A stretch of DNA of 64,000 bases from Leucobacter luti (GTDB lineage Bacteria; Actinomycetota; Actinomycetes; Actinomycetales; Microbacteriaceae). Below, piece by piece: positions 1 to 64,000 of this stretch. The position numbers were made by a program, and so were the translations under genes. The notes below the pieces were generated by a model. That model did no database searches. It saw only the letters and a program-made list of their open reading frames with translations, and was not told the DNA's origin. The stretch is from contig NZ_CP080492.1 of the NCBI RefSeq assembly GCF_019464495.1, positions 310,001-374,000 of the forward strand, in the 5' to 3' direction. Each line of letters begins with the position of its first letter. Position 1 is the stretch's first letter.

Positions 1-1
1 T

Positions 2-385
2 AGAGCCGAGATAGCTAACGTTGAGGCTATTCGGTCGGTCTCCAGAGAAAAGAGATTCCCGACCGCATTGAACCTAAGGTTGAGCCGCATTGGAGGAGTG
101 GTATTTAAGCTGGCATTCTCAAGCTTCTTGATCATTCTTGCCGCGCTTGTGGTGTGGGGATGGATTTGGGAGGTGGAAGCGTTTTCAGAGTCCTTCCGTG
201 ACGCCGGCCAAGGGATCATCCGCGCTGCGTCCGTATGGGGGCTACCAATATCTCTATTGTCGTTCCTTCTTGGAGCCTTCTTGCGGTCGAGAGGTTCAAC
301 GATATCTAGGCGTGCTCGACGCGCAGTTCGCGAATTGCGGAAATCATTGAAAGACAAACGAGCCCTTGTCTGGTTGGGCGTCTAG
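2..385 (+). CDS. C-terminal part of an unrecognised membrane protein, open at the left edge
   Basis: The frame is open from the first bases of the window, so the true start may lie outside; internal TTG (68) and GTG codons are possible but have no clear ribosome site. The visible 127 residues begin with a charged stretch, then two hydrophobic segments (about residues 33-52 and 77-92) and a strongly basic tail (RRARRAVRELRKSLKDKR). That suggests two membrane passes with a cytoplasmic basic end. No family was recognised. GC is lower than in the housekeeping genes further right, in line with accessory DNA. Confidence 0.45.
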   Translation, partial: RAEIANVEAIRSVSREKRFPTALNLRLSRIGGVVFKLAFSSFLIILAALVVWGWIWEVEAFSESFRDAGQGIIRAASVWGLPISLLSFLLGAFLRSRGSTISRRARRAVRELRKSLKDKRALVWLGV

Positions 386-645
386 GTGTGCTTTCAGCAC
401 TTTTGTCGATGTGACCAAGTTCACGGGTTCTTCTGGTCCTTCGCGGCGTACATGCGCTCTTTCATTCAGTCTGGTGACATCACTTGTGAGTTTTCCTACT
501 TGCCTGGGGAGATCGACACTAGTTGGTCATGATTAGTCGAGGCGGCAAATTCAGGTCTTGTCGGTGAGAGGACTGCCCCCTCACTTGCCCTTCACGGGTG
601 GGTGAGGGGGCTTTTGTCGTTGGTGGATGCGCGTACGCTGTGCTC
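386..645. other. Intergenic stretch with no recognised gene
   Basis: Both strands show no convincing coding pattern and no tRNA-like fold. The only clear element is the hairpin at its right end, listed separately. Confidence 0.4.
576..615 (+). terminator. Intrinsic terminator-like hairpin
   Basis: CCCCCTCAC pairs perfectly with GTGAGGGGG across a 17-nt loop and is followed by CTTTT. It lies just before the SRAP remnant and would end a rightward transcript from the region before it. Confidence 0.6.
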
Positions 646-1339
646 ATGTGCGGGAGAGTCATTGTCGACTACGACGAGAACATGGGCGTGGCCAAGGGGA
701 CTGAGCTCGCGGGCTGGCTTACTGAGCGGCCGGCGGGCTATCAGCCGAGCTGGAACTTGAAGCCGACGCAGCCTATCCCTGTAGCGTTTCACTGACCATA
801 AAGACGGCGAGCACCGATTCGAGTATGCGTACTGGTCGCTTGTCCCGATCTGGTCGAAGGAACTCAAGACGAAGTTCCCCACGTTTAACGCACGCTCTGA
901 GACGGCAGCGGAAAAGGCCAGCTTCAAAGCGTCGGTGAAGAACCGGCGCTGCATCATCCCGGTCACCGGATTCTACGAATGGACGGGCCCGAAAACGAGT
1001 CGGACTTCGCACGCGATCTTCGGCCCTGACCCAATCATCCCCATGGCCGGCCTCTACTCTTGGTGGCACGAACCAGACGCCGGTGATGATGAGGGATGGC
1101 ATCTCACCGCGACGATCCTTACACGTGCATCTTCTGGTGTGATGGAACCGCTGCATGACCGAATGCCGGTCTTCATGTCAGACGAGCTGCTGGGGGACTG
1201 GCTGGACCCGGAGACTTCCGGTGATCAGCTATTGATGGATGCTGTCTCGGAGGCGTCGCTGCCGATCAGTGAGCAGCTGCGCGAGTATGCGGTGAAGCCG
1301 TTGCGTGGTGATGGGCCGGAGCTAATTCTGCCCGCTTGA
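646..1339 (+). pseudogene. SRAP-family (YedK/HMCES-like) abasic-site protein, frameshifted
   Basis: SRAP proteins crosslink to abasic sites in single-stranded DNA through Cys2. The gene opens with ATG-TGC (MCGRV, so Cys2 is present), but the frame ends at a TGA at 793-795. Dropping one T from the TTT run at 787-789 restores AFTDHKDGEHRFEYAYW and then NARSET, GFYEW (active-site Glu) and LHDRMPV (active-site His) through to the stop. All expected catalytic residues are therefore present, split over two frames. A single +1 indel is the only lesion seen, so this is either a recent pseudogene or a sequencing indel. Intact length would be about 230 residues, normal for the family. Its 3' end overlaps the end of a small minus-strand gene. 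Confidence 0.85.
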
Positions 1340-1570
1340 CCTTGGTGCCTGGCCCGCTGTCTCAGGTCGCTGTCCCGCGGTATGGGCGGCGTTGGGTGGG
1401 GCCTGCTGTGCGAGCTTCTGCCTAGCCTCATGCCACTGTCGGCTTCCTGGTGGGTAACCGTTGCCGTCTGGTTCGTGTCGCTTGAGCCAGGGGACTGCAT
1501 CGCCGGCTTCGCGTAGGGAAGTGTAGATGCCAACCATTCTGCGTGCAGCGGGGTTGAGTTCCCACTTCAT
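1322..1570 (-). CDS. Small protein of unknown function
   Basis: The predicted 82-residue protein starts MKWELNPAARRMVG and has a compact, plausible N-terminal half (SLREAGDAVPWLKRHEP, PPGSRQWHEAR), followed by a low-complexity Gln/Ala/Pro tail. The frame stays open further upstream but that part looks non-coding, so the ATG at 1570 was chosen; no good ribosome site is visible. It converges on and slightly overlaps the SRAP remnant. No family or function was recognised. Confidence 0.4.
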   Translation of the reverse strand: MKWELNPAARRMVGIYTSLREAGDAVPWLKRHEPDGNGYPPGSRQWHEARQKLAQQAPPNAAHTAGQRPETAGQAPRSSGQN

Positions 1571-1721
1571 GACTATGTAGCGTACGGCGCCGCATTGTGG
1601 GGTTTCGGTGCTCAAAACACTCGGAGTAGTGGGGTGATCAGAACGCTCTAGGCAATAGCCAATTGTACTGCTCATGCTTAGACTCAGAATTGCTGTGATT
1701 AATCTTAATGAAAGGAACGTT

Positions 1722-2396
1722 TTGAAAATTAGAAACATTATTACGGGCTGCGCCGCAGCCTTGCTTCTCGTATCAACGTCAACCTCAGCGGCACTGGCGG
1801 GCGACGAAGATAGCGCGTTCGCAGATAACGTCCCAGTTATAACTGAGGAAATTGAAGGCGCCGAGCAAATAGACGGGAAAGTGACATTCGAGTCAGATCA
1901 AACACAGCTCACGGTACTCCCGTCAACTGCCCCTGAACCAACGGCGGCTGAGTTGGCGGCAAAGGCGCGCTACATCACTTGCAACCTCAACGTCGAGAAT
2001 GTCCACCCCTCTGCGCACGTATCCGGGACGATTAACGGTGTTGCAAAGATCACCTGTGATGCGGCAGCGGGTAGTTTGACGCTGCATTACTCATTGATCC
2101 GAGTTTCGCCAAATAACAAGCAATGGGCTGCACCGTCTAAGTCGAATGCGGGCAAGAAGACGATTCAGAACAACAAGGGTGTGCCATGCAGCAACGGCCC
2201 TGCTAAGTTCCAGGGCTGGGCGCAAGGGCAGCTCACGCCTCCTGCTGGATACCAAGTCCTTGGGGATGCGACATCAAACAAGTGGGGCAAGACGCTCCAA
2301 GTAGCGTGTGGTGGAGCGAAACGTGCGGCCGTCGAGACTCCTGAGAATGCAGAGACGCTCACCGTTACCTTTGTGCGTAACGATATTTCGGAGTAG
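1722..2396 (+). CDS. Secreted protein of unknown function, AT-rich
   Basis: Start TTG is preceded by AAAGGA at a suitable distance. The 224-residue product has a basic n-region (MKIRN), a hydrophobic core and an ALA|GDED signal-peptidase-I-like site near residue 26. The mature part is acidic at first, then has two cysteine pairs (ITCNLN...KITCDA and GVPCSN...VACGG) that could form disulfides outside the cell. No family was recognised. Base composition is clearly more AT-rich than the chromosome around it and codon choice is relaxed, which points to acquisition by transfer. A strong hairpin follows the stop. Confidence 0.65.
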   Translation: MKIRNIITGCAAALLLVSTSTSAALAGDEDSAFADNVPVITEEIEGAEQIDGKVTFESDQTQLTVLPSTAPEPTAAELAAKARYITCNLNVENVHPSAHVSGTINGVAKITCDAAAGSLTLHYSLIRVSPNNKQWAAPSKSNAGKKTIQNNKGVPCSNGPAKFQGWAQGQLTPPAGYQVLGDATSNKWGKTLQVACGGAKRAAVETPENAETLTVTFVRNDISE

Positions 2397-2423
2397 CTAA
2401 GCGCTCCGTAGAGATGCTGCGCC

Positions 2424-2463
2424 CTCGTGTGACGTGGAACACTCGGAGTCCACGTCACACGAG
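2424..2463. terminator. Bidirectional terminator-like hairpin between convergent genes
   Basis: CTCGTGTGACGTGGA and its exact reverse complement flank a 10-nt loop, a perfect 15-bp stem. It sits between the end of the secreted-protein gene and the end of the minus-strand gene, and contains that gene's TGA stop. No long T-run follows. Confidence 0.6.
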
Positions 2464-2775
2464 AGGAGCAAAACGACCTATCTCTACGACCTCACCCTCG
2501 TTGGGGTTTGTCCCGGCAAGGCGCAAAAGGCTGGAAGCCCTAGGTTCGAGAAATCCAGTTTCATCTGATTCATCTGCTTCTACGAACAACTCGTACGGCC
2601 CGTCGTGTCTTTTTGAGTTCAGCCAACTGAGTGCTTCAAACACATCGGACGCTTCCAAAAGCACATATGCGTCCAGCGCCCATGCCTCGCCTGACTCCTC
2701 CCACAAGTTCACCCGATACACCGGGGATGACGTTGTGTATTCAGGCTCGGCATGAACTGTCGGCAAGATTTTCAT
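2455..2775 (-). CDS. Small conserved-looking protein of unknown function
   Basis: The 106-residue product starts MKILPTVHAEPEY and contains SPVYRVNLWEE, AWALDAYVL, DVFEALSWLN and a C-terminal NPNEGEVVEIGRF. It looks like a compact cytosolic domain, and similar short proteins occur in Microbacteriaceae (from memory, function unknown). The upstream continuation of this frame belongs to the overlapping remnant of the preceding gene in another frame, so the ATG at 2775 is preferred. Its start overlaps the end of that broken gene by about 34 nt, suggesting a former two-gene unit. Confidence 0.55.
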   Translation of the reverse strand: MKILPTVHAEPEYTTSSPVYRVNLWEESGEAWALDAYVLLEASDVFEALSWLNSKRHDGPYELFVEADESDETGFLEPRASSLLRLAGTNPNEGEVVEIGRFAPLV

Positions 2776-3313
2776 GGGAGTCACGATACCTGAAGGCTTC
2801 AAGATCCGATACGTCCCCCTCAGGGTCTTCGATTGCTTGCTTAAGGTACGGCAACAGCTCCCTGGGAGTTGGTGTAGAAGTGCGAGTAGCGCTTGAGCCA
2901 CATCTTCAGGCGTATCGTCGTCTGCCTAGAATTGTGCGACCACATCTGCGATCTGCTCACGCGTTCGTGCGACTAGTGCAGCACCCCACACAGCACGGGC
3001 GACGCTCGCAGCTGTTTCGAGATCCTGGCAGGGTAATTCCGGGTGGATTGAGTTCTGCCGTTCCACTTCTGCGCGTGCGGGGATACGCCCGGTCAGGGGC
3101 GGTCATTTCCCGCAGCGCCATGATGCGATCGATCATTCCTCTCGGCATCCACGAAAGGAGCAGCGCGCCGTCAGGGATCTGGCATGCAGCTTTCGCGGAC
3201 GCCCAGTCGGGACCTTCACCCACCACCTCGATGATCTCGAACTTCGAAATGTCCCGAGTGGTGGGGTCCTCGACCATGGCGGCACCGAGAGCAATACGAC
3301 CACGAGCAAACAT
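2742..3313 (-). pseudogene. Degraded gene of unknown function (two frameshifts and a stop)
   Basis: Reading from ATG at 3313 gives MFARGRIALGAAMVEDP, then KFEIIEVVGEGPDWASAKAA and MIDRIMALREMTAPD. At the GGG run (3088-3090 on the minus strand) the frame must shift to continue as RIPARAEVERQNSIHPEL ... REQIADVVAQF. A TAG follows at 2926-2928, and the same frame goes on as TPEDVAQALLALLHQLP. A second shift near 2860-2862 then gives ELLPYLKQAIEDPEGDVSD to a TGA at 2742. The joined product would be about 190 residues. The protein-like character on both sides of each break is the evidence for one former gene. No family was recognised. Confidence 0.6.
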
Positions 3314-3403
3314 GGCTATAGCGTAGCCCCGCGAAGCGCCCCGCAATTATCACTTGCGCCCCGTTTGCGACCCACACCTATATGTGAAGCGAGCCACAAA
3401 CGG

Positions 3404-3431
3404 AAAAACCCCCGGCGTGACCGGGGGTTTT
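3404..3431 (-). terminator. Terminator of the tRNA Gly-Cys-Val cluster
   Basis: On the minus strand AAAACCCCCGG pairs with CCGGGGGTTTT across a 5-nt loop and ends in a T-run. It follows the 3' end of tRNA-Val by a few bases. Confidence 0.85.
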
Positions 3432-3436
3432 GTCTG

Positions 3437-3508
3437 TGCGCGATACTGGGATCGAACCAGTGACCTCTTCCGTGTCAGGGAAGCGCGCTACCGCTGCGCC
3501 AATCGCGC
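3437..3508 (-). tRNA. tRNA-Val (anticodon GAC)
   Basis: On the minus strand the acceptor GCGCGAT pairs with ATCGCGC, discriminator A. The anticodon arm CTTCC-CTGACAC-GGAAG and T-arm ACTGG-TTCGATC-CCAGT are complete. CCA is not encoded. It is last in a three-tRNA minus-strand cluster, and its 3' end faces the accessory region to the left. Confidence 0.95.
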
Positions 3509-3533
3509 CTATACAGGCTATTTTGTTGTAGAG

Positions 3534-3604
3534 AGGTGGCGACGGGATTCGAACCCGTGTATACGGCTTTGCAGGCCGCTGCCTCGCCTCTCGGCCACGC
3601 CACC
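3534..3604 (-). tRNA. tRNA-Cys (anticodon GCA)
   Basis: The acceptor GGTGGCG/CGCCACC carries discriminator U, as expected for tRNA-Cys. The anticodon loop reads CTGCAAA and the T-arm is ACGGG-TTCGAAT-CCCGT. CCA is not encoded. Confidence 0.95.
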
Positions 3605-3661
3605 GTATGGTGTTGCCACCTATTCAATTAATTGCAGCAATTGACCGAAGTCAATTACCAG

Positions 3662-3733
3662 AGCGGATGACGAGATTCGAACTCGCGACCCTCACCTTGG
3701 CAAGGTGATGCGCTACCACTGCGCTACATCCGC
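3662..3733 (-). tRNA. tRNA-Gly (anticodon GCC)
   Basis: The acceptor GCGGATG/CATCCGC has discriminator U. The anticodon loop reads TTGCCAA and the T-arm is CGAGT-TCGAATC-TCG type. It is the first tRNA of the minus-strand cluster; a TATAGT -10-like box lies about 30 nt upstream. Confidence 0.95.
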
Positions 3734-3762
3734 ATGTTCACGTTGTTCCGTGTACTTGAATG

Positions 3763-3768
3763 ACTATA
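3763..3768 (-). promoter_or_regulatory. -10 box (TATAGT) of the Gly-Cys-Val tRNA cluster
   Basis: TATAGT on the minus strand lies about 30 nt before the first tRNA. No convincing -35 was found at standard spacing. Confidence 0.45.
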
Positions 3769-3907
3769 GAGGGGTTTTGGCATACCGCGCAAATTAGCCC
3801 GGCGTCCCCGGGCGCGCCGCTGCGTTGAGCCGCATTTTTCCGCCGTTTTTCGACTTGTTTGCCGATTCGGGGCGAAGGATGCGGGTGGTGGCGGATACTG
3901 TGGACAC

Positions 3908-4927
3908 ATGGCGAAGAACACCCGCTCCCCGCTCAAGCGCGGCCTGTGGATCGTGTTCTTCTTGCTGCTCATCGGCGCGGTTGTCTTCGCGGCGACGTAT
4001 CGCCAGGAGATCAAAGATCACTTCTCGGCGGCAGGATTCGAACCCAGCCAGAGAGTCACCGAGGTCCTTTCTTCGCTGCGCCTTTCCGAGGCTGGGGAGC
4101 GAGTGTTTCTCGCAACGCACCCGACGGTCGACGGCAGCCAGAACTTCAACGAGCAGTGCGCGGAGGTGGACCACTCCGAGGAGGGGCACGTGCTGGGGTG
4201 TTTCACTCACGACCGCATCCACCTCTACGACGTGACTGATGACCGGGTGACGGGAATCGTTGAGGTGACAGCGGCACACGAGCTGCTGCACGCAACATTT
4301 GCGAGGCTCGGGGAGGGGGATCGCGCGGCCCTCAGCGCGAAACTGCGGCAGGAGTATGACCGGATGTCTGCAACGGATCCGGATCTGAAAGAGCGCATGT
4401 CGGTGTACGAGCACCTCTCCGACACTGCGTTTGCGAATGAGTTGCACTCGGTGCTCGGCACCGAGGTGCGCGAGCTCCCTGGTTGGCTCGAGCGCCACTA
4501 TGAGCAGTGGTTTCGTGATCGCCGCTCAATTGTGGACGCGTTCGCCTCCTATCACGCAGTGTTTGTCGACCTTCAGAACCAGGCTGACAGCATTCGCTCC
4601 GAGATGAAAGCGCTGCGTGCCGACGTCGAAGCACGCAAGGTGGCCTATGGAGACGCGGTCGATCAGTTCAACGCAGATGCGGCCGACTTTGGTGCGCGAA
4701 ACGAGCGCTTCGAGTTCTCCGCAGCACCAGATGAGTTTGAGCGCATCCGAGCAGAGCTTGAGTGGCGCCGCGGCGATCTCGAGGTGACGCTCACGGGACT
4801 GCAAGCGGATATTGATCGCTACAACGCGCTCCGGGACCAGCTCACCGCACTCAGTGAGGTGAGCTCGGATCTCGACCAGCAGCTCAACAGCGATCTTGCC
4901 CCTGTCACGACACGCCCGACCGAATAG
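3908..4927 (+). CDS. Membrane-anchored HEXXH putative metalloprotease with coiled-coil tail
   Basis: The 339-residue product has a basic N-terminus, one transmembrane helix (about residues 12-30) and a globular part containing an HELLH motif at residues 124-128, the zinc-binding signature of many metalloproteases, in the context VEVTAAHELLHATF. Two cysteines (in NEQCAEV and LGCFTH) precede it. From about residue 205 to 325 the sequence is charged and heptad-like, predicting a long coiled coil. This suggests an extracytoplasmic peptidase-like domain on the cell surface. The substrate is unknown and peptidase activity is inferred only from the motif. It stands alone between tRNA genes. Confidence 0.7.
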   Translation: MAKNTRSPLKRGLWIVFFLLLIGAVVFAATYRQEIKDHFSAAGFEPSQRVTEVLSSLRLSEAGERVFLATHPTVDGSQNFNEQCAEVDHSEEGHVLGCFTHDRIHLYDVTDDRVTGIVEVTAAHELLHATFARLGEGDRAALSAKLRQEYDRMSATDPDLKERMSVYEHLSDTAFANELHSVLGTEVRELPGWLERHYEQWFRDRRSIVDAFASYHAVFVDLQNQADSIRSEMKALRADVEARKVAYGDAVDQFNADAADFGARNERFEFSAAPDEFERIRAELEWRRGDLEVTLTGLQADIDRYNALRDQLTALSEVSSDLDQQLNSDLAPVTTRPTE

Positions 4928-4989
4928 GGGACTCGGCCCGTGAATCCGCGGCACGCACCCCTCATGTCACGCGTGGCCCTGAATCCGTG

Positions 4990-4995
4990 TACTAT
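4990..4995 (+). promoter_or_regulatory. -10 box (TACTAT) of tRNA-Val(CAC)
   Basis: TACTAT lies 37 nt before the tRNA. The leader holds a small GCCC-GAAA-GGGC hairpin before the mature 5' end. Confidence 0.5.
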
Positions 4996-5032
4996 CGATC
5001 AAGTTGGCACGGCCCGAAAGGGCACACGCAAC

Positions 5033-5105
5033 GGGCGATTGGCGCAGTTGGTAGCGCGCTTCCTTCACACGGAAGAGGTCATCAGTTCGAGTCTGGTATC
5101 GCCCA
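5033..5105 (+). tRNA. tRNA-Val (anticodon CAC)
   Basis: The acceptor GGGCGAT pairs with ATCGCCC, discriminator A. The anticodon arm CTTCC-TTCACAC-GGAAG and T-arm ATCAG-TTCGAGT-CTGGT are intact. It is a second valine isoacceptor, close to the GAC gene but on the other strand. Confidence 0.95.
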
Positions 5106-5110
5106 CAAAC

Positions 5111-5137
5111 AAACCCCCGGCCTTCCCGGGGGTTTTT
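5111..5137 (+). terminator. Terminator after tRNA-Val(CAC)
   Basis: AAACCCCCGG pairs with CCGGGGGTTT across a 5-nt loop, followed by TT and a T-rich stretch. Confidence 0.85.
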
Positions 5138-5165
5138 GTGTTTCTCTGAGCTGACTGTCCGGTTT

Positions 5166-6548
5166 TTAGCGCTGCTGCAAGCTCGCGAGCCGCCGCACTC
5201 CCTCGCGCAACTCTGGTTCCGCGGCAGCTCCGAAGGAGAGTCGCACATACGGCGCGGGTGGCTCATCAGCGTAGAAATGCCGACCGTCTCCGACGAGCAC
5301 TCCAGCAGCGTGCGCAGCGGTGACCACTTCGCGCGTGTCTGTCCCGTGTGGCAGGCGGAGCCACAGGTGCAGTCCACCGCGAGGAATCATGGGGATTCGA
5401 GCTGCTGGGAGTGAGCTCGTGACCGCCTCGACAAGCACGTCTCTTCGCACCGCAAGCTCGCTGCGCACTCGTTTCAGGTGCCGCTGCCACGCTCCGGAGG
5501 TGAGGAGTTCCAGCGCCGTCTCTTGCAGCACCGGAGCGACGCAGAGGTCGTCGGCGACCCGTGCCGCTCTGAGGCGTTCGCCAGCCGGCCCGCGCGCGAT
5601 GATCGCACCAAGACGGAGCCCGGGAGAGATCGGCTTTGACAGCGTCATGACGGACACAACGTGTCCGTCAGGGGCTGAAGCGAAGAGGGGTGCTGGCGCG
5701 GGCTCGTCAATGCTGAGTTGCCGCGCCCAGTCATCCTCGATGATGAACGCTCCGTGGGCGACGGCGAGCGCCACGACCGCGCGTCTGCGCTCCGCACTCA
5801 GCACGACCCCTGTCGGATTCGCGTAGCTCGGCTGCAGGTAGATCACTCGCGCACGGGTACGCTCGAGCTCTGCAGCGAGTTGGTCAACGAGGATCCCGTG
5901 GTCGTCGCTCGGCACTGCGGCGATCCGCAAGCCCGCGCTCTGAGCCGCCAGGATCGCACCGGGGTAACTCGGGCTTTCCGTAATAACGGTGCTCCCGGGC
6001 TCTGCGAGTGTACGCATCGCGTACACGAGTCCCTGCTGTCCGCCCGCCACCACGAGCACTTCGGAGGGGTCGGCTCGGTATTCGGCAGCGAGTACGCGGC
6101 GGAGTTCGACGGATCCGGCCGGGGGAGTCATGGCCCACGTGCGCGGTGACTTTGCGGCCCGTGCGCCGATCCGGTGCAGTTCTGGTCCGGGCTGGAGTTC
6201 AGGAGCGAGATAGCCCCAGGAGAGCGGGATGAGGTGTGGGGACCCGTAGTTCCCCAGTCGTGAGGCACGGTCTGGATCGACACGCACGGGGCCGAGTGCC
6301 TGTGACTGCCAGGCGAAGTCCGGCTCGGACACACGCTGCCGGCCCAGTGCAAAGGTGCCGCGCCCGGGCTCAGCCCGCACTTTCCCGAGCGCGGTGAGCT
6401 CCGCCAGCGCCGCCGAGATCGTCGCGGGGCTCGCGCGGAACTCCGCTGCGAGTTCGCGCACGCCTGGAAGTTTGGTGCCAGCCGACATCTCCAACAGCCG
6501 CGCACTGAGTGCAGCGGCAATCTCAGCCGACCTGTTATTCTGAATCAT
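5166..6548 (-). CDS. MocR-type (GntR/aminotransferase fusion) transcriptional regulator
   Basis: The product (460 residues from ATG at 6548) has an N-terminal winged helix of GntR type (LPGVRELAAEFRASPATISA, about residues 25-80) fused to a fold-type I aminotransferase domain. PLP-site features are visible: YLQPSYANPTG, IIEDDWARQLS and the internal-aldimine lysine in TLSKPISPGLRLG. MocR proteins bind PLP and usually regulate vitamin B6, GABA, taurine or amino-acid genes; which applies here is not evident. It is divergent from a GNAT acetyltransferase across a 128-bp gap containing the palindrome TAACGTTA, so control of that gene and of itself is likely but inferred. Confidence 0.88.
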   Translation of the reverse strand: MIQNNRSAEIAAALSARLLEMSAGTKLPGVRELAAEFRASPATISAALAELTALGKVRAEPGRGTFALGRQRVSEPDFAWQSQALGPVRVDPDRASRLGNYGSPHLIPLSWGYLAPELQPGPELHRIGARAAKSPRTWAMTPPAGSVELRRVLAAEYRADPSEVLVVAGGQQGLVYAMRTLAEPGSTVITESPSYPGAILAAQSAGLRIAAVPSDDHGILVDQLAAELERTRARVIYLQPSYANPTGVVLSAERRRAVVALAVAHGAFIIEDDWARQLSIDEPAPAPLFASAPDGHVVSVMTLSKPISPGLRLGAIIARGPAGERLRAARVADDLCVAPVLQETALELLTSGAWQRHLKRVRSELAVRRDVLVEAVTSSLPAARIPMIPRGGLHLWLRLPHGTDTREVVTAAHAAGVLVGDGRHFYADEPPAPYVRLSFGAAAEPELREGVRRLASLQQR

Positions 6549-6560
6549 GAGGCTAGTCAA

Positions 6561-6568
6561 TAACGTTA
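6561..6568. promoter_or_regulatory. Candidate operator palindrome (TAACGTTA)
   Basis: An 8-bp perfect palindrome lies about 12 bp from the start of the MocR-type regulator in the divergent intergenic gap. Binding by that regulator is only inferred from position. Confidence 0.3.
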
Positions 6569-6676
6569 CCCACCTTTTCGGCAAGTTGTTACTGATGAAA
6601 TCCGGTCCCCGCGGCCCTCCCACGTGCGCATATTTGCCCCGCACACACCATCACACACTGACACAAGGAACAACAC

Positions 6677-7135
6677 ATGACTTCGCCTACCGCCATCGTC
6701 CGCCCGATCGAGCCTGCAGACCAGGCCCGCTGGCGCCAACTGTTTCGTGAGTACCGCGCGTTCTACCTTTTGCCGGAGTCAGAGGAGATCGTGACTCGGG
6801 CCTGGGAGTGGTTCATGGATCCCGCGCACACCTCCAACGCCCTCGTCGCTGAGGTGCACGGCGAAATCGTCGGGTTCGCGCACCACCGCCCTGTGGTGGC
6901 ACCATCGCTCGGTGTCACCGCCCGCTTCCTCGATGATCTCTTCACAGATCCTGCAGCGCGTGGCCGGGGCGTTGGACGCGCGCTCATCACCAAACTGCGT
7001 GAGATTGCCGCTGCCGAGGGGAGCGGCTTCGTGCAGTGGGTCACTGCCGAGGACAATCACCAGGCACAGGCTCTGTACAACACGCTCGCCACGCGCACGA
7101 GCTGGGTCACGTATGAGGCAACTCCGGGCGCCTAA
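6677..7135 (+). CDS. GNAT-family N-acetyltransferase
   Basis: The 152-residue product has a typical GNAT fold: VRPIEPADQARWRQLF at the start, VGFAHH on strand 4, the acetyl-CoA loop DPAARGRGVGRALI (R/Q-x-x-G-x-G/A type) and an ALYN motif near the end. AAGGA precedes the ATG. It uses acetyl-CoA to acylate an amine or N-terminus; the substrate is unknown. It is divergent from the MocR-type regulator, so a link to amino-acid or amine metabolism is plausible. A large hairpin follows the stop. Confidence 0.88.
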   Translation: MTSPTAIVRPIEPADQARWRQLFREYRAFYLLPESEEIVTRAWEWFMDPAHTSNALVAEVHGEIVGFAHHRPVVAPSLGVTARFLDDLFTDPAARGRGVGRALITKLREIAAAEGSGFVQWVTAEDNHQAQALYNTLATRTSWVTYEATPGA

Positions 7136-7144
7136 CTCCGGGCG

Positions 7145-7179
7145 GCAGGGGAGCCCGGCCTCGTGCCGGGCACCCCTGC
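7145..7179 (+). terminator. Strong hairpin after the acetyltransferase gene
   Basis: GCAGGGG-A-GCCCGGC pairs with GCCGGGC-A-CCCCTGC across a 5-nt loop (14 bp with one A/A mismatch). No long T-run follows, so it may act as a stem-only terminator. Confidence 0.55.
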
Positions 7180-7203
7180 GTTTCCTGGACGTCCGGCAAA
7201 CGC

Positions 7204-7209
7204 TAGAAT
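7204..7209 (+). promoter_or_regulatory. -10 box (TAGAAT) of thrS
   Basis: TAGAAT lies 40 nt before the GTG start; GAAGGAG at 7233-7239 is the ribosome site. No T-box was seen in the short leader. Confidence 0.4.
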
Positions 7210-7248
7210 TGACGGGTCCGTATCCTCACCCCGAAGGAGTGTGCCCAC

Positions 7249-9216
7249 GTGGCCGATGGCTTCTCCCTGTTCACTGATCGCTCGATCGTCGCAATCCGCC
7301 TCAACGGCGAACTCCGCGACCTGGCAACAGAGGTCACTGACACGGACACGGTTGAGCCCGTCTCCATCGAATCGGAAGACGGGCTGAACATTCTCCGGCA
7401 CTCAGCCGCACACGTACTGGCACAGGCTGTGCAGCGCATCAACCCGGAAACCACACTCGGGATTGGCCCGCCCATCACCGATGGTTTCTACTACGACTTC
7501 GATCCGGCCGAACCGTTCACGCCGGAAGACCTGAAGGCGATCTCCGCTGAAATGCAGAAAATCGTCAAGCAGGGTCAGCGTTTCGTGCGCCGTGTCGTGA
7601 CCGAAGACGAGGCACGTGCCGAGCTCGCGAACGAGCCATACAAGCTCGAGCTCATTGGGCTCAAGGGCGGCGCCGCTGAGGGGGGCGACAACGAGAACGT
7701 TGAGGTCGGCGGCGCCGAACTGACGATCTACGACAACGTTGACCCGAAGACCGGCGAGGTCTGCTGGAAGGATCTCTGCCGCGGGCCCCACGTTCCGAGC
7801 ACACGAGTCATCGGCAACGGCTGGGCGCTCATGCGCAGCGCAGGGGCCTACTGGCGCGGCAGCGAGGCAAACCCGATGCTGCAGCGCATCTATGGCACCG
7901 CTTGGCCCACGAAGGATGAGCTTCGCGCCTACCAGACACGCTTAGAGGAGGCGGCAAAGCGCGACCACCGCAAGCTCGGCGTCGAACTTGATCTGTTCAG
8001 TTTCCCCGATGAAATTGGTTCGGGTCTCGCAGTGTTCCACCCGAAGGGTGGCATCATCCGCCACGAGATTGAAAACTACATGCGCACGGAGCTGTTGAAG
8101 AACGGCTACGAGGTCGTCAATAGCCCGCATATCACGAAGGGTTCGCTGTTCGAGACGAGCCAGCACCTGAACTGGTACAAGGACGGAATGTTCCCGGCCA
8201 TGCACCTCGACGAGGTCAAGGACGCGGACGGCAACGTCACGAAGCAGGGCCAGGACTATTACCTGAAGCCGATGAACTGCCCCTTCCACAATCTGATCTT
8301 CCGTGCGCGGGCCCGCAGCTATCGTGAGTTGCCGCTGCGTCTCGCGGAGTTCGGCACGGTGTACCGCTACGAGAAATCGGGCACGCTCTCCGGCCTCACC
8401 CGCGTGCGCGGCTTGACGCAGGACGATGCGCACATCTACGTCACCGATGAACAGGTCAAGGGCGAGATCAAGAAGCAACTGGAGTTTGTCTTCGACACCT
8501 TGCGCGCATACGGTCTGAACGATTTCTACCTCGAGCTCTCCACCCGTGACCCTGAAAAGTCGGTGGGCACCGAAGCGCAGTGGGCTGACGCGGAGCAGAC
8601 GCTGCGCGAGATCGGTGAGGAATCGGGCCTCGAGCTCGTCGCCGATCCCGGCGGTGCGGCGTTCTACGGACCCAAGATCTCGGTCCAGGCGCGGGATGCG
8701 ATTGGGCGCACATGGCAGCTTTCGACCGTGCAGCTTGACTTCAATCAGCCAGCGCTGTTCGAGCTCGAGTACGCGGCAGCCGACGGTACCCGCAAGCAGC
8801 CGGTCATGATTCACCGTGCGCTGCTCGGATCAGTGGAGCGATTCTTCGCGATCCTGCTTGAGCACTACGCCGGCGCGTTCCCCGTTTGGCTCTCTCCAAC
8901 CCAGGTCGTTGGGATTCCGGTCGCCGAGCAGTACGGTCCATATCTCGACGACGTGATCGCGCAGTTGCGTGCCCGAGGTGTTCGCGCCGAGGTCGACCAC
9001 AGCGACGATCGCATGCCGAAGAAGATTCGTACGCACACGAAGGGCAAGATCCCGTTCCAGCTCATTGCAGGCGAGGAGGACCGCGCCGCCGGCGCAGTTT
9101 CCTTCCGGTTCCGGGATGGCACGCAGCTCAACGGCGTTCCGGTCTCCGAGGCCATCGAGCGGATCGTGGGCTCGATCGAGTCGCATGAGCAGGTGTCGAC
9201 GGCGTGGACCGCGTAG
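7249..9216 (+). CDS. thrS: Threonyl-tRNA synthetase
   Basis: ThrRS charges tRNA-Thr in the cytosol. The 655-residue product has the expected order: a TGS-like N-terminal part, the editing domain with the [11 protein letters not shown] zinc/His motif, class II catalytic motifs ([14 protein letters not shown] with the zinc Cys, [12 protein letters not shown], and [13 protein letters not shown]), and the anticodon-binding C-terminal domain. Start GTG has GAAGGAG 9 nt upstream. The HIT-family gene begins inside its last codons, an actinobacterial gene pair also seen in Mycobacterium. Confidence 0.97.
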
Positions 9217-9758
9217 AAGATCTCAACACCACCGCCGCGGTGGGCACCCCGGACGACATGGAGCGGCTGTGGGTGCCCCACCGTATGGTGTACGTCAAGG
9301 ATCACCACCAGCCTGATCACCGGGACTGCCCGTTCTGTGAAGCGCCGTCGAAGACCGACGAGGATGCCCTCATCGTGGCACGCGGCACCACCGCATATGT
9401 CATCCTGAACCTGTTTCCGTATAACACGGGCCACATGCTGGTGTGCCCGTACCGCCACATCGCAGGGTATGACGAGGCGACTGCCGAAGAGGTTGCCGAG
9501 ATCGGCGAGCTCACACAGCGCGCGATGCGGATCGCACGCGAGGTGATGGGGTGCGACGGATTCAACCTCGGCATGAACCAGGGCGCGATCGCGGGCGCGG
9601 GTGTAGCCGCGCATCTGCACCAGCACATCGTGCCACGGTGGGCATCTGACGCAAACTTCTTCCCGATCATCGCGAGAACCAAAGCTCTGCCGCAGCTCCT
9701 CGGCGAGGTCAGAGAGAAGCTGGCGACTGCGTGGGCCGATCCTCCTGACGGGGTCTAG
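9204..9758 (+). CDS. HIT-family nucleotide hydrolase/phosphorylase
   Basis: The 184-residue protein carries the histidine triad [10 protein letters not shown] near residues 140-150 and the [17 protein letters not shown] region of the HIT fold. The GTG start overlaps the end of thrS by 13 bp, so translation is probably coupled. The mycobacterial homologue next to thrS is a diadenosine-tetraphosphate phosphorylase. That role fits here because aminoacyl-tRNA synthetases make Ap4A as a by-product, but the exact substrate is inferred. The N-terminal CPFCE is also typical of this group. Confidence 0.9.
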
Positions 9759-9811
9759 CGCGCACGCGCTCTCTGCGTCGTTGCGTCGATTCCTCCCGAG
9801 TACTCTGAAAG

Positions 9812-9817
9812 TAGACT
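9812..9817 (+). promoter_or_regulatory. -10 box (TAGACT) of yebC
   Basis: TAGACT lies 24 nt before the GTG start, leaving room for the AGGAG ribosome site at 9831-9835. Confidence 0.5.
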
Positions 9818-9841
9818 TTCCCGAAACGTTAGGAGTCCGAA

Positions 9842-10606
9842 GTGTCCGGACATTCCAAGTGGGCAACCACGAAGCACAAGAAGGCCATCATCGATTCGCG
9901 CCGCGCGAAGGCCTTTGCGAAGTACATCAAGAACATTGAGGTGGCGGCTCGGATCGGTGGCGCCGACATGTCGGGGAACCCGACTCTTGTTGACGCAGTG
10001 CAAAAGGCAAAGAAGAACTCGGTTCCCGGTGACAACATCGACCGGGCAATCAAGCGCGGGGCGGGCCTCGACGGCGAGGCCGTTGAGTACACCACGATCA
10101 TGTATGAAGGCTACGGACCCAACGGTGTCGCGCTCATGATCGAGTGTCTGACCGACAACAAGAACCGAGCGGCAGCAGAGGTGCGCACTGCGTTGAACCG
10201 CAACGGTGGAACTCTCGCCGATCCAGGCAGTGTCGCGTACAACTTCGCGCGCAAGGGTGTCATTACGGTTCCAGCGGCGGACACGACTGAGGACGACGTC
10301 CTCGTAGCGGTGCTCGAGGCCGGCGCTGAGGAAGTCAACCCGACCCCCAATGGTGAAGCATTCGAAGTGCTGACCGATCCGTCCGATCTCGTTGCAGCGC
10401 GTACCGCTCTCGTTGACGCCGGCATTGACTATGACTCGGCCGACGCCGAGTTTGTTCCGAACCTGAAGGTGGAAATCGACGCGAACACGGCCCGCACGGT
10501 GTTCCGCCTCATCGACGCGCTCGAAGACAGCGACGATGTGCAGAACGTATTCTCCAACTTCGACCTCACCGCAGAAGTGCAGGCCGAACTCGCGAACGAC
10601 GAGTAG
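9842..10606 (+). CDS. yebC: YebC/PmpR-family protein
   Basis: The product starts [15 protein letters not shown], the family signature, and is 254 residues, a normal length. YebC family members are DNA-binding regulators in some bacteria, and related proteins act as translation factors on stalled ribosomes; which role holds here is open. GTG start with AGGAG 6 nt upstream. It is followed closely by ruvC, the usual arrangement. Confidence 0.95.
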
Positions 10607-10637
10607 CCGCTCCGCTTAGGCGGTGCACCGCGACACG

Positions 10638-11231
10638 ATGCGCATCATCGGCATCGACCCGGGCCTGACCCGCTGTGGCATCGGTATTGTCACAGCGGGT
10701 GCAGGCCGAACGGTCGAGTTTCAGCACGTTGAGGTGCTCACCAGTTCCTCGACGGCACCGCTGCCCGCGCGGTTGCATCTCCTGGGGTCGAGTATCCAGC
10801 GTCTCCTGGATGGGGAGAAGCCGGACGCAATCGCACTGGAGCGCGTGTTTGCGCAGGCCAATGTCGCGAGCGTCATGGGCGTTGCACAGATCAGCGGCGT
10901 CGTGATGTACCTGGCACAGGAACGGGGAATCCCCGTTGCGATGTACACGCCAAACGAGGTGAAGTCTCAGGTCACCGGCTACGGTTCCGCTGACAAAGCG
11001 CAAGTGACGACGATGGTGACGCGGCTATTGCGGCTCGCGTCGCCGCCGAAGCCCGCTGACGCCGCCGACGCGCTCGCGCTCGCGATTACCCACGCATGGC
11101 ACCTCGGCCGCGGCGGCGCGATGGACCGGCAGCGCGGTGACGCTGTGCCAGGGGCAGAGACTCCGGCGCAGCGCGCATGGCGCGAGGCGGAGGCGAAGGC
11201 CGGTAGACGGCGAAGTGGTCCGCGAGCGTAA
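10638..11231 (+). CDS. ruvC: Holliday junction resolvase RuvC
   Basis: RuvC cuts Holliday junctions during homologous recombination. MRIIGIDPGLTRCG carries the first catalytic Asp, IALERVF the Glu, and ADALALAITHAW the C-terminal acidic residues. ATG at 10638 gives the standard N-terminus; GTG at 10623 is an alternative. It follows yebC as usual, but ruvA and ruvB, normally next, are missing; a convergent channel gene occupies the place. The C-terminus has a basic tail (EAKAGRRRSGPRA). Confidence 0.95.
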   Translation: MRIIGIDPGLTRCGIGIVTAGAGRTVEFQHVEVLTSSSTAPLPARLHLLGSSIQRLLDGEKPDAIALERVFAQANVASVMGVAQISGVVMYLAQERGIPVAMYTPNEVKSQVTGYGSADKAQVTTMVTRLLRLASPPKPADAADALALAITHAWHLGRGGAMDRQRGDAVPGAETPAQRAWREAEAKAGRRRSGPRA

Positions 11232-11267
11232 TCACCGTGACACTACGCAGCGGCGACCGGTCCCGAT

Positions 11268-12050
11268 TCAGCCGCGTGACGGCGCCTCGGGCCCGCCACC
11301 GCTGGGCGGATCAAGGTCTGGATCCCGCAGTTCTCGCAGGTCCAGTTCTACAGTGATGGCACCCGTGTGCAACGCTTCCTCAATAACCTGTTCAACTTGA
11401 CGCTGACGCCGCAGGCGGATCCGGCTCAATGCCCGCTGCTCCGGCAGGCTCCACCCAAAGCGCACAGCAAGCAGCCGGAGCACTGCAGTCACGATCACAC
11501 ACGCCACTCCTGCGATCATCACGGGCACCCCGAGCGCGAGCAGTGCCGCCAGCGTTGATACTCCAACGAGGCTCGCCACTGCGTAGAGCGATCCGACGTG
11601 CATGAGCGCGATTGGGATATTCAACATCACGTCTCGCAGCACACCACCGCCCACGGCTGAAACTGTGCCGATGAACAGCGCGGGCACCACGGGAAGCCCC
11701 ATCGCGAGCGCTTTCGTTGTGCCAATCGCGCCAAACATGCCAATGCTGAGGGCGTCGAGCACGGTGATCAACGGGTCAACTTTTTCCAGCAGACGCGAGA
11801 GCAGCATCCCAATGAAGGCTGCCCCGGTGGCGACAATGAGGTAGAGGTTTTCACTGAATGATGCCGGAGTGACGCCGAGCAGAATGTCACGGAGAAACCC
11901 GCCACCGATTCCGGAAGCCGTGCCGATAATTGCGACTCCGAGCAGATCGATCCGTTTGAACCCGGCAGCAAACATGGCTCCCTGGAGGCTGCCCACTCCG
12001 ACCGCGATCAGGTCGATGGGCAGCGGAGTACGGAAAGTCTCGTCGAGCAC
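11268..12050 (-). CDS. TRIC/UPF0126 (YadS/YicG-type) membrane channel or transporter
   Basis: The 260-residue protein has about seven hydrophobic helices arranged as two repeats, each with the hallmark GIGGGFLRD or AVGGGVLRD motif of the bacterial TRIC (UPF0126) family. Prokaryotic TRICs form trimeric K+ channels, and the E. coli relative YicG has been linked to glycine uptake; the substrate here is unknown. The last 55 residues form a charged cytosolic tail. It converges on ruvC and is divergent from recO. Confidence 0.88.
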   Translation of the reverse strand: MLDETFRTPLPIDLIAVGVGSLQGAMFAAGFKRIDLLGVAIIGTASGIGGGFLRDILLGVTPASFSENLYLIVATGAAFIGMLLSRLLEKVDPLITVLDALSIGMFGAIGTTKALAMGLPVVPALFIGTVSAVGGGVLRDVMLNIPIALMHVGSLYAVASLVGVSTLAALLALGVPVMIAGVACVIVTAVLRLLAVRFGWSLPEQRALSRIRLRRQRQVEQVIEEALHTGAITVELDLRELRDPDLDPPSGGGPEAPSRG

Positions 12051-12157
12051 GCTCCTATTCTCTCGTACCTCCGCTGATCGCGTGCTGCCCGGAGGAGCGA
12101 TAGAGGGGCAGAACTACTCCGCGCGGCATTGTCAGCGGTGTGCGAGATAATGATGAC

Positions 12158-12880
12158 GTGCCCCTCTACCGCGAACAAGGCGTTGTGCTCCGCACGCACA
12201 AACTGGGCGAAGCCGACCGCATCGTCACGTTTCTGACGCGCGGCCGTGGGCTGCTGCGTGCCGTCGCCAAAGGCGTACGCCGCACGTCTTCCAAGTTCGG
12301 TGCCCGGCTCGAGCCGTTCATGGTGACAGACTTCCAGTGTTTTGAGGGCCGCACCCTGGACACCGTGACGCAAGCGGAGACGCTCGGGTCATACGGGGCA
12401 TCAATCAGTTCAGACTACGAGCGCTATCGCGCAGGCAGCGTGATGGTGGAAACCGCAGAGCGGCTCGCCGAGGGCGATCCTACTCCCGCGTTTTACACCC
12501 TGCTCGTCGGCGCACTGCGCACACTTGCCGCAGCCAGAATTCCTGCTGAACTGGTGCGAGACGGCTATCTGCTGCGTGCCCTGGCACACGCCGGCTGGAC
12601 GCCCGGCTTCGTCGATTGTGTGCGCTGCGGCACTCCTGGGCCGCACACCTCGGTCGCCGTGCAGTTAGGCGGTGTCGTGTGCGAAAACTGTCGCCCGCCT
12701 GGCGTACCGCGCCTCGATCCCGGCAGCATTCTGCTGCTCCAAGCGCTCCTGGCCGGCGATTGGGATACCGCAGTCGCGGCACCGGAGCGCGAGCGTGGGC
12801 AAGCCGCGGGAATCGTCGCCGCCTACACGCAGTGGCACATCGAGCGCGGCCTACGCTCGTTCAGCACTCCCCGGCTCTAA
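12158..12880 (+). CDS. recO: DNA repair protein RecO
   Basis: RecO loads RecA in the RecFOR pathway. The N-terminal OB fold starts [22 protein letters not shown], and the C-terminal part holds the zinc site CVRCG...CENC. GTG at 12158 gives the family-typical MPLY start; an in-frame GTG at 12140 is possible but would add an atypical extension. A GATAAT box at 12145-12150 ends 7 nt before the chosen start, suggesting a leaderless mRNA. Length is 240 residues. Confidence 0.93.
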
Positions 12881-12888
12881 TCGAACAC

Positions 12889-12894
12889 TAGACT
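12889..12894 (+). promoter_or_regulatory. -10 box (TAGACT) of uppS, leaderless type
   Basis: TAGACT ends 7 nt before the uppS ATG and no Shine-Dalgarno sequence is present, so transcription probably starts at or next to the A of ATG. Confidence 0.5.
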
Positions 12895-12901
12895 TTTGCC
12901 C

Positions 12902-13693
12902 ATGCACGCCGCACCTGACTCCCTCGTTCCGGTCGACTGGACGGGGGAGCACCCACCGCAGTTCCGTGGTCCGGCTCCGAAACACGTAGCAATCGTGATG
13001 GACGGCAATGGCCGCTGGGCCAACCAGCGCGGCCTCCCCAGAGTCGAAGGACATCGCATGGGAGAGCAAGCACTCCTCGACGTGGTTGCCGGAGCAATCC
13101 AGGCCGGCGTGACGCACCTCAGCGTCTACGCGTTCTCCACCGAGAATTGGCGCCGCTCGCCCGACGAAGTGCGGTTCCTGATGGGCTTCAACCGCGACGT
13201 CTTGCGTCGCAGGCGCGCCCAACTCGACGCTTGGAACGTGCGGATGCGCTGGGCTGGCCGCAAGCCGAAGCTCTGGGGCTCGGTCATCAACGAGCTGCGA
13301 GCATCTGAGCGCGCCACCGCCAACAACACGGGACTCACGTTGACCATGTGCGTGAACTACGGCGGCCGCAATGAGCTCGTAGATGCAGTTCGCGCCATCG
13401 CAGCAGATGTCGAGTCGGGCAGGCTCACACCGGGAGGCATCACTGAGCGCACGCTCGAGCGGCACCTGTATGTTCCCGAACTCCCGGACGTCGATCTGTT
13501 CCTGCGCAGCTCGGGAGAACAGCGCACGAGCAACTTTATGCTGTGGCAGTCCGCCTACGCAGAGATGGTGTTTTTGGACACGCTGTGGCCAGATTTCGGG
13601 CGCGCTGAACTCTGGCGCGCAATCCAGGTCTACCACGATCGAGATCGCCGCTTTGGCGGCGCAATTGACACCCCTGACGCGCCGAACCGGTGA
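12902..13693 (+). CDS. uppS: Polyprenyl (undecaprenyl-type) diphosphate synthase
   Basis: This cis-prenyltransferase makes the lipid carrier for peptidoglycan and other envelope polymers at the membrane. The product (263 residues) shows [17 protein letters not shown] with the catalytic Asp, [14 protein letters not shown], and the [18 protein letters not shown] substrate motif. ATG at 12902 is chosen over an in-frame TTG six bases upstream because of the promoter position. It follows recO by 21 bp, a common actinobacterial pairing. Confidence 0.95.
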
Positions 13694-13734
13694 GCTGCGT
13701 CGTTCGCGCTGGCGCGTGAGAGAATAGGGAGGTT

Positions 13735-14922
13735 ATGACTTCCCAGACTCTTCGCGAATCCCCGCTTCGCATCGGGCCGCTTGAACTTGACGTGCCCGTG
13801 ATCCTTGCCCCGATGGCCGGGATCACGAACACTGCGTTTCGTAGGCTCTGCCGCGAGTACGGCGCCGGGCTCTACGTCAGCGAGATGATCACGAGCCGCG
13901 CGCTGGTCGAACGCACGCCGGATTCGATGCGGCTCATCAAGCATCACGAGAGCGAAACCCCGCGTTCGATCCAGCTCTACGGAGTCGATCCGAAGACGGT
14001 ATCCGAAGCCGTGCGTTTCTTGGTGGATCAGGACCTCGCCGATCACATCGATCTCAATTTCGGGTGCCCGGTCCCGAAGGTGACCCGCAAGGGGGGCGGG
14101 TCCGCGCTTCCCTGGAAGAGTGATCTTTTCCGGGCGATCGTCTCTGGCGCAGTCAAAGCCGCCGGTACGATCCCGCTCACCATCAAGATGCGCAAGGGGA
14201 TCGACGAAGATCACCTCACCTACCTCGACGCAGCGCGAGCTGCAGAAGACGCGGGCGTCGCAGCCATCGCGCTTCACGGACGCACCGCAAACGAGTTCTA
14301 CTCTGGCCAAGCCGATTGGTCGTCGATCGCGACGCTCAAGGAGACCATCACGAGCGTCCCGATCCTCGGCAACGGCGATATCTGGTCAGCGGAAGACGCG
14401 ATCCGGATGGTCCGGGAAACGGGCTGCGACGGCGTCGTCGTCGGTCGGGGCTGTCTGGGACGCCCCTGGCTCTTCGGTGATCTTGCCGCGGCTTTTCGTG
14501 CGGAGGCCGGCGAGCTCAGTCAGGATGAGGCAGAGGCCGCGATCGCGCGACCCCCGCTTGGTTTCGTCATGGAGGCGATGCGTCGACACACTGAGTTGCT
14601 CGTGGAGTTCTATGACGGCGATGAGCCACACGCCTGCCGCGATATCCGCAAACACGTCGCCTGGTATTACAAGGGGTACGGTGTGGGAGGCGATACCCGG
14701 CGTGCTCTCGCGACCGTCGAGTCGATCACACAAATGGACGAGATCTTTGGCACGATGGACCGCAGCATGCCTTACCCGGGTGAAGGGGCTGAGGGGCAGC
14801 GCGGCCGTGCTGGTTCACCCAAGCGCGTGCACTTGCCAGACGGATGGTTGAATACCCGCACCAGTGAGGGCATCGACTACGCCGACCTCGCAGAGGCCGA
14901 GCGAGACGATTCCGGTGGTTGA
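13735..14922 (+). CDS. dusB: tRNA-dihydrouridine synthase
   Basis: This FMN enzyme reduces uridines in the tRNA D-loop with NADPH. The TIM barrel begins VPVILAPMAGITNTAFRRLC, continues NFGCPVPKVTRKGGGS with the catalytic Cys, ALHGRT, and the FMN-binding NGDIW and GVVVGRGCLGRPWLF motifs. GGGAGG precedes the ATG. The 395-residue length fits the actinobacterial DusB group. It overlaps the dgt start by 8 bp. Confidence 0.94.
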   Translation: MTSQTLRESPLRIGPLELDVPVILAPMAGITNTAFRRLCREYGAGLYVSEMITSRALVERTPDSMRLIKHHESETPRSIQLYGVDPKTVSEAVRFLVDQDLADHIDLNFGCPVPKVTRKGGGSALPWKSDLFRAIVSGAVKAAGTIPLTIKMRKGIDEDHLTYLDAARAAEDAGVAAIALHGRTANEFYSGQADWSSIATLKETITSVPILGNGDIWSAEDAIRMVRETGCDGVVVGRGCLGRPWLFGDLAAAFRAEAGELSQDEAEAAIARPPLGFVMEAMRRHTELLVEFYDGDEPHACRDIRKHVAWYYKGYGVGGDTRRALATVESITQMDEIFGTMDRSMPYPGEGAEGQRGRAGSPKRVHLPDGWLNTRTSEGIDYADLAEAERDDSGG

Positions 14923-16174
14923 TCACGGCTTGCCAGCGGGGTATGGACCGGCCGATGCCGAGCGCTTCAGCCCGGAGACCCACGGGGGTGCGCGCAGCGA
15001 TTTTGCGCGTGACCGCGCCCGCGTGCTGCACTCGAGCGGCTGGCGCCGGCTCGCCGCGAAGACCCAGGTGCTCAGCCCGACGGCGGGCATCGATTTCGCA
15101 CGCAACCGGCTCACCCACTCGCTCGAAGTTGCGCAAATCGGCCGCGAGCTCGCAGTGTCACTCGGACTCGCGCAGGACGTCGTAGACACTGCGTGCCTTG
15201 CGCACGATCTCGGCCACCCGCCGTTCGGGCACAATGGCGAAAAGGCGCTGAACTCCTGGGCCGCCGACGCAGGTGGCTTCGAAGGCAATGCGCAAACCCT
15301 CCGGGTGCTCACCAGACTCGAACCGAAGCGGTTCGCTGCTGACGGCTCGAGTATTGGCCTCAACCTCACCCGCGCCACCCTTGATGCCAGCTGCAAGTAC
15401 CCGTGGAGCTTGCCCGAGGCAGCGCCTGGAAGCATGAAGTTCGGGTACTTCGCCGACGATGAGCCGGTCTTCGCCTGGCTCCGGTCTGGCGCTCCGGATC
15501 GCATCAAGTGCGCGGAGGCACAGGTGATGGACCTCTCCGATGACATCGCGTACTCAGTGCACGACTTCGAAGACGCTGTGGTGAGCGAGTACATCGATCC
15601 TGAGATTTTGACGTCCCGGTCAGGCCACGACTCCCTCATCCGCGCCGTATCGGAGTGGGCCAGTGGCGACTTTACCAGCGATCAACTTGGCGCGGCCTTC
15701 GATCGGATCTCCGAGACGGCAACGTGGCTCACTCGCTGGGATGGATCCCGTGCGCACCAAGCACAACTGAAGAATTTCACGAGCGACATGATTGGCCGCT
15801 TCGCACGGACGGCAGTTTCCGCGACTCTCGCAGCGGCCGATGGCGTGCCCCTTGCGCGCTATGGCGCCAGCATCGTGGTGCCAGTCGAGATCCGCGCCGA
15901 AATCGCGGTGCTGAAAGGTATTGTCGCGGCGTTCGTCATGGCGAGCGGTCGCAGACAACCCACCTATCGACGGCAACGCGAACTCCTCACGGATCTCCTC
16001 GAAGCGCTGTGGGCAGCGGGGGAGTCAAGCCTGGAACCGGCATTCGCTGCCGATTACCGCGCCGCGAAAGACGAGGCCGGCGCGCGGCGCGCGGTCGTCG
16101 ACCAGGTCGCTTCGCTGACAGACCAGTCCGCGATCTCCTGGCACAAACAGTTCTGCGACATCCCACTCGTCTAG
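14915..16174 (+). CDS. dgt: Deoxyguanosinetriphosphate triphosphohydrolase-like HD protein
   Basis: HD-domain dNTP triphosphohydrolases release triphosphate from dNTPs and affect nucleotide pools. The metal ligands appear as RLTHSLEVAQIGRE and ACLAHDLGHPPFGHNGE, with a later DLSDDIAYSVHDFEDA Asp. GTG at 14915 (MVDHGLPAGYG) overlaps the end of dusB and is preferred to the earlier in-frame ATG at 14864, which would encode a non-family extension. The product is 419 residues. dnaG follows after 41 bp. Confidence 0.92.
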   Translation: MVDHGLPAGYGPADAERFSPETHGGARSDFARDRARVLHSSGWRRLAAKTQVLSPTAGIDFARNRLTHSLEVAQIGRELAVSLGLAQDVVDTACLAHDLGHPPFGHNGEKALNSWAADAGGFEGNAQTLRVLTRLEPKRFAADGSSIGLNLTRATLDASCKYPWSLPEAAPGSMKFGYFADDEPVFAWLRSGAPDRIKCAEAQVMDLSDDIAYSVHDFEDAVVSEYIDPEILTSRSGHDSLIRAVSEWASGDFTSDQLGAAFDRISETATWLTRWDGSRAHQAQLKNFTSDMIGRFARTAVSATLAAADGVPLARYGASIVVPVEIRAEIAVLKGIVAAFVMASGRRQPTYRRQRELLTDLLEALWAAGESSLEPAFAADYRAAKDEAGARRAVVDQVASLTDQSAISWHKQFCDIPLV

Positions 16175-16202
16175 CCCGGCGCAGCAGCACACACGACGGC
16201 GC

Positions 16203-16208
16203 TAAGCT
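16203..16208 (+). promoter_or_regulatory. -10 box (TAAGCT) of dnaG, leaderless type
   Basis: TAAGCT ends 7 nt before the dnaG ATG and no ribosome site is visible, fitting leaderless initiation. Confidence 0.4.
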
Positions 16209-16215
16209 GGCAGCT

Positions 16216-18120
16216 ATGGCAGGCCGGATCCGCGCGAGCGACGTTGAGGAAGTGAAGCGACGCACGAACCTTGGTGACCTCGTGGGAGACTACGTCACGC
16301 TGAAAAGCGCTGGAATCGACTCAATGAAGGGGCTCTGTCCTTTCCACGACGAGCGCAGCCCGAGCTTCCACGTGCGCCCAGCACTCGGCTACTACCACTG
16401 CTTTGGGTGCGGCGAATCTGGCGACGCTTTCTCGTTCCTGCAGCGCATGGATCACCTCACCTTCGCAGAGTCAGTGGAGCGGCTCGCGGCCCGAATTCAC
16501 TACGGACTCACCTATGAAGAGGGCGGATACACACGCGAAGAGGGTCCCAACCGTGCCCGGTTGCTCGCCGCGAACCAGGCCGCCGCCGCCTACTATGTCG
16601 CTCAGCTTGCCAGCGAAGAAGGCGCCGCTGGCCGCGCTTTCCTTGAGCAGCGGGGCTTTGACCCGGCAGCTGCAACGCTGTTCGGAGTCGGCTATGCGCC
16701 GCGCGGGTGGAGTCACCTCACCGATGCCTTGAAATCGCAGGGGTACACACCGGCTGAACTCGCACAGGCGGGACTCGTATCTGAAGGACAGCGCGGCGTT
16801 TACGACCGGTTCCGTGGCCGCGTGGTGTGGCCGATCCGCGACACAAGCGGGCAAACCCTGGGCTTCGGCGCACGGAAGCTCTACGACGATGACAACGGTC
16901 CGAAATACCTCAACACTCCGGAGACTCCGGTCTATCACAAGTCCCAGGTGCTCTACGGGCTCGACCTTGCCAAGCGAGCAATCTCGCGCGGCAAACGCGC
17001 CGTGGTTGTGGAGGGCTACACCGATGTGATGGCGTGCCACCTCGCAGGTATCGACACCGCGGTCGCCACCTGCGGCACCGCGTTTGGCAAGGACCACATC
17101 TCAATTCTGCGTCGGATCATGGGCGATGACTCGGCCGCCGAGGTCATCTTCACGTTCGATCCCGATGAAGCCGGCCAAAAAGCTGCGCTGCGGGCATTCA
17201 GCGAGGAAAAGCGATTCACCGCCCAGACCTACGTCGCCGTAGCTCCGGAGGGCTTCGACCCCTGCGATCTGCGTCTCCACCGCGGAGATGAGGCCGTGCG
17301 CGAGCTGTTTACCCGGAAGCAGCCGCTGTTCGAATTCGCACTGCGGCAGGCCGTGTCACGCTTCGATCTGAACTCCGTTGAAGGCCGCGTTTCGGCGCTG
17401 CGCGCCTCCGCACCGATCGTTGCGGAAATCAAGGACCCGTCGCTGCGACCCGGGTATGCCCGGGAACTCGCACGGATGCTGGGCGTCGAGCTCGGTGAAG
17501 TTCAACACGCAGTCCGCACAGCGGAGCGCGCGCCGCAAGCCCCACGTGGAGGCCAGCACGAACCCCGAGGCGCGTACCAAGACTCAAGCCCGATGTCACA
17601 GGATCCACAGTGGCAGGGCGCGCCTCAGCAGCAGCCAGCGCCGACAGCGGTGAAGTTGTCAATGCTGCGCAACACACCAACCACGAGGCTCGAGCGCGAC
17701 GCGCTCATGGCGATGCTCCAGCTCGGTGACTCGGTCGGCGCGGAGCTGCTCCAGCAGGCGGCAACCGCGCAAGTATCGGAGCCGCATCTTCGCGTGGCCC
17801 GAGATGCGATCGCCGCGGCCCTGCCAGCGCTCGGCACCCCCGGCTGGATCGACACCGTGGTGGCCGCGGCGCCTGACACCCACAAGGGATTGCTCCGTGA
17901 ACTCGCGGTCGTGCCGATGCCGGAACGCCGGCCCGACCAACTCGCGATCTACGCCAAGGACGTGATCGTCTCCCTTTTGGACCGCGACCTCGTCGGGCTC
18001 AAGCAAGAACTGTTGGCACGGATGCAGCGCATTGGCGATTCCTCTGATGCGGCGTCCAGACGCTTACAGGAACAACTCGTGGCACTCGAGGCAGCGAGAC
18101 GCGGGCTACGCGAAGAATAG
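16216..18120 (+). CDS. dnaG: DNA primase
   Basis: DnaG makes RNA primers at replication forks. The 634-residue product begins MAGRIRASDVEEVK; the CHC2 zinc finger has Cys41, His44, Cys62 and Cys65 (CPFHDERSPSF, HCFGCGESG). The TOPRIM core shows VVVEGYTDVMA and FDPDEAGQ. A Gln/Pro-rich linker (about residues 440-480) leads to the C-terminal helicase-binding domain. The frame is open well upstream, but that part is a shadow of dgt. Confidence 0.96.
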   Translation: MAGRIRASDVEEVKRRTNLGDLVGDYVTLKSAGIDSMKGLCPFHDERSPSFHVRPALGYYHCFGCGESGDAFSFLQRMDHLTFAESVERLAARIHYGLTYEEGGYTREEGPNRARLLAANQAAAAYYVAQLASEEGAAGRAFLEQRGFDPAAATLFGVGYAPRGWSHLTDALKSQGYTPAELAQAGLVSEGQRGVYDRFRGRVVWPIRDTSGQTLGFGARKLYDDDNGPKYLNTPETPVYHKSQVLYGLDLAKRAISRGKRAVVVEGYTDVMACHLAGIDTAVATCGTAFGKDHISILRRIMGDDSAAEVIFTFDPDEAGQKAALRAFSEEKRFTAQTYVAVAPEGFDPCDLRLHRGDEAVRELFTRKQPLFEFALRQAVSRFDLNSVEGRVSALRASAPIVAEIKDPSLRPGYARELARMLGVELGEVQHAVRTAERAPQAPRGGQHEPRGAYQDSSPMSQDPQWQGAPQQQPAPTAVKLSMLRNTPTTRLERDALMAMLQLGDSVGAELLQQAATAQVSEPHLRVARDAIAAALPALGTPGWIDTVVAAAPDTHKGLLRELAVVPMPERRPDQLAIYAKDVIVSLLDRDLVGLKQELLARMQRIGDSSDAASRRLQEQLVALEAARRGLREE

Positions 18121-18162
18121 CCGAGGCGGCGGGCCGCCCGGTTTCAGCGCCCTCCAATGCTC

Positions 18163-18168
18163 TAGGCT
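18163..18168 (+). promoter_or_regulatory. -10 box (TAGGCT) of the ABC ATPase gene
   Basis: TAGGCT lies 51 nt before the ATG; GAGGAG precedes the start codon at normal spacing. Confidence 0.35.
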
Positions 18169-18219
18169 GACGCCAAAACCGCAGTACGCACCTGATCCCA
18201 CCCCCGAGGAGCACGACGC

Positions 18220-19068
18220 ATGGCCCACCCCGACCTCGAAGCGAACCCCACGATCCGCGTGTCAGATCTCTCGCTGTCTTACCCGGCTCACGCCGGCGGG
18301 CGCGAGTTCGCCGCGGTGGAGGGCCTCAGCTTTGATGTGCCACGAGGTGACGTCGTCGCGCTCCTCGGCGAGAGCGGATCCGGTAAATCAACACTCGCGA
18401 GGTTCCTTGCAGGCCGCGCAACGGACGCGGGGGAGAAGTCGGCCCGGATCAAACTCACCGGTGGTGAGGCCTCAGTGTTTGACCTCCCCATGCGCCGGCT
18501 CGGAAGACGCGCCCGTACCAGACTCACCGCATACGTGGGGCACCTCGCCCAAGATGCAGGTGCCACGCTGACACCTGAGCTCAACGTCGGAGACATTCTG
18601 TTTGAGCCGATCGTAGAGCGCAACAAGAACTTTGACCGCGACGCACTCGGCGAGCTAATAGCCGAAATGATGGACATCGTCGCGCTGCCACTCGCCAAAC
18701 TGCAGGAATACCCCTACGAACTCTCGAAAGGCCAGCGCCAGCGCGTTGCCGTGATGCGCTCACTCATGTTGGATCCGACACTCCTGGTCGCAGACGAACC
18801 GACGCTCGGCGTCGACGCCAACAATCGGCCTCGAATTGTCGAACTCCTGCGCTGGTACCGAGCACGCACGAATGCGACCATGCTGCTGATCAGTCACGAC
18901 ATCGGCATGCTCGAAGCACTGGTGCGCGACGTGCTGGTGCTCCAGGAGGGGCGCCTCGTCGGTCACGGTGATATCAACGAAATTTTCAGGAACGCGGATC
19001 ATGGCTACGTGCAGCGCTTGGCCCAGGCCCTGCGAGCCACCGCCTACGACGAGATCGCAGAAGAGTAG
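18220..19068 (+). CDS. ABC transporter ATP-binding protein (Opp/Dpp-like), stand-alone
   Basis: The 282-residue ATPase has Walker A GESGSGKST, a signature ELSKGQRQRVA (LSKGQ in place of LSGGQ), Walker B LLVADEPTLGVD and switch ISHDIGML. It most resembles ATPases of peptide/nickel importers, but no permease or binding protein is nearby, so its partner must be encoded elsewhere. GAGGAG precedes the ATG. Transport substrate unknown. tRNA-Asn follows. Confidence 0.88.
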   Translation: MAHPDLEANPTIRVSDLSLSYPAHAGGREFAAVEGLSFDVPRGDVVALLGESGSGKSTLARFLAGRATDAGEKSARIKLTGGEASVFDLPMRRLGRRARTRLTAYVGHLAQDAGATLTPELNVGDILFEPIVERNKNFDRDALGELIAEMMDIVALPLAKLQEYPYELSKGQRQRVAVMRSLMLDPTLLVADEPTLGVDANNRPRIVELLRWYRARTNATMLLISHDIGMLEALVRDVLVLQEGRLVGHGDINEIFRNADHGYVQRLAQALRATAYDEIAEE

Positions 19069-19096
19069 GCGGCGCGCCCGGCGGGGCAGACTGGAT

Positions 19097-19126
19097 TTGC
19101 AACCGCTTCAGCCAGCTTGGTACGAT
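19097..19126 (+). promoter_or_regulatory. Promoter of tRNA-Asn (TTGCAA - 18 bp - TACGAT)
   Basis: A -35-like TTGCAA at 19097-19102 and a -10 TACGAT at 19121-19126 with 18-bp spacing lie about 22 bp before the tRNA. Confidence 0.55.
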
Positions 19127-19147
19127 ATTCAGGTTGCAACGCAATGA

Positions 19148-19220
19148 TCCCCTGTAGCTCAGCTGGCAGAGCGCTTGACTGTTAATCAGGATGTCGCTGG
19201 TTCGAACCCAGCCGGGGGAG
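19148..19220 (+). tRNA. tRNA-Asn (anticodon GTT)
   Basis: The acceptor TCCCCTG pairs with CGGGGGA (one T-G wobble), discriminator G. The anticodon loop reads CTGTTAA and the T-arm GCTGG-TTCGAAC-CCAGC is complete. CCA not encoded. Confidence 0.95.
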
Positions 19221-19225
19221 CGACC

Positions 19226-19254
19226 ACAGCCCTCACCATTATGGTGGGGGCTGT
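19226..19254 (+). terminator. Terminator after tRNA-Asn
   Basis: ACAGCCCTCACC pairs with GGTGGGGGCTGT (one T-G wobble) across a 5-nt loop; a short T-run (TTTT) follows a few bases later. Confidence 0.7.
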
Positions 19255-19278
19255 TCGCATTTTACCGAGGGAGTTGAC

Positions 19279-19911
19279 GTGCCACATTCCATCGTTCCGC
19301 CCGATCAAGAGCCCCCCGCAGCCCCCACCGCCGCTGACACACAGGGGCACGGCATCATCGTGAGTCTCGATCCCGAGCACACCCCCGAACTCCACGCCAC
19401 CGTATGGCTCGCCCCAGGCGCAGTCATTGCTGGTGCCGTCAGCATCGCCGCCGACACCAGCGTCTGGTACAACGCTGTCGTCCGCGGCGACTCCGACACG
19501 GTGCGGATTGGCCAACGCAGCAACGTGCAAGACGGGGTCGTGATCCACACCCAGCGGGGGGACCCCGCTGTGATCGGAGATGATGTCTCCATCGGACACA
19601 ACGCGGTTGTACACGGCGCCACGATCGAAAACGGTTGCCTCATCGGCATGAGCTCAACCGTGCTCAGCGGCGCAGTCGTGGGCACCGGCACACTCATCGC
19701 CGCAGGCGCACTCGTTCCCCAAAACGTGACCATCCCACCACACTCGCTCGTCGCGGGCGTGCCAGGAAGAGTGATTCGAGAACTCCGCCCAGACGAGCGG
19801 GAGCACGTGCGCGAAAACGCCGCCGTATACCTGGGTTATACCGCAGACCACCGCGCCGCGACACGCGGCGCGGACCCCCAGGTGGAACACGCCCAGCCAA
19901 ATCCACTATGA
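19279..19911 (+). CDS. Gamma-carbonic-anhydrase-like hexapeptide-repeat protein
   Basis: The 210-residue protein is a left-handed beta-helix with repeated [LIV]-G-x4 hexapeptides. Putative zinc-binding histidines appear at VVIHTQRG, SIGHNAV and VVHGATI, as in gamma-class carbonic anhydrases, and RGDSDTVRIG fits the family. It could hydrate CO2, or act as a related acyltransferase-fold protein; activity is unproven. GAGGGAG precedes the GTG start. N- and C-terminal extensions are Pro/Ala-rich and probably disordered. Confidence 0.85.
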   Translation: MPHSIVPPDQEPPAAPTAADTQGHGIIVSLDPEHTPELHATVWLAPGAVIAGAVSIAADTSVWYNAVVRGDSDTVRIGQRSNVQDGVVIHTQRGDPAVIGDDVSIGHNAVVHGATIENGCLIGMSSTVLSGAVVGTGTLIAAGALVPQNVTIPPHSLVAGVPGRVIRELRPDEREHVRENAAVYLGYTADHRAATRGADPQVEHAQPNPL

Positions 19912-19912
19912 T
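19907..19912 (+). promoter_or_regulatory. -10 box (TATGAT) of tRNA-Gly(TCC)
   Basis: TATGAT overlaps the stop codon of the preceding gene and lies 24 nt before the tRNA. Confidence 0.4.
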
Positions 19913-19936
19913 CGTGGAGGCGCTTTCAAGTGCTGC

Positions 19937-20007
19937 GGGGATGTAGCTCAATGGTAGAGCCTTAGTCTTCCAAACTAATTACGCGGGTTCGATTCCCGTC
20001 ATCCCCT
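19937..20007 (+). tRNA. tRNA-Gly (anticodon TCC)
   Basis: The acceptor GGGGATG pairs with CATCCCC, discriminator U. The anticodon loop reads CTTCCAA and the T-arm is GCGGG-TTCGATT-CCCGT. CCA is not encoded. Its last 23 nt are the start of a tandem array, with four further copies downstream; this is the only complete tRNA of the series. Confidence 0.95.
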
Positions 20008-20677
20008 CTGAACGGGCCTTTTCCTCCACGAGAAGGCCCGTTCTTTGCGTTCACCACTCCGTGAATCCCAATGAACCCGGAACTGGCTTCGCAGGCTCAG
20101 CCAGCGCCACAGCCGCGCAACGCTGCGCGTCGCCCCATGCGGCCAGGCGGGGTTCGATTCCCGTCATCCCCTCTGAACGGGCCTTTTCCTCCACGAGAAG
20201 GCCCGTTCTTTGCGTTCACCACTCCGGGAATCCCAATGAACCCGGAACTGGCTTCGCAGGCTCAGCCAGCACCACAGCCGCGCAACGCTGCGCGTCGCCC
20301 CATGCGGCCAGGCGGGGTTCGATTCCCGTCATCCCCTCTGAACGGGCCTTTTCCTCCACGAGAAGGCCCGTTCTTTGCGTTCACCACTCCGGGAATCCCA
20401 ATGAACCCGGAACTGGCTTCGCAGGCTCAGCCAGCACCACAGCCGCGCAACGCTGCGCGTCGCCCATGCGGCCAGGCGGGGTTCGATTCCCGTCATCCCC
20501 TCTGAACGGGCCTTTTCCTCCACGAGAAGGCCCGTTCTTTGCGTTCACCACTCCGCGAATCCCAATGAACCCGAACCTGGCTTCGCAGGCTCAGCCAGCG
20601 CCACAGCCGCGCAACGCTGCGCGTCGCCCATGCGGCCAGGCGGGGTTCGATTCCCGTCATCCCCTCTGAACGGGCAC
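19985..20677 (+). repeat. tRNA-Gly 3'-end tandem array (four ~165-bp units plus a partial fifth)
   Basis: The T-loop TTCGATT recurs at 19988, 20153, 20318, 20482 and 20646, giving periods of 165, 165, 164 and 164 bp. Every unit holds the last 23 nt of tRNA-Gly (T-arm 3' part, acceptor 3' strand, discriminator), the tRNA terminator hairpin, and about 105 bp containing two smaller hairpins (CTGGCT...AGCCAG and GCGCA-ACGC-TGCGC). Units differ at only a few positions: the base after CTCCG, G/A in CCAGC(G/A)CC, GGAAC against GAACC in unit 4, and four or three C before ATGCGG. The fifth copy diverges after GAACGGG and has no terminator. Layout matches the E. coli tyrT/rtT type of locus. Confidence 0.95.
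20010..20046 (+). terminator. Terminator of tRNA-Gly(TCC), first of four copies
   Basis: GAACGGGCCTT pairs perfectly with AAGGCCCGTTC across a 12-nt loop and is followed by TTT. Identical hairpins recur at about 20175, 20340 and 20504 within the array. Confidence 0.8.
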
Positions 20678-20787
20678 CCGCGCTCAGTGGGCGATGCCCT
20701 GGCGCAGAGCAGGGGATTCTCATGCCGAAAACACCCAATGACCCGCCACGCGGAGCGCCAGTGTGCATTCACCCGGGGAGTTTCAGC

Positions 20788-20793
20788 TAGACT
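20788..20793 (+). promoter_or_regulatory. -10 box (TAGACT) of tRNA-Pro
   Basis: TAGACT is 53 nt before the tRNA 5' end, so a leader of about 45 nt is expected; that leader ends in the hairpin listed next. Confidence 0.45.
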
Positions 20794-20830
20794 TGCTCAG
20801 GTTGCGCGCGTAATGCGTGTTCCGTCTGTG

Positions 20831-20846
20831 AAACCCTCGGGTTTTT
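20831..20846 (+). terminator. Terminator-like hairpin abutting the 5' end of tRNA-Pro
   Basis: AAACCC-TC-GGGTTT (effective CTCG tetraloop) with a T5 end stops exactly one base before the tRNA acceptor. It could terminate read-through from the repeat array, or act on the tRNA's own leader. Confidence 0.45.
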
Positions 20847-20921
20847 CGGGGCGTAGCTCAGCTTGGCTAGAGCGCCCGCTTTGGGAGCGGGAGGTCGCAG
20901 GTTCGAATCCTGTCGCCCCGA
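20847..20921 (+). tRNA. tRNA-Pro (anticodon TGG)
   Basis: The acceptor CGGGGCG pairs with CGCCCCG, discriminator A. The anticodon loop reads TTTGGGA and the T-arm is GCAGG-TTCGAAT-CCTGT. CCA not encoded. It stands upstream of tig. Confidence 0.95.
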
Positions 20922-20984
20922 CGAGGACTAACCGGTCCACACAGGCTGATATGCAGCACGATTTTCGATCATTGAGAGGCCAAA

Positions 20985-22493
20985 TTGCCGAAGACGACAG
21001 CTGAGAAGCTCACTCCGACCCGCGTCAAGCTGAGCGTTGACGTCACGCTCGACGAGCTGGAGCCCTACCTCAAGCAGGCGTACAAGACCATTGCCGAGCA
21101 GGTTTCGATTCCTGGCTTCCGCAAGGGCAAGGTTCCGGCACCGATCATCGATCAGCGCGTCGGCCGCGAAGCAGTCATCCAGGAAGCCGTCAACGCTTCA
21201 CTCGATAACTTCTACCAGGTCGCACTCGGCGAGTCGAACGAGCGCCCGATGGGTCGCCCGACTGCAGACGTGGCTGCATGGCCCGATGCGAAGGACCCGA
21301 AGAGCACGCTCAGCCTCGTGTTCGAGGTTGAGGTTCGTCCCGAGTTCACGCTGCCCAAGTACGACGGAATCAAGCTGACCGTCGACAACGCGCAGATCGA
21401 CGCCGACGCTGTCGAGGCAGAGCTCACGAAGCTGCGCGAGCGCTTCGGAACGCTCGTCACGGTCGATCGCCCCGCGAAGACCGGTGATTTCGTCGAGCTC
21501 GATCTCGTCGCAACGGTCGACGGCGAAGAGGTCGACCAGGCTTCCGGCGTCTCCTACGAGGTCGGAGCAGGCAACCTGCTCGAAGGCACCGATGAGGCAG
21601 TTGAGACGCTCACCGCCGGTGAGTCCACCACCTTCACCTCGCAGCTGCTCGGCGGCGAGCACGAGGGCCGCGACGCTGAAGTGGCGCTGACGCTGACCGC
21701 TGTCAAGGAGCGCGAGCTTCCGGAAGCTGACGATGAGTTCGCACAGCTCGCGAGTGAATTTGACACTATCGATGAGCTCCGAGAGAGCCTCAAGGAGCAG
21801 GTCGGCCGCGCCGGTGTGTTCGCACAGGGCCAGCAGGCACGCGACCTCTTCACCGACACGCTGATCGAGAAGGCCGGCATCCCGGTTTCCGAGGAGCTCG
21901 TCGAAGAAGAAGTCCACCGTCACCTTGAGGGCGAAGGCCGTCTCGAAGACGACGAGCACCGCGCAGAGGTCCGCATCTCGTCGGAGAAGCAGATCCAGCT
22001 GCAGCTGCTGCTCGACGCAATTGTTGAGGCCGAGGAAGTCACCCCGACCCAGAACGAGCTCTCGCAGTACATTTTCCAGTCGGCACAGCAGTACGGCATG
22101 GAGCCCACGGAGTTCCTGCAGGCGATCAGCCAGGGCAACCAGATGGGTGTCATCCTCGGCGAGGTCACCCGCAACAAGGCGCTCGCGCTCGCGCTCGCCA
22201 AGGCAACTGTTGTCGATCAGGACGGCAACGCCGTTGATCTGAGCGAGTTCACCGCGGTTGACGTCGAAGACGAGGCAGAGGCAGAGGGCGCCGAGGATGC
22301 GCCTGCCGAGAAGCCCGCCAAGAAGGCACCCGCGAAGAAGGCCGCTGCAAAGAAGGCCGACAAGCCTGCAGCGACCGAGGAGCCCGCTCTCGACGATGAC
22401 GAGGCTGCCAAGAAGGCCGCACGCTCCGCCGCAGCAAAGAAGGCCGCAGCGACCCGCGCAGCAAAGAAGGCCGCTGCTGAGGCAGCAGAGTAA
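20985..22493 (+). CDS. tig: Trigger factor
   Basis: This ribosome-bound chaperone and peptidyl-prolyl isomerase meets nascent chains at the exit tunnel. The ribosome-binding signature [12 protein letters not shown] is at about residues 44-55, the FKBP-like domain follows (about 160-250), then the helical arms. The last 65 residues are Lys/Ala-rich low complexity (repeated [11 protein letters not shown]), an extension common in actinobacteria and probably disordered. Start TTG with GAGAGG upstream. It heads the tig-clpP1-clpP2-clpX run. Confidence 0.96.
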
Positions 22494-22514
22494 GCTTCTG
22501 AGCCCGCACTGAGT

Positions 22515-22548
22515 CGGAGCCCCTCACCCTTCGGGGTGGGGGGCTCCG
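22515..22548 (+). terminator. Terminator after tig
   Basis: CGGAGCCCC(T)CACCC and GGGTG(G)GGGGCTCCG pair across a TTCG tetraloop. No long T-run follows (CTCGTTTG). Confidence 0.6.
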
Positions 22549-22597
22549 CTCGTTTGTCTCAGTGCGCTCGCATGGACACCCGCCGCGGGTGCGCATG

Positions 22598-22611
22598 CGC
22601 CGACGGCGAAC
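22598..22611. promoter_or_regulatory. Candidate ClgR box upstream of clpP1
   Basis: CGCCGACGGCGAAC matches the core CGCYNANRGCGWWS recalled for the actinobacterial activator ClgR. It lies about 25 bp before a GATACT -10-like box (22637-22642), a position suited to activation. The outer W positions of the published motif do not match. ClgR itself is not in this window. Confidence 0.5.
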
Positions 22612-22674
22612 AATCGCACAAGCCGCCCGGCAACTCGATACTCTCGAATCAAGAAACAACGATTGGAGCTCCGA

Positions 22675-23259
22675 ATGGCAGAACAGACGCCACCGAACAG
22701 TGTGTTCGAACGCCTGCTGAAGGATCGCATCATTTGGCTCGGATCCGAAGTGCGCGATGACAACGCAAACGAGATCTGCGCCAAGATTCTTCTGCTCGCG
22801 GCCGAGGACCCCGAGGCAGATATCTATCTGTACATCAACTCGCCGGGTGGATCCATCACCGCGGGTATGGCGATCTACGACACGATGTCCTTCGTGCCGA
22901 ACGACATCGTCACGGTTGGAATCGGCATGGCGGCCTCCATGGGGCAGTTCCTCCTCACTGCGGGCACCAAGGGCAAGCGGTACATCACTCCGAACGCTCG
23001 AGTGTTGCTGCACCAGCCCCACGGCGGCTTTGGCGGCACGGCAAGCGACATTCAGACGCAGGCCCAGCTCATCACCTCGATGAAGAACCGCCTGGCTGAA
23101 ATCACCGCTGCGCAGACCGGCAAGACGGTCGAGCAGATCAACGAGGACGGAGACCGCGACCGCTGGTTCTCCGCTCAGGAAGCGCTCGAGTATGGTTTCG
23201 TCGACTTCATCCGCGATTCCGCAACTGACGTCGTTGGCGGCGGCGGGACGAAGCGCTAA
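22675..23259 (+). CDS. clpP1: ATP-dependent Clp protease proteolytic subunit, ClpP1 type
   Basis: This serine peptidase forms barrels with ClpP2 in actinobacteria. The catalytic triad is Ser88 (GMAASMG), His113 (LLHQPHGG) and Asp162 (DRDRWF). The product is 194 residues with a short N-terminus; ATG at 22675 has GGAGCT just upstream and is preferred to the earlier TTG in frame. clpP2 follows after only 3 bp, so the two are cotranscribed, which fits their obligate hetero-oligomer. A ClgR-like box lies upstream. Confidence 0.96.
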
Positions 23260-23262
23260 ATC

Positions 23263-23955
23263 ATGGGACAGGAAGCAAACAATTCGATGATGACCTCACA
23301 CATGCCCACCGCTGGCGGAAGCACTCTCCAGGTGCCCGGCTCGCGCTACGTGCTCCCGTCCTTCGAGGAGCGCACCGCTTATGGGTACAAGCGCCAGGAT
23401 CCCTACGCCAAGCTCTTCGAGGACCGCATCATTTTCCTCGGGGTGCAGGTCGACGACGCATCGGCTGACGACGTCATGGCACAGCTGCTCGTGTTGGAGA
23501 GCCAGGATCCTGAGCGTGACATCACCATGTACATCAACTCGCCAGGTGGTTCATTCACAGCGATGACGGCGATCTACGACACGATGCAGTACATCCGCCC
23601 GCATGTGCAGACGGTATGCCTTGGCCAGGCGGCTTCCGCTGCTGCGGTGCTCCTTGCAGGTGGATCGCCGGGGAAGCGGCTCGCGCTACCCAACGCCCGC
23701 GTGCTGATCCACCAGCCGTCCTCAGGGCAGGGTGGGCACGGCCAGGCCTCAGATATCGAGATTCAGGCGCGCGAGATTCTGCGCATGCGTGAGTGGCTCG
23801 AAGAGACGCTCTCGAAGCACTCAAAGCGCTCGATCGAAGAGGTCCACAAGGACATTGATCGTGACAAGATCCTCAGCGCGCAGGAAGCGCTTGAGTACGG
23901 TCTCGTTGATCAGGTACTCACCAGTCGGAAGAACCCGCAGCCAGTTCTCCCGTAA
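23263..23955 (+). CDS. clpP2: ATP-dependent Clp protease proteolytic subunit, ClpP2 type
   Basis: The 230-residue partner of ClpP1 has triad residues Ser125 (GQAASAA), His150 (VLIHQPSS) and Asp201 (DIDRDK). It carries a longer N-terminal segment, of which part is probably a propeptide. The peptidase chamber is fed by ClpX (encoded next) or ClpC. A perfect GC-rich hairpin separates it from clpX, so clpX may have its own promoter. Confidence 0.96.
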
Positions 23956-23964
23956 CTGACTGTC

Positions 23965-23990
23965 GGGCCCCGGGGTACGCCCCGGGGCCC
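23965..23990 (+). terminator. Perfect hairpin between clpP2 and clpX
   Basis: GGGCCCCGGGG pairs exactly with CCCCGGGGCCC around a TACG loop, followed at once by a second small stem GCGGC-GT-GCCGC. There is no T-run; it may terminate or attenuate. Confidence 0.55.
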
Positions 23991-24025
23991 GCGGCGTGCC
24001 GCGGCCAATTGTCGGGGGTGGCCGC

Positions 24026-24031
24026 TAGTCT
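24026..24031 (+). promoter_or_regulatory. -10-like box (TAGTCT) of clpX
   Basis: TAGTCT is 39 nt before the clpX ATG; GAAGGAG precedes the start codon. Confidence 0.35.
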
Positions 24032-24069
24032 CTAAAGAGTTCCCCGACAGAGTGTGAAGGAGCCTCAGC

Positions 24070-25341
24070 ATGGCGAAGATCGGCGAAAGCAGCGAGCTGC
24101 TCAAGTGCTCCTTCTGCGGCAAATCGCAGAAGCAAGTGCAGCAGCTTATTGCGGGACCCCAGATCTACATCTGTGACGAGTGCGTTGCGTTGTGCAATGA
24201 GATCATCGAAGAGCGCCTTGCCGAGACACAGACGAGCGAGTCCTCTGATTTCACCCTTCACAAGCCCCGTGAGATCTCTGATTTCCTCGACGAGTACGTC
24301 ATCGGGCAGGATCGCGCGAAGCAGTCCCTTGCGGTTGCTGTGTACAACCACTACAAGCGGGTGCGTGCCGCAGCTACGCTCACGAGCGCAGATGTTGTGG
24401 CTGAGCAAGTCGAGATTGAAAAGTCCAATATCCTCATGATCGGGCCGACCGGTTGTGGCAAGACCTACCTCGCACAGTCGCTCGCACGGCAGCTGGGAGT
24501 GCCTTTCGCGGTGGCGGACGCTACGGCCCTCACAGAGGCGGGGTACGTCGGCGAAGACGTCGAGAACATTCTCCTCAAGCTGCTCCAGGCAGCAGACTTC
24601 GACATCCAGCGCGCTGAAACCGGCATCATCTACATTGACGAGATCGATAAAATCTCGCGCAAGGCTGAGAACCCGTCAATTACTCGCGATGTGTCGGGAG
24701 AAGGCGTGCAGCAGGCGCTGCTGAAGATTCTCGAGGGCACCGTCGCCTCAATTCCGCCGCAGGGCGGCCGCAAGCATCCGAACCAGGAATTCCTGCAGCT
24801 CGACACCACCAATGTGCTGTTCATTGTTGCCGGTGCGTTCTCCGGGCTTGAAGAGATCATCGGCTCGCGCCTCGGGAAGGGCGGCATTGGCTTCGGAGCC
24901 CCGGTGACCACTCGGCGCAACGACGAAAACCTCTTCGCCAAAGTGGAACCCGAGGATCTACACAAGTTTGGATTGATCCCCGAGTTCATTGGCCGCCTCC
25001 CCGTTGTGGCGACGGTCGACCCACTCGACGTGCCGGCCCTCACCCGGATCCTCACCGAACCACGCAATGCGCTCGTGAAGCAATACCAGCGCATGTTTGA
25101 GCTGGACGGCGTCGGTCTTGAGTTCGAGGAGGCGGCGCTCGAAGCGATCGCCGAACTCGCCGTCGAGCGCAAGACAGGCGCCCGAGGCCTGCGCTCGATC
25201 CTGGAGCGCGTCCTGGGCTCTGTGATGTTCGAGGTGCCCTCGAGCGACGAGGTCACCAAAGTCATCGTGACTCGCGAATCTGTGCTGGGGGAGACCGGCC
25301 CGCGTGTGCTGCAGGCCCGAGGCGGTCGCGAAAGCGCCTAG
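24070..25341 (+). CDS. clpX: ATP-dependent Clp protease ATP-binding subunit ClpX
   Basis: ClpX is the AAA+ unfoldase that feeds ClpP. The N-terminal zinc-binding domain reads CSFCGKSQ...CDECVALC, Walker A is GPTGCGKT, Walker [11 protein letters not shown], and [21 protein letters not shown] is the family core (in pieces: [12 protein letters not shown]). The pore loop GYVGEDVE is also present. At 423 residues it is full length. GAAGGAG precedes the ATG. Confidence 0.98.
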
Positions 25342-25840
25342 GGAGCCGACTGTCCGGTCCCGCAATCGCTGGAGTCTGCCCTTCGGACACCGCCCACGCA
25401 CTCCAAGCGGGCCCACGCTCCAGCCTCGCTACACAAGGCGGCCTCGCCAAACGCTCCAGCTTCGCTACACAAGGCAGCCTCGCAAAACGCTCCAGCCTCG
25501 CCAAACACGGTAGCCTCGCCAACCGCTCCAAGCTGCGCCCACGCGAAATCCTCGCCTACCCGCTCGGGCGACGCTGGGAGCGTGCGCGCGAATTGACGGG
25601 AGTCTTGTTCTCGCTGCCCGCGCCTGGACAAGCGCACGTTGACGCAGTGCTTCGGAATCGCGCCAGCACAACGCTCTCCCACGTGCGAAACGCGGAGGCG
25701 GGGAGTGCTGAGACGGCACTTCGATCCGCGACTACCCGCACGAATACGACGCGTTCGCCCCACAGCGGTGTTTCGGCACACGTGAGTCACGGTCACGCAG
25801 ACAGCCTCAGCCACTTCGCTCCCGCACAGTGCATGCAGGG
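25342..25840. other. Long intergenic stretch with a short tandem repeat, no recognised gene
   Basis: Open frames exist on both strands but their composition follows the repeat and no family is recognisable. It separates the clp genes from the convergent lipoprotein gene. Confidence 0.45.
25417..25524. repeat. Three tandem copies of a 36-bp repeat
   Basis: GCTCCAGCCTCGCTACACAA begins the unit, which also contains GGCGGCCTCGC. Copies 1 and 2 differ at three positions; copy 3 is diverged, and a fragment (GCTCCAAGCTGCG) of a fourth follows. The period is a multiple of three, which keeps spurious frames open. Confidence 0.75.
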
Positions 25841-25873
25841 AAAATGCCCACATCAGCGAGGCTGACGTGGGCA
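25841..25873 (-). terminator. Terminator of the lipoprotein gene
   Basis: On the minus strand TGCCCACGTCAGC pairs with GCTGATGTGGGCA (one wobble pair) and is followed by TTTT. Confidence 0.8.
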
Positions 25874-25883
25874 CCTCTTCGAG

Positions 25884-26531
25884 CTACTCAGCGGTAACGT
25901 CGTAGCTCAGGAGCACTGAGCCGTCACTCTGAGGGATGGTCACCGCCACAGCGGTGGTACTGGCGCTGCTGAGCAGGGCGGAGAGACCGCCATCCGCGCT
26001 CGCAGTGACCTCTGTCGCGGCGAAGCCACTCTCAGCAATAATGCTCTGCCACAGCTGATCGGCTTCAGCCTGGTTCGCAGCTCGAAGCACGACGAACCAG
26101 TCGGTCGCCGAGCGTTCGCCGGCGTCATCCACCGTCGCGCCGGGCGGAACCACGAAGCGTTCGCTCGGGAACGACGCAGGGAGTTGCGCGTCCTTCTGTT
26201 CGACCGCGGGGTCGTTCTGCTCTGGCCAGCTCTCGCCAGTACTCGTGCCGCCCTTGCCTGCAAGATCATCTACGGGAGCAGGTTTCCCGGAGCTGTCTCC
26301 CGCCGAGGCGCCCGGCTTCGCGGAGGGCTTGGCGGAGGGCTTCGGCGTACTCGATCCAGACGGAGTCTTCGTGCCCCTCTCAGATGACTGCGGCGCCGGC
26401 GGATCAGGCGCGCAGGCGGTGAGCGAACCCAGCAATGCCGCGCCGACGAGCAGTGAGCCGGCCGCGACACCGAGGCGTCGCAGCTTCACGGAAGCTGGTC
26501 TCCGCACACCCCATGCCCACTTACCCAGCAT
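25884..26531 (-). CDS. Putative lipoprotein of unknown function
   Basis: The product (215 residues from the ATG at 26531) has a signal peptide with a lipobox LTAC at about residue 40, so it is probably lipid-anchored outside the membrane. A long disordered linker rich in Pro, Ser, Lys and Gly follows (repeats of AKPSAKP), then a compact C-terminal domain (ERFVVPPGATVDDAGE ... VLLSYDVTAE). An ATG two codons upstream touches the AGAGGA ribosome site, which favours the later start. No family recognised. It lies just after the small disrupted gene and valS on the same strand. Confidence 0.75.
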   Translation of the reverse strand: MLGKWAWGVRRPASVKLRRLGVAAGSLLVGAALLGSLTACAPDPPAPQSSERGTKTPSGSSTPKPSAKPSAKPGASAGDSSGKPAPVDDLAGKGGTSTGESWPEQNDPAVEQKDAQLPASFPSERFVVPPGATVDDAGERSATDWFVVLRAANQAEADQLWQSIIAESGFAATEVTASADGGLSALLSSASTTAVAVTIPQSDGSVLLSYDVTAE

Positions 26532-26542
26532 CGGCATTCCTC

Positions 26543-26859
26543 TCAGCTCAGCCAGTCATCATCGTCATCAAGAATGCCGGAGACGTCACTCGCGCGCGCA
26601 CCAGCTCCCTGCTCATCCTCCCGGATCGCACTGTGAACCTGCTCAGCAGCAAGCTCCCGCACAGTCACGTCACCCGCGGCATCCTGCGACACGAGCACCA
26701 GCTCGTCCAACGCGCACCGAGGCCGCCCTTCAAGCCAGGTCAGCGTCCAGGACCCGGCAGCCGGAAAGCGAGCCTCCTGCGCGGCGATTTCTGCGTGCAG
26801 CTCAGGGGCACGCCGCGGTGCGGCGTCTGCCCAACCGACCAGCGTGCCCCGAGCTGCAT
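26543..26859 (-). pseudogene. Small gene of unknown function between valS and the lipoprotein, start region out of frame
   Basis: A strongly protein-like frame runs GTLVGWADAAPRRAPELHAE, SWTLTWLEGRPRCALDELV and ends ARASDVSGILDDDDDWLS. It has no usable start in its own frame: a stop lies upstream inside valS and no ATG, GTG or TTG occurs after it. An ATG at 26859, next to the valS stop, is in another frame; adding one G to the GGGG run just after it would join the two as MQLGGTLVGW. The gene thus looks like a ~105-residue acidic-tailed protein broken, or mis-sequenced, at a homopolymer. No family recognised. Confidence 0.5.
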
Positions 26860-26862
26860 CGC

Positions 26863-29466
26863 CTACGCCTCGGTCTGTTCGAGCTGGATCTCTGCGACCA
26901 CGACTGCGTCGACCTCACCCGCTTCAATCCGGAGTTCCACGATTCGCCCAACAGCGGCGAGATCCGTTGCGGCCGCCTGCAGGCGATCCCGGTCTGCAGC
27001 CGGTGCGTGCACAATCGCGAGAGTGACCGGCGTCTTCTGCGATGCCTTCGCGGCGGTCTTCGCACCGCGCACACCGATCAGTGCGCCGCCTACCAGGCTG
27101 AGAAGCCCGGCGTCAGCGTCTGTGCCAGCCAATTGAAGCGGCTCATCCGCCGTGGGCCACGCCGCTTGGTGCACGGAGCCTTCACCGAACCATGACCAGA
27201 CCTCTTCGGTAGCGAACGGCAGGAATGGCGCGAGCAGCCGCACGAACACCGATAGCGCGGCACGTAGCGCGGTCACTGCAGAGGCACGCGGCTGGCCGGT
27301 GCCGTCGTCTCCAACTGCGCCGTGCGCGCGCTCCTTGACGAGCTCCAAGTAGTCGTCGCAGAACGTCCAGAAATAGGACTCCGTAAGCTCCAGAGCTCGT
27401 GCGTGATCGTAGGCCTCGAACGCGGCCGTTGCATCCTCGATCACGCGCGCAAGGCCGGCAAGCATCGACTTGTCGAGCGCCTCGGTCACGTTGCCGACAC
27501 CTGTGGCGTCAAAGCCGAGCGTGAACTTCGCGGCGTTGAGCAGCTTGATCGCGAGGCGTCGCCCGATCTTGATCTGGGTCGGGTTCTGCGGATCAAACGA
27601 CGCGTCCGTGCCGAGCTTCGCGGATGAAGCCCAATAGCGCACGGCGTCGGAGCCGTGCTGCTCAAGCATGCCCGCTGGAGTCACCACATTGCCCTTGGAC
27701 TTCGACATCTTCTTGCGGTCTGGATCCAAGATCCAACCGGAGATACCAGCGTTCTCCCACGGGAGCTGCCCACACTCAAGCTCCGAGCGCAGGAGCGTAG
27801 AGAACAGCCAGGTGCGGATGATGTCTTGCCCCTGCGGGCGGAGGCTGTACGGGTACACAAGCTTGAACAGCTCGGGATCTCGCTCCCAGCCGCCGGCGAG
27901 CTGTGGGGTGAGCGATGAGGTCGCCCACGTGTCCATGACGTCCACTTCACCCTGGAAGCCGCCGGCGACTCCGCGCTGCTCGGCGGTGTAGCCGGTCGGC
28001 ACATCGCTGGAGGGGTCGACCGGGAGCTGGTCAACAGAAGGGAGAATCGGTTCGTCGAACACCGGGTTACCCTCAGCATCGAGCGGATACCACACGGGCA
28101 GCGGGACGCCGAAGAAGCGCTGACGGGAGATGAGCCAGTCGCCGGAGAGCCCCTCAACCCAGTTCTCGTAGCGCACGCGCATGAAGTCAGGGTGCCAGTT
28201 CAGTTCTTTGCCGTGCGCGAGGAGACGCTCACGGAGCCCCTCGTTGCGGGCACCGTTCGCGATGTACCACTGACGGGTCGAGACGATCTCGAGCGGCTTG
28301 TCGCCCTTTTCGAAGAACTTCACCGGATGAGTGATCTTGCGAATCTCGCCCGTAAGCTCGCCCGACGCCTGAAGCAGTTCCACCATCGTTTGCTTCGCGC
28401 TGAAGACGGTCTTGCCCGCGATCTGGGCATAGGCTTCGCGACCAGACTCAGAGGTGATCACAGCGGGAGCTTCCTGCAGCACACGGCCGTCGAAGCCGAG
28501 AATTGCGCGGTTCGGCAAGTCCAGCTCGCGCCACCACACGACATCGGTGACGTCTCCGAACGTGCAGATCATAGCGATGCCAGTGCCCTTGTCCTGCTTC
28601 GCGAGGTGATGCGCCACAATCGGCACCTCGACGTCAAAGATGGGGGTGCGCACGGTCGTGCCGAACAGCGGCTGGAAGCGCTCATCGTCCGGGTGAGCAA
28701 CGAGGGCAACACACGCCGCGAGTAGCTCAGGGCGCGTGGTGTCGATGAGGATATCGTCGCCCCCGTCAGTGCGGTGGAAAGCGAGCGTGTGGTAGGCACT
28801 CGGCTGTTCCCGGTCTTCGAGCTCCGCTTGCGCGACTGCCGTTCGGAATGTGATGTCCCACAGGGTCGGCGCCTGGGCCTGATAGGCCTCGCCGCGCTCA
28901 ACGTTGCGGATGAACGCCAACTGCGATGCGCGGAGCGACTCGGAGCCGATGGTGCGGTAGCTCTGCGTCCAGTCGACCGAGAGTCCGAGGCTTCGCCAGA
29001 GGTCCTCGAACTGCTTCTCGTCCTCAACCGTGAGGCGTTCGCACAGCTCGATGAAGTTGCGGCGAGAGATCGGCTGCTGGTCGGCGGCCTTGATGCTCTT
29101 GCCGTCGCCGCCCTCGTGCGGCGGAGTGAATCCTTCGACGTAGGGGAGCGACGGATCACAGCGCACGCCGTAGTAGTTCTGCACACGGCGCTCGGTGGGC
29201 AGGCCGTTGTCGTCCCAGCCCATCGGATAAAAGACGCGTTTGCCCCGCATGCGCTGATACCGCGCGACCGTGTCCGTGTGTGTGTACGAGAAGACATGGC
29301 CGACATGGAGAGAGCCGGAGGCTGTGGGCGGAGGCGTGTCGATGCTGTACACGTCGGCAGCGGTGGCGCCCTCGCGCTGGAACGCGTAGGTACCTGACTC
29401 TTCCCAGACAGCCCCCCACTTCGCTTCGAGGCCTTCGAGTGCCGGCTTGTCAGGAATCGCGCTCAT
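26863..29466 (-). CDS. valS: Valyl-tRNA synthetase
   Basis: This class I synthetase charges tRNA-Val. The HIGH-type motif is SLHVGHVF, the KMSKS loop is KKMSKSKGNV, and the DNGLPTERRVQNYYGVRC stretch is typical of the archaeal-like ValRS form found in many actinobacteria. The editing domain lies between. ATG at 29466 (MSAIPDKPALEGLEAKW) has GGAG 9 nt upstream and is preferred to an earlier in-frame start, giving 867 residues. It lacks the long C-terminal coiled coil of E. coli ValRS. Confidence 0.96.
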   Translation of the reverse strand: MSAIPDKPALEGLEAKWGAVWEESGTYAFQREGATAADVYSIDTPPPTASGSLHVGHVFSYTHTDTVARYQRMRGKRVFYPMGWDDNGLPTERRVQNYYGVRCDPSLPYVEGFTPPHEGGDGKSIKAADQQPISRRNFIELCERLTVEDEKQFEDLWRSLGLSVDWTQSYRTIGSESLRASQLAFIRNVERGEAYQAQAPTLWDITFRTAVAQAELEDREQPSAYHTLAFHRTDGGDDILIDTTRPELLAACVALVAHPDDERFQPLFGTTVRTPIFDVEVPIVAHHLAKQDKGTGIAMICTFGDVTDVVWWRELDLPNRAILGFDGRVLQEAPAVITSESGREAYAQIAGKTVFSAKQTMVELLQASGELTGEIRKITHPVKFFEKGDKPLEIVSTRQWYIANGARNEGLRERLLAHGKELNWHPDFMRVRYENWVEGLSGDWLISRQRFFGVPLPVWYPLDAEGNPVFDEPILPSVDQLPVDPSSDVPTGYTAEQRGVAGGFQGEVDVMDTWATSSLTPQLAGGWERDPELFKLVYPYSLRPQGQDIIRTWLFSTLLRSELECGQLPWENAGISGWILDPDRKKMSKSKGNVVTPAGMLEQHGSDAVRYWASSAKLGTDASFDPQNPTQIKIGRRLAIKLLNAAKFTLGFDATGVGNVTEALDKSMLAGLARVIEDATAAFEAYDHARALELTESYFWTFCDDYLELVKERAHGAVGDDGTGQPRASAVTALRAALSVFVRLLAPFLPFATEEVWSWFGEGSVHQAAWPTADEPLQLAGTDADAGLLSLVGGALIGVRGAKTAAKASQKTPVTLAIVHAPAADRDRLQAAATDLAAVGRIVELRIEAGEVDAVVVAEIQLEQTEA

Positions 29467-29630
29467 ACTTGGCTGCTCCGTGTCTCGACGCGAGGTCGGG
29501 TTCGATGTGGGCGGCACCGCGTAGTCGGGCGTGCGCGTGTCATCGCGAAAGCCCTGGTGCCTGATGGTCAACACAGCAAGTCTAGCCGTCGTCGCAGCGA
29601 GGCATGGTCCCAGGACCGCCCCCGTGTCGC

Positions 29631-30125
29631 TCAGGCGAGGTAGACCGCGAGCAACGTTTCGTTCAATGCTGGATCGCCGCCTGGGACAGGCTCGGTCAGG
29701 TACTGTTCCCAGGCGATACCGCTGACATCGTGCCCTTGCTCCGCAATCCAGCCATAGAGATATCCGTAGGCGCTCCCGAGGAGTGCGTAGTCACCACGCA
29801 CCAGTAGTGTTGCTGCACGCGACGCGGGAAGGGTCTCACCGTGCACCTCACCCGTTGCGGCGATCGGTGCGGCAATGGGGACCGCGACCGAAAGATCGAG
29901 TGTGTCTCCCGGCGCGCCGTGGATGACGCCCATCGGGGGAGCGGAAGGCTGGATCCCTGCGCTGCCCAGCGCCGCAAATATGAGCGGATACGCCCGGTCG
30001 TACAGACTTGGAATGGCGTCAAACGCGACGGTGTCACGGACCACGGCGAGGTGTATCTCTGGCTGCTCAACAAGTTCTGGAGCAGGGAATTCGGGGCTGT
30101 CAGATGCAGGAGTGTCGATGCTCAT
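29631..30125 (-). CDS. GyrI-like (SOUL/effector-binding fold) protein
   Basis: The 164-residue protein resembles the GyrI-like small-molecule-binding domain: QPEIHLAVVRDTV at the start, GVIHGAPG, AVPIAAPIAATGEV, and the WIAEQGHDVSGIAWEQYLTEP ending (two pieces: WIAEQGHDV and AWEQYLTEP). Stand-alone GyrI-like proteins bind or hydrolyse small toxic molecules in some bacteria; the ligand here is unknown. It is upstream of valS on the same strand and separated from the betaine importer by a hairpin. Confidence 0.75.
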   Translation of the reverse strand: MSIDTPASDSPEFPAPELVEQPEIHLAVVRDTVAFDAIPSLYDRAYPLIFAALGSAGIQPSAPPMGVIHGAPGDTLDLSVAVPIAAPIAATGEVHGETLPASRAATLLVRGDYALLGSAYGYLYGWIAEQGHDVSGIAWEQYLTEPVPGGDPALNETLLAVYLA

Positions 30126-30176
30126 GGGTGCATCTTTTCATGGGATCTCCGGCAGGTCCAGAGCCGAGGAAACACG

Positions 30177-30212
30177 CACGCGGCGGCGCACTCGAAAGTG
30201 CACCGCCGCGTG
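30177..30212. terminator. Long hairpin after the betaine importer operon
   Basis: CACGCGGCGGCGCACT pairs with AGTGCACCGCCGCGTG (15 of 16) around a CGAA tetraloop. It follows the last importer gene by 34 bp. No T-run. Confidence 0.6.
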
Positions 30213-30245
30213 ATCACACCGCCTTTGCGGGTCAGCGCGTACCCG

Positions 30246-31151
30246 CTAGTTCGTGACCTCGGTCGGGAAGGCGTCCGGGAACTTGGCGAGCCACGCGGTG
30301 ACTGCCTCCGGTTCCTTGCCCTCGCCGTACTCGTTCACCACGAGATCCTCAAGGGCACCGTACTGCGCGTCATCGAGCGTGATGCCCCCAATGAGTTCAG
30401 CGGCATCCGGGAAGCGCTCGGTGAAGCCCTTATTCGCGAGGAAGTGGAGCGATTCGGGATCGCCCATTGCCTTCTTCGGATCCTTGAGATCCTTCACCGG
30501 GAACGCGTCGTTGGCCCAGAAGGGACGCCACAGTGTGACAACGACGTCTTCCTTCTTATCGATCTTGTCTTTCAGCGTCGCGAGCATCGTGGCCGTTGAA
30601 GACGTCACCAGCTCGTAACTGTCCTCGAGGCCGTACTCGGGCATCATGACCGTCTCGGTCTGTTCGGTGAGGCCCGCGCTCGGCTCAATGCCATAGATCT
30701 TGCCGTCGAAACGATCAGCGTTCGCAGCCAGCTCGTCCATGGAATCGATGTCCACGTAGTCCGGCACAGCAATCGTCAGTACCGCGTTGTCGTAGTACGC
30801 ACCGAGATCCTCGATGTCATCACCGTACTTCTCCATGTAGGAGGCGTGGGTCTTCTCGGACCATGCCGACGGGTAGATGTCGATGTCACCTGATGCAAGA
30901 CCGGTGTACAGCACTGCCGCCTCGGTGAGCTCTTCCATCTCGACCTCGTAGCCGAGCTGCTCGAGCTGGTTTTCGAGCAGGTATGCAGTGCTCAGTCCGT
31001 CAGTCCACGAGGGGAGGAAGCCGAGCGTGATCGTCTTGTCGGCCTCATCAGTGCCGCCGCCGTTGTCGGAACTCGGGCTGCATCCGGCGAGGGCGAGCGT
31101 TGCCGCGGCTCCGAGTGCGAGAATTCCGGTGAGGTGTCGCTTGTGCATCAT
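30246..31151 (-). CDS. proX: Glycine betaine/choline-type ABC transporter substrate-binding lipoprotein
   Basis: The OpuAC/ProX-family binding protein captures betaine-like compatible solutes outside the membrane. The signal peptide ends in the lipobox LAGC, and the mature part shows ITLGFLPSWTDGLS, IDIYPSAW and VVTLWRPFWAND, the aromatic-rich ligand-site regions of the family. It is third in a proV-proW-proX-order operon. Ligand choice (betaine, carnitine, choline) cannot be told from the sequence. 301 residues; the second Met of MMHK is an equal start. Confidence 0.9.
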   Translation of the reverse strand: MMHKRHLTGILALGAAATLALAGCSPSSDNGGGTDEADKTITLGFLPSWTDGLSTAYLLENQLEQLGYEVEMEELTEAAVLYTGLASGDIDIYPSAWSEKTHASYMEKYGDDIEDLGAYYDNAVLTIAVPDYVDIDSMDELAANADRFDGKIYGIEPSAGLTEQTETVMMPEYGLEDSYELVTSSTATMLATLKDKIDKKEDVVVTLWRPFWANDAFPVKDLKDPKKAMGDPESLHFLANKGFTERFPDAAELIGGITLDDAQYGALEDLVVNEYGEGKEPEAVTAWLAKFPDAFPTEVTN

Positions 31152-31235
31152 GCGTCTTCCTTTCTGCCCGCGCTGAGCGCGGGTCGTCTGGAGTCGGAGG
31201 CGAGTGCCCCCGGGTCGTGCAGGTGTATGGGCGAG

Positions 31236-32192
31236 TTAGTGTGAGACAGCTGCCGCGGGTGCTGGCCTGGCCGCGGACTTCGCAGCGGCCTTCGCAGCGC
31301 CTTGGCGCCGCGTCCGCAGCATGGAACGCAGCGACCGCTTGAAATCGGCAGGAGCGCCGAGCGCCGCGGTCACACGGTCGAGGTAGACGGCGAGCAGCAC
31401 AACACCGAGACCAGCTTCAACACCCTTGCTGACATTCAGCGTCGAGATCGAGGCGATCACTTCTTTGCCCAGTCCGTTTGCGCCGGCCATGCCGGCCACG
31501 ACGGCCATCGACAGGGCAAGCATGATGACCTGGTTGATCCCGGCCATGATGGTCGGCATCGCGAGCGGGAGCTGAATTCCGCGCAGGATTGCTCCGGGTT
31601 TCGCCCCGAAGGCATAGCCTGCCTCAACGGTTTCAGAATCCACACCGCGGATTCCGAGCTCGGTGAAGCGCACCCCCGGCGGGAGCGCGAAGATGATCGT
31701 CGCGAAGACGCCCGGCGCGAATCCGATCGTAAAGAAGATCACCGCGGGGATGAGGTAGACGAATGCCGGCATCGTCTGCATGAAGTCGAGGATCGGCTTG
31801 ATCGTCGCGCTCACCCGGTCGTTTCGCGCTGCCCAGATGCCAAGCGGCACTGCAATTGCCACGGCGATCACGGTCGCGATCAGCACGAGAGCGAGTGTGT
31901 AGAGCGCGTTTTCCCACTGCCCCATTGCGACGATGGCGAGCAACGTCACGACAGTCCCGATCGCAAACTGCCACGAGCGCACCAACCACCCAATGAGGGC
32001 CAGCACGAGAATGAGGAGCAGAAACGGCGTGGCGATGAGTACGTCACTGAGCTCGGATACGAGCCAGTTCATGACGAAACCCACGACGCCGAGGAAACCG
32101 TCGAACGCGTTCTTGAACCAGTCAAGTGCCGCCGCTGCCCAGTCCCCAACAGGAACTCGGATCAGATCCATAATGCTGTCCTGAGTCTTCAC
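31236..32192 (-). CDS. proW: Glycine betaine-type ABC transporter permease
   Basis: The 318-residue membrane protein has about seven hydrophobic helices and the EAA-like loop (ETVEAGYAFGAKPGAILRG) that docks to the ATPase. The motif LPLAMPTIMAGINQVIMLAL is typical of ProW/OpuAB permeases. It overlaps the ATPase gene by 4 bp and precedes the binding protein. A Met at the eighth codon (MDLIRVPVGDW) is an alternative start. The C-terminus is Ala/Lys-rich. Confidence 0.92.
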   Translation of the reverse strand: MKTQDSIMDLIRVPVGDWAAAALDWFKNAFDGFLGVVGFVMNWLVSELSDVLIATPFLLLILVLALIGWLVRSWQFAIGTVVTLLAIVAMGQWENALYTLALVLIATVIAVAIAVPLGIWAARNDRVSATIKPILDFMQTMPAFVYLIPAVIFFTIGFAPGVFATIIFALPPGVRFTELGIRGVDSETVEAGYAFGAKPGAILRGIQLPLAMPTIMAGINQVIMLALSMAVVAGMAGANGLGKEVIASISTLNVSKGVEAGLGVVLLAVYLDRVTAALGAPADFKRSLRSMLRTRRQGAAKAAAKSAARPAPAAAVSH

Positions 32193-33568
32193 AGTGCTTC
32201 CTCCGAACCGGCGGCAACCGCTTCAGCGGCGCTCTCGAGGTGGGTCGTTGCCAGGGTTTCGGTGATCATCGCCGAGGTCACGGTCGGGAGCGGCTCAATC
32301 ACCGGAATCTCCGTCGTGATAGCGGGGAGGTCAGTGAGGGCAGCGAGCAGGGTCACGCGTGGGACCACGCCAATGAGTCGATCCTGGTCGTCGATGACGG
32401 CGACGGGAAGGGGGCTCTCGACCGCCATTTCGAAGAGATCTGAAATCACCTGATCCGGGCGGACCACGGAAGGCGTTGGGCGCAGCACGTCTTTCAGGTC
32501 GGTGCCACCCTCGCGCACCTGACGCAGCACATCCTTGTCTCGCACGACACCGAGCAGGGTGCGAGCTCCGGTGGTGACGAAACACGCTGAGGTCTGGAGG
32601 TCGCGCATCGTGCGCAGCGCCGTACGCGGGCCAGCTGAGCCGGGGACAACTGCGCGCGGTGGCTCCATCACGTCGCCTGCCGTCAGCACGCGAGCGCGGT
32701 CGACATCCTGCACGAACTGTGCCACATAGTCATTGGCAGGATCAGTGAGGATGTCGTTCGGGGTGCCGACCTGCACGATGCGGCCGTCGCGCATGACGGC
32801 GATGCGGTCTCCGAGGAACATTGCTTCATTCAAGTCGTGCGTGATAAAGACAATGGTCTTCTTGAGCTCCTGCTGGAGCTCAACGAGCTGTTCCTGCATC
32901 TCGCGTCGAATCAGCGGGTCAAGAGCGGAGAATGCCTCATCCATCAGCAGGACGTCCGTGTCGGCGGCAAAGGCTCGTGCAATACCCACGCGTTGCTGCA
33001 TCCCACCGGAGAGCTCGCCGGGCAGGCGCTCTTCCCAGCCGCTCAGGCCTACGCGCTCCAGCCAGTGCTGTGCGCGCTCGCGCCGGTCGACCGGAGCGAC
33101 GCCTTGCAGTTCCAGGCCGTAGGCAACGTTATCAATGACTGTGCGGTGCGGGAGGAGCGCGAAGTGCTGGAACACCATCGACATCCGGTCGCGCCGCAGG
33201 TCGCGGAGTTCAGCGGTGCCGAGCCCGACGACCTCGGTTCCAAACACCTTGATGGACCCGTCAGTCGTATCGTTCAGGCCGTTCAGCATTCGAATAAGCG
33301 TTGACTTACCCGAGCCGGAGAGGCCCATCACGACAAAGATCTCGCCTGGCTGCACATCGAAGCTGGCGTCAATGACGGCGGCCGTGCCCTGGCTCCGAAG
33401 CTGCTCACGGCTCAGGCCGTTGCGGAGGCGCTTCACGACCTCGCGCGGGCGCCGGCCGAATACCTTGTAGGCGCCTGCGACAGAGATTGCAGGGGTGTCC
33501 GTGGGGGTGTCGACAGGAGCCGATCCCCGCGAATCCGGTTTCCCGGACTGTTCAGTTGTGTGGGTCAC
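32189..33568 (-). CDS. proV: Glycine betaine-type ABC transporter ATP-binding protein with CBS domains
   Basis: The 459-residue ATPase has Walker [10 protein letters not shown], signature LSGGMQQRVG, Walker B LLMDEAFSALDP and switch ITHDLNEA. A C-terminal pair of CBS-like modules (TSACFVTTGARTLLGVV and PLPVAVIDDQDRLIGVV) is typical of ProV/OpuAA, where it senses ionic strength or a nucleotide. First gene of the importer operon, divergent from ileS across a 659-bp gap. An osmotic role is inferred from family. Confidence 0.94.
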   Translation of the reverse strand: MTHTTEQSGKPDSRGSAPVDTPTDTPAISVAGAYKVFGRRPREVVKRLRNGLSREQLRSQGTAAVIDASFDVQPGEIFVVMGLSGSGKSTLIRMLNGLNDTTDGSIKVFGTEVVGLGTAELRDLRRDRMSMVFQHFALLPHRTVIDNVAYGLELQGVAPVDRRERAQHWLERVGLSGWEERLPGELSGGMQQRVGIARAFAADTDVLLMDEAFSALDPLIRREMQEQLVELQQELKKTIVFITHDLNEAMFLGDRIAVMRDGRIVQVGTPNDILTDPANDYVAQFVQDVDRARVLTAGDVMEPPRAVVPGSAGPRTALRTMRDLQTSACFVTTGARTLLGVVRDKDVLRQVREGGTDLKDVLRPTPSVVRPDQVISDLFEMAVESPLPVAVIDDQDRLIGVVPRVTLLAALTDLPAITTEIPVIEPLPTVTSAMITETLATTHLESAAEAVAAGSEEAL

Positions 33569-33990
33569 TCAGTACTCCTCAGATGTTGCGCGATGATCCG
33601 CGGGTTACCAAAACCCGCCGGGGGTGCTCTCGTGGGCACACTCTCCCCAGATAGCCATTCGAAAGGCCAGATCTCGTATTGCGGAGCGGAACTCAGGGCG
33701 CGCCGCTTGTGTCGGGACGAGTTAGGAACTCACTCAGGCCGTCGGATCTCGACGATTCTCCTGAGAACAGGGCGGCGCGAAAATGCTGAGTCGCACTCAA
33801 CGCTGGTATTGACGCTAACAAGCTTTCAGTGGATACTGCAAGGTTCTGCCGGAGCATATGCCGCCCGACGAGCGCATAAATATTGCGCTGAACAGGTATT
33901 TTCGAAAAACCACTTCGTTACCCCTTCGTTACCTAATGCGCCGATTTCACCCGATTTTGCGTCAACACCCCAGTCCATGTGACTCACGGG
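33569..33990. other. Left half of the proV-ileS divergent gap, no gene seen
   Basis: It contains a small stem GGGTT/AACCC at 33602-33616 near the importer start and two copies of CTTCGTTACC at 33913 and 33924. The part around 33840-33960 is AT-rich. No coding or RNA gene was recognised. Confidence 0.4.
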
Positions 33991-34000
33991 TGGCCTGCGG

Positions 34001-34006
34001 TACACT
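34001..34006 (+). promoter_or_regulatory. -10 box (TACACT) of the ileS T-box transcript
   Basis: TACACT is 5-10 nt before the first T-box bases. The candidate -35 (TGTGAC at 33978-33983, 17-bp spacer) is weak. Confidence 0.5.
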
Positions 34007-34011
34007 GACAG

Positions 34012-34225
34012 GAGCGACTGCGATCCGGCCATCACCGGGGAGTCTTCGGAAGAACCGTGCATCCTCGAGGGCGCACGCAGTAGAACCGAACGGGGACGGC
34101 CCGTCACAGCCAAACGAAGGGGCTGGATCTTGCGCAGGTTGTGGATCCGGCAAGCAGGGTGGTACCGCGGGCCGTGAGGCTCGTCCCGGCAGCGAGTGAA
34201 TAACCCACGCCGGACCAAAGGACTC
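34012..34225 (+). promoter_or_regulatory. T-box riboswitch controlling ileS (ultrashort stem I, translational type)
   Basis: The leader shows the actinobacterial ileS T-box layout. A short stem I displays the isoleucine specifier ATC at 34031-34033 within CCGGCCATCACCGG, followed by GGAGTCTTCGGAAGAACC. The antisequestrator has the conserved T-box GGGTGGTACCGCGG at 34157-34170, whose TGG pairs with the tRNA CCA end. Downstream CCGGCAG and GCCGG can fold over the AAAGGA ribosome site before ATG. Uncharged tRNA-Ile would therefore expose the ribosome site and raise IleRS synthesis. There is no terminator T-run, in agreement with the translational class. Confidence 0.9.
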
Positions 34226-34227
34226 AC

Positions 34228-37200
34228 ATGCCGTACCCCCAGCAGCCCACAGGTGCTTCCGCTGCGGACGCCGCCGCTCAACAGCAGGGCGGAGCCGCGT
34301 TCGGCGTTGCACCATCGCCCAGCTTCCCGAGTGTTGAAGAGCGTGTGCTCCAGTTCTGGCAGGACGACGATACGTTCCAGGAGTCGATCCGGCAGCGTGA
34401 GCACGCCCCCGAGTGGGTCTTCAACGACGGCCCTCCGTTTGCCAACGGTCTGCCGCACTACGGTCACCTCTTGACCGGCTACGCGAAAGACGTGTTCCCA
34501 CGATTCCAGACCATGCGCGGGCGCAAAGTGGAGCGCCGCTTCGGCTGGGACACCCACGGGCTTCCCGCCGAGCTCGAAGCGATGAAGCAGCTCGGCATCA
34601 CAGAAAAGGCCCAGATCGAAGAGATGGGTGTTGCTGCGTTCAACGAGAAAGCGCGGGAGTCAGTCCTGCGCTACGTCGATGAGTGGGAAGACTACGTCAC
34701 CCGCCAGGCACGCTGGGTCGACTTCGAGCACGGATACAAGACGCTCAACCTGAGCTACATGGAAAGCGTGCTCTGGGCATTCAAGCAACTCCATGAGAAG
34801 GGGCTGGCCTACGAGGGACAGCGCATTCTCCCGTATTGCTGGCGCGACGAGACTCCGCTCTCGAACCACGAGCTCCGGATGGACGATGACGTCTATCAGA
34901 TGCGCCAGGACCCCTCGGTCACGGTAACCTTCCCGATGATCGGCGCCGCAGCCGACGCGCTCGACCTCACTGGCGTGCGGGCGCTTGCTTGGACGACGAC
35001 GCCGTGGACGTTGCCCACGAACTTCGCGCTGGCCGTTGGCCCGACAATTGAGTATGCGGTCATCCCGGCGGGTCCGGCGGGCGCTGCTGACGGTGGCACG
35101 CCAGGGGAGTCCGCCTACTTGCTGGCGATTGATCTTGTTGGAGCGCACGCGAAGGATCTCGGATACGAGTCCGCTCCTGCGGCCACCGAGGCGGTATCCC
35201 GCACCGTGACCGGCGCAACCCTCGCGGGCGTGCGCTATGAGCCGCTGTTTGAGTACTACTCGGACACCGAGGTGTGGGGAACTGAACAGGCCTGGCAGAT
35301 TCTCGCCGATGACTACGTCTCAACCAGCGACGGCACCGGCATTGTGCACCAGGCCCCGGCCTACGGTGAGGACGATCAGCGCATCGGTTCCGCCGCTGGT
35401 ATCCCCACGATCGTGAGCGTTGACGACGGCGGTCGCTTCTTGAGTGCCGTGACCGACGTTGCGGGCGAACTCTGGATGGACGCCAACCGGCCCCTGATCC
35501 GGCTCGTGCGCGAACGGAGTCGACTGCTGCGCGAGGCGAGCTACGAGCACTCCTACCCGCACTGCTGGCGGTGCCGCAACCCACTGATCTATAAGGCCGT
35601 TTCCAGTTGGTTTGTGCGCGTCACGGACATCAAGGAGCGCATGCTTGAGGTGAACGAGGAAATCACCTGGGTGCCGGAGAACGTGAAACACGGGCAATTC
35701 GGGAAGTGGCTCGAAGGGGCACGCGACTGGTCAATCAGTCGCAATCGCTACTGGGGCAGCCCGATCCCGGTGTGGAAGAGCGACGATCCGGAGTTCCCGC
35801 GCGTCGATGTCTACGGTTCTGTTGCCGAGTTGGAGAAAGACTTCGGTGCGCTGCCGCGCAACGCCGCTGGAGAAATCGACCTGCACCGGCCCTACATCGA
35901 CTCGTTGACGCGCCCGAACCCGAACGATCCGAGCGGCAAATCGACGATGCGGCGCATCGAAGATGTGCTCGACGTCTGGTTCGACTCCGCCTCGATGCCG
36001 TTCGCACAGGCGCACTATCCGTTCGAGAACCAGGACTGGTTCGACACGCACCAGCCAGCCGATTTCATCGTGGAATACATTGGGCAGACCAGAGGCTGGT
36101 TCTACGTGCAGCACGTCCTTGCGACCGCACTGTTCGACCGCCCGGCGTTCAAGAACGTCATCAGCCACGGCATTGTGCTGGGTTCTGACGGCAACAAGAT
36201 GTCAAAATCGCTGCAGAACTACCCGGACGTGAACGAGGTCTTCAACCGGGATGGATCCGACGCGATGCGCTGGTTCCTTATGGCGTCCCCGGTCGTACGC
36301 GGCGGCAACCTCATCGTCACTGAAGAAGGAATCCGCGAAGGAGTGCGCCAATTCATTTTGCCGCTCTGGAACAGCTGGTACTTCTTCAGCCTCTACGCCA
36401 ACGCTGACGGCTTCTCCGCTGAACGCCGCACGGACTCCACAGACCCGCTCGATCGCTACATCCTCGCGAAGACTGGCGACCTCGTGCGCGACGTCGAGCG
36501 CCATCTCGAGGGCCTCGACACCACTTCGGCGGCCGACGCGTTGCGCGGATACGCTGAAGTGCTCACGAACTGGTACGTGCGCCGCTCACGCGACCGCTTC
36601 TGGGAGGGCACGTCTGGTTCACTCGGCAAAGCGGAGCACGCACACGCGTTCAACACCCTGTACACCGTGCTCGAGACCGTCGCTCGCGTTGCTGCGCCAC
36701 TCGCCCCGCTTGTCACCGAAGAGCTGTGGCGCGGGCTGACCGGCGGGCGTTCAGTGCACCTGACCGACTGGCCGGACGCGGCAGAGTTCCCCACAGATCC
36801 TGAGTTGGTCGCCGCTATGGATGAGGTTCGTCAGATCACCTCGCAGGCGCTTGCGCTGCGGAAGTCGCGTCGCCTGCGCGTCCGTCTCCCGCTCGCAGAG
36901 CTGACCGTCGTCACGGCACGCCCTGAGGCCGTCGCCCCATTCGCGGATATCCTGCGCGAGGAGCTCAACGTCAAGGCCGTGACCCTCGTCGCACAGACTG
37001 AGACGAGCGCGGCGGACCACGGCGTTGTGCAGACGCTCTCGGTCAATGCCCGCGCGGCAGGTCCACGTCTGGGCAAGCAGGTGCAGGCGGCAATCAAGGC
37101 AGCAAAGGCTGGCGACTGGGCCGAGACCGACGGAGTCGTTGTCGCCGGGGGCATTGCACTCGAACCGCACGAGTACGAGCTCACACTGCGCGTCGGCGCA

Positions 37201-37632
37201 GACAGCGATACCGGCCCAGCGCTCGGCTTGATCCCCGGTGGCGGCTTTGTGCTCTTGGAAACGGAAACGACGCCTGAGCTCGAGGCCGAGGGAGTCGCGC
37301 GCGACGCCATCCGTGCCGTGCAAGAGGCACGAAAGCATGCGGGACTCGAGGTCTCCGACCGGATCGTACTCGCCCTCAACGCAGACCCGATGCACGTCGA
37401 GGCGCTGCAGACCCACTCGGCTCTCATCGCCGCTGAGACGCTCGCTGAAGGGATCATGGTGCAGGAAGCCGTTGGCCTTGACGCGATCGTCGACGACATT
37501 GTCTCTCCCGGAGGCGGTGTCCACGTCACTGCCTCCCGCGCAATTGGCGTCGACAAGACCCCGATCATGATCACCATCGACACGACCGGGCTCGATGCAC
37601 CGGCGAGCTGGACACCTGGAGAAGCAGAATGA
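34228..37632 (+). CDS. ileS: Isoleucyl-tRNA synthetase
   Basis: This class I synthetase charges and proofreads tRNA-Ile. HIGH-type motif is [15 protein letters not shown] loop is [11 protein letters not shown], and [13 protein letters not shown] and [13 protein letters not shown] are family blocks; the CP1 editing domain lies between. At 1134 residues it matches the long eukaryote-like IleRS (ileS2-like) form common in actinobacteria. AAAGGA precedes the ATG and is the control point of the T-box. folC overlaps its end by 4 bp. Confidence 0.97.
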
Positions 37633-38975
37633 GTGCGACGACGTCCGAAGCGGTATACGCCGAGCTCCTGCAGCGCGTCGGCGAAGCGAAACCGCGACCC
37701 CGGATCGAACCGGTGCGCCGACTGGCTGAGCTCGCTGGCTCACCGCAGCTCTCGTTTCCAGTGATCCAGGTCGCGGGAACGAACGGGAAGACCTCAACGA
37801 GCCGGGCTATCGAGTCCCTGATGCGTGCTCACGGTCTCCGCACCGGGCTCTTCACGAGCCCACACCTCGTTGACTTCACTGAGCGTTTCCAGATCGGCGG
37901 CGAGGCGATCTCCGGAGAAGCACTGACGGCTGCGTGGCAGGAGCTTCAGCCGCCGCTCGAAATCGTCGATGCGGAACTGGTCGCTGCAGGCAACGGGCCG
38001 ATCACGTTCTTCGAAGCACTCGCAGTCTTAGCGTTCACCGCTTTCACCGACGCTCCTGTCGACGTTGCCATCATTGAAGTCGGCATGGGCGGCGAGTGGG
38101 ATGCAACGAATATTGCTGACGCCCAAGTGGCGGTATTCACGCCCATCGATCTCGACCACACCGCGATCCTGGGCCCCGACATCGAGTCCATTGCTCGCAC
38201 CAAGGCAGGGATCGTCAAGCCTGGCACCGCTGTCGTCTCGGCCGAACAGGATCCGGACGCCGTCGCAGAACTCGAAGCCGCGACAGAACGCCATGGTGTA
38301 CCACTGCTCCTCCAAGGCCGCGATTTCCAGCTCACCGATGACCGCTTGGCCGTCGGCGGACGCATGATCACGGTCGCTGGACTCACCGGGGGATCGTATG
38401 CCCCAACGTTCGTCCCGCTATTTGGACATCACCAAGCGCAAAATGCGGCGCTCGCGATCGCTGCGGTAGAAGCGTTCTTCGGAGGAGGCCGCGCCATTGC
38501 CGAAGAGGTCCTTGAGGAGGGCTTCGGCCAGCTCACCTCTCCCGGCAGGCTGCAACTCATTGGCACCGATCCCATGATCTACGTCGATGCGGCGCATAAC
38601 CCACACGGTGCTGAAGCACTGTCACGCGCCGTTGCCGAGTCATTCAGTTTTGACGAGCTGGCACTCGTGGTTGGTGTGCTCGCGGAGAAGGACGCCGCTG
38701 GCCTGCTTGCGGCCCTCGCGCCGATCGCGCACCGCATCACGCTTACGCCCGTTGATTCTGAGCGCACCATCGCGGCTGCCGAGCTCGCGGCGATGGCGGA
38801 TACTGAGGTGCCTGGAACACCGGTTGAAATCGCAGAATCGCTCCCGGAAGCGCTCGATGAGGCCCGCGCATGGGCAGGCCGCGCCCCAAATCGCGGCGTG
38901 CTGGTCGTAGGGTCCGTACTCCTCGCGGGTGAAGCCATCGCCTTCGCCCGCTCAGAAGGCTGGGGAATCGCATGA
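37629..38975 (+). CDS. folC: Folylpolyglutamate synthase / dihydrofolate synthase
   Basis: FolC adds glutamate to folates (and dihydropteroate) using ATP. The Mur-ligase-type P-loop [14 protein letters not shown], the folate loop [15 protein letters not shown], and [13 protein letters not shown] are present. 448 residues, ATG overlapping the ileS stop (ATGA), so translation is coupled. The DUF4233 gene overlaps its own end in the same way. Confidence 0.95.
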
Positions 38976-39442
38976 GCCATCACCTGAACAACGATGGCGC
39001 GGCGGAGGATCCAGAGCTCCAACTGTCGCCATCCGAGACGATGGCTCACAACTCCGCAATGCGGATCTCCGGTGCCCGCCGCGGGCCCCAGTCGACGCAG
39101 AAGGCGCTTGCCTCGATCGTGCTGGGGTTTGAGCTCATCGTGGTCGTGCTCTTTGGCCTCACGATGTTTGGCCTGGGCACACTGGAACCGCGCGAGCTGG
39201 GACTCTATCTCGGCGGTGGACTCGCGCTCGTCATAATCTTCGGGCTCGCGCTCATGCGGCGTGAGAACATCGGCATCGTGATTGGCTGGATCGCCCACGG
39301 GCTGATGCTCGCAACCGCGATCTTGCTCCCGATGTCGCTCATCGTGAGCCTGCTCTTCACCGCGCTCTGGATCTACTGCATGGTCAAGGGGAGCCAAATG
39401 GATCGTGACCGCGCAGCCTGGATCGCGGCGCAGGGGGAGTAG
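38972..39442 (+). CDS. DUF4233 membrane protein
   Basis: The 156-residue protein has a disordered polar N-terminus (about 45 residues) and four hydrophobic helices, with the DUF4233 features QKALASIVLGFELIVV and a short cytosolic end. This family is regularly found directly after folC in actinobacteria. Function unknown. Start overlaps folC by 4 bp. Confidence 0.88.
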   Translation: MSHHLNNDGAAEDPELQLSPSETMAHNSAMRISGARRGPQSTQKALASIVLGFELIVVVLFGLTMFGLGTLEPRELGLYLGGGLALVIIFGLALMRRENIGIVIGWIAHGLMLATAILLPMSLIVSLLFTALWIYCMVKGSQMDRDRAAWIAAQGE

Positions 39443-39464
39443 CTTCCTGCGCCGCGCGCAGCGG

Positions 39465-40583
39465 CTACATCCACTTCTTCCATTTGAAGATCACGTACAG
39501 CGTTGCTGCCAATCCCGCCATTGCTCCCACCGCTAGTGGATACCCCAGCGCCCAGTGCAGTTCAGGCATGCTGTCGAAATTCATCCCGTAGATCGCGCCG
39601 ATCAGTGTCGGGGCGAAGAGGATGGCAGCCCAGCCTGAAATCTTCTTCATATCTTCGTTCTGACGCTGCGCAACCAGTGTCGCATTCACATTCAGGATCT
39701 GAGAAAGCGCCTCGCGCAATTCGGTGACCCTGATCGAGACCCGCATCAGGTTGTCGGCAACATCCTGCAAATAGCTCTGCAGTTGATCGGGAATCGCATG
39801 CCGCTCAAAGCCGCTCCGAAGTGCGGCAATCACGTCGGTCAGCGAAGCCGTCGCGTGCTGGAGATCAATCACCTCCTGGCTCAAACGATAAATGCGTTCT
39901 GCCACAGCGGCGTCGCCGCTGAAGACCTGTCGCTCAATCTGCTCACGATCGATCCTGAGCCCTCGAAGCACCGGCTCGTACCCATCGACCACTGCGTCGA
40001 GTAAACGGTAGAGCACCGCCTCGGGCCCCAATCGCAGCAGTGCTTCGTTGTCGAGCAGGGTGTCATCGCCCGGGTTCGCCGCGTCGGCGGAGTACTCCGG
40101 GAGTGTCGATTCATCGGAACCATCAATCCAACGGCCGTCCTGGCACAGGACCGCGATCCCAGCCGGCCGAACTACGACGTGGAATTCCGAGAAATCAACG
40201 TCTTCAGTCTCGTCAAGATACCGGGCGGAACGCACCACGATGAAGAGCACATCGCCATAGCGTTCCAATTTCGGGCGCTGACCCGCTTCGAGCAGATCCT
40301 CGACTAACAGGGGATGCAAATCCCATGCTGTTGCAAGTTCAGCGATCTGCGTGACGTTTGGCTTCGGAAACAGGAAGAGCGCCATCCCAGCAGGCGTCTG
40401 TTCTGCGAAGCGGAGTGCGTCAGCAATCGCTATTCCAGGAGGCGCAGGAGTCAGCTTCCCGTCGAGCACATAGCGCGTGCGATGCGTCGAGCCTTCAGCA
40501 GACGATACGCCCGAACCAGCACGGCCCCTGAATACACCGCCGCGCCGGGGCACCGGCCCACCCATGATCTTCTCGGGCATCAT
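39465..40583 (-). CDS. corA: CorA-family magnesium/cobalt transporter
   Basis: CorA forms a pentameric divalent-cation channel. The C-terminal end has two helices with the GMN signature (YGMNFDSMPEL) and the basic tail KWKKWM; the N-terminal cytosolic domain shows HPLLVEDLLEAGQRPKLERYGD. ATG at 40583 or the next codon was chosen; an ATG 11 codons earlier is possible. About 372 residues. Convergent with the folC operon. Confidence 0.93.
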   Translation of the reverse strand: MMPEKIMGGPVPRRGGVFRGRAGSGVSSAEGSTHRTRYVLDGKLTPAPPGIAIADALRFAEQTPAGMALFLFPKPNVTQIAELATAWDLHPLLVEDLLEAGQRPKLERYGDVLFIVVRSARYLDETEDVDFSEFHVVVRPAGIAVLCQDGRWIDGSDESTLPEYSADAANPGDDTLLDNEALLRLGPEAVLYRLLDAVVDGYEPVLRGLRIDREQIERQVFSGDAAVAERIYRLSQEVIDLQHATASLTDVIAALRSGFERHAIPDQLQSYLQDVADNLMRVSIRVTELREALSQILNVNATLVAQRQNEDMKKISGWAAILFAPTLIGAIYGMNFDSMPELHWALGYPLAVGAMAGLAATLYVIFKWKKWM

Positions 40584-40693
40584 GCCCCCGCTTTCTTCTA
40601 CGCAACCGTTTGGCACTCTTCACCCTACGGCCTGGTATGCCGCAGGACACCGCAGGGCACGCCGCACACATGATCACCCACGGCACTGATGAC

Positions 40694-40699
40694 TAGACT
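40694..40699 (+). promoter_or_regulatory. -10 box (TAGACT) of ndk
   Basis: TAGACT is 51 nt before the ATG; CGAGGAG precedes the start codon. Confidence 0.45.
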
Positions 40700-40750
40700 G
40701 GGGAGTTGGGCGGATTTGGCCCACAGACTCACCTGACACGAGGAGCGTGT

Positions 40751-41167
40751 ATGCCCGCTGAAGAAACTCTCATCCTAGTGAAGCCCGATGGGGTTGCCCG
40801 CGGCCTCACCGGCGAAATTCTGCGCCGCATTGAAGCGAAGGGGTACCGCGTCACTGATCTGCGGATGCTCTCGGCAAGCCGTGAGCTGCTCGCAGAACAC
40901 TACGCCGAACACGAGGGCAAGCCGTTCTTCGAGCCACTGCTCGAATTTATGTCGTCCGGCCCGATCGTGGCAGTACGCGCCGAGGGCAACCGCGTCATCG
41001 AAGGGTTCCGAGCCCTGGCCGGCACGACCGATCCGACCACCGCGGCGCCCGGCACGATTCGCGGTGACCTCGGCCGCGACTGGGGCGTTGCAGTGCAGCA
41101 GAACCTGGTGCACGGCTCTGATTCGACACTCTCGGCTGAGCGCGAGCTCTCTCTCTGGTTCGCATAA
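40751..41167 (+). CDS. ndk: Nucleoside diphosphate kinase
   Basis: Ndk balances NTP and dNTP pools by phosphate transfer through a histidine. The 138-residue product has ETLILVKPDGVARG at the start and the active-site NLVHGSDS. CGAGGAG precedes the ATG at 40751; earlier in-frame codons are not supported. A perfect 19-bp hairpin follows. Confidence 0.97.
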   Translation: MPAEETLILVKPDGVARGLTGEILRRIEAKGYRVTDLRMLSASRELLAEHYAEHEGKPFFEPLLEFMSSGPIVAVRAEGNRVIEGFRALAGTTDPTTAAPGTIRGDLGRDWGVAVQQNLVHGSDSTLSAERELSLWFA

Positions 41168-41182
41168 GGACCCATCTCACGA

Positions 41183-41226
41183 CGGAGGGCCCACGTTCCG
41201 GTTTGTGCCGGAACGTGGGCCCTCCG
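41183..41226. terminator. Perfect bidirectional hairpin between ndk and ilvD
   Basis: A 19-bp exact inverted repeat starting CGGAGGGCCC surrounds a 6-nt loop (TTTGTG). It lies between convergent genes and would stop transcription from both. Confidence 0.85.
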
Positions 41227-41252
41227 TATTTCCCAGTGGCACGTGTCCCACA

Positions 41253-43112
41253 CTAGAACTGCGCTGGGATGACTCGAACCGCGCCCTTGTCTGCCGACTG
41301 CGCGAATGCAGCGTACGCCCGCAGAGCATCAGTGACGGGCCGCACCCGGTTCTGGGGTCGATAGCCGCCCGCCGCTTCGAGCGCGAGGCGCCTGCGCTCG
41401 AGTTCAGTATCGGGCACCTCCAGCGTGATCGCCCGAGTTGGGATGTCGATCGAGATCATGTCCCCGTTCTCGACAAGCGCGATTGTTCCTCCGCGCGCAG
41501 CCTCGGGGGAGACATGCCCGATCGAGAGTCCTGAGGTGCCGCCCGAGAATCGGCCATCGGTGATCAGCGCACAGGTTTTCCCGAGGCCGCGCCCCTTCAA
41601 AAACGAGGTGGGGTACAGCATCTCCTGCATGCCTGGGCCGCCTCGGGGACCCTCATACCGAATTACGACAACGTCGCCCTCAACGACCTGCTTGTTCAGA
41701 ATCCTCTCCACGGCCTCGTCTTGGGACTCACACACCACGGCCGGACCAGAGAACGTCCAAATCGATTCGTCGACGCCTGCAGTCTTCACGACTGCGCCGT
41801 CGACGGCAATGTTGCCACGCAGCACGGCGAGGCCTCCATCTCGCGAATACGCGTGCTCAACGCTATGGATACAGCCGTTCTCGGCATCGAGATCGAGCTC
41901 TCGCCAGCGCTCCGACTGCGAGAAGGCGGTTGAGGAGCGCACACCACCCGGCGCAGCGTGCCACAGCTCGATCGCTTCGTCGCTCGCGCGACCGCCCCGC
42001 ACATCCCACTCGTCCAGCCATGAACCTAGGGTTTTCGAGTGCACAGTATGCACGGAGTCGTCGAGCATACCGCCGCGACGAAGCTCGCCAAGCAGTGCTG
42101 GAATCCCTCCCGCACGGTGAACATCTTCCATGTAGTAGGTCTTGCCATTCGCGACATTGGGTGCCACTTTCGCGAGACACGGCACCCGCCGCGAGACCGC
42201 GTCAATTTCTGCCAGGCCGAAATCTACTCCGGCTTCGTGGGCGGCAGCGAGCAAATGGAGGATCGTATTTGTCGATCCCCCCATCGCAATGTCCAACGCC
42301 ATCGCGTTTTCAAATGCTGCCGGCGTTGCAATACTGCGCGGGAGCACGCTGAAGTCATCGTCGTCGTAGTGGCGGCGGGTGATATCCACGACGAGCGCAC
42401 CGGCGTTCTCGTACAGCGACTTCCGTGCAGTGTGGGTGGCGAGCGTCGATCCGTTGCCCGGAAGTGAGAGTCCGATCGCTTCGGTGAGGCAGTTCATCGA
42501 ATTCGCAGTGAACATGCCAGAGCACGAACCGCACGTGGGGCAGGCCGCTTCTTCGATTGTCTGAATGTCCTCATCCGAGACGCTCTCGTTCACGGCCTCC
42601 GAGATCGCGTCAACCAGGTCAAGCGTGCGCACCATGCCGTTCGCGAGCACCGCGCGCCCGGACTCCATCGGGCCACCCGAAACGAACACGGTGGGGATGT
42701 TCAAGCGCAGCGCCGCGAGCAGCATGCCCGGCGTAATCTTGTCGCAATTCGAGATGCAGATCAACGCATCAGCGCAGTGTGCATTGACCATGTACTCCAC
42801 CGAGTCTGCGATGAGATCCCGTGAGGGGAGTGAGTACAACATCCCCGAGTGCCCCATCGCGATTCCGTCATCCACCGCGATCGTATTGAACTCGCGTGGA
42901 ATCCCTCCTGCCTCGGAAATTGCGTCGGACACGATCCGACCAACCGGCGCGAGGTGGGTGTGTCCGGGCACAAACTCGGTGAATGAGTTTGCGACGGCGA
43001 TAATCGGCTTGCGTCCGAGGTCAGCACCGTTGACGCCTGCCGCACGGAAGAGTGCACGGGCGCCGGCCATATTCCGACCATGGGTGACAGTGAAAGAACG
43101 ATAGGTGGGCAT
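41253..43112 (-). CDS. ilvD: Dihydroxy-acid dehydratase
   Basis: IlvD makes the 2-oxo acids of valine and isoleucine using an Fe-S cluster. Cluster cysteines are visible in [12 protein letters not shown] and [12 protein letters not shown], and the N-terminus [13 protein letters not shown] is typical. 619 residues, normal length. No clear ribosome site is seen before the ATG. It is divergent from an MmyB-like regulator. Confidence 0.96.
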
Positions 43113-43173
43113 GAACCCAGTGAGTCAGAGAGCTCCGATATGCGGAAGAGAGTGTCACTACTAGTACCCGCGC

Positions 43174-43179
43174 TACTAT
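43174..43179 (+). promoter_or_regulatory. -10 box (TACTAT) of the MmyB-like regulator, leaderless type
   Basis: TACTAT ends 6 nt before the ATG with no ribosome site. Upstream CACTACTAGTAC contains the palindrome ACTAGT. Confidence 0.4.
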
Positions 43180-43185
43180 GATCTG

Positions 43186-44013
43186 ATGATTCGCCCACGC
43201 ACACCACGCGGCATTCAATTGGGAGAGTTCCTGACGGCCCGGCGCCGCGCCAACTCCCGCGCAGCGCACGGGCTCCCGCCGGGCAGCCGGCGCAGTACCG
43301 TTGGCCTCAGTCGGGAGGAAGTCGCCACACTCGCAGGGATCAGCGTGAGCTGGTACACCTGGCTTGAGCAGGGCCGGGACATCAATGCCTCTCGCCAGGT
43401 ACTTACCGCGGTCGCCCGTGTGCTCCAGCTCACAGATTCCGAGGCCGAGTTCGTGTTTGCGTTGGCTGGCCCTGGCAAAGAAGTTGCGGCGACACTCCCG
43501 GACCAGGCGTCTGCGCAGCTGCTGCGCATGATCGATGCGCTCGACTTCCCGGCCTTCATCTTGGCGAGCGACTGGACCATCGTGGGCTGGAACGCGGGGT
43601 ACGAGTGGCTGTATGGATCCATCGCCGTGACCCCTCAGCACGAGCGCAACTTGCTCCACCTTGTCTATACGGATCCGCGACTGCGCGAAATCCTTCCGAA
43701 CTGGGAGCGTGACAGCCGAAATTTCCTTGCCGAGTTCCGAGCGGAATCTGGCGTGCGTCTCAGCTCAGAGCGGCACCGGGCAGTCGTGGCTGCACTGAGC
43801 GAGCACAGCGCAGACTTCCGCGCACAATGGGCTGAGCACACCATCGACCGCTTCCGTTCGCGACGACGTATCTTCGTGCATCCAGATGCTGGCGAACTCG
43901 TGTTCGAACATCACCGCCTCGTCCCATCAGACGCGGCCGAGTTGCACGTCGTGATGTACGTGCCGCTCGCACCCGGGGGAGCGGCCCCCTCCCTTGGGGA
44001 ACGCAGCGCCTAG
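43186..44013 (+). CDS. MmyB-like helix-turn-helix transcriptional regulator
   Basis: The 275-residue protein has an N-terminal XRE-type HTH (GLSREEVATLAGISVSWYTW, about residues 42-62) and an MmyB-like ligand-binding domain (FPAFILASDWTIVGWNAGYE, LHLVYTDPRLREIL, and a C-terminal VFVHPDAGEL-like block, here IFVHPDAGEL). Such regulators control adjacent enzymes; a fatty-acid-like ligand was seen in one family structure (from memory). Its position suggests self-control and possibly ilvD control, but no operator is proven. Confidence 0.88.
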   Translation: MIRPRTPRGIQLGEFLTARRRANSRAAHGLPPGSRRSTVGLSREEVATLAGISVSWYTWLEQGRDINASRQVLTAVARVLQLTDSEAEFVFALAGPGKEVAATLPDQASAQLLRMIDALDFPAFILASDWTIVGWNAGYEWLYGSIAVTPQHERNLLHLVYTDPRLREILPNWERDSRNFLAEFRAESGVRLSSERHRAVVAALSEHSADFRAQWAEHTIDRFRSRRRIFVHPDAGELVFEHHRLVPSDAAELHVVMYVPLAPGGAAPSLGERSA

Positions 44014-44053
44014 ACTCCGATGCAATGTCGGAGGCTGCCGCTAGCGTGGAAGA

Positions 44054-45268
44054 ATGACCTCGCGCACCCCCGACACTCTCAGCCCCGCGGAAGCGCGCCG
44101 TATTGCGCTCGCAGCACAGGGTTTTGCGAACACTGCCCGGTTGCGGCAGCGGCGGCCGTTCGACCCGGCGCTGGAGAAGCTCCACGTGCTCCAGATCGAC
44201 TCGGTGAATGTCTTCGCGCGCAGCCACTATCTGCCGGTGTTCTCGCGGCACGGACCTTACTCAGACATTGCACTCGATCGACAGCTCTGGCACAGCGGGG
44301 AATACACCGAGTACTGGGCACATGAGGCCGCGTTTATCCCGGTATACGATCGCGCGCTCTTCTCCTGGCGCATGGCGGATTTCGCTGCCCGCAACGCGAG
44401 GACTGGCCGAGCTGATTCCCTCGCCGCGTCCATTGCGCGCGTCCGGGATCAACTCAGTGAGGGGCGCGCACTGTTCGTACGCGAACTCGAAGAGGGGCCG
44501 CGTGGCAACCGGGGACCGTGGTGGGACTGGAGCGACACGAAGCACGCGGTCGAGCTGTTATTCGCGCAGGGAGAGGTCGTCTCGGTGGGGCGCGAGGGTT
44601 TCCAGCGACGCTACGCCCTCGCCGCGCACGCGCTTCCCGCTGCGGCGCTCGACATCCCACCGCGTCTTGAGGCGCAGCGGGCGCTCATTGCGCGGGCAGC
44701 GCGGTCACTCGGAGTGGGGACTTTAGCCGACTTCGCAGACTACCACCGGCTGAAACCCTCGGAAGCCCGGGTGGCTGTCGCCGCTCTCGAAGAAACTGGC
44801 GAACTCCTCCCAGTGCAGGTCGCCGGCTGGAATCGGGGGTCTGGGGCTCCTGAACAGGCGTGGTTGCATCGCGACGCAAAGCTGCCTTCCCGGCTCGCCC
44901 CTGACGCGCTGCTCACGCCGTTCGATCCGGTGGTGTGGTTCCGGCCGCGCGCAGAACGAATGTTCAACTTCCACTACCGCATTGAGATCTACACCCCGCG
45001 AGAACAGCGCAAGTTCGGCTACTACTGTCTCCCGCTCATGGTGGGCGGATCACTCGTGGGGCGGATCGACCTGGAAGCTGATCGCGCGGGCAAGCGGCTT
45101 CTCGTGCAGGCGGCCTGGCAGGAAGATCGGGCCCCGTCGCGGACCGTCGAGGCAGCCACCGCCCTTCTCGCCCAAGCTGCGGCATGGCAAGGGCTGGAGG
45201 AGGTATCGGTCTCGGGCGTTGGAAACCTTCCGCTTCCCGGCCGTATCGAGGCGTCAAGCTCTAAGTGA
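44054..45268 (+). CDS. YcaQ/AlkX-type winged-helix DNA glycosylase
   Basis: The 404-residue protein belongs to the HTH_42 winged-helix family whose members YcaQ and AZL unhook interstrand DNA crosslinks. The catalytic QxD motif is at Gln47-Asp49 (HVLQIDSVNVFARSHY), and the EYWAHEAAFIP and YFRPRAERMFNFHYRIEIY-like blocks (here VWFRPRAERMF) fit. Substrate is inferred from family. It lies 40 bp after the MmyB-like gene and may be cotranscribed. Confidence 0.88.
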   Translation: MTSRTPDTLSPAEARRIALAAQGFANTARLRQRRPFDPALEKLHVLQIDSVNVFARSHYLPVFSRHGPYSDIALDRQLWHSGEYTEYWAHEAAFIPVYDRALFSWRMADFAARNARTGRADSLAASIARVRDQLSEGRALFVRELEEGPRGNRGPWWDWSDTKHAVELLFAQGEVVSVGREGFQRRYALAAHALPAAALDIPPRLEAQRALIARAARSLGVGTLADFADYHRLKPSEARVAVAALEETGELLPVQVAGWNRGSGAPEQAWLHRDAKLPSRLAPDALLTPFDPVVWFRPRAERMFNFHYRIEIYTPREQRKFGYYCLPLMVGGSLVGRIDLEADRAGKRLLVQAAWQEDRAPSRTVEAATALLAQAAAWQGLEEVSVSGVGNLPLPGRIEASSSK

Positions 45269-45756
45269 GCGAATGATCGGAGCCGATCTGCTCAGGCAGC
45301 CCCGCTCCCGCTTCAGCCGCATCCAGCGCAGGCTCGAGACAAGTCGGGGATGCAGCTCAGGAAACGGCCGCTCACGTCCTGCCCGCCCTCCGGGTACTCC
45401 GGCGCCCAGGCACTCCGGGACCCAAGGGACCCGACACTCAGCTGCACAGCCGCTCCAGCGCCCTGTCACCCCGGCGCCCAGTCACCCGGTCGCCCGAACC
45501 CTCAGCCGGTCCGTCCAAGAACTTTCCCCTACACACAGGCGGAGTGTCCCCGTTCCCGCCCTCCCGATCCGACCCCGGCACGCGGTAATGCACTGTGCGC
45601 GGTGGGCAGTGACGTGTACGCAGTGCTGGGCTGCACTGTGCATTGCGTGGGTTGCCCGCCACCCTACAAGAGCCAGATTTACCCGTCTGGCGCGGGGTGT
45701 GCCCGCTGGTCGAGCCGGTACCGACTCCGCCTGTGTGAAGTTGTCTGGGTGGCGCG
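45269..45756. other. C-rich intergenic stretch, no gene recognised
   Basis: The plus strand is strongly C-rich (many CCCGG and GCCC words), with TGCACTGTGC repeated at 45589 and 45632. Open frames on both strands are low complexity (Pro/Arg/Thr) and were not accepted as genes. Confidence 0.4.
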
Positions 45757-46284
45757 CTAGTGATCGATCAGATCGTGCGACCAGTTCGCCTGTTGGATCC
45801 GCGAGTCGAGTTCCCGAAGCTCCTGCGCCAGAGAAGTGGCTTGTGCGTGCAATTCGCCCACGGAGAGCGCAGAAATCTCGCGCAGCTCAGAGCGCATCTG
45901 GCGATACACGCCGGAATCCTGGGCGGCCGCAGCGCTCTCCACGATGATCGCATGCCGCAGTCGGAGGGTGTCGCGACGTGCAAGCGCATCTGTCATGGTG
46001 CCAGTCTGTCCACCCGCGGCTCCCACCTCCCGGCGGCGCCCTCCGGTGCCACGTGCAGGCCTCGGAGCGAGTTCGAGTTCGATCACCGAGTTCGTCGCAT
46101 TGATCCCTCGCACGAGCTGTTCAAGCTCATCCACGGCCAACTCAACTTCTGCAAGCAGTGTGGTGGCGTTCTCCGCGGGCTCATCACCCTCCTGGAACCG
46201 CGCATTCGCAGCAATCCGGACGCGCAGCTGGGCGATCCGCTTCTGAGTATCAGCGCGCAGCGCCAGTGCTTCTGCCAGTTTCAC
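45757..46284 (-). CDS. DIP1984-family protein
   Basis: The 175-residue protein starts VKLAEALALRADTQKRIAQL, the family signature, with RFQEGDEPAENATTLL after it. It is helical with long charged stretches and probably forms coiled coils. GTG at 46284 has GAGGTG upstream and matches homologues better than the ATG four codons earlier. Function unknown (related to 'septicolysin'-annotated proteins). Convergent with the YcaQ-type gene across the C-rich gap. Confidence 0.85.
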   Translation of the reverse strand: MKLAEALALRADTQKRIAQLRVRIAANARFQEGDEPAENATTLLAEVELAVDELEQLVRGINATNSVIELELAPRPARGTGGRRREVGAAGGQTGTMTDALARRDTLRLRHAIIVESAAAAQDSGVYRQMRSELREISALSVGELHAQATSLAQELRELDSRIQQANWSHDLIDH

Positions 46285-46431
46285 CCGGCACCTCACTCTC
46301 GTGACGATTGTGGTGGAGGAGACGCCAGAGTAGCACGATCGCGAAGGCCGGCACGTGGTCTCACCTGCCCTGGCGCTGTGTGCAGCCCCCGGCGTCTCTG
46401 CTAGTGCTCAAAGCGGAGCGGGCCGCGTGAA

Positions 46432-46641
46432 TTAGCCGCCGCTCTTCCGACGGAATTCGCGCTGCTGAACCGGACCGGATGAGCTGCCGCGGACGGCACT
46501 CTTCCCGTCCAGATTGGCGCGGCCACCCTGGTTCCTGGCGTTTTTCTTGGCAAGGGCTTCGCGGAACTTCGCCCGCATGTCCTCCGCCGGAGTCTCAGTT
46601 GATTCTTGGTCAGCCTGCTCTGCTGAGTGATCCTGTGACAT
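46432..46641 (-). CDS. DUF5302 small protein
   Basis: The 69-residue acidic-then-basic protein contains [16 protein letters not shown] and ends [15 protein letters not shown], the DUF5302 pattern of actinobacteria. GAGG precedes the ATG. It is probably unstructured in part; no function known. Divergent from uvrB. Confidence 0.85.
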
Positions 46642-46766
46642 TCTGTGCCTCGTTTCTGGCTCGGCGCATCTCCCCGAAAGTCGAGGAACCGCCCCGAGTC
46701 TACGCTAGGCGCTGTGCGCAGTACCCGTGAAGCACGGGTCCCAGGCCCAATGTCAGAGGTCAAAGC

Positions 46767-46772
46767 TACACT
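46767..46772 (+). promoter_or_regulatory. -10 box (TACACT) of uvrB, leaderless type
   Basis: TACACT ends 7 nt before the uvrB ATG. No ribosome site and no clear LexA box was found here. Confidence 0.45.
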
Positions 46773-46779
46773 GAGAATC

Positions 46780-48870
46780 ATGGAACCCACCCGTAGTGTG
46801 CGCCCGTTTGAAGTTGTCATTGGGTACGAGCCCAGCGGCGATCAGCCGGCTGCAATCGCGCAGCTGACGGACCGCATCAACGCCGGTGAAACCGACATTG
46901 TGCTCTTGGGTGCCACGGGCACTGGCAAGTCCGCAACCACAGCGTGGTTGGTCGAACAGGTGCAACGGCCCACACTCGTGCTGGCGCACAACAAGACCCT
47001 TGCGGCGCAGCTTGCAAGCGAGTTTCGCGAGATGTTTCCGAACAACGCGGTCGAGTATTTTGTGAGTTACTACGACTACTACCAGCCTGAGGCGTATGTT
47101 CCGCAAACTGACACGTTCATCGAGAAAGACTCGTCGGTCAATGCTGAGGTCGAGCGGTTGCGACACTCGACCACGAACTCCTTGTTGAGCCGTCGCGACG
47201 TCATTGTGGTGTCGACAGTGTCGTGCATCTACGGCCTCGGAAAGCCCGAGGAGTACTACGAGGCTATGGTGCCGCTCATCGTGGGAGATCGGCTCGACCG
47301 AGACGTGCTGCTGCGGCGTTTTGTGGATATGCAGTATCAGCGGAACGACATCGAATTTGTCCGTGGCAACTTCCGCGTGCGCGGTGACACCGTCGAGATC
47401 ATTCCGATGTATGAGGAATTGGCGATCCGAATCGAGTTCTTCGGTGATGAGATCGAAGCGCTCTACTATCTCCACCCGGTCACCGGGGACGTGGTTCAGC
47501 AAGTTGATGCCGTGTCGGTCTTCCCGGGATCGCACTATGTTGCGAGCCGTGAGGTGATGAATCGTGCAATGACGCAGATTTCTGCCGAGCTCGAAACCCG
47601 CACGAAAGAGCTGAAGAGCCAGAACAAGCTCGTTGAAGAACAGCGTCTCCGCATGCGCACCACGTTCGACCTCGAAATGATGGAGCAGATTGGCTTCTGC
47701 TCAGGGATCGAGAACTACTCGATGCATATGGACGGTCGCGTGCCTGGCGAAGCTCCGCACTGTCTCCTGGACTACTTTCCTGATGACTTCCTCGTCGTCA
47801 TCGACGAATCGCACGTGACGGTGCCGCAGATCGGCGCGATGTTTGAGGGCGACTCGTCACGCAAACGTACGCTCGTGGATCACGGCTTCCGACTCCCAAG
47901 TGCGCTCGACAACCGGCCGTTGAAGTTTGGGGAGTTCAAAGATCGAGTGGGCCAGGTGGTGTACCTTTCTGCCACTCCAGGCAAATACGAGATGGCGCAG
48001 GCTGACGGCGTGGTGGAACAGATCATTCGCCCCACCGGCCTGGTCGATCCCGAGATCATCGTGAAACCCAGCGAGGGGCAGATCGACGATTTGCTCGAAG
48101 AGGTTCGTGTTCGTGCCGAGCGGAACGAACGTGTCCTGGTCACCACGCTCACGAAGAAAATGGCAGAGCAGCTGACGACCTTCATGGAAGAGGCCGGCGT
48201 GCGCGTGCGCTATCTGCACTCTGATGTCGATACCCTGCGCCGCGTTGAGCTGCTTACGGAACTGCGCGCTGGTGTCTACGACGTACTGATCGGCATCAAT
48301 CTCCTGCGCGAGGGTCTGGATTTGCCAGAGGTTTCGCTCGTCGCGATCCTCGACGCAGACAAAGAGGGCTTCTTGCGGTCAAGTACCTCGTTGATTCAGA
48401 CCATCGGACGTGCTGCGCGAAACGTCTCTGGCCAGGTACACATGTACGCAGACAAGATCACGCGCTCGATGCGCGAGGCGATCGACGAGACGACTCGTCG
48501 CCGCGAGATCCAGGTCGCCTACAACACCGAGCACGGCATCGATCCGCAGCCGCTTCGGAAGAAGATCGGAGACATCACCGCGATGCTCTCGCGCGAGGCG
48601 GCGGACACCGAGGACATCTTGTCCCGCAGCGGAGCGCACTCCCAGCGAAAAGGAGCCAGCCCGCAGAAGACCAAGGGCAAGGCAGCCGCACGCGCCGGTG
48701 CGATCGCGGAGGAGGGGTCGGCGAAGCTCGAGGAGATCATCGCCGAGCTCACCGAACAGATGCTCGCCGCAGCGGAAGAGCTCAAGTTCGAACTCGCGGC
48801 ACGGCTACGAGACGAGCTCACCGAGATGAAGCGGGAGCTCCGCAGCATGGAAGCAGCCGGACATCTCTAG
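46780..48870 (+). CDS. uvrB: Excinuclease ABC subunit B
   Basis: UvrB is the helicase-like damage-verifying core of nucleotide excision repair. Walker [10 protein letters not shown], the beta-hairpin region [16 protein letters not shown], the DESHV Walker B and QTIGRAARN motif VI are present. The C-terminal UVR motif ([24 protein letters not shown], in parts) contacts UvrC. ATG at 46780 gives [12 protein letters not shown], the usual start; upstream in-frame sequence looks non-coding. 696 residues. Confidence 0.97.
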
Positions 48871-48898
48871 CCGAAACAAAATCTCGGAAGAGTGACCG

Positions 48899-49693
48899 AT
48901 GTACCGCGAATGGGGCATCCCCGAGCTGGGAGTGCTGTGGCGCTCCAGCGCCGGGGGAGCGCCCACCGTGATCCCGGCGGACGGCAGCGCAGACGTGATT
49001 CTGCGAGATGACGAATTGATTATTGCCGGTCCCTCCACGAGAGCGCTCACGGGACACGGCAGCGTCCACGGGGACACCGTTGGCCTCCGCTTCGCTCCGG
49101 GGGCTGCCGGCCTCGCACTGCGCACCAACCCAGCCCCACTCCGCGATCAGCAGCTGTGCGCGTCCGAAGTCGTCCCGAAGCCGGTTGCACACCGGGCCGC
49201 CGCACTCTTACGCCGACTGCGCGACGCAGACCTGATGCAGCCTGGACGACCAGAAGCTCTCACGACGTTCCAGGACTTCGTCCCACTGATCCGCGCGTCC
49301 GCCGACTCCGGCTTCGCTCGGGCCGCCGCGCCGTGGACGATCGAGGTGCGCCACTTGGCCAGCTCGGGCGCCCCGAAATACGCCGCCGCACAGCATCTCG
49401 GGTACTCTGAGCGCCAGCTGCAACGCCGCATGCTCGACCACTTTGGATATGGGTACACCGCACTGCGCCGGGTGCTCCGCGCCGAGCGCAGCCAGCAGTT
49501 CCTGCGGTCCCATCTGAACCCGATCGCTGCAGCTCGTCTGGCCGGCTACAGCGATCAGTCACATCTCACACGAGAGTTTCGCGTGCTCGTCGGGACGACA
49601 CCCGCTCAGTTTGCTGCCGCTGCTTCCGCCGCTGCTGGCAGAGCCGCGTATACATCGATGGAATTGCCGTCCGGATCCAGCACTGTGGAATAG
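48899..49693 (+). CDS. AraC-family transcriptional regulator
   Basis: The 264-residue protein has a variable N-terminal sensor part and a C-terminal AraC DNA-binding domain with two HTHs (KYAAAQHLGYSERQLQRRML and AARLAGYSDQSHLTREFRVL, about residues 160-240), ending GTTPAQF. It follows uvrB by 28 bp. Its 3' end overlaps the convergent VOC gene by 88 bp. AraC regulators beside a VOC protein are common in actinobacteria; target and ligand unknown. Confidence 0.88.
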   Translation: MYREWGIPELGVLWRSSAGGAPTVIPADGSADVILRDDELIIAGPSTRALTGHGSVHGDTVGLRFAPGAAGLALRTNPAPLRDQQLCASEVVPKPVAHRAAALLRRLRDADLMQPGRPEALTTFQDFVPLIRASADSGFARAAAPWTIEVRHLASSGAPKYAAAQHLGYSERQLQRRMLDHFGYGYTALRRVLRAERSQQFLRSHLNPIAAARLAGYSDQSHLTREFRVLVGTTPAQFAAAASAAAGRAAYTSMELPSGSSTVE

Positions 49694-50028
49694 CGCTGTC
49701 CCCACGGCGCATCCCACGGAGCAGTGTGAGCCGCCTGGGGATTCTTGGCGACGATCGCGGCGTACGTTCGATCCACGTCCGCTGGCGATTCCGCTTCAAC
49801 GGCAAAGCCGATCCGCCCTTCACCCCGTGGGAGTTCAAACCCAGGCTTGAAGCCCTGGATCGTGGAGACGGGATCCCAAGCAAGTGTCACGCCACCGCCG
49901 AGGGCAACCTCAACGTGCGGAGCGTCGTCGAGCCCCGTCGGGATGTCCAGCCCGAGCTGGCGATAGAAGCTCAGCGATGCGCCGAGATCGTTCGTGGCGA
50001 TACCAATGAAGTTAAATGCGAGTGTCAT
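49606..50028 (-). CDS. VOC-family (glyoxalase/dioxygenase-fold) protein
   Basis: The 140-residue protein has two beta-alpha-beta-beta-beta modules: FIGIATNDLGASLSFYRQLG at the start and TVLDPDGNSIDVYAALP at the end. A metal-ligand pattern is partial (no clear His at strand 1), so it may be a binding protein or a lyase/isomerase; the substrate is unknown. The C-terminus is an Ala-rich tail coded inside the AraC overlap. Confidence 0.85.
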   Translation of the reverse strand: MTLAFNFIGIATNDLGASLSFYRQLGLDIPTGLDDAPHVEVALGGGVTLAWDPVSTIQGFKPGFELPRGEGRIGFAVEAESPADVDRTYAAIVAKNPQAAHTAPWDAPWGQRYSTVLDPDGNSIDVYAALPAAAEAAAAN

Positions 50029-50102
50029 GTACGTAGCGTACGACGCCAGTTACCGCATCCGCTTGAACGTTTCGGACAGATCCACGGCGCCTCACGACAC
50101 CG

Positions 50103-50960
50103 TTAGATCTGACCGACAGGTTCGCGCTTCTCGGCCTGGAACGCATCTTCACGCCGACCGTATGCCCAGTACGGAGAGAGCGAAAGCTGCGCTCGCTCGA
50201 TTCCGCGCTCTTCGGTGAAGTAAGGCCGCAGCAGTTTCATCGCACCGCGCTCACCGTGCACGAACACCTGCGCACGGCCGGGCCCCCATTCTGCACCCCG
50301 GACCGCATCCACGAGCACAGAGGATGTGCCAGCCTCATCGGCGCCACGGAACAGCCAGCGCAGTTCAACACCATCAGGAACCCGCAGCTCAAGCCGGTCC
50401 GTCTCGCTCCCGACCTCGATCAACGCCACCCCGCGAGCATCACTGGGCATCGCCTCAAGCGCCGACGCAATCGCGGGGAGTGCGGATTCATCGCCGGCGA
50501 GCAGGTGCCAGTCTGCTGTGGGATCGGGAGCATAACCTCCGCCAATTCCGCGCAGCACCACGGAGTCACCGATTTCGGCGCGCTCCGCCCAGGGACCCGC
50601 GATTCCGTCGGATCCGTGCGTCACGAATTCGATCCACAGCTCACTTCTCACCGTGTCGATCCGCCGCACCGTGTAGGTGCGAGTGGACGGCAACTGCTCG
50701 GGTGGCAGCGCAGCGCGCAGCGCGTCCAGATCGTAGGGTGGCGTCAACTGAGACCCCGGCGGGGTGAACAGCATCTTGCTATAGGCGTCGGTGTGCGGAG
50801 TGGCTTCGAGCGCCGCGAAGCCGGGGCCGCCAGCGACGATGCGAACAAGGTGGGGGCTCAGCTGAATGCGTTCTCGCACCTCGAGCACGATCTGTGGGCG
50901 AACGGGGCGAACAGGACGGCCAGAGCCGGCTCCCTGCGGTGCGGGCATCACAAACCTCAA
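50103..50960 (-). CDS. Siderophore-interacting protein (ViuB-like flavin ferric reductase)
   Basis: The 285-residue flavoprotein is of the SIP family: the FAD-binding part shows STRTYTVRRID and VLRGIGGGYAPDP, and the NAD(P)H-type domain ends in WAYGRREDAFQAEKRE (family ending SPYWAYGR...). It reduces ferric siderophores to release iron in the cytosol. A Met at the fifth codon is an alternative start. No transporter is adjacent, so its siderophore source is elsewhere. Confidence 0.9.
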   Translation of the reverse strand: MRFVMPAPQGAGSGRPVRPVRPQIVLEVRERIQLSPHLVRIVAGGPGFAALEATPHTDAYSKMLFTPPGSQLTPPYDLDALRAALPPEQLPSTRTYTVRRIDTVRSELWIEFVTHGSDGIAGPWAERAEIGDSVVLRGIGGGYAPDPTADWHLLAGDESALPAIASALEAMPSDARGVALIEVGSETDRLELRVPDGVELRWLFRGADEAGTSSVLVDAVRGAEWGPGRAQVFVHGERGAMKLLRPYFTEERGIERAQLSLSPYWAYGRREDAFQAEKREPVGQI

Positions 50961-51061
50961 TCATCAGACGAATTACGACTGCTGCCAGCCTGACACAAAG
51001 CTGGGCGACCCGCTAGCCACCCACTTGCCGGCCGCGGCTCGTGCGGAGTGAATCAACACCA

Positions 51062-51087
51062 AATATTCGTAGATACGTTCGAATATT
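51062..51087. promoter_or_regulatory. Inverted repeat and LexA-like box in the uvrA promoter
   Basis: AATATTCG and CGAATATT form perfect 8-bp arms around a 10-nt spacer. Within it, TCGTAGATACGTTCGA (51067-51082) matches the actinobacterial SOS box TCGAAC-N4-GTTCGA at all six right-half and four left-half positions. It overlaps the expected -35 of the TAAGAT promoter. Confidence 0.6.
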
Positions 51088-51101
51088 CAGCTTGCGGGCC
51101 A

Positions 51102-51107
51102 TAAGAT
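51102..51107 (+). promoter_or_regulatory. -10 box (TAAGAT) of uvrA, leaderless type
   Basis: TAAGAT ends 6 nt before the GTG start and no ribosome site is visible. The operator-like repeat sits about 17 bp upstream. Confidence 0.5.
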
Positions 51108-51113
51108 GGTCTG

Positions 51114-54053
51114 GTGACCACGAACAGCCCCACCCCGATCCGTTCCTCCGCCGCACACGCACACATCAGCGTGCAGGGAGCGCGGGTGCACAACTTGCGC
51201 AACGTCGATCTGGCGATCCCGCGAGACTCCATGGTCGTCTTCACCGGCCTGTCCGGGAGCGGCAAGTCGAGTCTTGCGTTCGACACCATCTTTGCCGAGG
51301 GACAGCGCCGCTACGTTGAGTCACTGAGTGCCTACGCGCGCCAGTTCCTGGGACAGGTCGATCGCCCAGACGTCGACTTCATCGAGGGACTGAGCCCAGC
51401 AGTGTCGATCGACCAGAAGTCGACGAACCGCAACCCGCGCTCGACCGTTGGCACAATCACTGAGATCTATGATTACATGCGCCTGCTCTGGGCCCGCATC
51501 GGTGTGCCCCACTGTGCGATCTGCGGCGAACGGATTGCGTCTCAGACCGTGCAGCAGATTGCAGATCAGCTCATGGAGCTCGAAGAGCGCACCCGGTTCC
51601 AAGTCCTCGCGCCGGTCGTGAGCAAGAAGAAGGGCGAGTTCGTCGACCTCTTCCAGGAGCTTGCTGCGAGCGGATACTCACGCGCGCACGTCGACGGTGA
51701 ACTGATCCAGCTCTCGGATCCCCCCAAGCTCAAGAAGCAGATCAAGCACGACATCTCCGTGGTCATCGACCGGCTCGTTGCGGGGCCAGACGTCCTCGGC
51801 CGTCTCACCGACTCGCTGGAGACCGCTTTGCGGCTCTCCGGTGGCCTCGTCACCGTTGACTTTGTCGATCGCGACGAGAAGGCTGATGATCGCACTCAGC
51901 TCTTTTCCGAGCACCTCTCGTGCCCAAATCAACACCCTGTGCAGCTCACGGAGATTGAGCCGCGCACCTTCTCCTTCAACGCACCGTTTGGCGCCTGCCC
52001 CACGTGCTCTGGCCTCGGCACGAGCATGTCCGTTGACGAGGATCTGGTGCTGGGTGATCCGCAGCTCTCGATTTCAGAGGGTGTCATCATTCCGTGGACC
52101 AGCCAGGGCAAGAGCCTCTACCAGTACTACGAGAAACTGCTCATCGGCCTGTCAGACGACCTGAATTTCTCCCTGAAGACCCCCTGGAGCAAACTGGGGG
52201 AAGACGTGCGCGAGGCCGTGCTCTACGGCAACAACTTCAAGGTCAACGTCAGGTGGAAGAACCGATTCGGTCGAGAGGTCAAGTACTCGTCTGGTTTTGA
52301 AGGCGTCATTCCCTTCATCGAGCGGCAGTACGCCGAGGCCGAGTCCGACACGAAGCGCGATCGCTGGTCCGAGTTCCTTCGCGAAGTGCCGTGCCACGCA
52401 TGCCAGGGCCAGCGGCTCAAGCCCGAAGTGCTCGCGGTCACCGTCAATTCAGAATCTATCGCGGCCGTGGGGGAGTTCAGCCTCCTCAACGCCAAGCGCT
52501 TCTTCGATGAGGTGTCACTCACCGAGCGGGAGGCAAAGATCGCGGCTCAGGTGCTGCGTGAAATCCGGCTCCGCTTCGATTTCTTGATCGAGGTGGGCCT
52601 CGGATACCTCACACTGGCACGTGCAGCGGGCACGCTATCGGGCGGCGAAGCGCAGCGCATCCGGCTCGCAACGCAGATCGGATCCGGGCTCACCGGGGTG
52701 CTCTACGTGCTCGATGAGCCATCGATCGGACTGCATCAGCGCGACAATCGTCGTCTGATCGAGACGCTGATCAAGTTGCGAGATCTCGGCAACACCCTCA
52801 TCGTGGTTGAGCACGATGAGGAGACCATCGAGGCCGCTGACTGGATCGTTGATATCGGGCCCGGTGCTGGCGTCGAGGGTGGCACCGTGGTGCACTCCGG
52901 ACTGTATGCCGACCTGATCTCGAACACGGAGTCCATCACCGGTGACTACCTTGCTGGAAGGCGGAGTATCGAGACACCGAAGAAGCGCCGCAAACGCGAC
53001 CGCAAACGGGAGCTCAAGGTGGTCGGCGCGCGCTCCAACAACCTGCAGAACGTCGACGCCGTGTTCCCGCTCGGGATCATGACTGCGGTCACAGGAGTCT
53101 CCGGCTCAGGGAAGTCGACGCTCGTGAACGACATTCTCTACCGTGTGCTCGCCAACCAGCTCAACGGTGCGCGGCTCGTGCCAGGGAAGCACACCCGCGT
53201 CACTGGACTTGAGCACCTCGACAAGGTGGTGCACGTCGACCAAGCGCCGATTGGCCGCACGCCACGGTCCAACCCCGCCACCTACACCGGGGTATTCGAC
53301 AAGATCCGCAATCTCTTCTCCGAAACCCCTGAAGCGAAGACTCGGGGCTATCTCCCCGGCCGTTTCAGCTTCAACGTCAAGGGCGGCCGTTGTGAGGCAT
53401 GCTCGGGCGATGGCACGCTCAAGATCGAGATGAACTTCCTGCCTGACGTCTACGTCGCGTGTGAGGTCTGTGGGGGCTCCCGCTACAACCGCGAAACGCT
53501 GCAGGTGCACTACAAGGGCAAGAACATCTCCGAGGTGCTGGATATGCCGATCGCTGAGGCAGAGGAGTTCTTCGCCCCAATTTCGAGCATTCACCGTTAC
53601 ATGAAGACGCTGGTCGATGTCGGGCTCGGATACGTCCGTCTCGGGCAAAGCGCCACGACGCTCTCCGGTGGCGAGGCGCAGCGCGTCAAGCTCGCCACCG
53701 AACTTCAGAAGCGCTCGAATGGCCGCAGCATCTACGTGCTCGATGAGCCGACAACCGGCCTCCACTTCGAGGACGTGCGCAAGCTTCTCCTCGTGCTCAA
53801 TGGCCTGGTCGACAAGGGCAACACGGTCATCACGATCGAGCACAATCTCGATGTGATCCGTAGCGCAGACTGGGTCATCGATCTCGGCCCTGAGGGGGGA
53901 TCCGGCGGGGGAACGATTCTCGCTGAGGGCACCCCCGAACAGCTCGCAAAGCACCCTGACAGCTTTACCGGTCAGTTCCTGTCCGAGGTACTGGGCGGCT
54001 GGGCCGCGAAGTCTGCTCGTGCGCTGGAGGCGAGCGCGAAGGAGAGCGCTTGA
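51114..54053 (+). CDS. uvrA: Excinuclease ABC subunit A
   Basis: UvrA is the ABC-type damage sensor. Both nucleotide sites are present: Walker [10 protein letters not shown] and GVSGSGKST, signatures [12 protein letters not shown] and [12 protein letters not shown], with zinc-binding [16 protein letters not shown] and CEACSGDG...CEVCGG. 979 residues, full length. GTG start without ribosome site; promoter suggests SOS control. uvrC overlaps its end. Confidence 0.98.
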
Positions 54054-56116
54054 TCCAGGAATCTGGCGGCACAGGAGAAGCTGCGCCAGGAGACGTGGGA
54101 GCCACCACGGTGAGCTCGGCAGTCTCCGGAGCGTTGCCTGATTCTCGCGCTGTGTTCCGTCCGGCCCAGGGTGAGATTCCCACAGCGCCAGGCGTGTACC
54201 GCTTTAGCGACAAGTACGGCCGGGTGCTGTACATCGGCAAGGCGAAGAATTTGCGCGCGCGGCTCGCCAACTATTTCCAGCCGATGCACTCGCTGATGCC
54301 GCGGACCCGCCGCATGGTGACGCTCGCGGCCAAGCTCGACTGGACCGTTGTCGCGACCGACACCGAATCGCTTGTGCTGGAGCATACGTGGATCACGGAG
54401 TTTAAGCCCCCCTTCAACGTCCAGTTCAAAGACGACAAGACCTACCCCTATCTCGCAGTTACCTTGCGGGAAGAGTCGCCACGACTCATCATTACGCGGA
54501 ACGAGAAGATTCGCGGTGCCCGCTATTTCGGCCCGTATCCGAAAGTGTGGGCGCTGCGCGAGACCACGTCGCTGCTGCAGCAGGCGTTCCCTATTCGCAC
54601 CTGCAATGACGCCGACTATAAGCGCGCAATGTCGAGTGGGAAGCCCTGTCTTGCAGGCCAAATCGGACGCTGCCACGGCCCCTGCTCCCAGCTCATTTCG
54701 ATCGAGGATCACCGCACGCGGGCTGAAGAACTCGTCGCGTTTCTTGCCGGGGGAGATTCCAGTCAATTGCGCACACTGCAGCGCGAGATGCGAGACGCCG
54801 CCGCAGAGCAGCGCTACGAGGACGCGGCGCGGTTGCGAGATCAGGTGCAAGCTGTCGAGCATGTCTTGGAGAAGAACGCGGTGGTGCTCGGCCACGACGT
54901 CAACCTTGACGTGTTCGGGCTCCGGGCCGATGAGCTTGCGGCCGCCGCACACCAGTTCATCATCCGCGGAGGCAGGATTCGCGGCGAGCGAAGCTGGATC
55001 GTTGACGTCGAACTCGATGATTCGCCAGGCACGCTGTTGGAGCAGGTGATCCAGTCCGCGTATGAGGGAGACCGAGAGCCACCGCCCGAAATCCTTGTTC
55101 CGCTCCTGCCTGAGGGGGATCACGCGCTCGAAGAAGCCCTCAGCGCACGCCGGCCCCGGCGCGGTCGCGTCCGGGTGCGCGTGCCCGAACGGGGCGACAA
55201 AGCGCAGCTCATGGAGCGCGCTGTGCTCAACGCCGGCGAGCACTTGATCAGGTACAAGATGAAGCGCGCGGCGGATCTCACAGCGCGCACCGACGCGCTC
55301 GCGGAACTCCAGCGTGCGCTCGATATGACTGAGGCCCCACTGCGGATTGAGTGCATCGACGTCTCGCACCTGCAGGGCACCGGCGTGGTGGCATCACTCG
55401 TGGTGTTCGAAGATGGGCTCCCCGCGAAGGGTGCCTATCGCAAGTACCGCATTGAGGAAACGACCGACGATACGGATTCTATTTTCCAGGTCGTCTCGCG
55501 CCGCGCAGCCCAGCTCAATCTTGCGAAAGAGACTGGGGAACAGCCCAGTGGCATCTATCGTGACCGGCCACAGCTGTTGATCGTCGACGGCGGCGAGCCA
55601 CAGGTCAAGGCAGCAGCACGCGCCCTCGCGGCGGCCGGAATCACAGACATCGCCCTGTGCGGTGTTGCCAAACGACTCGAGGAACTCTGGCTGCCAGGCG
55701 ATCCGTTCCCCGTTATCTTGCCGCGCACCAGCGAGGCGCTGTTTCTCGTGCAGCGCGTCCGTGACGAAGCCCACCGCTTCGCCATCACGTTCCAGCGCCA
55801 GCGGAGAAGCACCTCAATTGCCAGCAGACTCTCCGAGGTGCCTGGCTTGGGGCCGAAGCGCGTACAGGGGTTGCTCCGGCATTTCGGATCCGTGACGCGA
55901 CTCCGCTCAGCCTCGGTTGCGGAGCTCTCCGCGGCTCCCGGGATGGGGCCCAAACTCGCTGAACAGGTCCTCGCACACCTCGGTGCGCCTGAGCAGGGGG
56001 AGACGGTGCCAGATCCCGGCTCTGACCCAGAGATTCCCGATCTGCCCGGCGACGCGCCTGACGCTAAGCTGGACACAGCGGCCGATGCGGCGCAAGGCGA
56101 GGAGGATGGCCAATGA
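54050..56116 (+). CDS. uvrC: Excinuclease ABC subunit C
   Basis: UvrC makes the two incisions. The GIY-YIG domain ([21 protein letters not shown]), UVR motif ([15 protein letters not shown]), the RNase H-like 3' nuclease ([30 protein letters not shown]) and a helix-hairpin-helix end ([15 protein letters not shown]) are all present. TTG overlapping the uvrA stop gives a ~35-residue extension; GTG near 54110 after GGGAG is an alternative. The Asp/Pro-rich C-terminal tail is unusual but low complexity. Confidence 0.96.
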
Positions 56117-56991
56117 ACGAAGTGGTGTCCACACAGGAGATCCTCATCGTGACGGGGATGTCGGGGGCCGGTCGCAGTACCGTCGCCAACACTCTCGAGG
56201 ATTTGGGGTGGTACGTCGTTGATAATCTGCCACTGTCGATGTTGAAGACGCTCGCAGATATGGCAGACCGTTCAGGGGGCGCGCTCCCGAAAATCGCAGC
56301 CGTGGTCGATGTGCGCGGTCGCGACCTGTTCGCGGATATCCAGCACACGGTGACCGAGCTGCGTGAAAGTGCCACCGTTCGCGTCGTGTTTCTCGACGCC
56401 ACCGATGAGATTCTCGTGCGCCGCTACGAATCGGTGCGCCGTCCGCATCCATTCCAGGCTGAGGCTGGCAGCCTCCTCGAGGGCATCCGGCTTGAGCGGG
56501 ACCGGCTCCAAGAGTTGCGTGCGTCAAGCGATGTCGTGATCGACACGTCACGCTACAACGTCCACAATCTCTCCACTGCCACACGTGAGCTCTTCTCGGA
56601 CGACAACACGCCCGGGCTGCAGTTGTCAGTCCTGAGCTTCGGCTTTAAGTACGGTGCTCCGACGGACGTGGATCTTATGGTCGACATGCGTTTCCTTCCC
56701 AACCCCTTCTGGGAGCCAGAACTCCGCGCCCTGACCGGAGTTGACACTGAAGTCAAGGATTATGTGTTGAGCCGCGAAGGTGCGGCCGAATTCCTCGATC
56801 ACTATGTCGCAGCCCTGACGCCAGTGCTCGCCGGCTTCCAGCGTGAGAATAAACGACACGCCTCACTCGCGGTAGGATGCACAGGCGGCAAACATCGTTC
56901 TGTCGCCACCGCACGCGAGCTCGCTGATCGACTCGCTGGCCTTCCTGGCGTAAGTGTGAGTCTGCGCCACCGCGACCTCGGTCGCGAGTAA
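56113..56991 (+). CDS. rapZ: RNase adapter/nucleotide-binding protein RapZ (YvcJ)
   Basis: The 292-residue protein has an N-terminal P-loop (GMSGAGRST, residues 15-23) and the family C-terminal block GCTGGKHRSVATA. RapZ senses UDP-GlcNAc precursors in E. coli; the role in actinobacteria is less clear. ATG overlaps the uvrC stop. The uvrC-rapZ-whiA order is typical of Gram-positives. Confidence 0.96.
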   Translation: MNEVVSTQEILIVTGMSGAGRSTVANTLEDLGWYVVDNLPLSMLKTLADMADRSGGALPKIAAVVDVRGRDLFADIQHTVTELRESATVRVVFLDATDEILVRRYESVRRPHPFQAEAGSLLEGIRLERDRLQELRASSDVVIDTSRYNVHNLSTATRELFSDDNTPGLQLSVLSFGFKYGAPTDVDLMVDMRFLPNPFWEPELRALTGVDTEVKDYVLSREGAAEFLDHYVAALTPVLAGFQRENKRHASLAVGCTGGKHRSVATARELADRLAGLPGVSVSLRHRDLGRE

Positions 56992-57052
56992 TCTGCAGCG
57001 CTGCCAAGCCGCTTCGTCGTTTTTTATTCCTGATATCTGAGAGGACCCATTC

Positions 57053-58033
57053 GTGCTGTCGACCCTTGAGGTGAAGAGTGAGCTCGTACGTTTCCCGGTG
57101 CAGCGCACCGGAGAGCGTATTGCTGAGGTCGCGACGATCCTCCGCTTGGCCGGCGGGCTGCACACCATCTCCGGGCGCATTGCGCTCGAAGCTGAGCTGC
57201 ACACCCCGCAAATTGTGCAGCGCGTCCGCAAAGATCTTGCCGAACTCTACGGTGTCCGATCCGAAGCGAAGCAGCTCCCGCCCTCCAGCACGCGCCCAGG
57301 CGCGCCCCAGTTCCTTGTCCGCGTGATCGATGGTGAAACCCTCGCTCGGCAACTCGGACTGCTTGATCCTCGTCGTCGCCAGATTCGTGGCCTCCCGAAC
57401 CGTCTCACCACAGGCGCGCAGCCGGAGCTCGCGGCCGTGTGGCGCGGTGCGTTCTTGGCCCGCGGAGGGCTCACAGCCCCCGGCCGCTCCGCCAGCCTCG
57501 AGATCGTCTGCCCGAGCAACGAGGTCGCTATGGCACTCGTCGGAGCAGCGAGCCGGATTGGCGTCGACGCGAAGAGCCGTGAGATTCGGGGCCAGAACAA
57601 AGTCCTGATCCGTGATGGTGAAGCCATCGGCGAGATGCTGGGTGCCATGGGTGCCGAGCAGGCGCGCACCAGTTGGGATGAGCTTCGCCGCGCACGTGAG
57701 ACCCGCGCTACGGCAAACCGCCTCGTCAACTTCGATGACGCGAATTTGCGCCGTTCAGCGCAGGCCTCTGTGGCTGCGTGCGCTCGCGTGGAACGCGCAC
57801 TTGAGATCCTCGGCGACGACATCCCGGAGCACCTCAAGTATGCGGGCGAGCTTCGCCTTGCTCACCGTGAAGCCAGTCTTGATGATCTGGGGGCGCGTGC
57901 TGAGCCGGTGCTCACCAAGGACGCGATTGCCGGACGTATTCGGCGCCTCCTTGCCATGGCGGATAAGGAAGCCACCACCCGCGGGATTCCGGGTACCGAG
58001 GCGAGTCTGCCGGAGGAGCTCGACCGCATGTAG
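57053..58033 (+). CDS. whiA: Sporulation/cell-division regulator WhiA
   Basis: WhiA has a degenerate homing-endonuclease (LAGLIDADG-like) fold and a C-terminal HTH; in Streptomyces it acts with WhiB on division genes. Visible blocks are LRLAGGLHTISGRIALE, RGAFLARGGLTAPG, ANRLVNFDDANLRRS and the HTH KDAIAGRIRRLLAMA. 326 residues, GTG start with GAGAGGA upstream. In this non-sporulating-type genome it probably controls division. Confidence 0.95.
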   Translation: MLSTLEVKSELVRFPVQRTGERIAEVATILRLAGGLHTISGRIALEAELHTPQIVQRVRKDLAELYGVRSEAKQLPPSSTRPGAPQFLVRVIDGETLARQLGLLDPRRRQIRGLPNRLTTGAQPELAAVWRGAFLARGGLTAPGRSASLEIVCPSNEVAMALVGAASRIGVDAKSREIRGQNKVLIRDGEAIGEMLGAMGAEQARTSWDELRRARETRATANRLVNFDDANLRRSAQASVAACARVERALEILGDDIPEHLKYAGELRLAHREASLDDLGARAEPVLTKDAIAGRIRRLLAMADKEATTRGIPGTEASLPEELDRM

Positions 58034-58042
58034 CGCGCTGGA

Positions 58043-58071
58043 CTGGGGGCTGGGCAATGCTCAGCACCCAG
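58043..58071 (+). terminator. Hairpin after whiA
   Basis: CTGGGGGCTGGGC pairs with GCTCAGCACCCAG (12 of 13 including a wobble) around a 3-nt loop, no T-run. Confidence 0.45.
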
Positions 58072-58196
58072 TTCGTAAATCGAGCCCCGCGTGCATTCGG
58101 CCTTCGTGCGACCCGCGCCTCGGGGTGGGGAGCTGCTGCGCGCGACGCAAATTATGCGCCCAGCGGATTCGCTCGCGCCGTCAAGCGGCGCGTCGC

Positions 58197-58202
58197 TAGA
58201 CT
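58197..58202 (+). promoter_or_regulatory. -10 box (TAGACT) of sodA
   Basis: TAGACT is 39 nt before the ATG; GGAG precedes the start codon. Confidence 0.45.
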
Positions 58203-58241
58203 GAGATTGACCACTGATGATCGTAGAGATTGGAGCGCCTC

Positions 58242-58859
58242 ATGGCCGCCTATTCACTTCCTGAACTTCCGTACGATTACGCAGCTCTCGAGCCGCACAT
58301 CAGCGGCAAGATCATGCAGCTGCACCATGACAAGCACCACCAGGCATATGTCACGGGCGCAAACACTGCGCTTGACCAGCTCGCAGAGGCGCGTGACTCC
58401 GAGAACCTTACTGCGGTGAACAAGCTCGAAAAGGATCTCGCATTCAACCTTGGCGGACACGTCAACCACACCATTTTCTGGAACAACTTGTCGCCCGAGG
58501 GCGGCGAGCGTCCCGAGGGCGAGCTCGCATCCGCGATCGATGAGTACTTCGGCAGCTTCGAGAAGTTCCAGGCGCACTTCACCGCAACAGCTCTTGGGGT
58601 CCAGGGCTCCGGCTGGGCTGTTCTTGCGTGGGATTCACTCGGTCAGCGCCCCAACATCGTGCAGCTGTTCGATCAGCAGGGCAACCTTCCTGCCGGCACC
58701 ACACCGCTCCTCATGCTCGATGTGTGGGAGCACGCGTACTACCTCGACTATCTCAATGTGCGCGCGGACTACGTGAAGGCGTTCTGGAATATCGCGAACT
58801 GGCAGGATGTCGCGAAGCGCTTTGAGGCAGCTCGTACTCAGACGCCCGGCCTGATCTAG
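58242..58859 (+). CDS. sodA: Superoxide dismutase, Fe/Mn family
   Basis: The enzyme removes superoxide in the cytosol. Metal ligands are in [21 protein letters not shown] and [11 protein letters not shown]; the Gln in [10 protein letters not shown] favours manganese. ATG at 58242 ([13 protein letters not shown]) has GGAG upstream. 205 residues. It sits between whiA and pgk, where gap is often found. Confidence 0.96.
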
Positions 58860-58886
58860 TTCACGACTGAGGAGCCCGCCGCACAC

Positions 58887-60089
58887 ATGCGCACCATCGA
58901 ATCCCTGGGGTCACTCTCAGACCGGACGATCATCGTTCGCTGCGACCTGAACGTTCCACTCGCCGACGGCGTGATCACCGATGACGGGCGCATCCGCGCT
59001 TCGCTCACCACCATCCGCGAACTCCGCGATGCTGGCGCGAAGGTCGTCCTCATCAGCCATCTGGGCCGCCCGAAGGGAGAGCCGGAGGCGCAGTTCTCGC
59101 TGCGTCCTGTGGCTACTCGCATGGCGGAACTGCTCGGCGCTCCCGTGCAGTTTGTTGGGGAGACCGTGGGGACTGAGGCGAGTGCGGCAGTCGCGGCCTT
59201 GAGCCCGGGGGATGTCGTCCTGCTCGAGAATCTCCGGTTCAACGCTGGAGAGACGAGCAAGGACGACGCTGAGCGTGGTGCGTTCGCGCAACAGCTTGCA
59301 ATGCTCGGAGACGCCCTCGTCTCCGACGGCTTTGGGGTCGTGCACCGCCGCCAGGCGAGCGTCACAGATCTCGCAGAGCTGTTGCCCAGTGCGGCGGGGC
59401 GCCTCGTCGCCGCTGAGCTTGAGGTGCTTCGGCGCCTCACGGACACCCCGGAGCGCCCATACACGGTCGTGCTCGGCGGGTCGAAGGTCTCCGACAAGCT
59501 CGGCGTCATTTCCCACCTCCTCGAGCGCGTCGACACGTTGCTCATCGGCGGCGGAATGCTCTTCACGTTTCTTGCAGCACAGGGCCACCGTGTTGGAGCG
59601 AGCCTCCTGGAGGCCGATCAGCTCGACACGGTGCGCGGGTACCTCGCAGAGGCTGAACGGCGCGGTGTGCGGATCGTGCTGCCCACCGATATCGTCGTGG
59701 CCGGTGGGTTTGCCGCTGATGCCCCGCACGAGATTGTGCCTGCCGAAGCGATCGAGTCAGCACGCTTCGGCGCAAGCGGCCTCGGCCTCGACATCGGGCC
59801 GGACTCCGCCGCTGCGTTCGCCGCCGTGATCGCCGATTCGCAGACGGTCTTCTGGAACGGCCCCATGGGCGTGTTCGAAATGGAGGCGTTCGCTCACGGA
59901 ACCCGTGCAGTCGCTCAGGCACTGACGGAGACGTCCGGGTTCACCGTGGTTGGCGGGGGAGACTCCGCGGCCGCCGTCCGCGCACTCGGCTTCGATGACA
60001 CACAGTTTGGCCACATTTCAACGGGCGGCGGTGCGAGCCTTGAATTCCTTGAGGGCAAGGCCTTGCCCGGACTGGAGGTGCTCGCATGA
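58887..60089 (+). CDS. pgk: Phosphoglycerate kinase
   Basis: Pgk makes ATP from 1,3-bisphosphoglycerate. Family blocks [47 protein letters not shown] and the nucleotide loop GGGDSAAAV are all present, 400 residues. It starts 27 bp after sodA and its stop overlaps the tpiA ATG (ATGA), so the pair is translationally coupled. Confidence 0.97.
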
Positions 60090-60922
60090 GCGATGCAAAC
60101 GATCCGACGACCCAACAGCGCGAGCCACTCCCGCTGACCACGCGCACACCGCTCATTGCGGGCAACTGGAAGATGAACCTGGATCACCTCCAGGCCATCG
60201 CGCTGGTACAGAAGCTCTCCTGGGCGCTCAAGGATGCACGCCACGATTACGGCGACACCGAAGTTGCGGTGTTCCCGCCCTTCACAGATCTTCGCTCAGT
60301 GCAGACCCTGCTCGCGGCTGACAAGCTGGCGCTCGTGCTCGGCGCCCAGGACCTGTCACCGCACGAGTCTGGCGCCTACACGGGGGACGTCTCAGGACAG
60401 ATGCTCGCGAAGCTCGACGTGACGTACGCGCTTGTCGGCCATTCGGAGCGCCGTCACGGCCACAGCGAATCCGACGAGTTGGTCGGGGCCAAAACTCTGG
60501 CCGCCCACCGTGCCGGCCTCGTCCCGATGATCTGTGTCGGTGAGACGGCCGAAGACCTCGCCGAGCACGGCGCAGCAGCGATTCCGCTCGCACAGCTTGC
60601 CGCCGCTATTGCCCAGCTGCCCCAGGGTGCGACGTTCGTCGTGGCCTACGAGCCCGTCTGGGCGATCGGAAGCGGTCAGGCTGCGACTCCTGAGCAGGCT
60701 GAGGACGTGGCTCGCGCGATCCGTGAGGCGCTGCGGGATCTCCGTGACGACGAGACTGCCGCTGCCACACGGATCCTCTACGGCGGGTCAGTAACCAGCC
60801 AGAACGTCGCAGCATTCCTGAAGCAGCCGAACGTTGACGGCGCACTTGTCGGTGGGGCCAGCCTCAAGACCGATGAGTTCAGCCGTATCGTGCAGTTTCG
60901 GAAGCACGTTACTGCGGCCTGA
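60086..60922 (+). CDS. tpiA: Triosephosphate isomerase
   Basis: TpiA interconverts DHAP and [15 protein letters not shown] (Lys), [10 protein letters not shown] (His) and [13 protein letters not shown] (Glu) are the active-site blocks; [11 protein letters not shown] binds phosphate. 278 residues with an N-terminal extension of about 20 residues before the barrel. Overlaps pgk by 4 bp. Confidence 0.97.
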
Positions 60923-60955
60923 GCCTGCCGCAACCCTGTTTCGCTTTTGCGCCGC

Positions 60956-60961
60956 TATACT
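60956..60961 (+). promoter_or_regulatory. -10 box (TATACT) for secG-rbpA
   Basis: A near-consensus TATACT lies 45 nt before secG, so secG has its own promoter despite following tpiA closely. Confidence 0.5.
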
Positions 60962-61005
60962 GGACGCTGGCGCATCACGCCCTCAACCCCGGAAAGGTGA
61001 TCTGC

Positions 61006-61254
61006 GTGCTTATTCTCAAGATCGCTCTGGTCGTCATTCTCGTGATCACGAGTCTGCTGCTTACCCTGTTCATCCTCTTGCACAAGGGACGTGGCGGTGG
61101 TCTCTCCGACATGTTCGGCGGCGGTGTCACGTCGAGCCTCGGCTCGTCAGGCGTGGCAGAGCGTAACCTCAATCGCATCACCGTGGTTGTGTCGATTGTG
61201 TGGGGCGTCTCGATCGTCGGCCTGGGCCTCATCGCCCGGTTCTCGGTCGTCTAA
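61006..61254 (+). CDS. secG: Preprotein translocase subunit SecG
   Basis: The 82-residue SecYEG accessory subunit has two transmembrane helices separated by the conserved polar loop LLHKGRGGGLSDMFGGG. GGAAAGG precedes GTG at 61006; an in-frame GTG three codons earlier overlaps that site and is less likely. The tpiA-secG order is classic. Confidence 0.95.
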   Translation: MLILKIALVVILVITSLLLTLFILLHKGRGGGLSDMFGGGVTSSLGSSGVAERNLNRITVVVSIVWGVSIVGLGLIARFSVV

Positions 61255-61292
61255 GCACTCCGCACTCGTCAACTGCTTTAGAAAGGTAATCC

Positions 61293-61658
61293 GTGGCAGG
61301 CAGTAACGCCATTCGGGGCGCCCGTGTTGGATCCGGCCCCATGGGGGAGAAGGATCACGGCGCTCGCGCAGACCGCACCCAGATTTCGTACTGGGACGCT
61401 CATGGCAATGAGACCATCCGCTACTTCGCGGCTGACGTTGCCGAAGATGAGATCCCTGAGCAGATCGATTCACCGACTTCCGGCCTTCCGGCCGGACGGG
61501 ACAAGGAGAACCCGCCCCTGCTCCCGAAGAATGAGCCCTACAAGACGCACCTCGCGTATGTGAAGGAGCGACGCACCCCCGAGGAAGCCGACGAGCTCCT
61601 CGAGGCAGCGCTGCAGAAGCTGCGGAAGCGTCGCGGCACTGCGCGCGCATCCGCGTAG
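61293..61658 (+). CDS. rbpA: RNA polymerase-binding protein RbpA
   Basis: RbpA binds the primary sigma factor and RNA polymerase and stabilises open complexes in actinobacteria. MAGSNAIRGARVGSGPMGE, ISYWDAHGNE, and the sigma-interacting C-terminal THLAYVKERRTPEEADELL are present. The 121-residue protein has no cysteine, so the zinc site of Streptomyces RbpA is absent. GTG start after AGAAAGG. A terminator follows. Confidence 0.94.
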   Translation: MAGSNAIRGARVGSGPMGEKDHGARADRTQISYWDAHGNETIRYFAADVAEDEIPEQIDSPTSGLPAGRDKENPPLLPKNEPYKTHLAYVKERRTPEEADELLEAALQKLRKRRGTARASA

Positions 61659-61674
61659 CCTTCGCAAGGAAATC

Positions 61675-61714
61675 CGCCCCTGGCCCCGACACTCAGTCGG
61701 TCCAGGGGCGTTTT
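61675..61714 (+). terminator. Terminator after rbpA
   Basis: CCGCCCCTGG and CCAGGGGCG, with inner CCGAC/GTCGG, form a long stem followed by TTTT. Confidence 0.85.
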
Positions 61715-61778
61715 GCTTGCGCTATCGCACTGACAGCCTGCGTCAGGAATGGTCCCAACGAATCCGGGAACTCCCGCG

Positions 61779-63410
61779 TCAGGAGGGTGAGATCGAGCGG
61801 GCGGCCGCTGTCAGTGCGGCAATCAGCACACCAGGGGCGCCGGTCCTGAGCGCAAAAACCGGCCGACCGCGGGAGGTCAGCACATCCCGGTCGCCGCGCG
61901 ACTGAGCCGCAATGAGAGTGCCGAAGCCAGACTCCGAGCCAGGAATCTCAAGCTTGGGAGCTGAAGAGTCGCAGAGTTGCAAGAACGCCCCCAGCGCCGG
62001 CCCGCCCTTGTGGAGCTGGCCCACGGAGTGCAGGTAGCGCGGCCCCCACCCGAGGGCGACCGGGACCCCAAGCGCTCGCGCAAGCGCATCGCGGAACACT
62101 TCGAGCTCTGCAGCGTATGGACCGCTCGGATCCAAGTAGGCCTGGATCGCGAGGTACCCGTTGCGTGGGACCACGTCGCGGAGCGAGGTCATCAGCTCAA
62201 CGGTGGTCTCAGGCGCCACCCCCGAGGGAGCAGCGAGAAGCTGGGCAGGTGCGTCATACAGGATCGGAGCACCGGTCTCTGACACCGGCTCGGAGTCTTG
62301 TGAGAGCACGGCCCGCGCGGCAATCTTGGCGGATTCAACGTCTGGTTGATCAAAGGGGTCAATTCCGAGGAGATGACCCAGGACAGCCGTAGCCGTCTCC
62401 CACAGGAGGAACTGTGCGCCAAGCGCGCCGCTCACCGTGAGTTCGCTCGGCCCGGGTGCAGCGGCAACAGCCGCGCTGGTTCCCAGCCGAACCCGCATGA
62501 GGTTCGCGGGGTGCGCCACAAACTCGGGGGCCGAGTCTTGCAGCGCGATGGGGAGCACACCATGGCCAGCTTTGCCGGTCGATTCCGCGACAAGCTGCTC
62601 GATCCAGGATCCCAGTCCCCAATCGGTTCCCGGCGCCTCCGCAATACCAAGCACGTAGCGGTCGGGCAGCCCCGCAGCGATCACCGCTGCGAGACGCAGC
62701 GCAGGATTGTCCGCCGTGTCCGACGCCAACAGGGTGCGGACCCCACAGGCGTCCGCGAGGAGCTCGCGCACATCGGCGCCGGCGAGCGCAGTCGGGACCA
62801 GACCAAATGCAGTCAGCGCAGAAAACCGTCCCCCAACGTCGGGATCGGCAAAGCAGACACGCTGCCCAGCAGACCTGGCATCTGCTTCGAGCTGCGATCC
62901 GGGATCCGTCACGACGATGATTCGAGCCGCAGGATCAATGCCAGCCGCCGTAAACGCCGCAGCAAATGCCGCACGGTGGCTCAGCGTCTCGATCGTGCTG
63001 CCAGACTTCGAACTGACGACCACCAGTGTGCGTGAGAGATCTCCGCTCAGAGCGGCTGTCAGAAAGCTCGGGTGGGTCGAATCAATCACGGTGAGTGGGA
63101 CATTTGCCCAGCGGGCAATGACCTCTGGTGCGAGGCTCGATCCGCCCATCCCGCACAGCATGACCCGGTCGACACCCGCCGCGTGCAGTTCCGCGCGAAT
63201 GTGTTCGGCGCCCACAATCGCGGTCAGTGCGTTGGCCTCGAAATCCGTCCACCCCAGCCGCTCTTCAACGTTGGCGTCGGGCCCCCACAGGGTCGCATCG
63301 CGAGCGAAGAGTCGGCTCGCAACCCGAGTGTCGACAAGACGAGCCATGATGGCGTCGACCTGTGCGGTATCCGGGCCTGAATCGGCGCCGAAGCTGAGGG
63401 TGATCGACAC
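61779..63410 (-). CDS. pgi: Glucose-6-phosphate isomerase
   Basis: This SIS-domain enzyme interconverts glucose-6-P and fructose-6-P. Phosphate-binding SIS blocks are GMGGSSLAPEV and SSKSGSTIETL, and GTDWGLGSWIEQLVAESTGK (Glu) and QLHKGGP (Lys-type) fit the active site. The 543-residue form is the one common in actinobacteria next to transaldolase. GTG start overlaps the tal stop by one base; minus-strand pentose-phosphate operon. Confidence 0.94.
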   Translation of the reverse strand: MSITLSFGADSGPDTAQVDAIMARLVDTRVASRLFARDATLWGPDANVEERLGWTDFEANALTAIVGAEHIRAELHAAGVDRVMLCGMGGSSLAPEVIARWANVPLTVIDSTHPSFLTAALSGDLSRTLVVVSSKSGSTIETLSHRAAFAAAFTAAGIDPAARIIVVTDPGSQLEADARSAGQRVCFADPDVGGRFSALTAFGLVPTALAGADVRELLADACGVRTLLASDTADNPALRLAAVIAAGLPDRYVLGIAEAPGTDWGLGSWIEQLVAESTGKAGHGVLPIALQDSAPEFVAHPANLMRVRLGTSAAVAAAPGPSELTVSGALGAQFLLWETATAVLGHLLGIDPFDQPDVESAKIAARAVLSQDSEPVSETGAPILYDAPAQLLAAPSGVAPETTVELMTSLRDVVPRNGYLAIQAYLDPSGPYAAELEVFRDALARALGVPVALGWGPRYLHSVGQLHKGGPALGAFLQLCDSSAPKLEIPGSESGFGTLIAAQSRGDRDVLTSRGRPVFALRTGAPGVLIAALTAAARSISPS

Positions 63411-64000
63411 TACGCGCGCGCTCCCTCGAGGGCCTGCGCAACGGTCTCACAGAGCTCGGCCCAGGACGCGTCGAACTTCTCGAGGCCTTCACGCTCCAGC
63501 TGTGTCGTCACCTCGACATAGTCGATGCCCTGGCCGTCGATCTGGTTGAGGACCTGATTCGACTCGAGGAACTCCGACGAAATCGTATCGCCGCGAACCA
63601 CGCCGTGATCGGCAAACGCGCGCAGCGTGGCCTCGGGCATTGTGTTCACCACGTCTGCAGCGATCAGCTCGGAGACGTACAGCGTGTCGGGAAGCGCCGG
63701 GTTCTTCACACCCGTCGAGGCCCAGAGCGGACGCTGCGGGTTCGCGCCCAATTCGCGCAGATGGCGAGCCCGCTCGCTTCCGAACGCCTGCGTGTAGACC
63801 TCGTAGGCGAGACGAGCGTTCGCGACGCCTGCCTGGCCGGTGAGTGCCGCAGCTTCTGGAGTACCGACCGCGGTGAGGCGCGCATCAATTTCAGTATCAA
63901 CGCGAGAAACGAAGAACGAGGCAACCGAGTGGATTTGAGAAATATCGATCCCGGCGGCGCGTGCCTGCTCGAGCCCAGTCAAATATGCATTGATGACCTG
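63410..64000 (-). CDS. tal: Transaldolase, C-terminal part (cut by the window end)
   Basis: Transaldolase moves dihydroxyacetone units in the pentose phosphate pathway. The frame runs off the right edge (visible start ...[17 protein letters not shown]), so the N-terminus and Schiff-base Lys are outside. Visible blocks [40 protein letters not shown] are family-typical. pgi begins at its stop. Confidence 0.93.

Follow-up and report, generated by a model that had tools for sequence, protein, structure and literature searches.

The window, by which we mean the whole stretch of 64,000 nucleotides of Leucobacter luti DNA analysed here (window coordinates are genome coordinates minus 310000), contains a tRNA-Gly(TCC) gene whose 3' end forms the start of a tandem array (Table 1). 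TRF places the array at 19985-20675, with a period of 165, 4.2 copies, 98% matches and a score of 1326, and a whole-genome BLAST search with the tRNA and the first unit as the query gave unit starts spaced at 165, 165, 164 and 164 bp. Together with the ARAGORN call of the tRNA, these results bear out the preliminary description, which had read this DNA as four units plus a partial fifth, built on the last 23 nt of the tRNA. We refer to the copied tRNA end as the tail; its 23 nt are identical in each copy. Each full unit continues with a terminator-like hairpin, an anti-tail and a core, E, which is about 71 nt long and has two hairpins. The repetition of the terminator hairpin, also part of the preliminary description, was recovered as an identical 14-bp hairpin in each of the four full units, compared with 1.4 such hairpins expected in shuffled sequences. 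The anti-tail had been missed: it is an imperfect inverted copy of the tRNA T-arm, with an insert of about 5 nt, inside each unit. The last tail copy (X' below) stops within the left arm of the terminator.

Table 1. Features of the tRNA-Gly(TCC) locus, in window coordinates.
Feature	Position	Strand	Source or remark
tRNA-Gly(TCC)	19937-20008	+	ARAGORN; Rfam tRNA model matches 19937-20007
Copied tail, last 23 nt of tRNA-Gly(TCC)	19985-20007	+	
Unit 1 (tail, terminator, anti-tail and E), 165 bp	19985-20149	+	TRF, BLAST
Unit 2, 165 bp	20150-20314	+	TRF, BLAST
Unit 3, 164 bp	20315-20478	+	TRF, BLAST
Unit 4, 164 bp	20479-20642	+	TRF, BLAST
Terminal tail copy X', 33 bp, identical; partial fifth unit	20643-20675	+	BLAST
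Terminator-like hairpin, unit 1	20010-20043	+	Identical copies at 20175-20208, 20340-20373, 20504-20537
Anti-tail, unit 1	20057-20080	+	Copies at 20222-20245, 20387-20410, 20551-20574
Core E, unit 1 (two hairpins, ends GGCGGG)	20081-20151	+	Model R2, E-value 1.3e-10
Core E, unit 2	20246-20316	+	Model R2, E-value 1.4e-9
Core E, unit 3	20411-20480	+	Model R2, E-value 1.3e-8
Core E, unit 4	20575-20644	+	Model R2, E-value 4.2e-9

The units differ from one another at several positions and by a 1-nt indel, and the genome that carries the array is one contig of 3.41 Mb, so both the collapse of the array in assembly, a concern raised when it was first described, and its false expansion are unlikely. 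The suggestion of a Tpr-like repeat protein is poorly supported: a 202-aa ORF repeats in frame over units 1 and 2, but the frame shifts after the 164-bp units. The window also contains a 36-bp tandem repeat (3.2 copies at 25415-25530 by TRF) that lies shortly 3' of a clpX-like ORF (24070-25341) and is unrelated to the array by eye, and lysine/alanine-rich repeats at 22315-22474, at the C-terminal end of a trigger-factor-like ORF (20985-22493).

The array has a relative in its own genome, not recognized in the preliminary description: a single-copy unit after tRNA-Gly(CCC), with 74% identity over positions 1-208 of the query. At this second locus the tail copy and the inverted T-arm copy match the CCC tRNA (GAG..CTC), not the TCC tRNA (GGG..CCC). 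In a first survey of 60 genomes (its own genome and 59 relatives), several genomes of the same genus had the core between two copies of a tRNA end, and in two of these it accompanied tRNA-Val(TAC), whose end was the one copied; many of the relatives' tRNA-Gly loci had no element within 268 nt after the tRNA. A covariance model built from 12 elements (R1; its training elements had tRNA-like tails, and it may favour such sites) gave 138 matches at a cut-off of E-value <= 0.001, in 32 of the 54 genomes of the genus (own genome included) and with up to 17 matches per genome; the other 22 genomes had no match at this cut-off. Close-set R1 matches, which are further tandem arrays, occur in six other genomes (G028, G036, G061, G064, G065 and G008), and they suggest that tandem amplification recurs there. 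The homology search in related genomes that had been proposed as a check yielded many relatives of the array, some of them also in close-set groups. The array is probably a single member, amplified in place, of a small family of dispersed hairpin elements in Leucobacter; the locus is real, and it is wider in scope than first described. For the analysis of gene neighbours and junctions, 108 of the matches were re-found in 94 locus sources, and the analysed set consists of 102 positions in 93 loci, with 37 of the 138 matches outside it; these 102 positions are not independent, with four coming from the window array and three from L087.

Pattern searches covered a wider range of genomes. A stricter form of the hairpin-2 pattern, run on one genome per species (a scan that may leave out the window's own record), found five loci, all in Leucobacter (three in L. 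weissii and the others in L. chironomi and Leucobacter sp. Ag1). The exact hairpin-2 pattern, run on 398 genomes of the family, ten of them from the genus, was found only in genome G017, at four places, and the backward control gave 0 throughout. Exact patterns undercount, because the exact hairpin-2 pattern missed the window's own array. Among 297 genomes of the order, model R2 matched the array's own genome only, a weak result with 16 candidates scored per genome. There was no match to the unit among phage and plasmid records, or to the exact hairpin-2 pattern among viral contigs.

For half of the analysed positions, 51 of 102, ARAGORN calls a tRNA no more than 1 kb upstream. One of these calls, a tRNA-Ser(act) at L100, falls inside the element itself, which leaves 50 tRNA-linked positions with 13 anticodon types, and the tRNAs that precede E are those for Gly, Val, Arg, Ser, Thr, Leu and Met. 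At 38 of the 51 positions (33 of 43 loci) the sequence after E is a copy of the 3' end of the position's own tRNA, with no more than 2 mismatches in 20; the remaining 13 have no close copy of the own tail. When tails of tRNAs for other amino acids were compared with the sequence after E, 0 of 2024 comparisons fitted. T-arm-like tails are also seen by eye at no fewer than eight loci without a called tRNA (L041, L062, L063, L069, L091, L097, L098 and L102). At L041 a tyrosine-integrase-like gene, identified by eye, ends just before the element, and at L063 a similar att-like junction precedes it; both have tRNA-Arg-type tails. Integrating elements may also make use of tRNA sites that carry E.

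For the 51 positions without a called tRNA, crude GC-based ORF calls gave an upstream ORF in the sense direction at 22, a sense ORF running through at 2, an antisense ORF at 4, and no call at 23. The idea that E is always sense-oriented was rejected on these counts, and its orientation is biased at best. The sense ORFs that end near E include five kinds that we could recognize by eye from their translations (DNA polymerase I, an HtpX-type protease, PurF, a ribosome hibernation factor and a SURF1-like protein), and at all five the end of the gene is repeated after E. The design is therefore not specific to tRNA ends, since the same core stands after 13 anticodon types and at the ends of protein genes.

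A duplication score of at least 18 was found at 81 of the 102 positions (43 of the 51 that are listed as tRNA-linked and 38 of the 51 others; 72 of the 93 loci). When 539 places were drawn at random from the same loci, only 6 reached this score, and a single stretch of L127 accounts for five of the 6. The random places were kept away from elements, and they replaced an earlier null of 75 places (median 10, one value 211). The other 21 positions have no clear duplication. Most of the duplications (67 of 81) start at least 60 nt into the match, and the other 14 are mostly element-on-element repeats in arrays, or other repeats. The right end of E is mostly GGCCGGG, and 39 of the 67 duplications start 2-3 nt inside this end, at G's that are common to the element end and the target; counting all starts that are 4 nt or less away from it gives 53 of the 67, and 14 start elsewhere. 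The far end of the duplication varies, from inside hairpin 1 to more than 100 nt before E. Because the starts cluster at the end of E and the far ends scatter, there is one mostly fixed (3') junction and one variable (5') junction. Duplication length ranges from about 20 to more than 100 bp, with medians of 55 bp at tRNAs and 37.5 bp elsewhere (arrays included), and at L058, L060 and L064 the duplicated target includes a terminator. At least one copy of E is shortened at its 5' side (L120), and another is partial at both ends (L128).

Filled and empty sites were compared between species. In genome G008 the SURF1-like gene is a filled site, with a 52-bp duplication (50 of 52 positions identical) inside the last codons. 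The ORF continues from the first copy of the duplicated sequence, X, into E and takes a new C-terminus and stop from there; downstream of E comes X again, with the apparent original end of the gene. This is the one filled site among the 17 SURF1 loci that were readable of 30, and the 16 others are empty, with one copy of the sequence and no E. At polA, E is present in one locus and is not visible within 190 nt after the stop in ten others (11 readable of 30).

We think it probable that the window array is a four-fold tandem amplification of a short insertion element that duplicates its target, with a layout like that of the tRNA-linked repeats (TLRs) of E. coli. Such an element would go in close to the 3' end of a gene or directly at it, with tRNA genes as very frequent targets. 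The right end of E would join the target at G's, and the target from that point onward (about 20 to more than 100 bp) would come to stand on both sides, giving X-E-X', in which X' would repeat the 3' end of the tRNA at a tRNA gene and the end of the gene at a protein gene. Identical X and X' would then allow unequal recombination or slippage to multiply (X-E), producing the 165-bp array. We infer that E moves, and that the window array grew by recombination. The X' of the window may be the original target duplication or its remnant, and because it is only 33 bp long and stops within the terminator, the model has to suppose that a deletion followed. The tail copy resembles a duplicated target more than it does a signal for RNA processing, because the core is also found at the ends of protein genes with the gene end copied.

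Near-identical units that differ in length by 1 nt would also be produced by purely local slippage, in which the tRNA end and the DNA downstream of it were duplicated in tandem by chance with no element involved. This explanation is already contradicted, and made extremely improbable, by the occurrence of the core beside many unrelated genes, joined to other tails, in 32 of 54 genomes. A different reading, which we regard as very unlikely, takes the repeats as attL/attR remnants of tyrosine-integrase islands at tRNA 3' ends, or as short elements mobilised in trans by an integrase. It draws on the general knowledge that tRNA 3' ends are classic att sites, and on the integrase-like gene next to the L041 element. 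However, the length of the duplications is variable over the wide range given above, about half of the positions are not beside a called tRNA, and the integrase gene of L041 is outside an element that already has both of its tails, as for a later and independent integration.

The fold of E was examined in 46 sequences, in which its 23 pairs are formed in 93.7% of cells. There are 170 two-sided changes, compared with a mean of 55.9 in shuffles (0 of 500 as high) and 36 in the best slid version of the structure. The covariation score is 0.424, against at most 0.086 for slid versions, although part of the contrast with slid versions is expected because the structure was read from the same sequences as were tested. 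The stems of E show strong covariation; a covariance model had been called for in the preliminary description.

At tRNA positions, the stretch of about 25 nt before E is often complementary to the tail of the same locus, with a short insert at the T-loop. A complementarity score of at least 16 was reached with the own tail in 34 of 95 cases, as against 71 of 1140 comparisons with the tails of other loci, including loci of the same tRNA type; where no tRNA was called, the scores are mostly at the other-locus level. The sequence of the anti-tail changes from tRNA to tRNA and its insert stays at the same place. In predicted folds, pairing between anti-tail and tail can bring the hairpins together in one closed multibranched structure. 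The plain insertion model leaves the anti-tail unexplained, which may point to selection on the pairing.

The preliminary description had presented the array as an actinobacterial counterpart of the E. coli tyrT/rtT locus. According to excerpts of a 2021 paper on the E. coli TLRs (PMC8144298), these comprise 22 genes at ten loci, placed in tRNA or rRNA operons, and the last 18-19 bp of each repeat exactly the 3' terminus of the gene that precedes it. They were first described in 1978, and the introduction of the paper gives them no known function; the older work that it cites includes Egan and Landy 1978, Rudd 1999, and Bosl and Kersten 1991 and 1994. RrA/B/F sit between two terminators, and their RNAs are made by read-through of the first of these, are processed, and interact with Hfq and CsrA, as stated in the same excerpts (PMC8144298). 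These excerpts also report that the claim linking rtT to the stringent response, which had been part of the case for the counterpart, was retracted (PMC8144298).

The architecture of the proposed counterpart holds up. The window array lies directly downstream of a tRNA, 50 of the 102 positions have a tRNA within 1 kb upstream, and the 3' end of the upstream gene is copied, as in the TLRs described in those excerpts. E. coli tyrT and the window array are both repeated, with an anti-tail that closes a multibranched fold: the K-12 tyrT units have an anti-tail (GGGGAAGGAT), then hairpins and a tail copy, and folding predicts the closed shape in the window unit as well as in two E. coli tyrT units, and also in a second type of Leucobacter element (L019, L026 and L043). 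Where the duplication holds a terminator (L058, L060 and L064), E lies between two terminators as RrA/B/F are described to do (PMC8144298, in part), and with a terminator inside the duplicated target such paired terminators would arise directly. The counterpart fails in sequence: in comparisons of the window unit with two K-12 tyrT units there was no significant similarity (922 and 99 of 1000 shuffles scored as high). The Leucobacter family also differs in being found at protein genes, whereas the excerpts place E. coli TLRs in tRNA or rRNA operons (PMC8144298). Since this layout is shared by protein genes, the copied end of the gene may be a side effect of insertion, and what has been a curiosity of TLRs becomes a testable insertion mechanism, for which the Leucobacter family offers many copies, filled and empty sites, and arrays. 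In an Rfam search of the window the tRNA alone was above the gathering score, with weaker matches below it; Rfam presumably holds a family for the rtT (RttR) RNA, and no RtT family was among the 12 matches at E-values up to 5.

The second TLR-like type follows tRNA-Gly genes (L019, L026 and L043, and L044 by eye) and has a different core, with T-arm copies in both orientations around several GC-rich hairpins. Six comparisons of three elements of this type with E. coli tyrT units gave 8 of 1000 shuffles as high for L026, 13 of 1000 for L043, and 49 to 694 of 1000 for the other four, uncorrected for eight tests. L026 has a 12-mer in common with an E. coli tyrT unit, and the two lowest values were both obtained against one E. 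coli unit.

If the array were instead a functional sRNA locus of the rtT/Rr type, read-through from the tRNA would be cut at the tRNA-like ends to release RNAs of about 100-170 nt, and additional units would raise the dose. The covariation that preserves the strand structure of E fits this idea, as do the better match of anti-tails to their own tails than to those of other loci, the processing and protein interactions of the RrA/B/F RNAs (PMC8144298, in part), and the annotated end of RttR in K-12, which is the exact end of a tail copy. On the other side, the same core occurs at the ends of protein genes that lack a tRNA-like end, release of the ~165-nt RNAs suggested in the preliminary description would have to overcome the terminator-like hairpin that each window unit contains, and 22 of 54 genomes have no match at the threshold used. 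Weighing these points, we consider an sRNA locus an unlikely explanation.

The insertion element that we favour can be set beside several known systems. REPs are short dispersed hairpins outside genes that are tied to Y1 transposases, and to our knowledge they are not flanked by long target copies. The Leucobacter family resembles the REP/RAYT system in its short dispersed hairpins but differs from it in its long target copies, and also in the Y1 transposase (PF01797), which was found in 0 of the 54 genomes of the genus, with 5 of 14 control genomes positive. MITEs are short dispersed repeats with terminal inverted repeats and target duplications of a fixed, short length; Leucobacter too has a dispersed short repeat and a duplicated target, but the duplication is long and variable, and has one end fixed. 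With the target-primed insertion of eukaryotic SINEs and LINEs the family shares a fixed 3' junction at short homology, a variable duplication and a 5'-shortened copy (L120), but no reverse transcriptase is common to the genomes that bear E (PF00078 is present in 7 of 32). We know of no bacterial element of the SINE/LINE target-primed type.

Reverse transcriptase (PF00078) was found in 8 of the 54 genomes of the genus and is absent from the genome of the window. E is present in 7 of these 8 genomes (1, 8, 0, 7, 3, 3, 9 and 1 copies) and in 25 of the 46 without PF00078 (Fisher P = 0.12, kinship ignored), and the mean number of copies is 4.0 with and 2.3 without it (rank test P = 0.07, kinship ignored). 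The 25 of 32 E-bearing genomes that lack PF00078 include the two richest in E, G075 and G028; it is also absent from G036, G074 and G017, and present in G068, G008 and G064, which have 9, 8 and 7 copies. The association is weak and not significant, and speaks neither for nor against an RNA route. A replication error that uses the G run is possible, as is an enzyme outside PF01797 and PF00078. It is doubtful, although conceivable, that E is a bacterial SINE-like element whose structured RNA or single strand would pair by its 3' GGG with a C run in the target, be extended there, and copy the target. If this were true it would account for the fixed 3' junction, the variable duplications and the 5'-shortened copies, and the E. 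coli TLRs would be fossils left by insertions of this type, so that the presence of the host gene's end in each would be accounted for.

Two further observations were made at individual loci. At L115 (positions 991-1107, minus strand), E is seemingly in frame inside an RND-transporter-like gene, with no stop and no clear duplication. At L138 (around positions 990-1250), two copies of another hairpin motif (AAAACGC..GCGTTTT) lie close to a tRNA-Thr element, and similar words occur in L146; this motif is perhaps another small repeat family.
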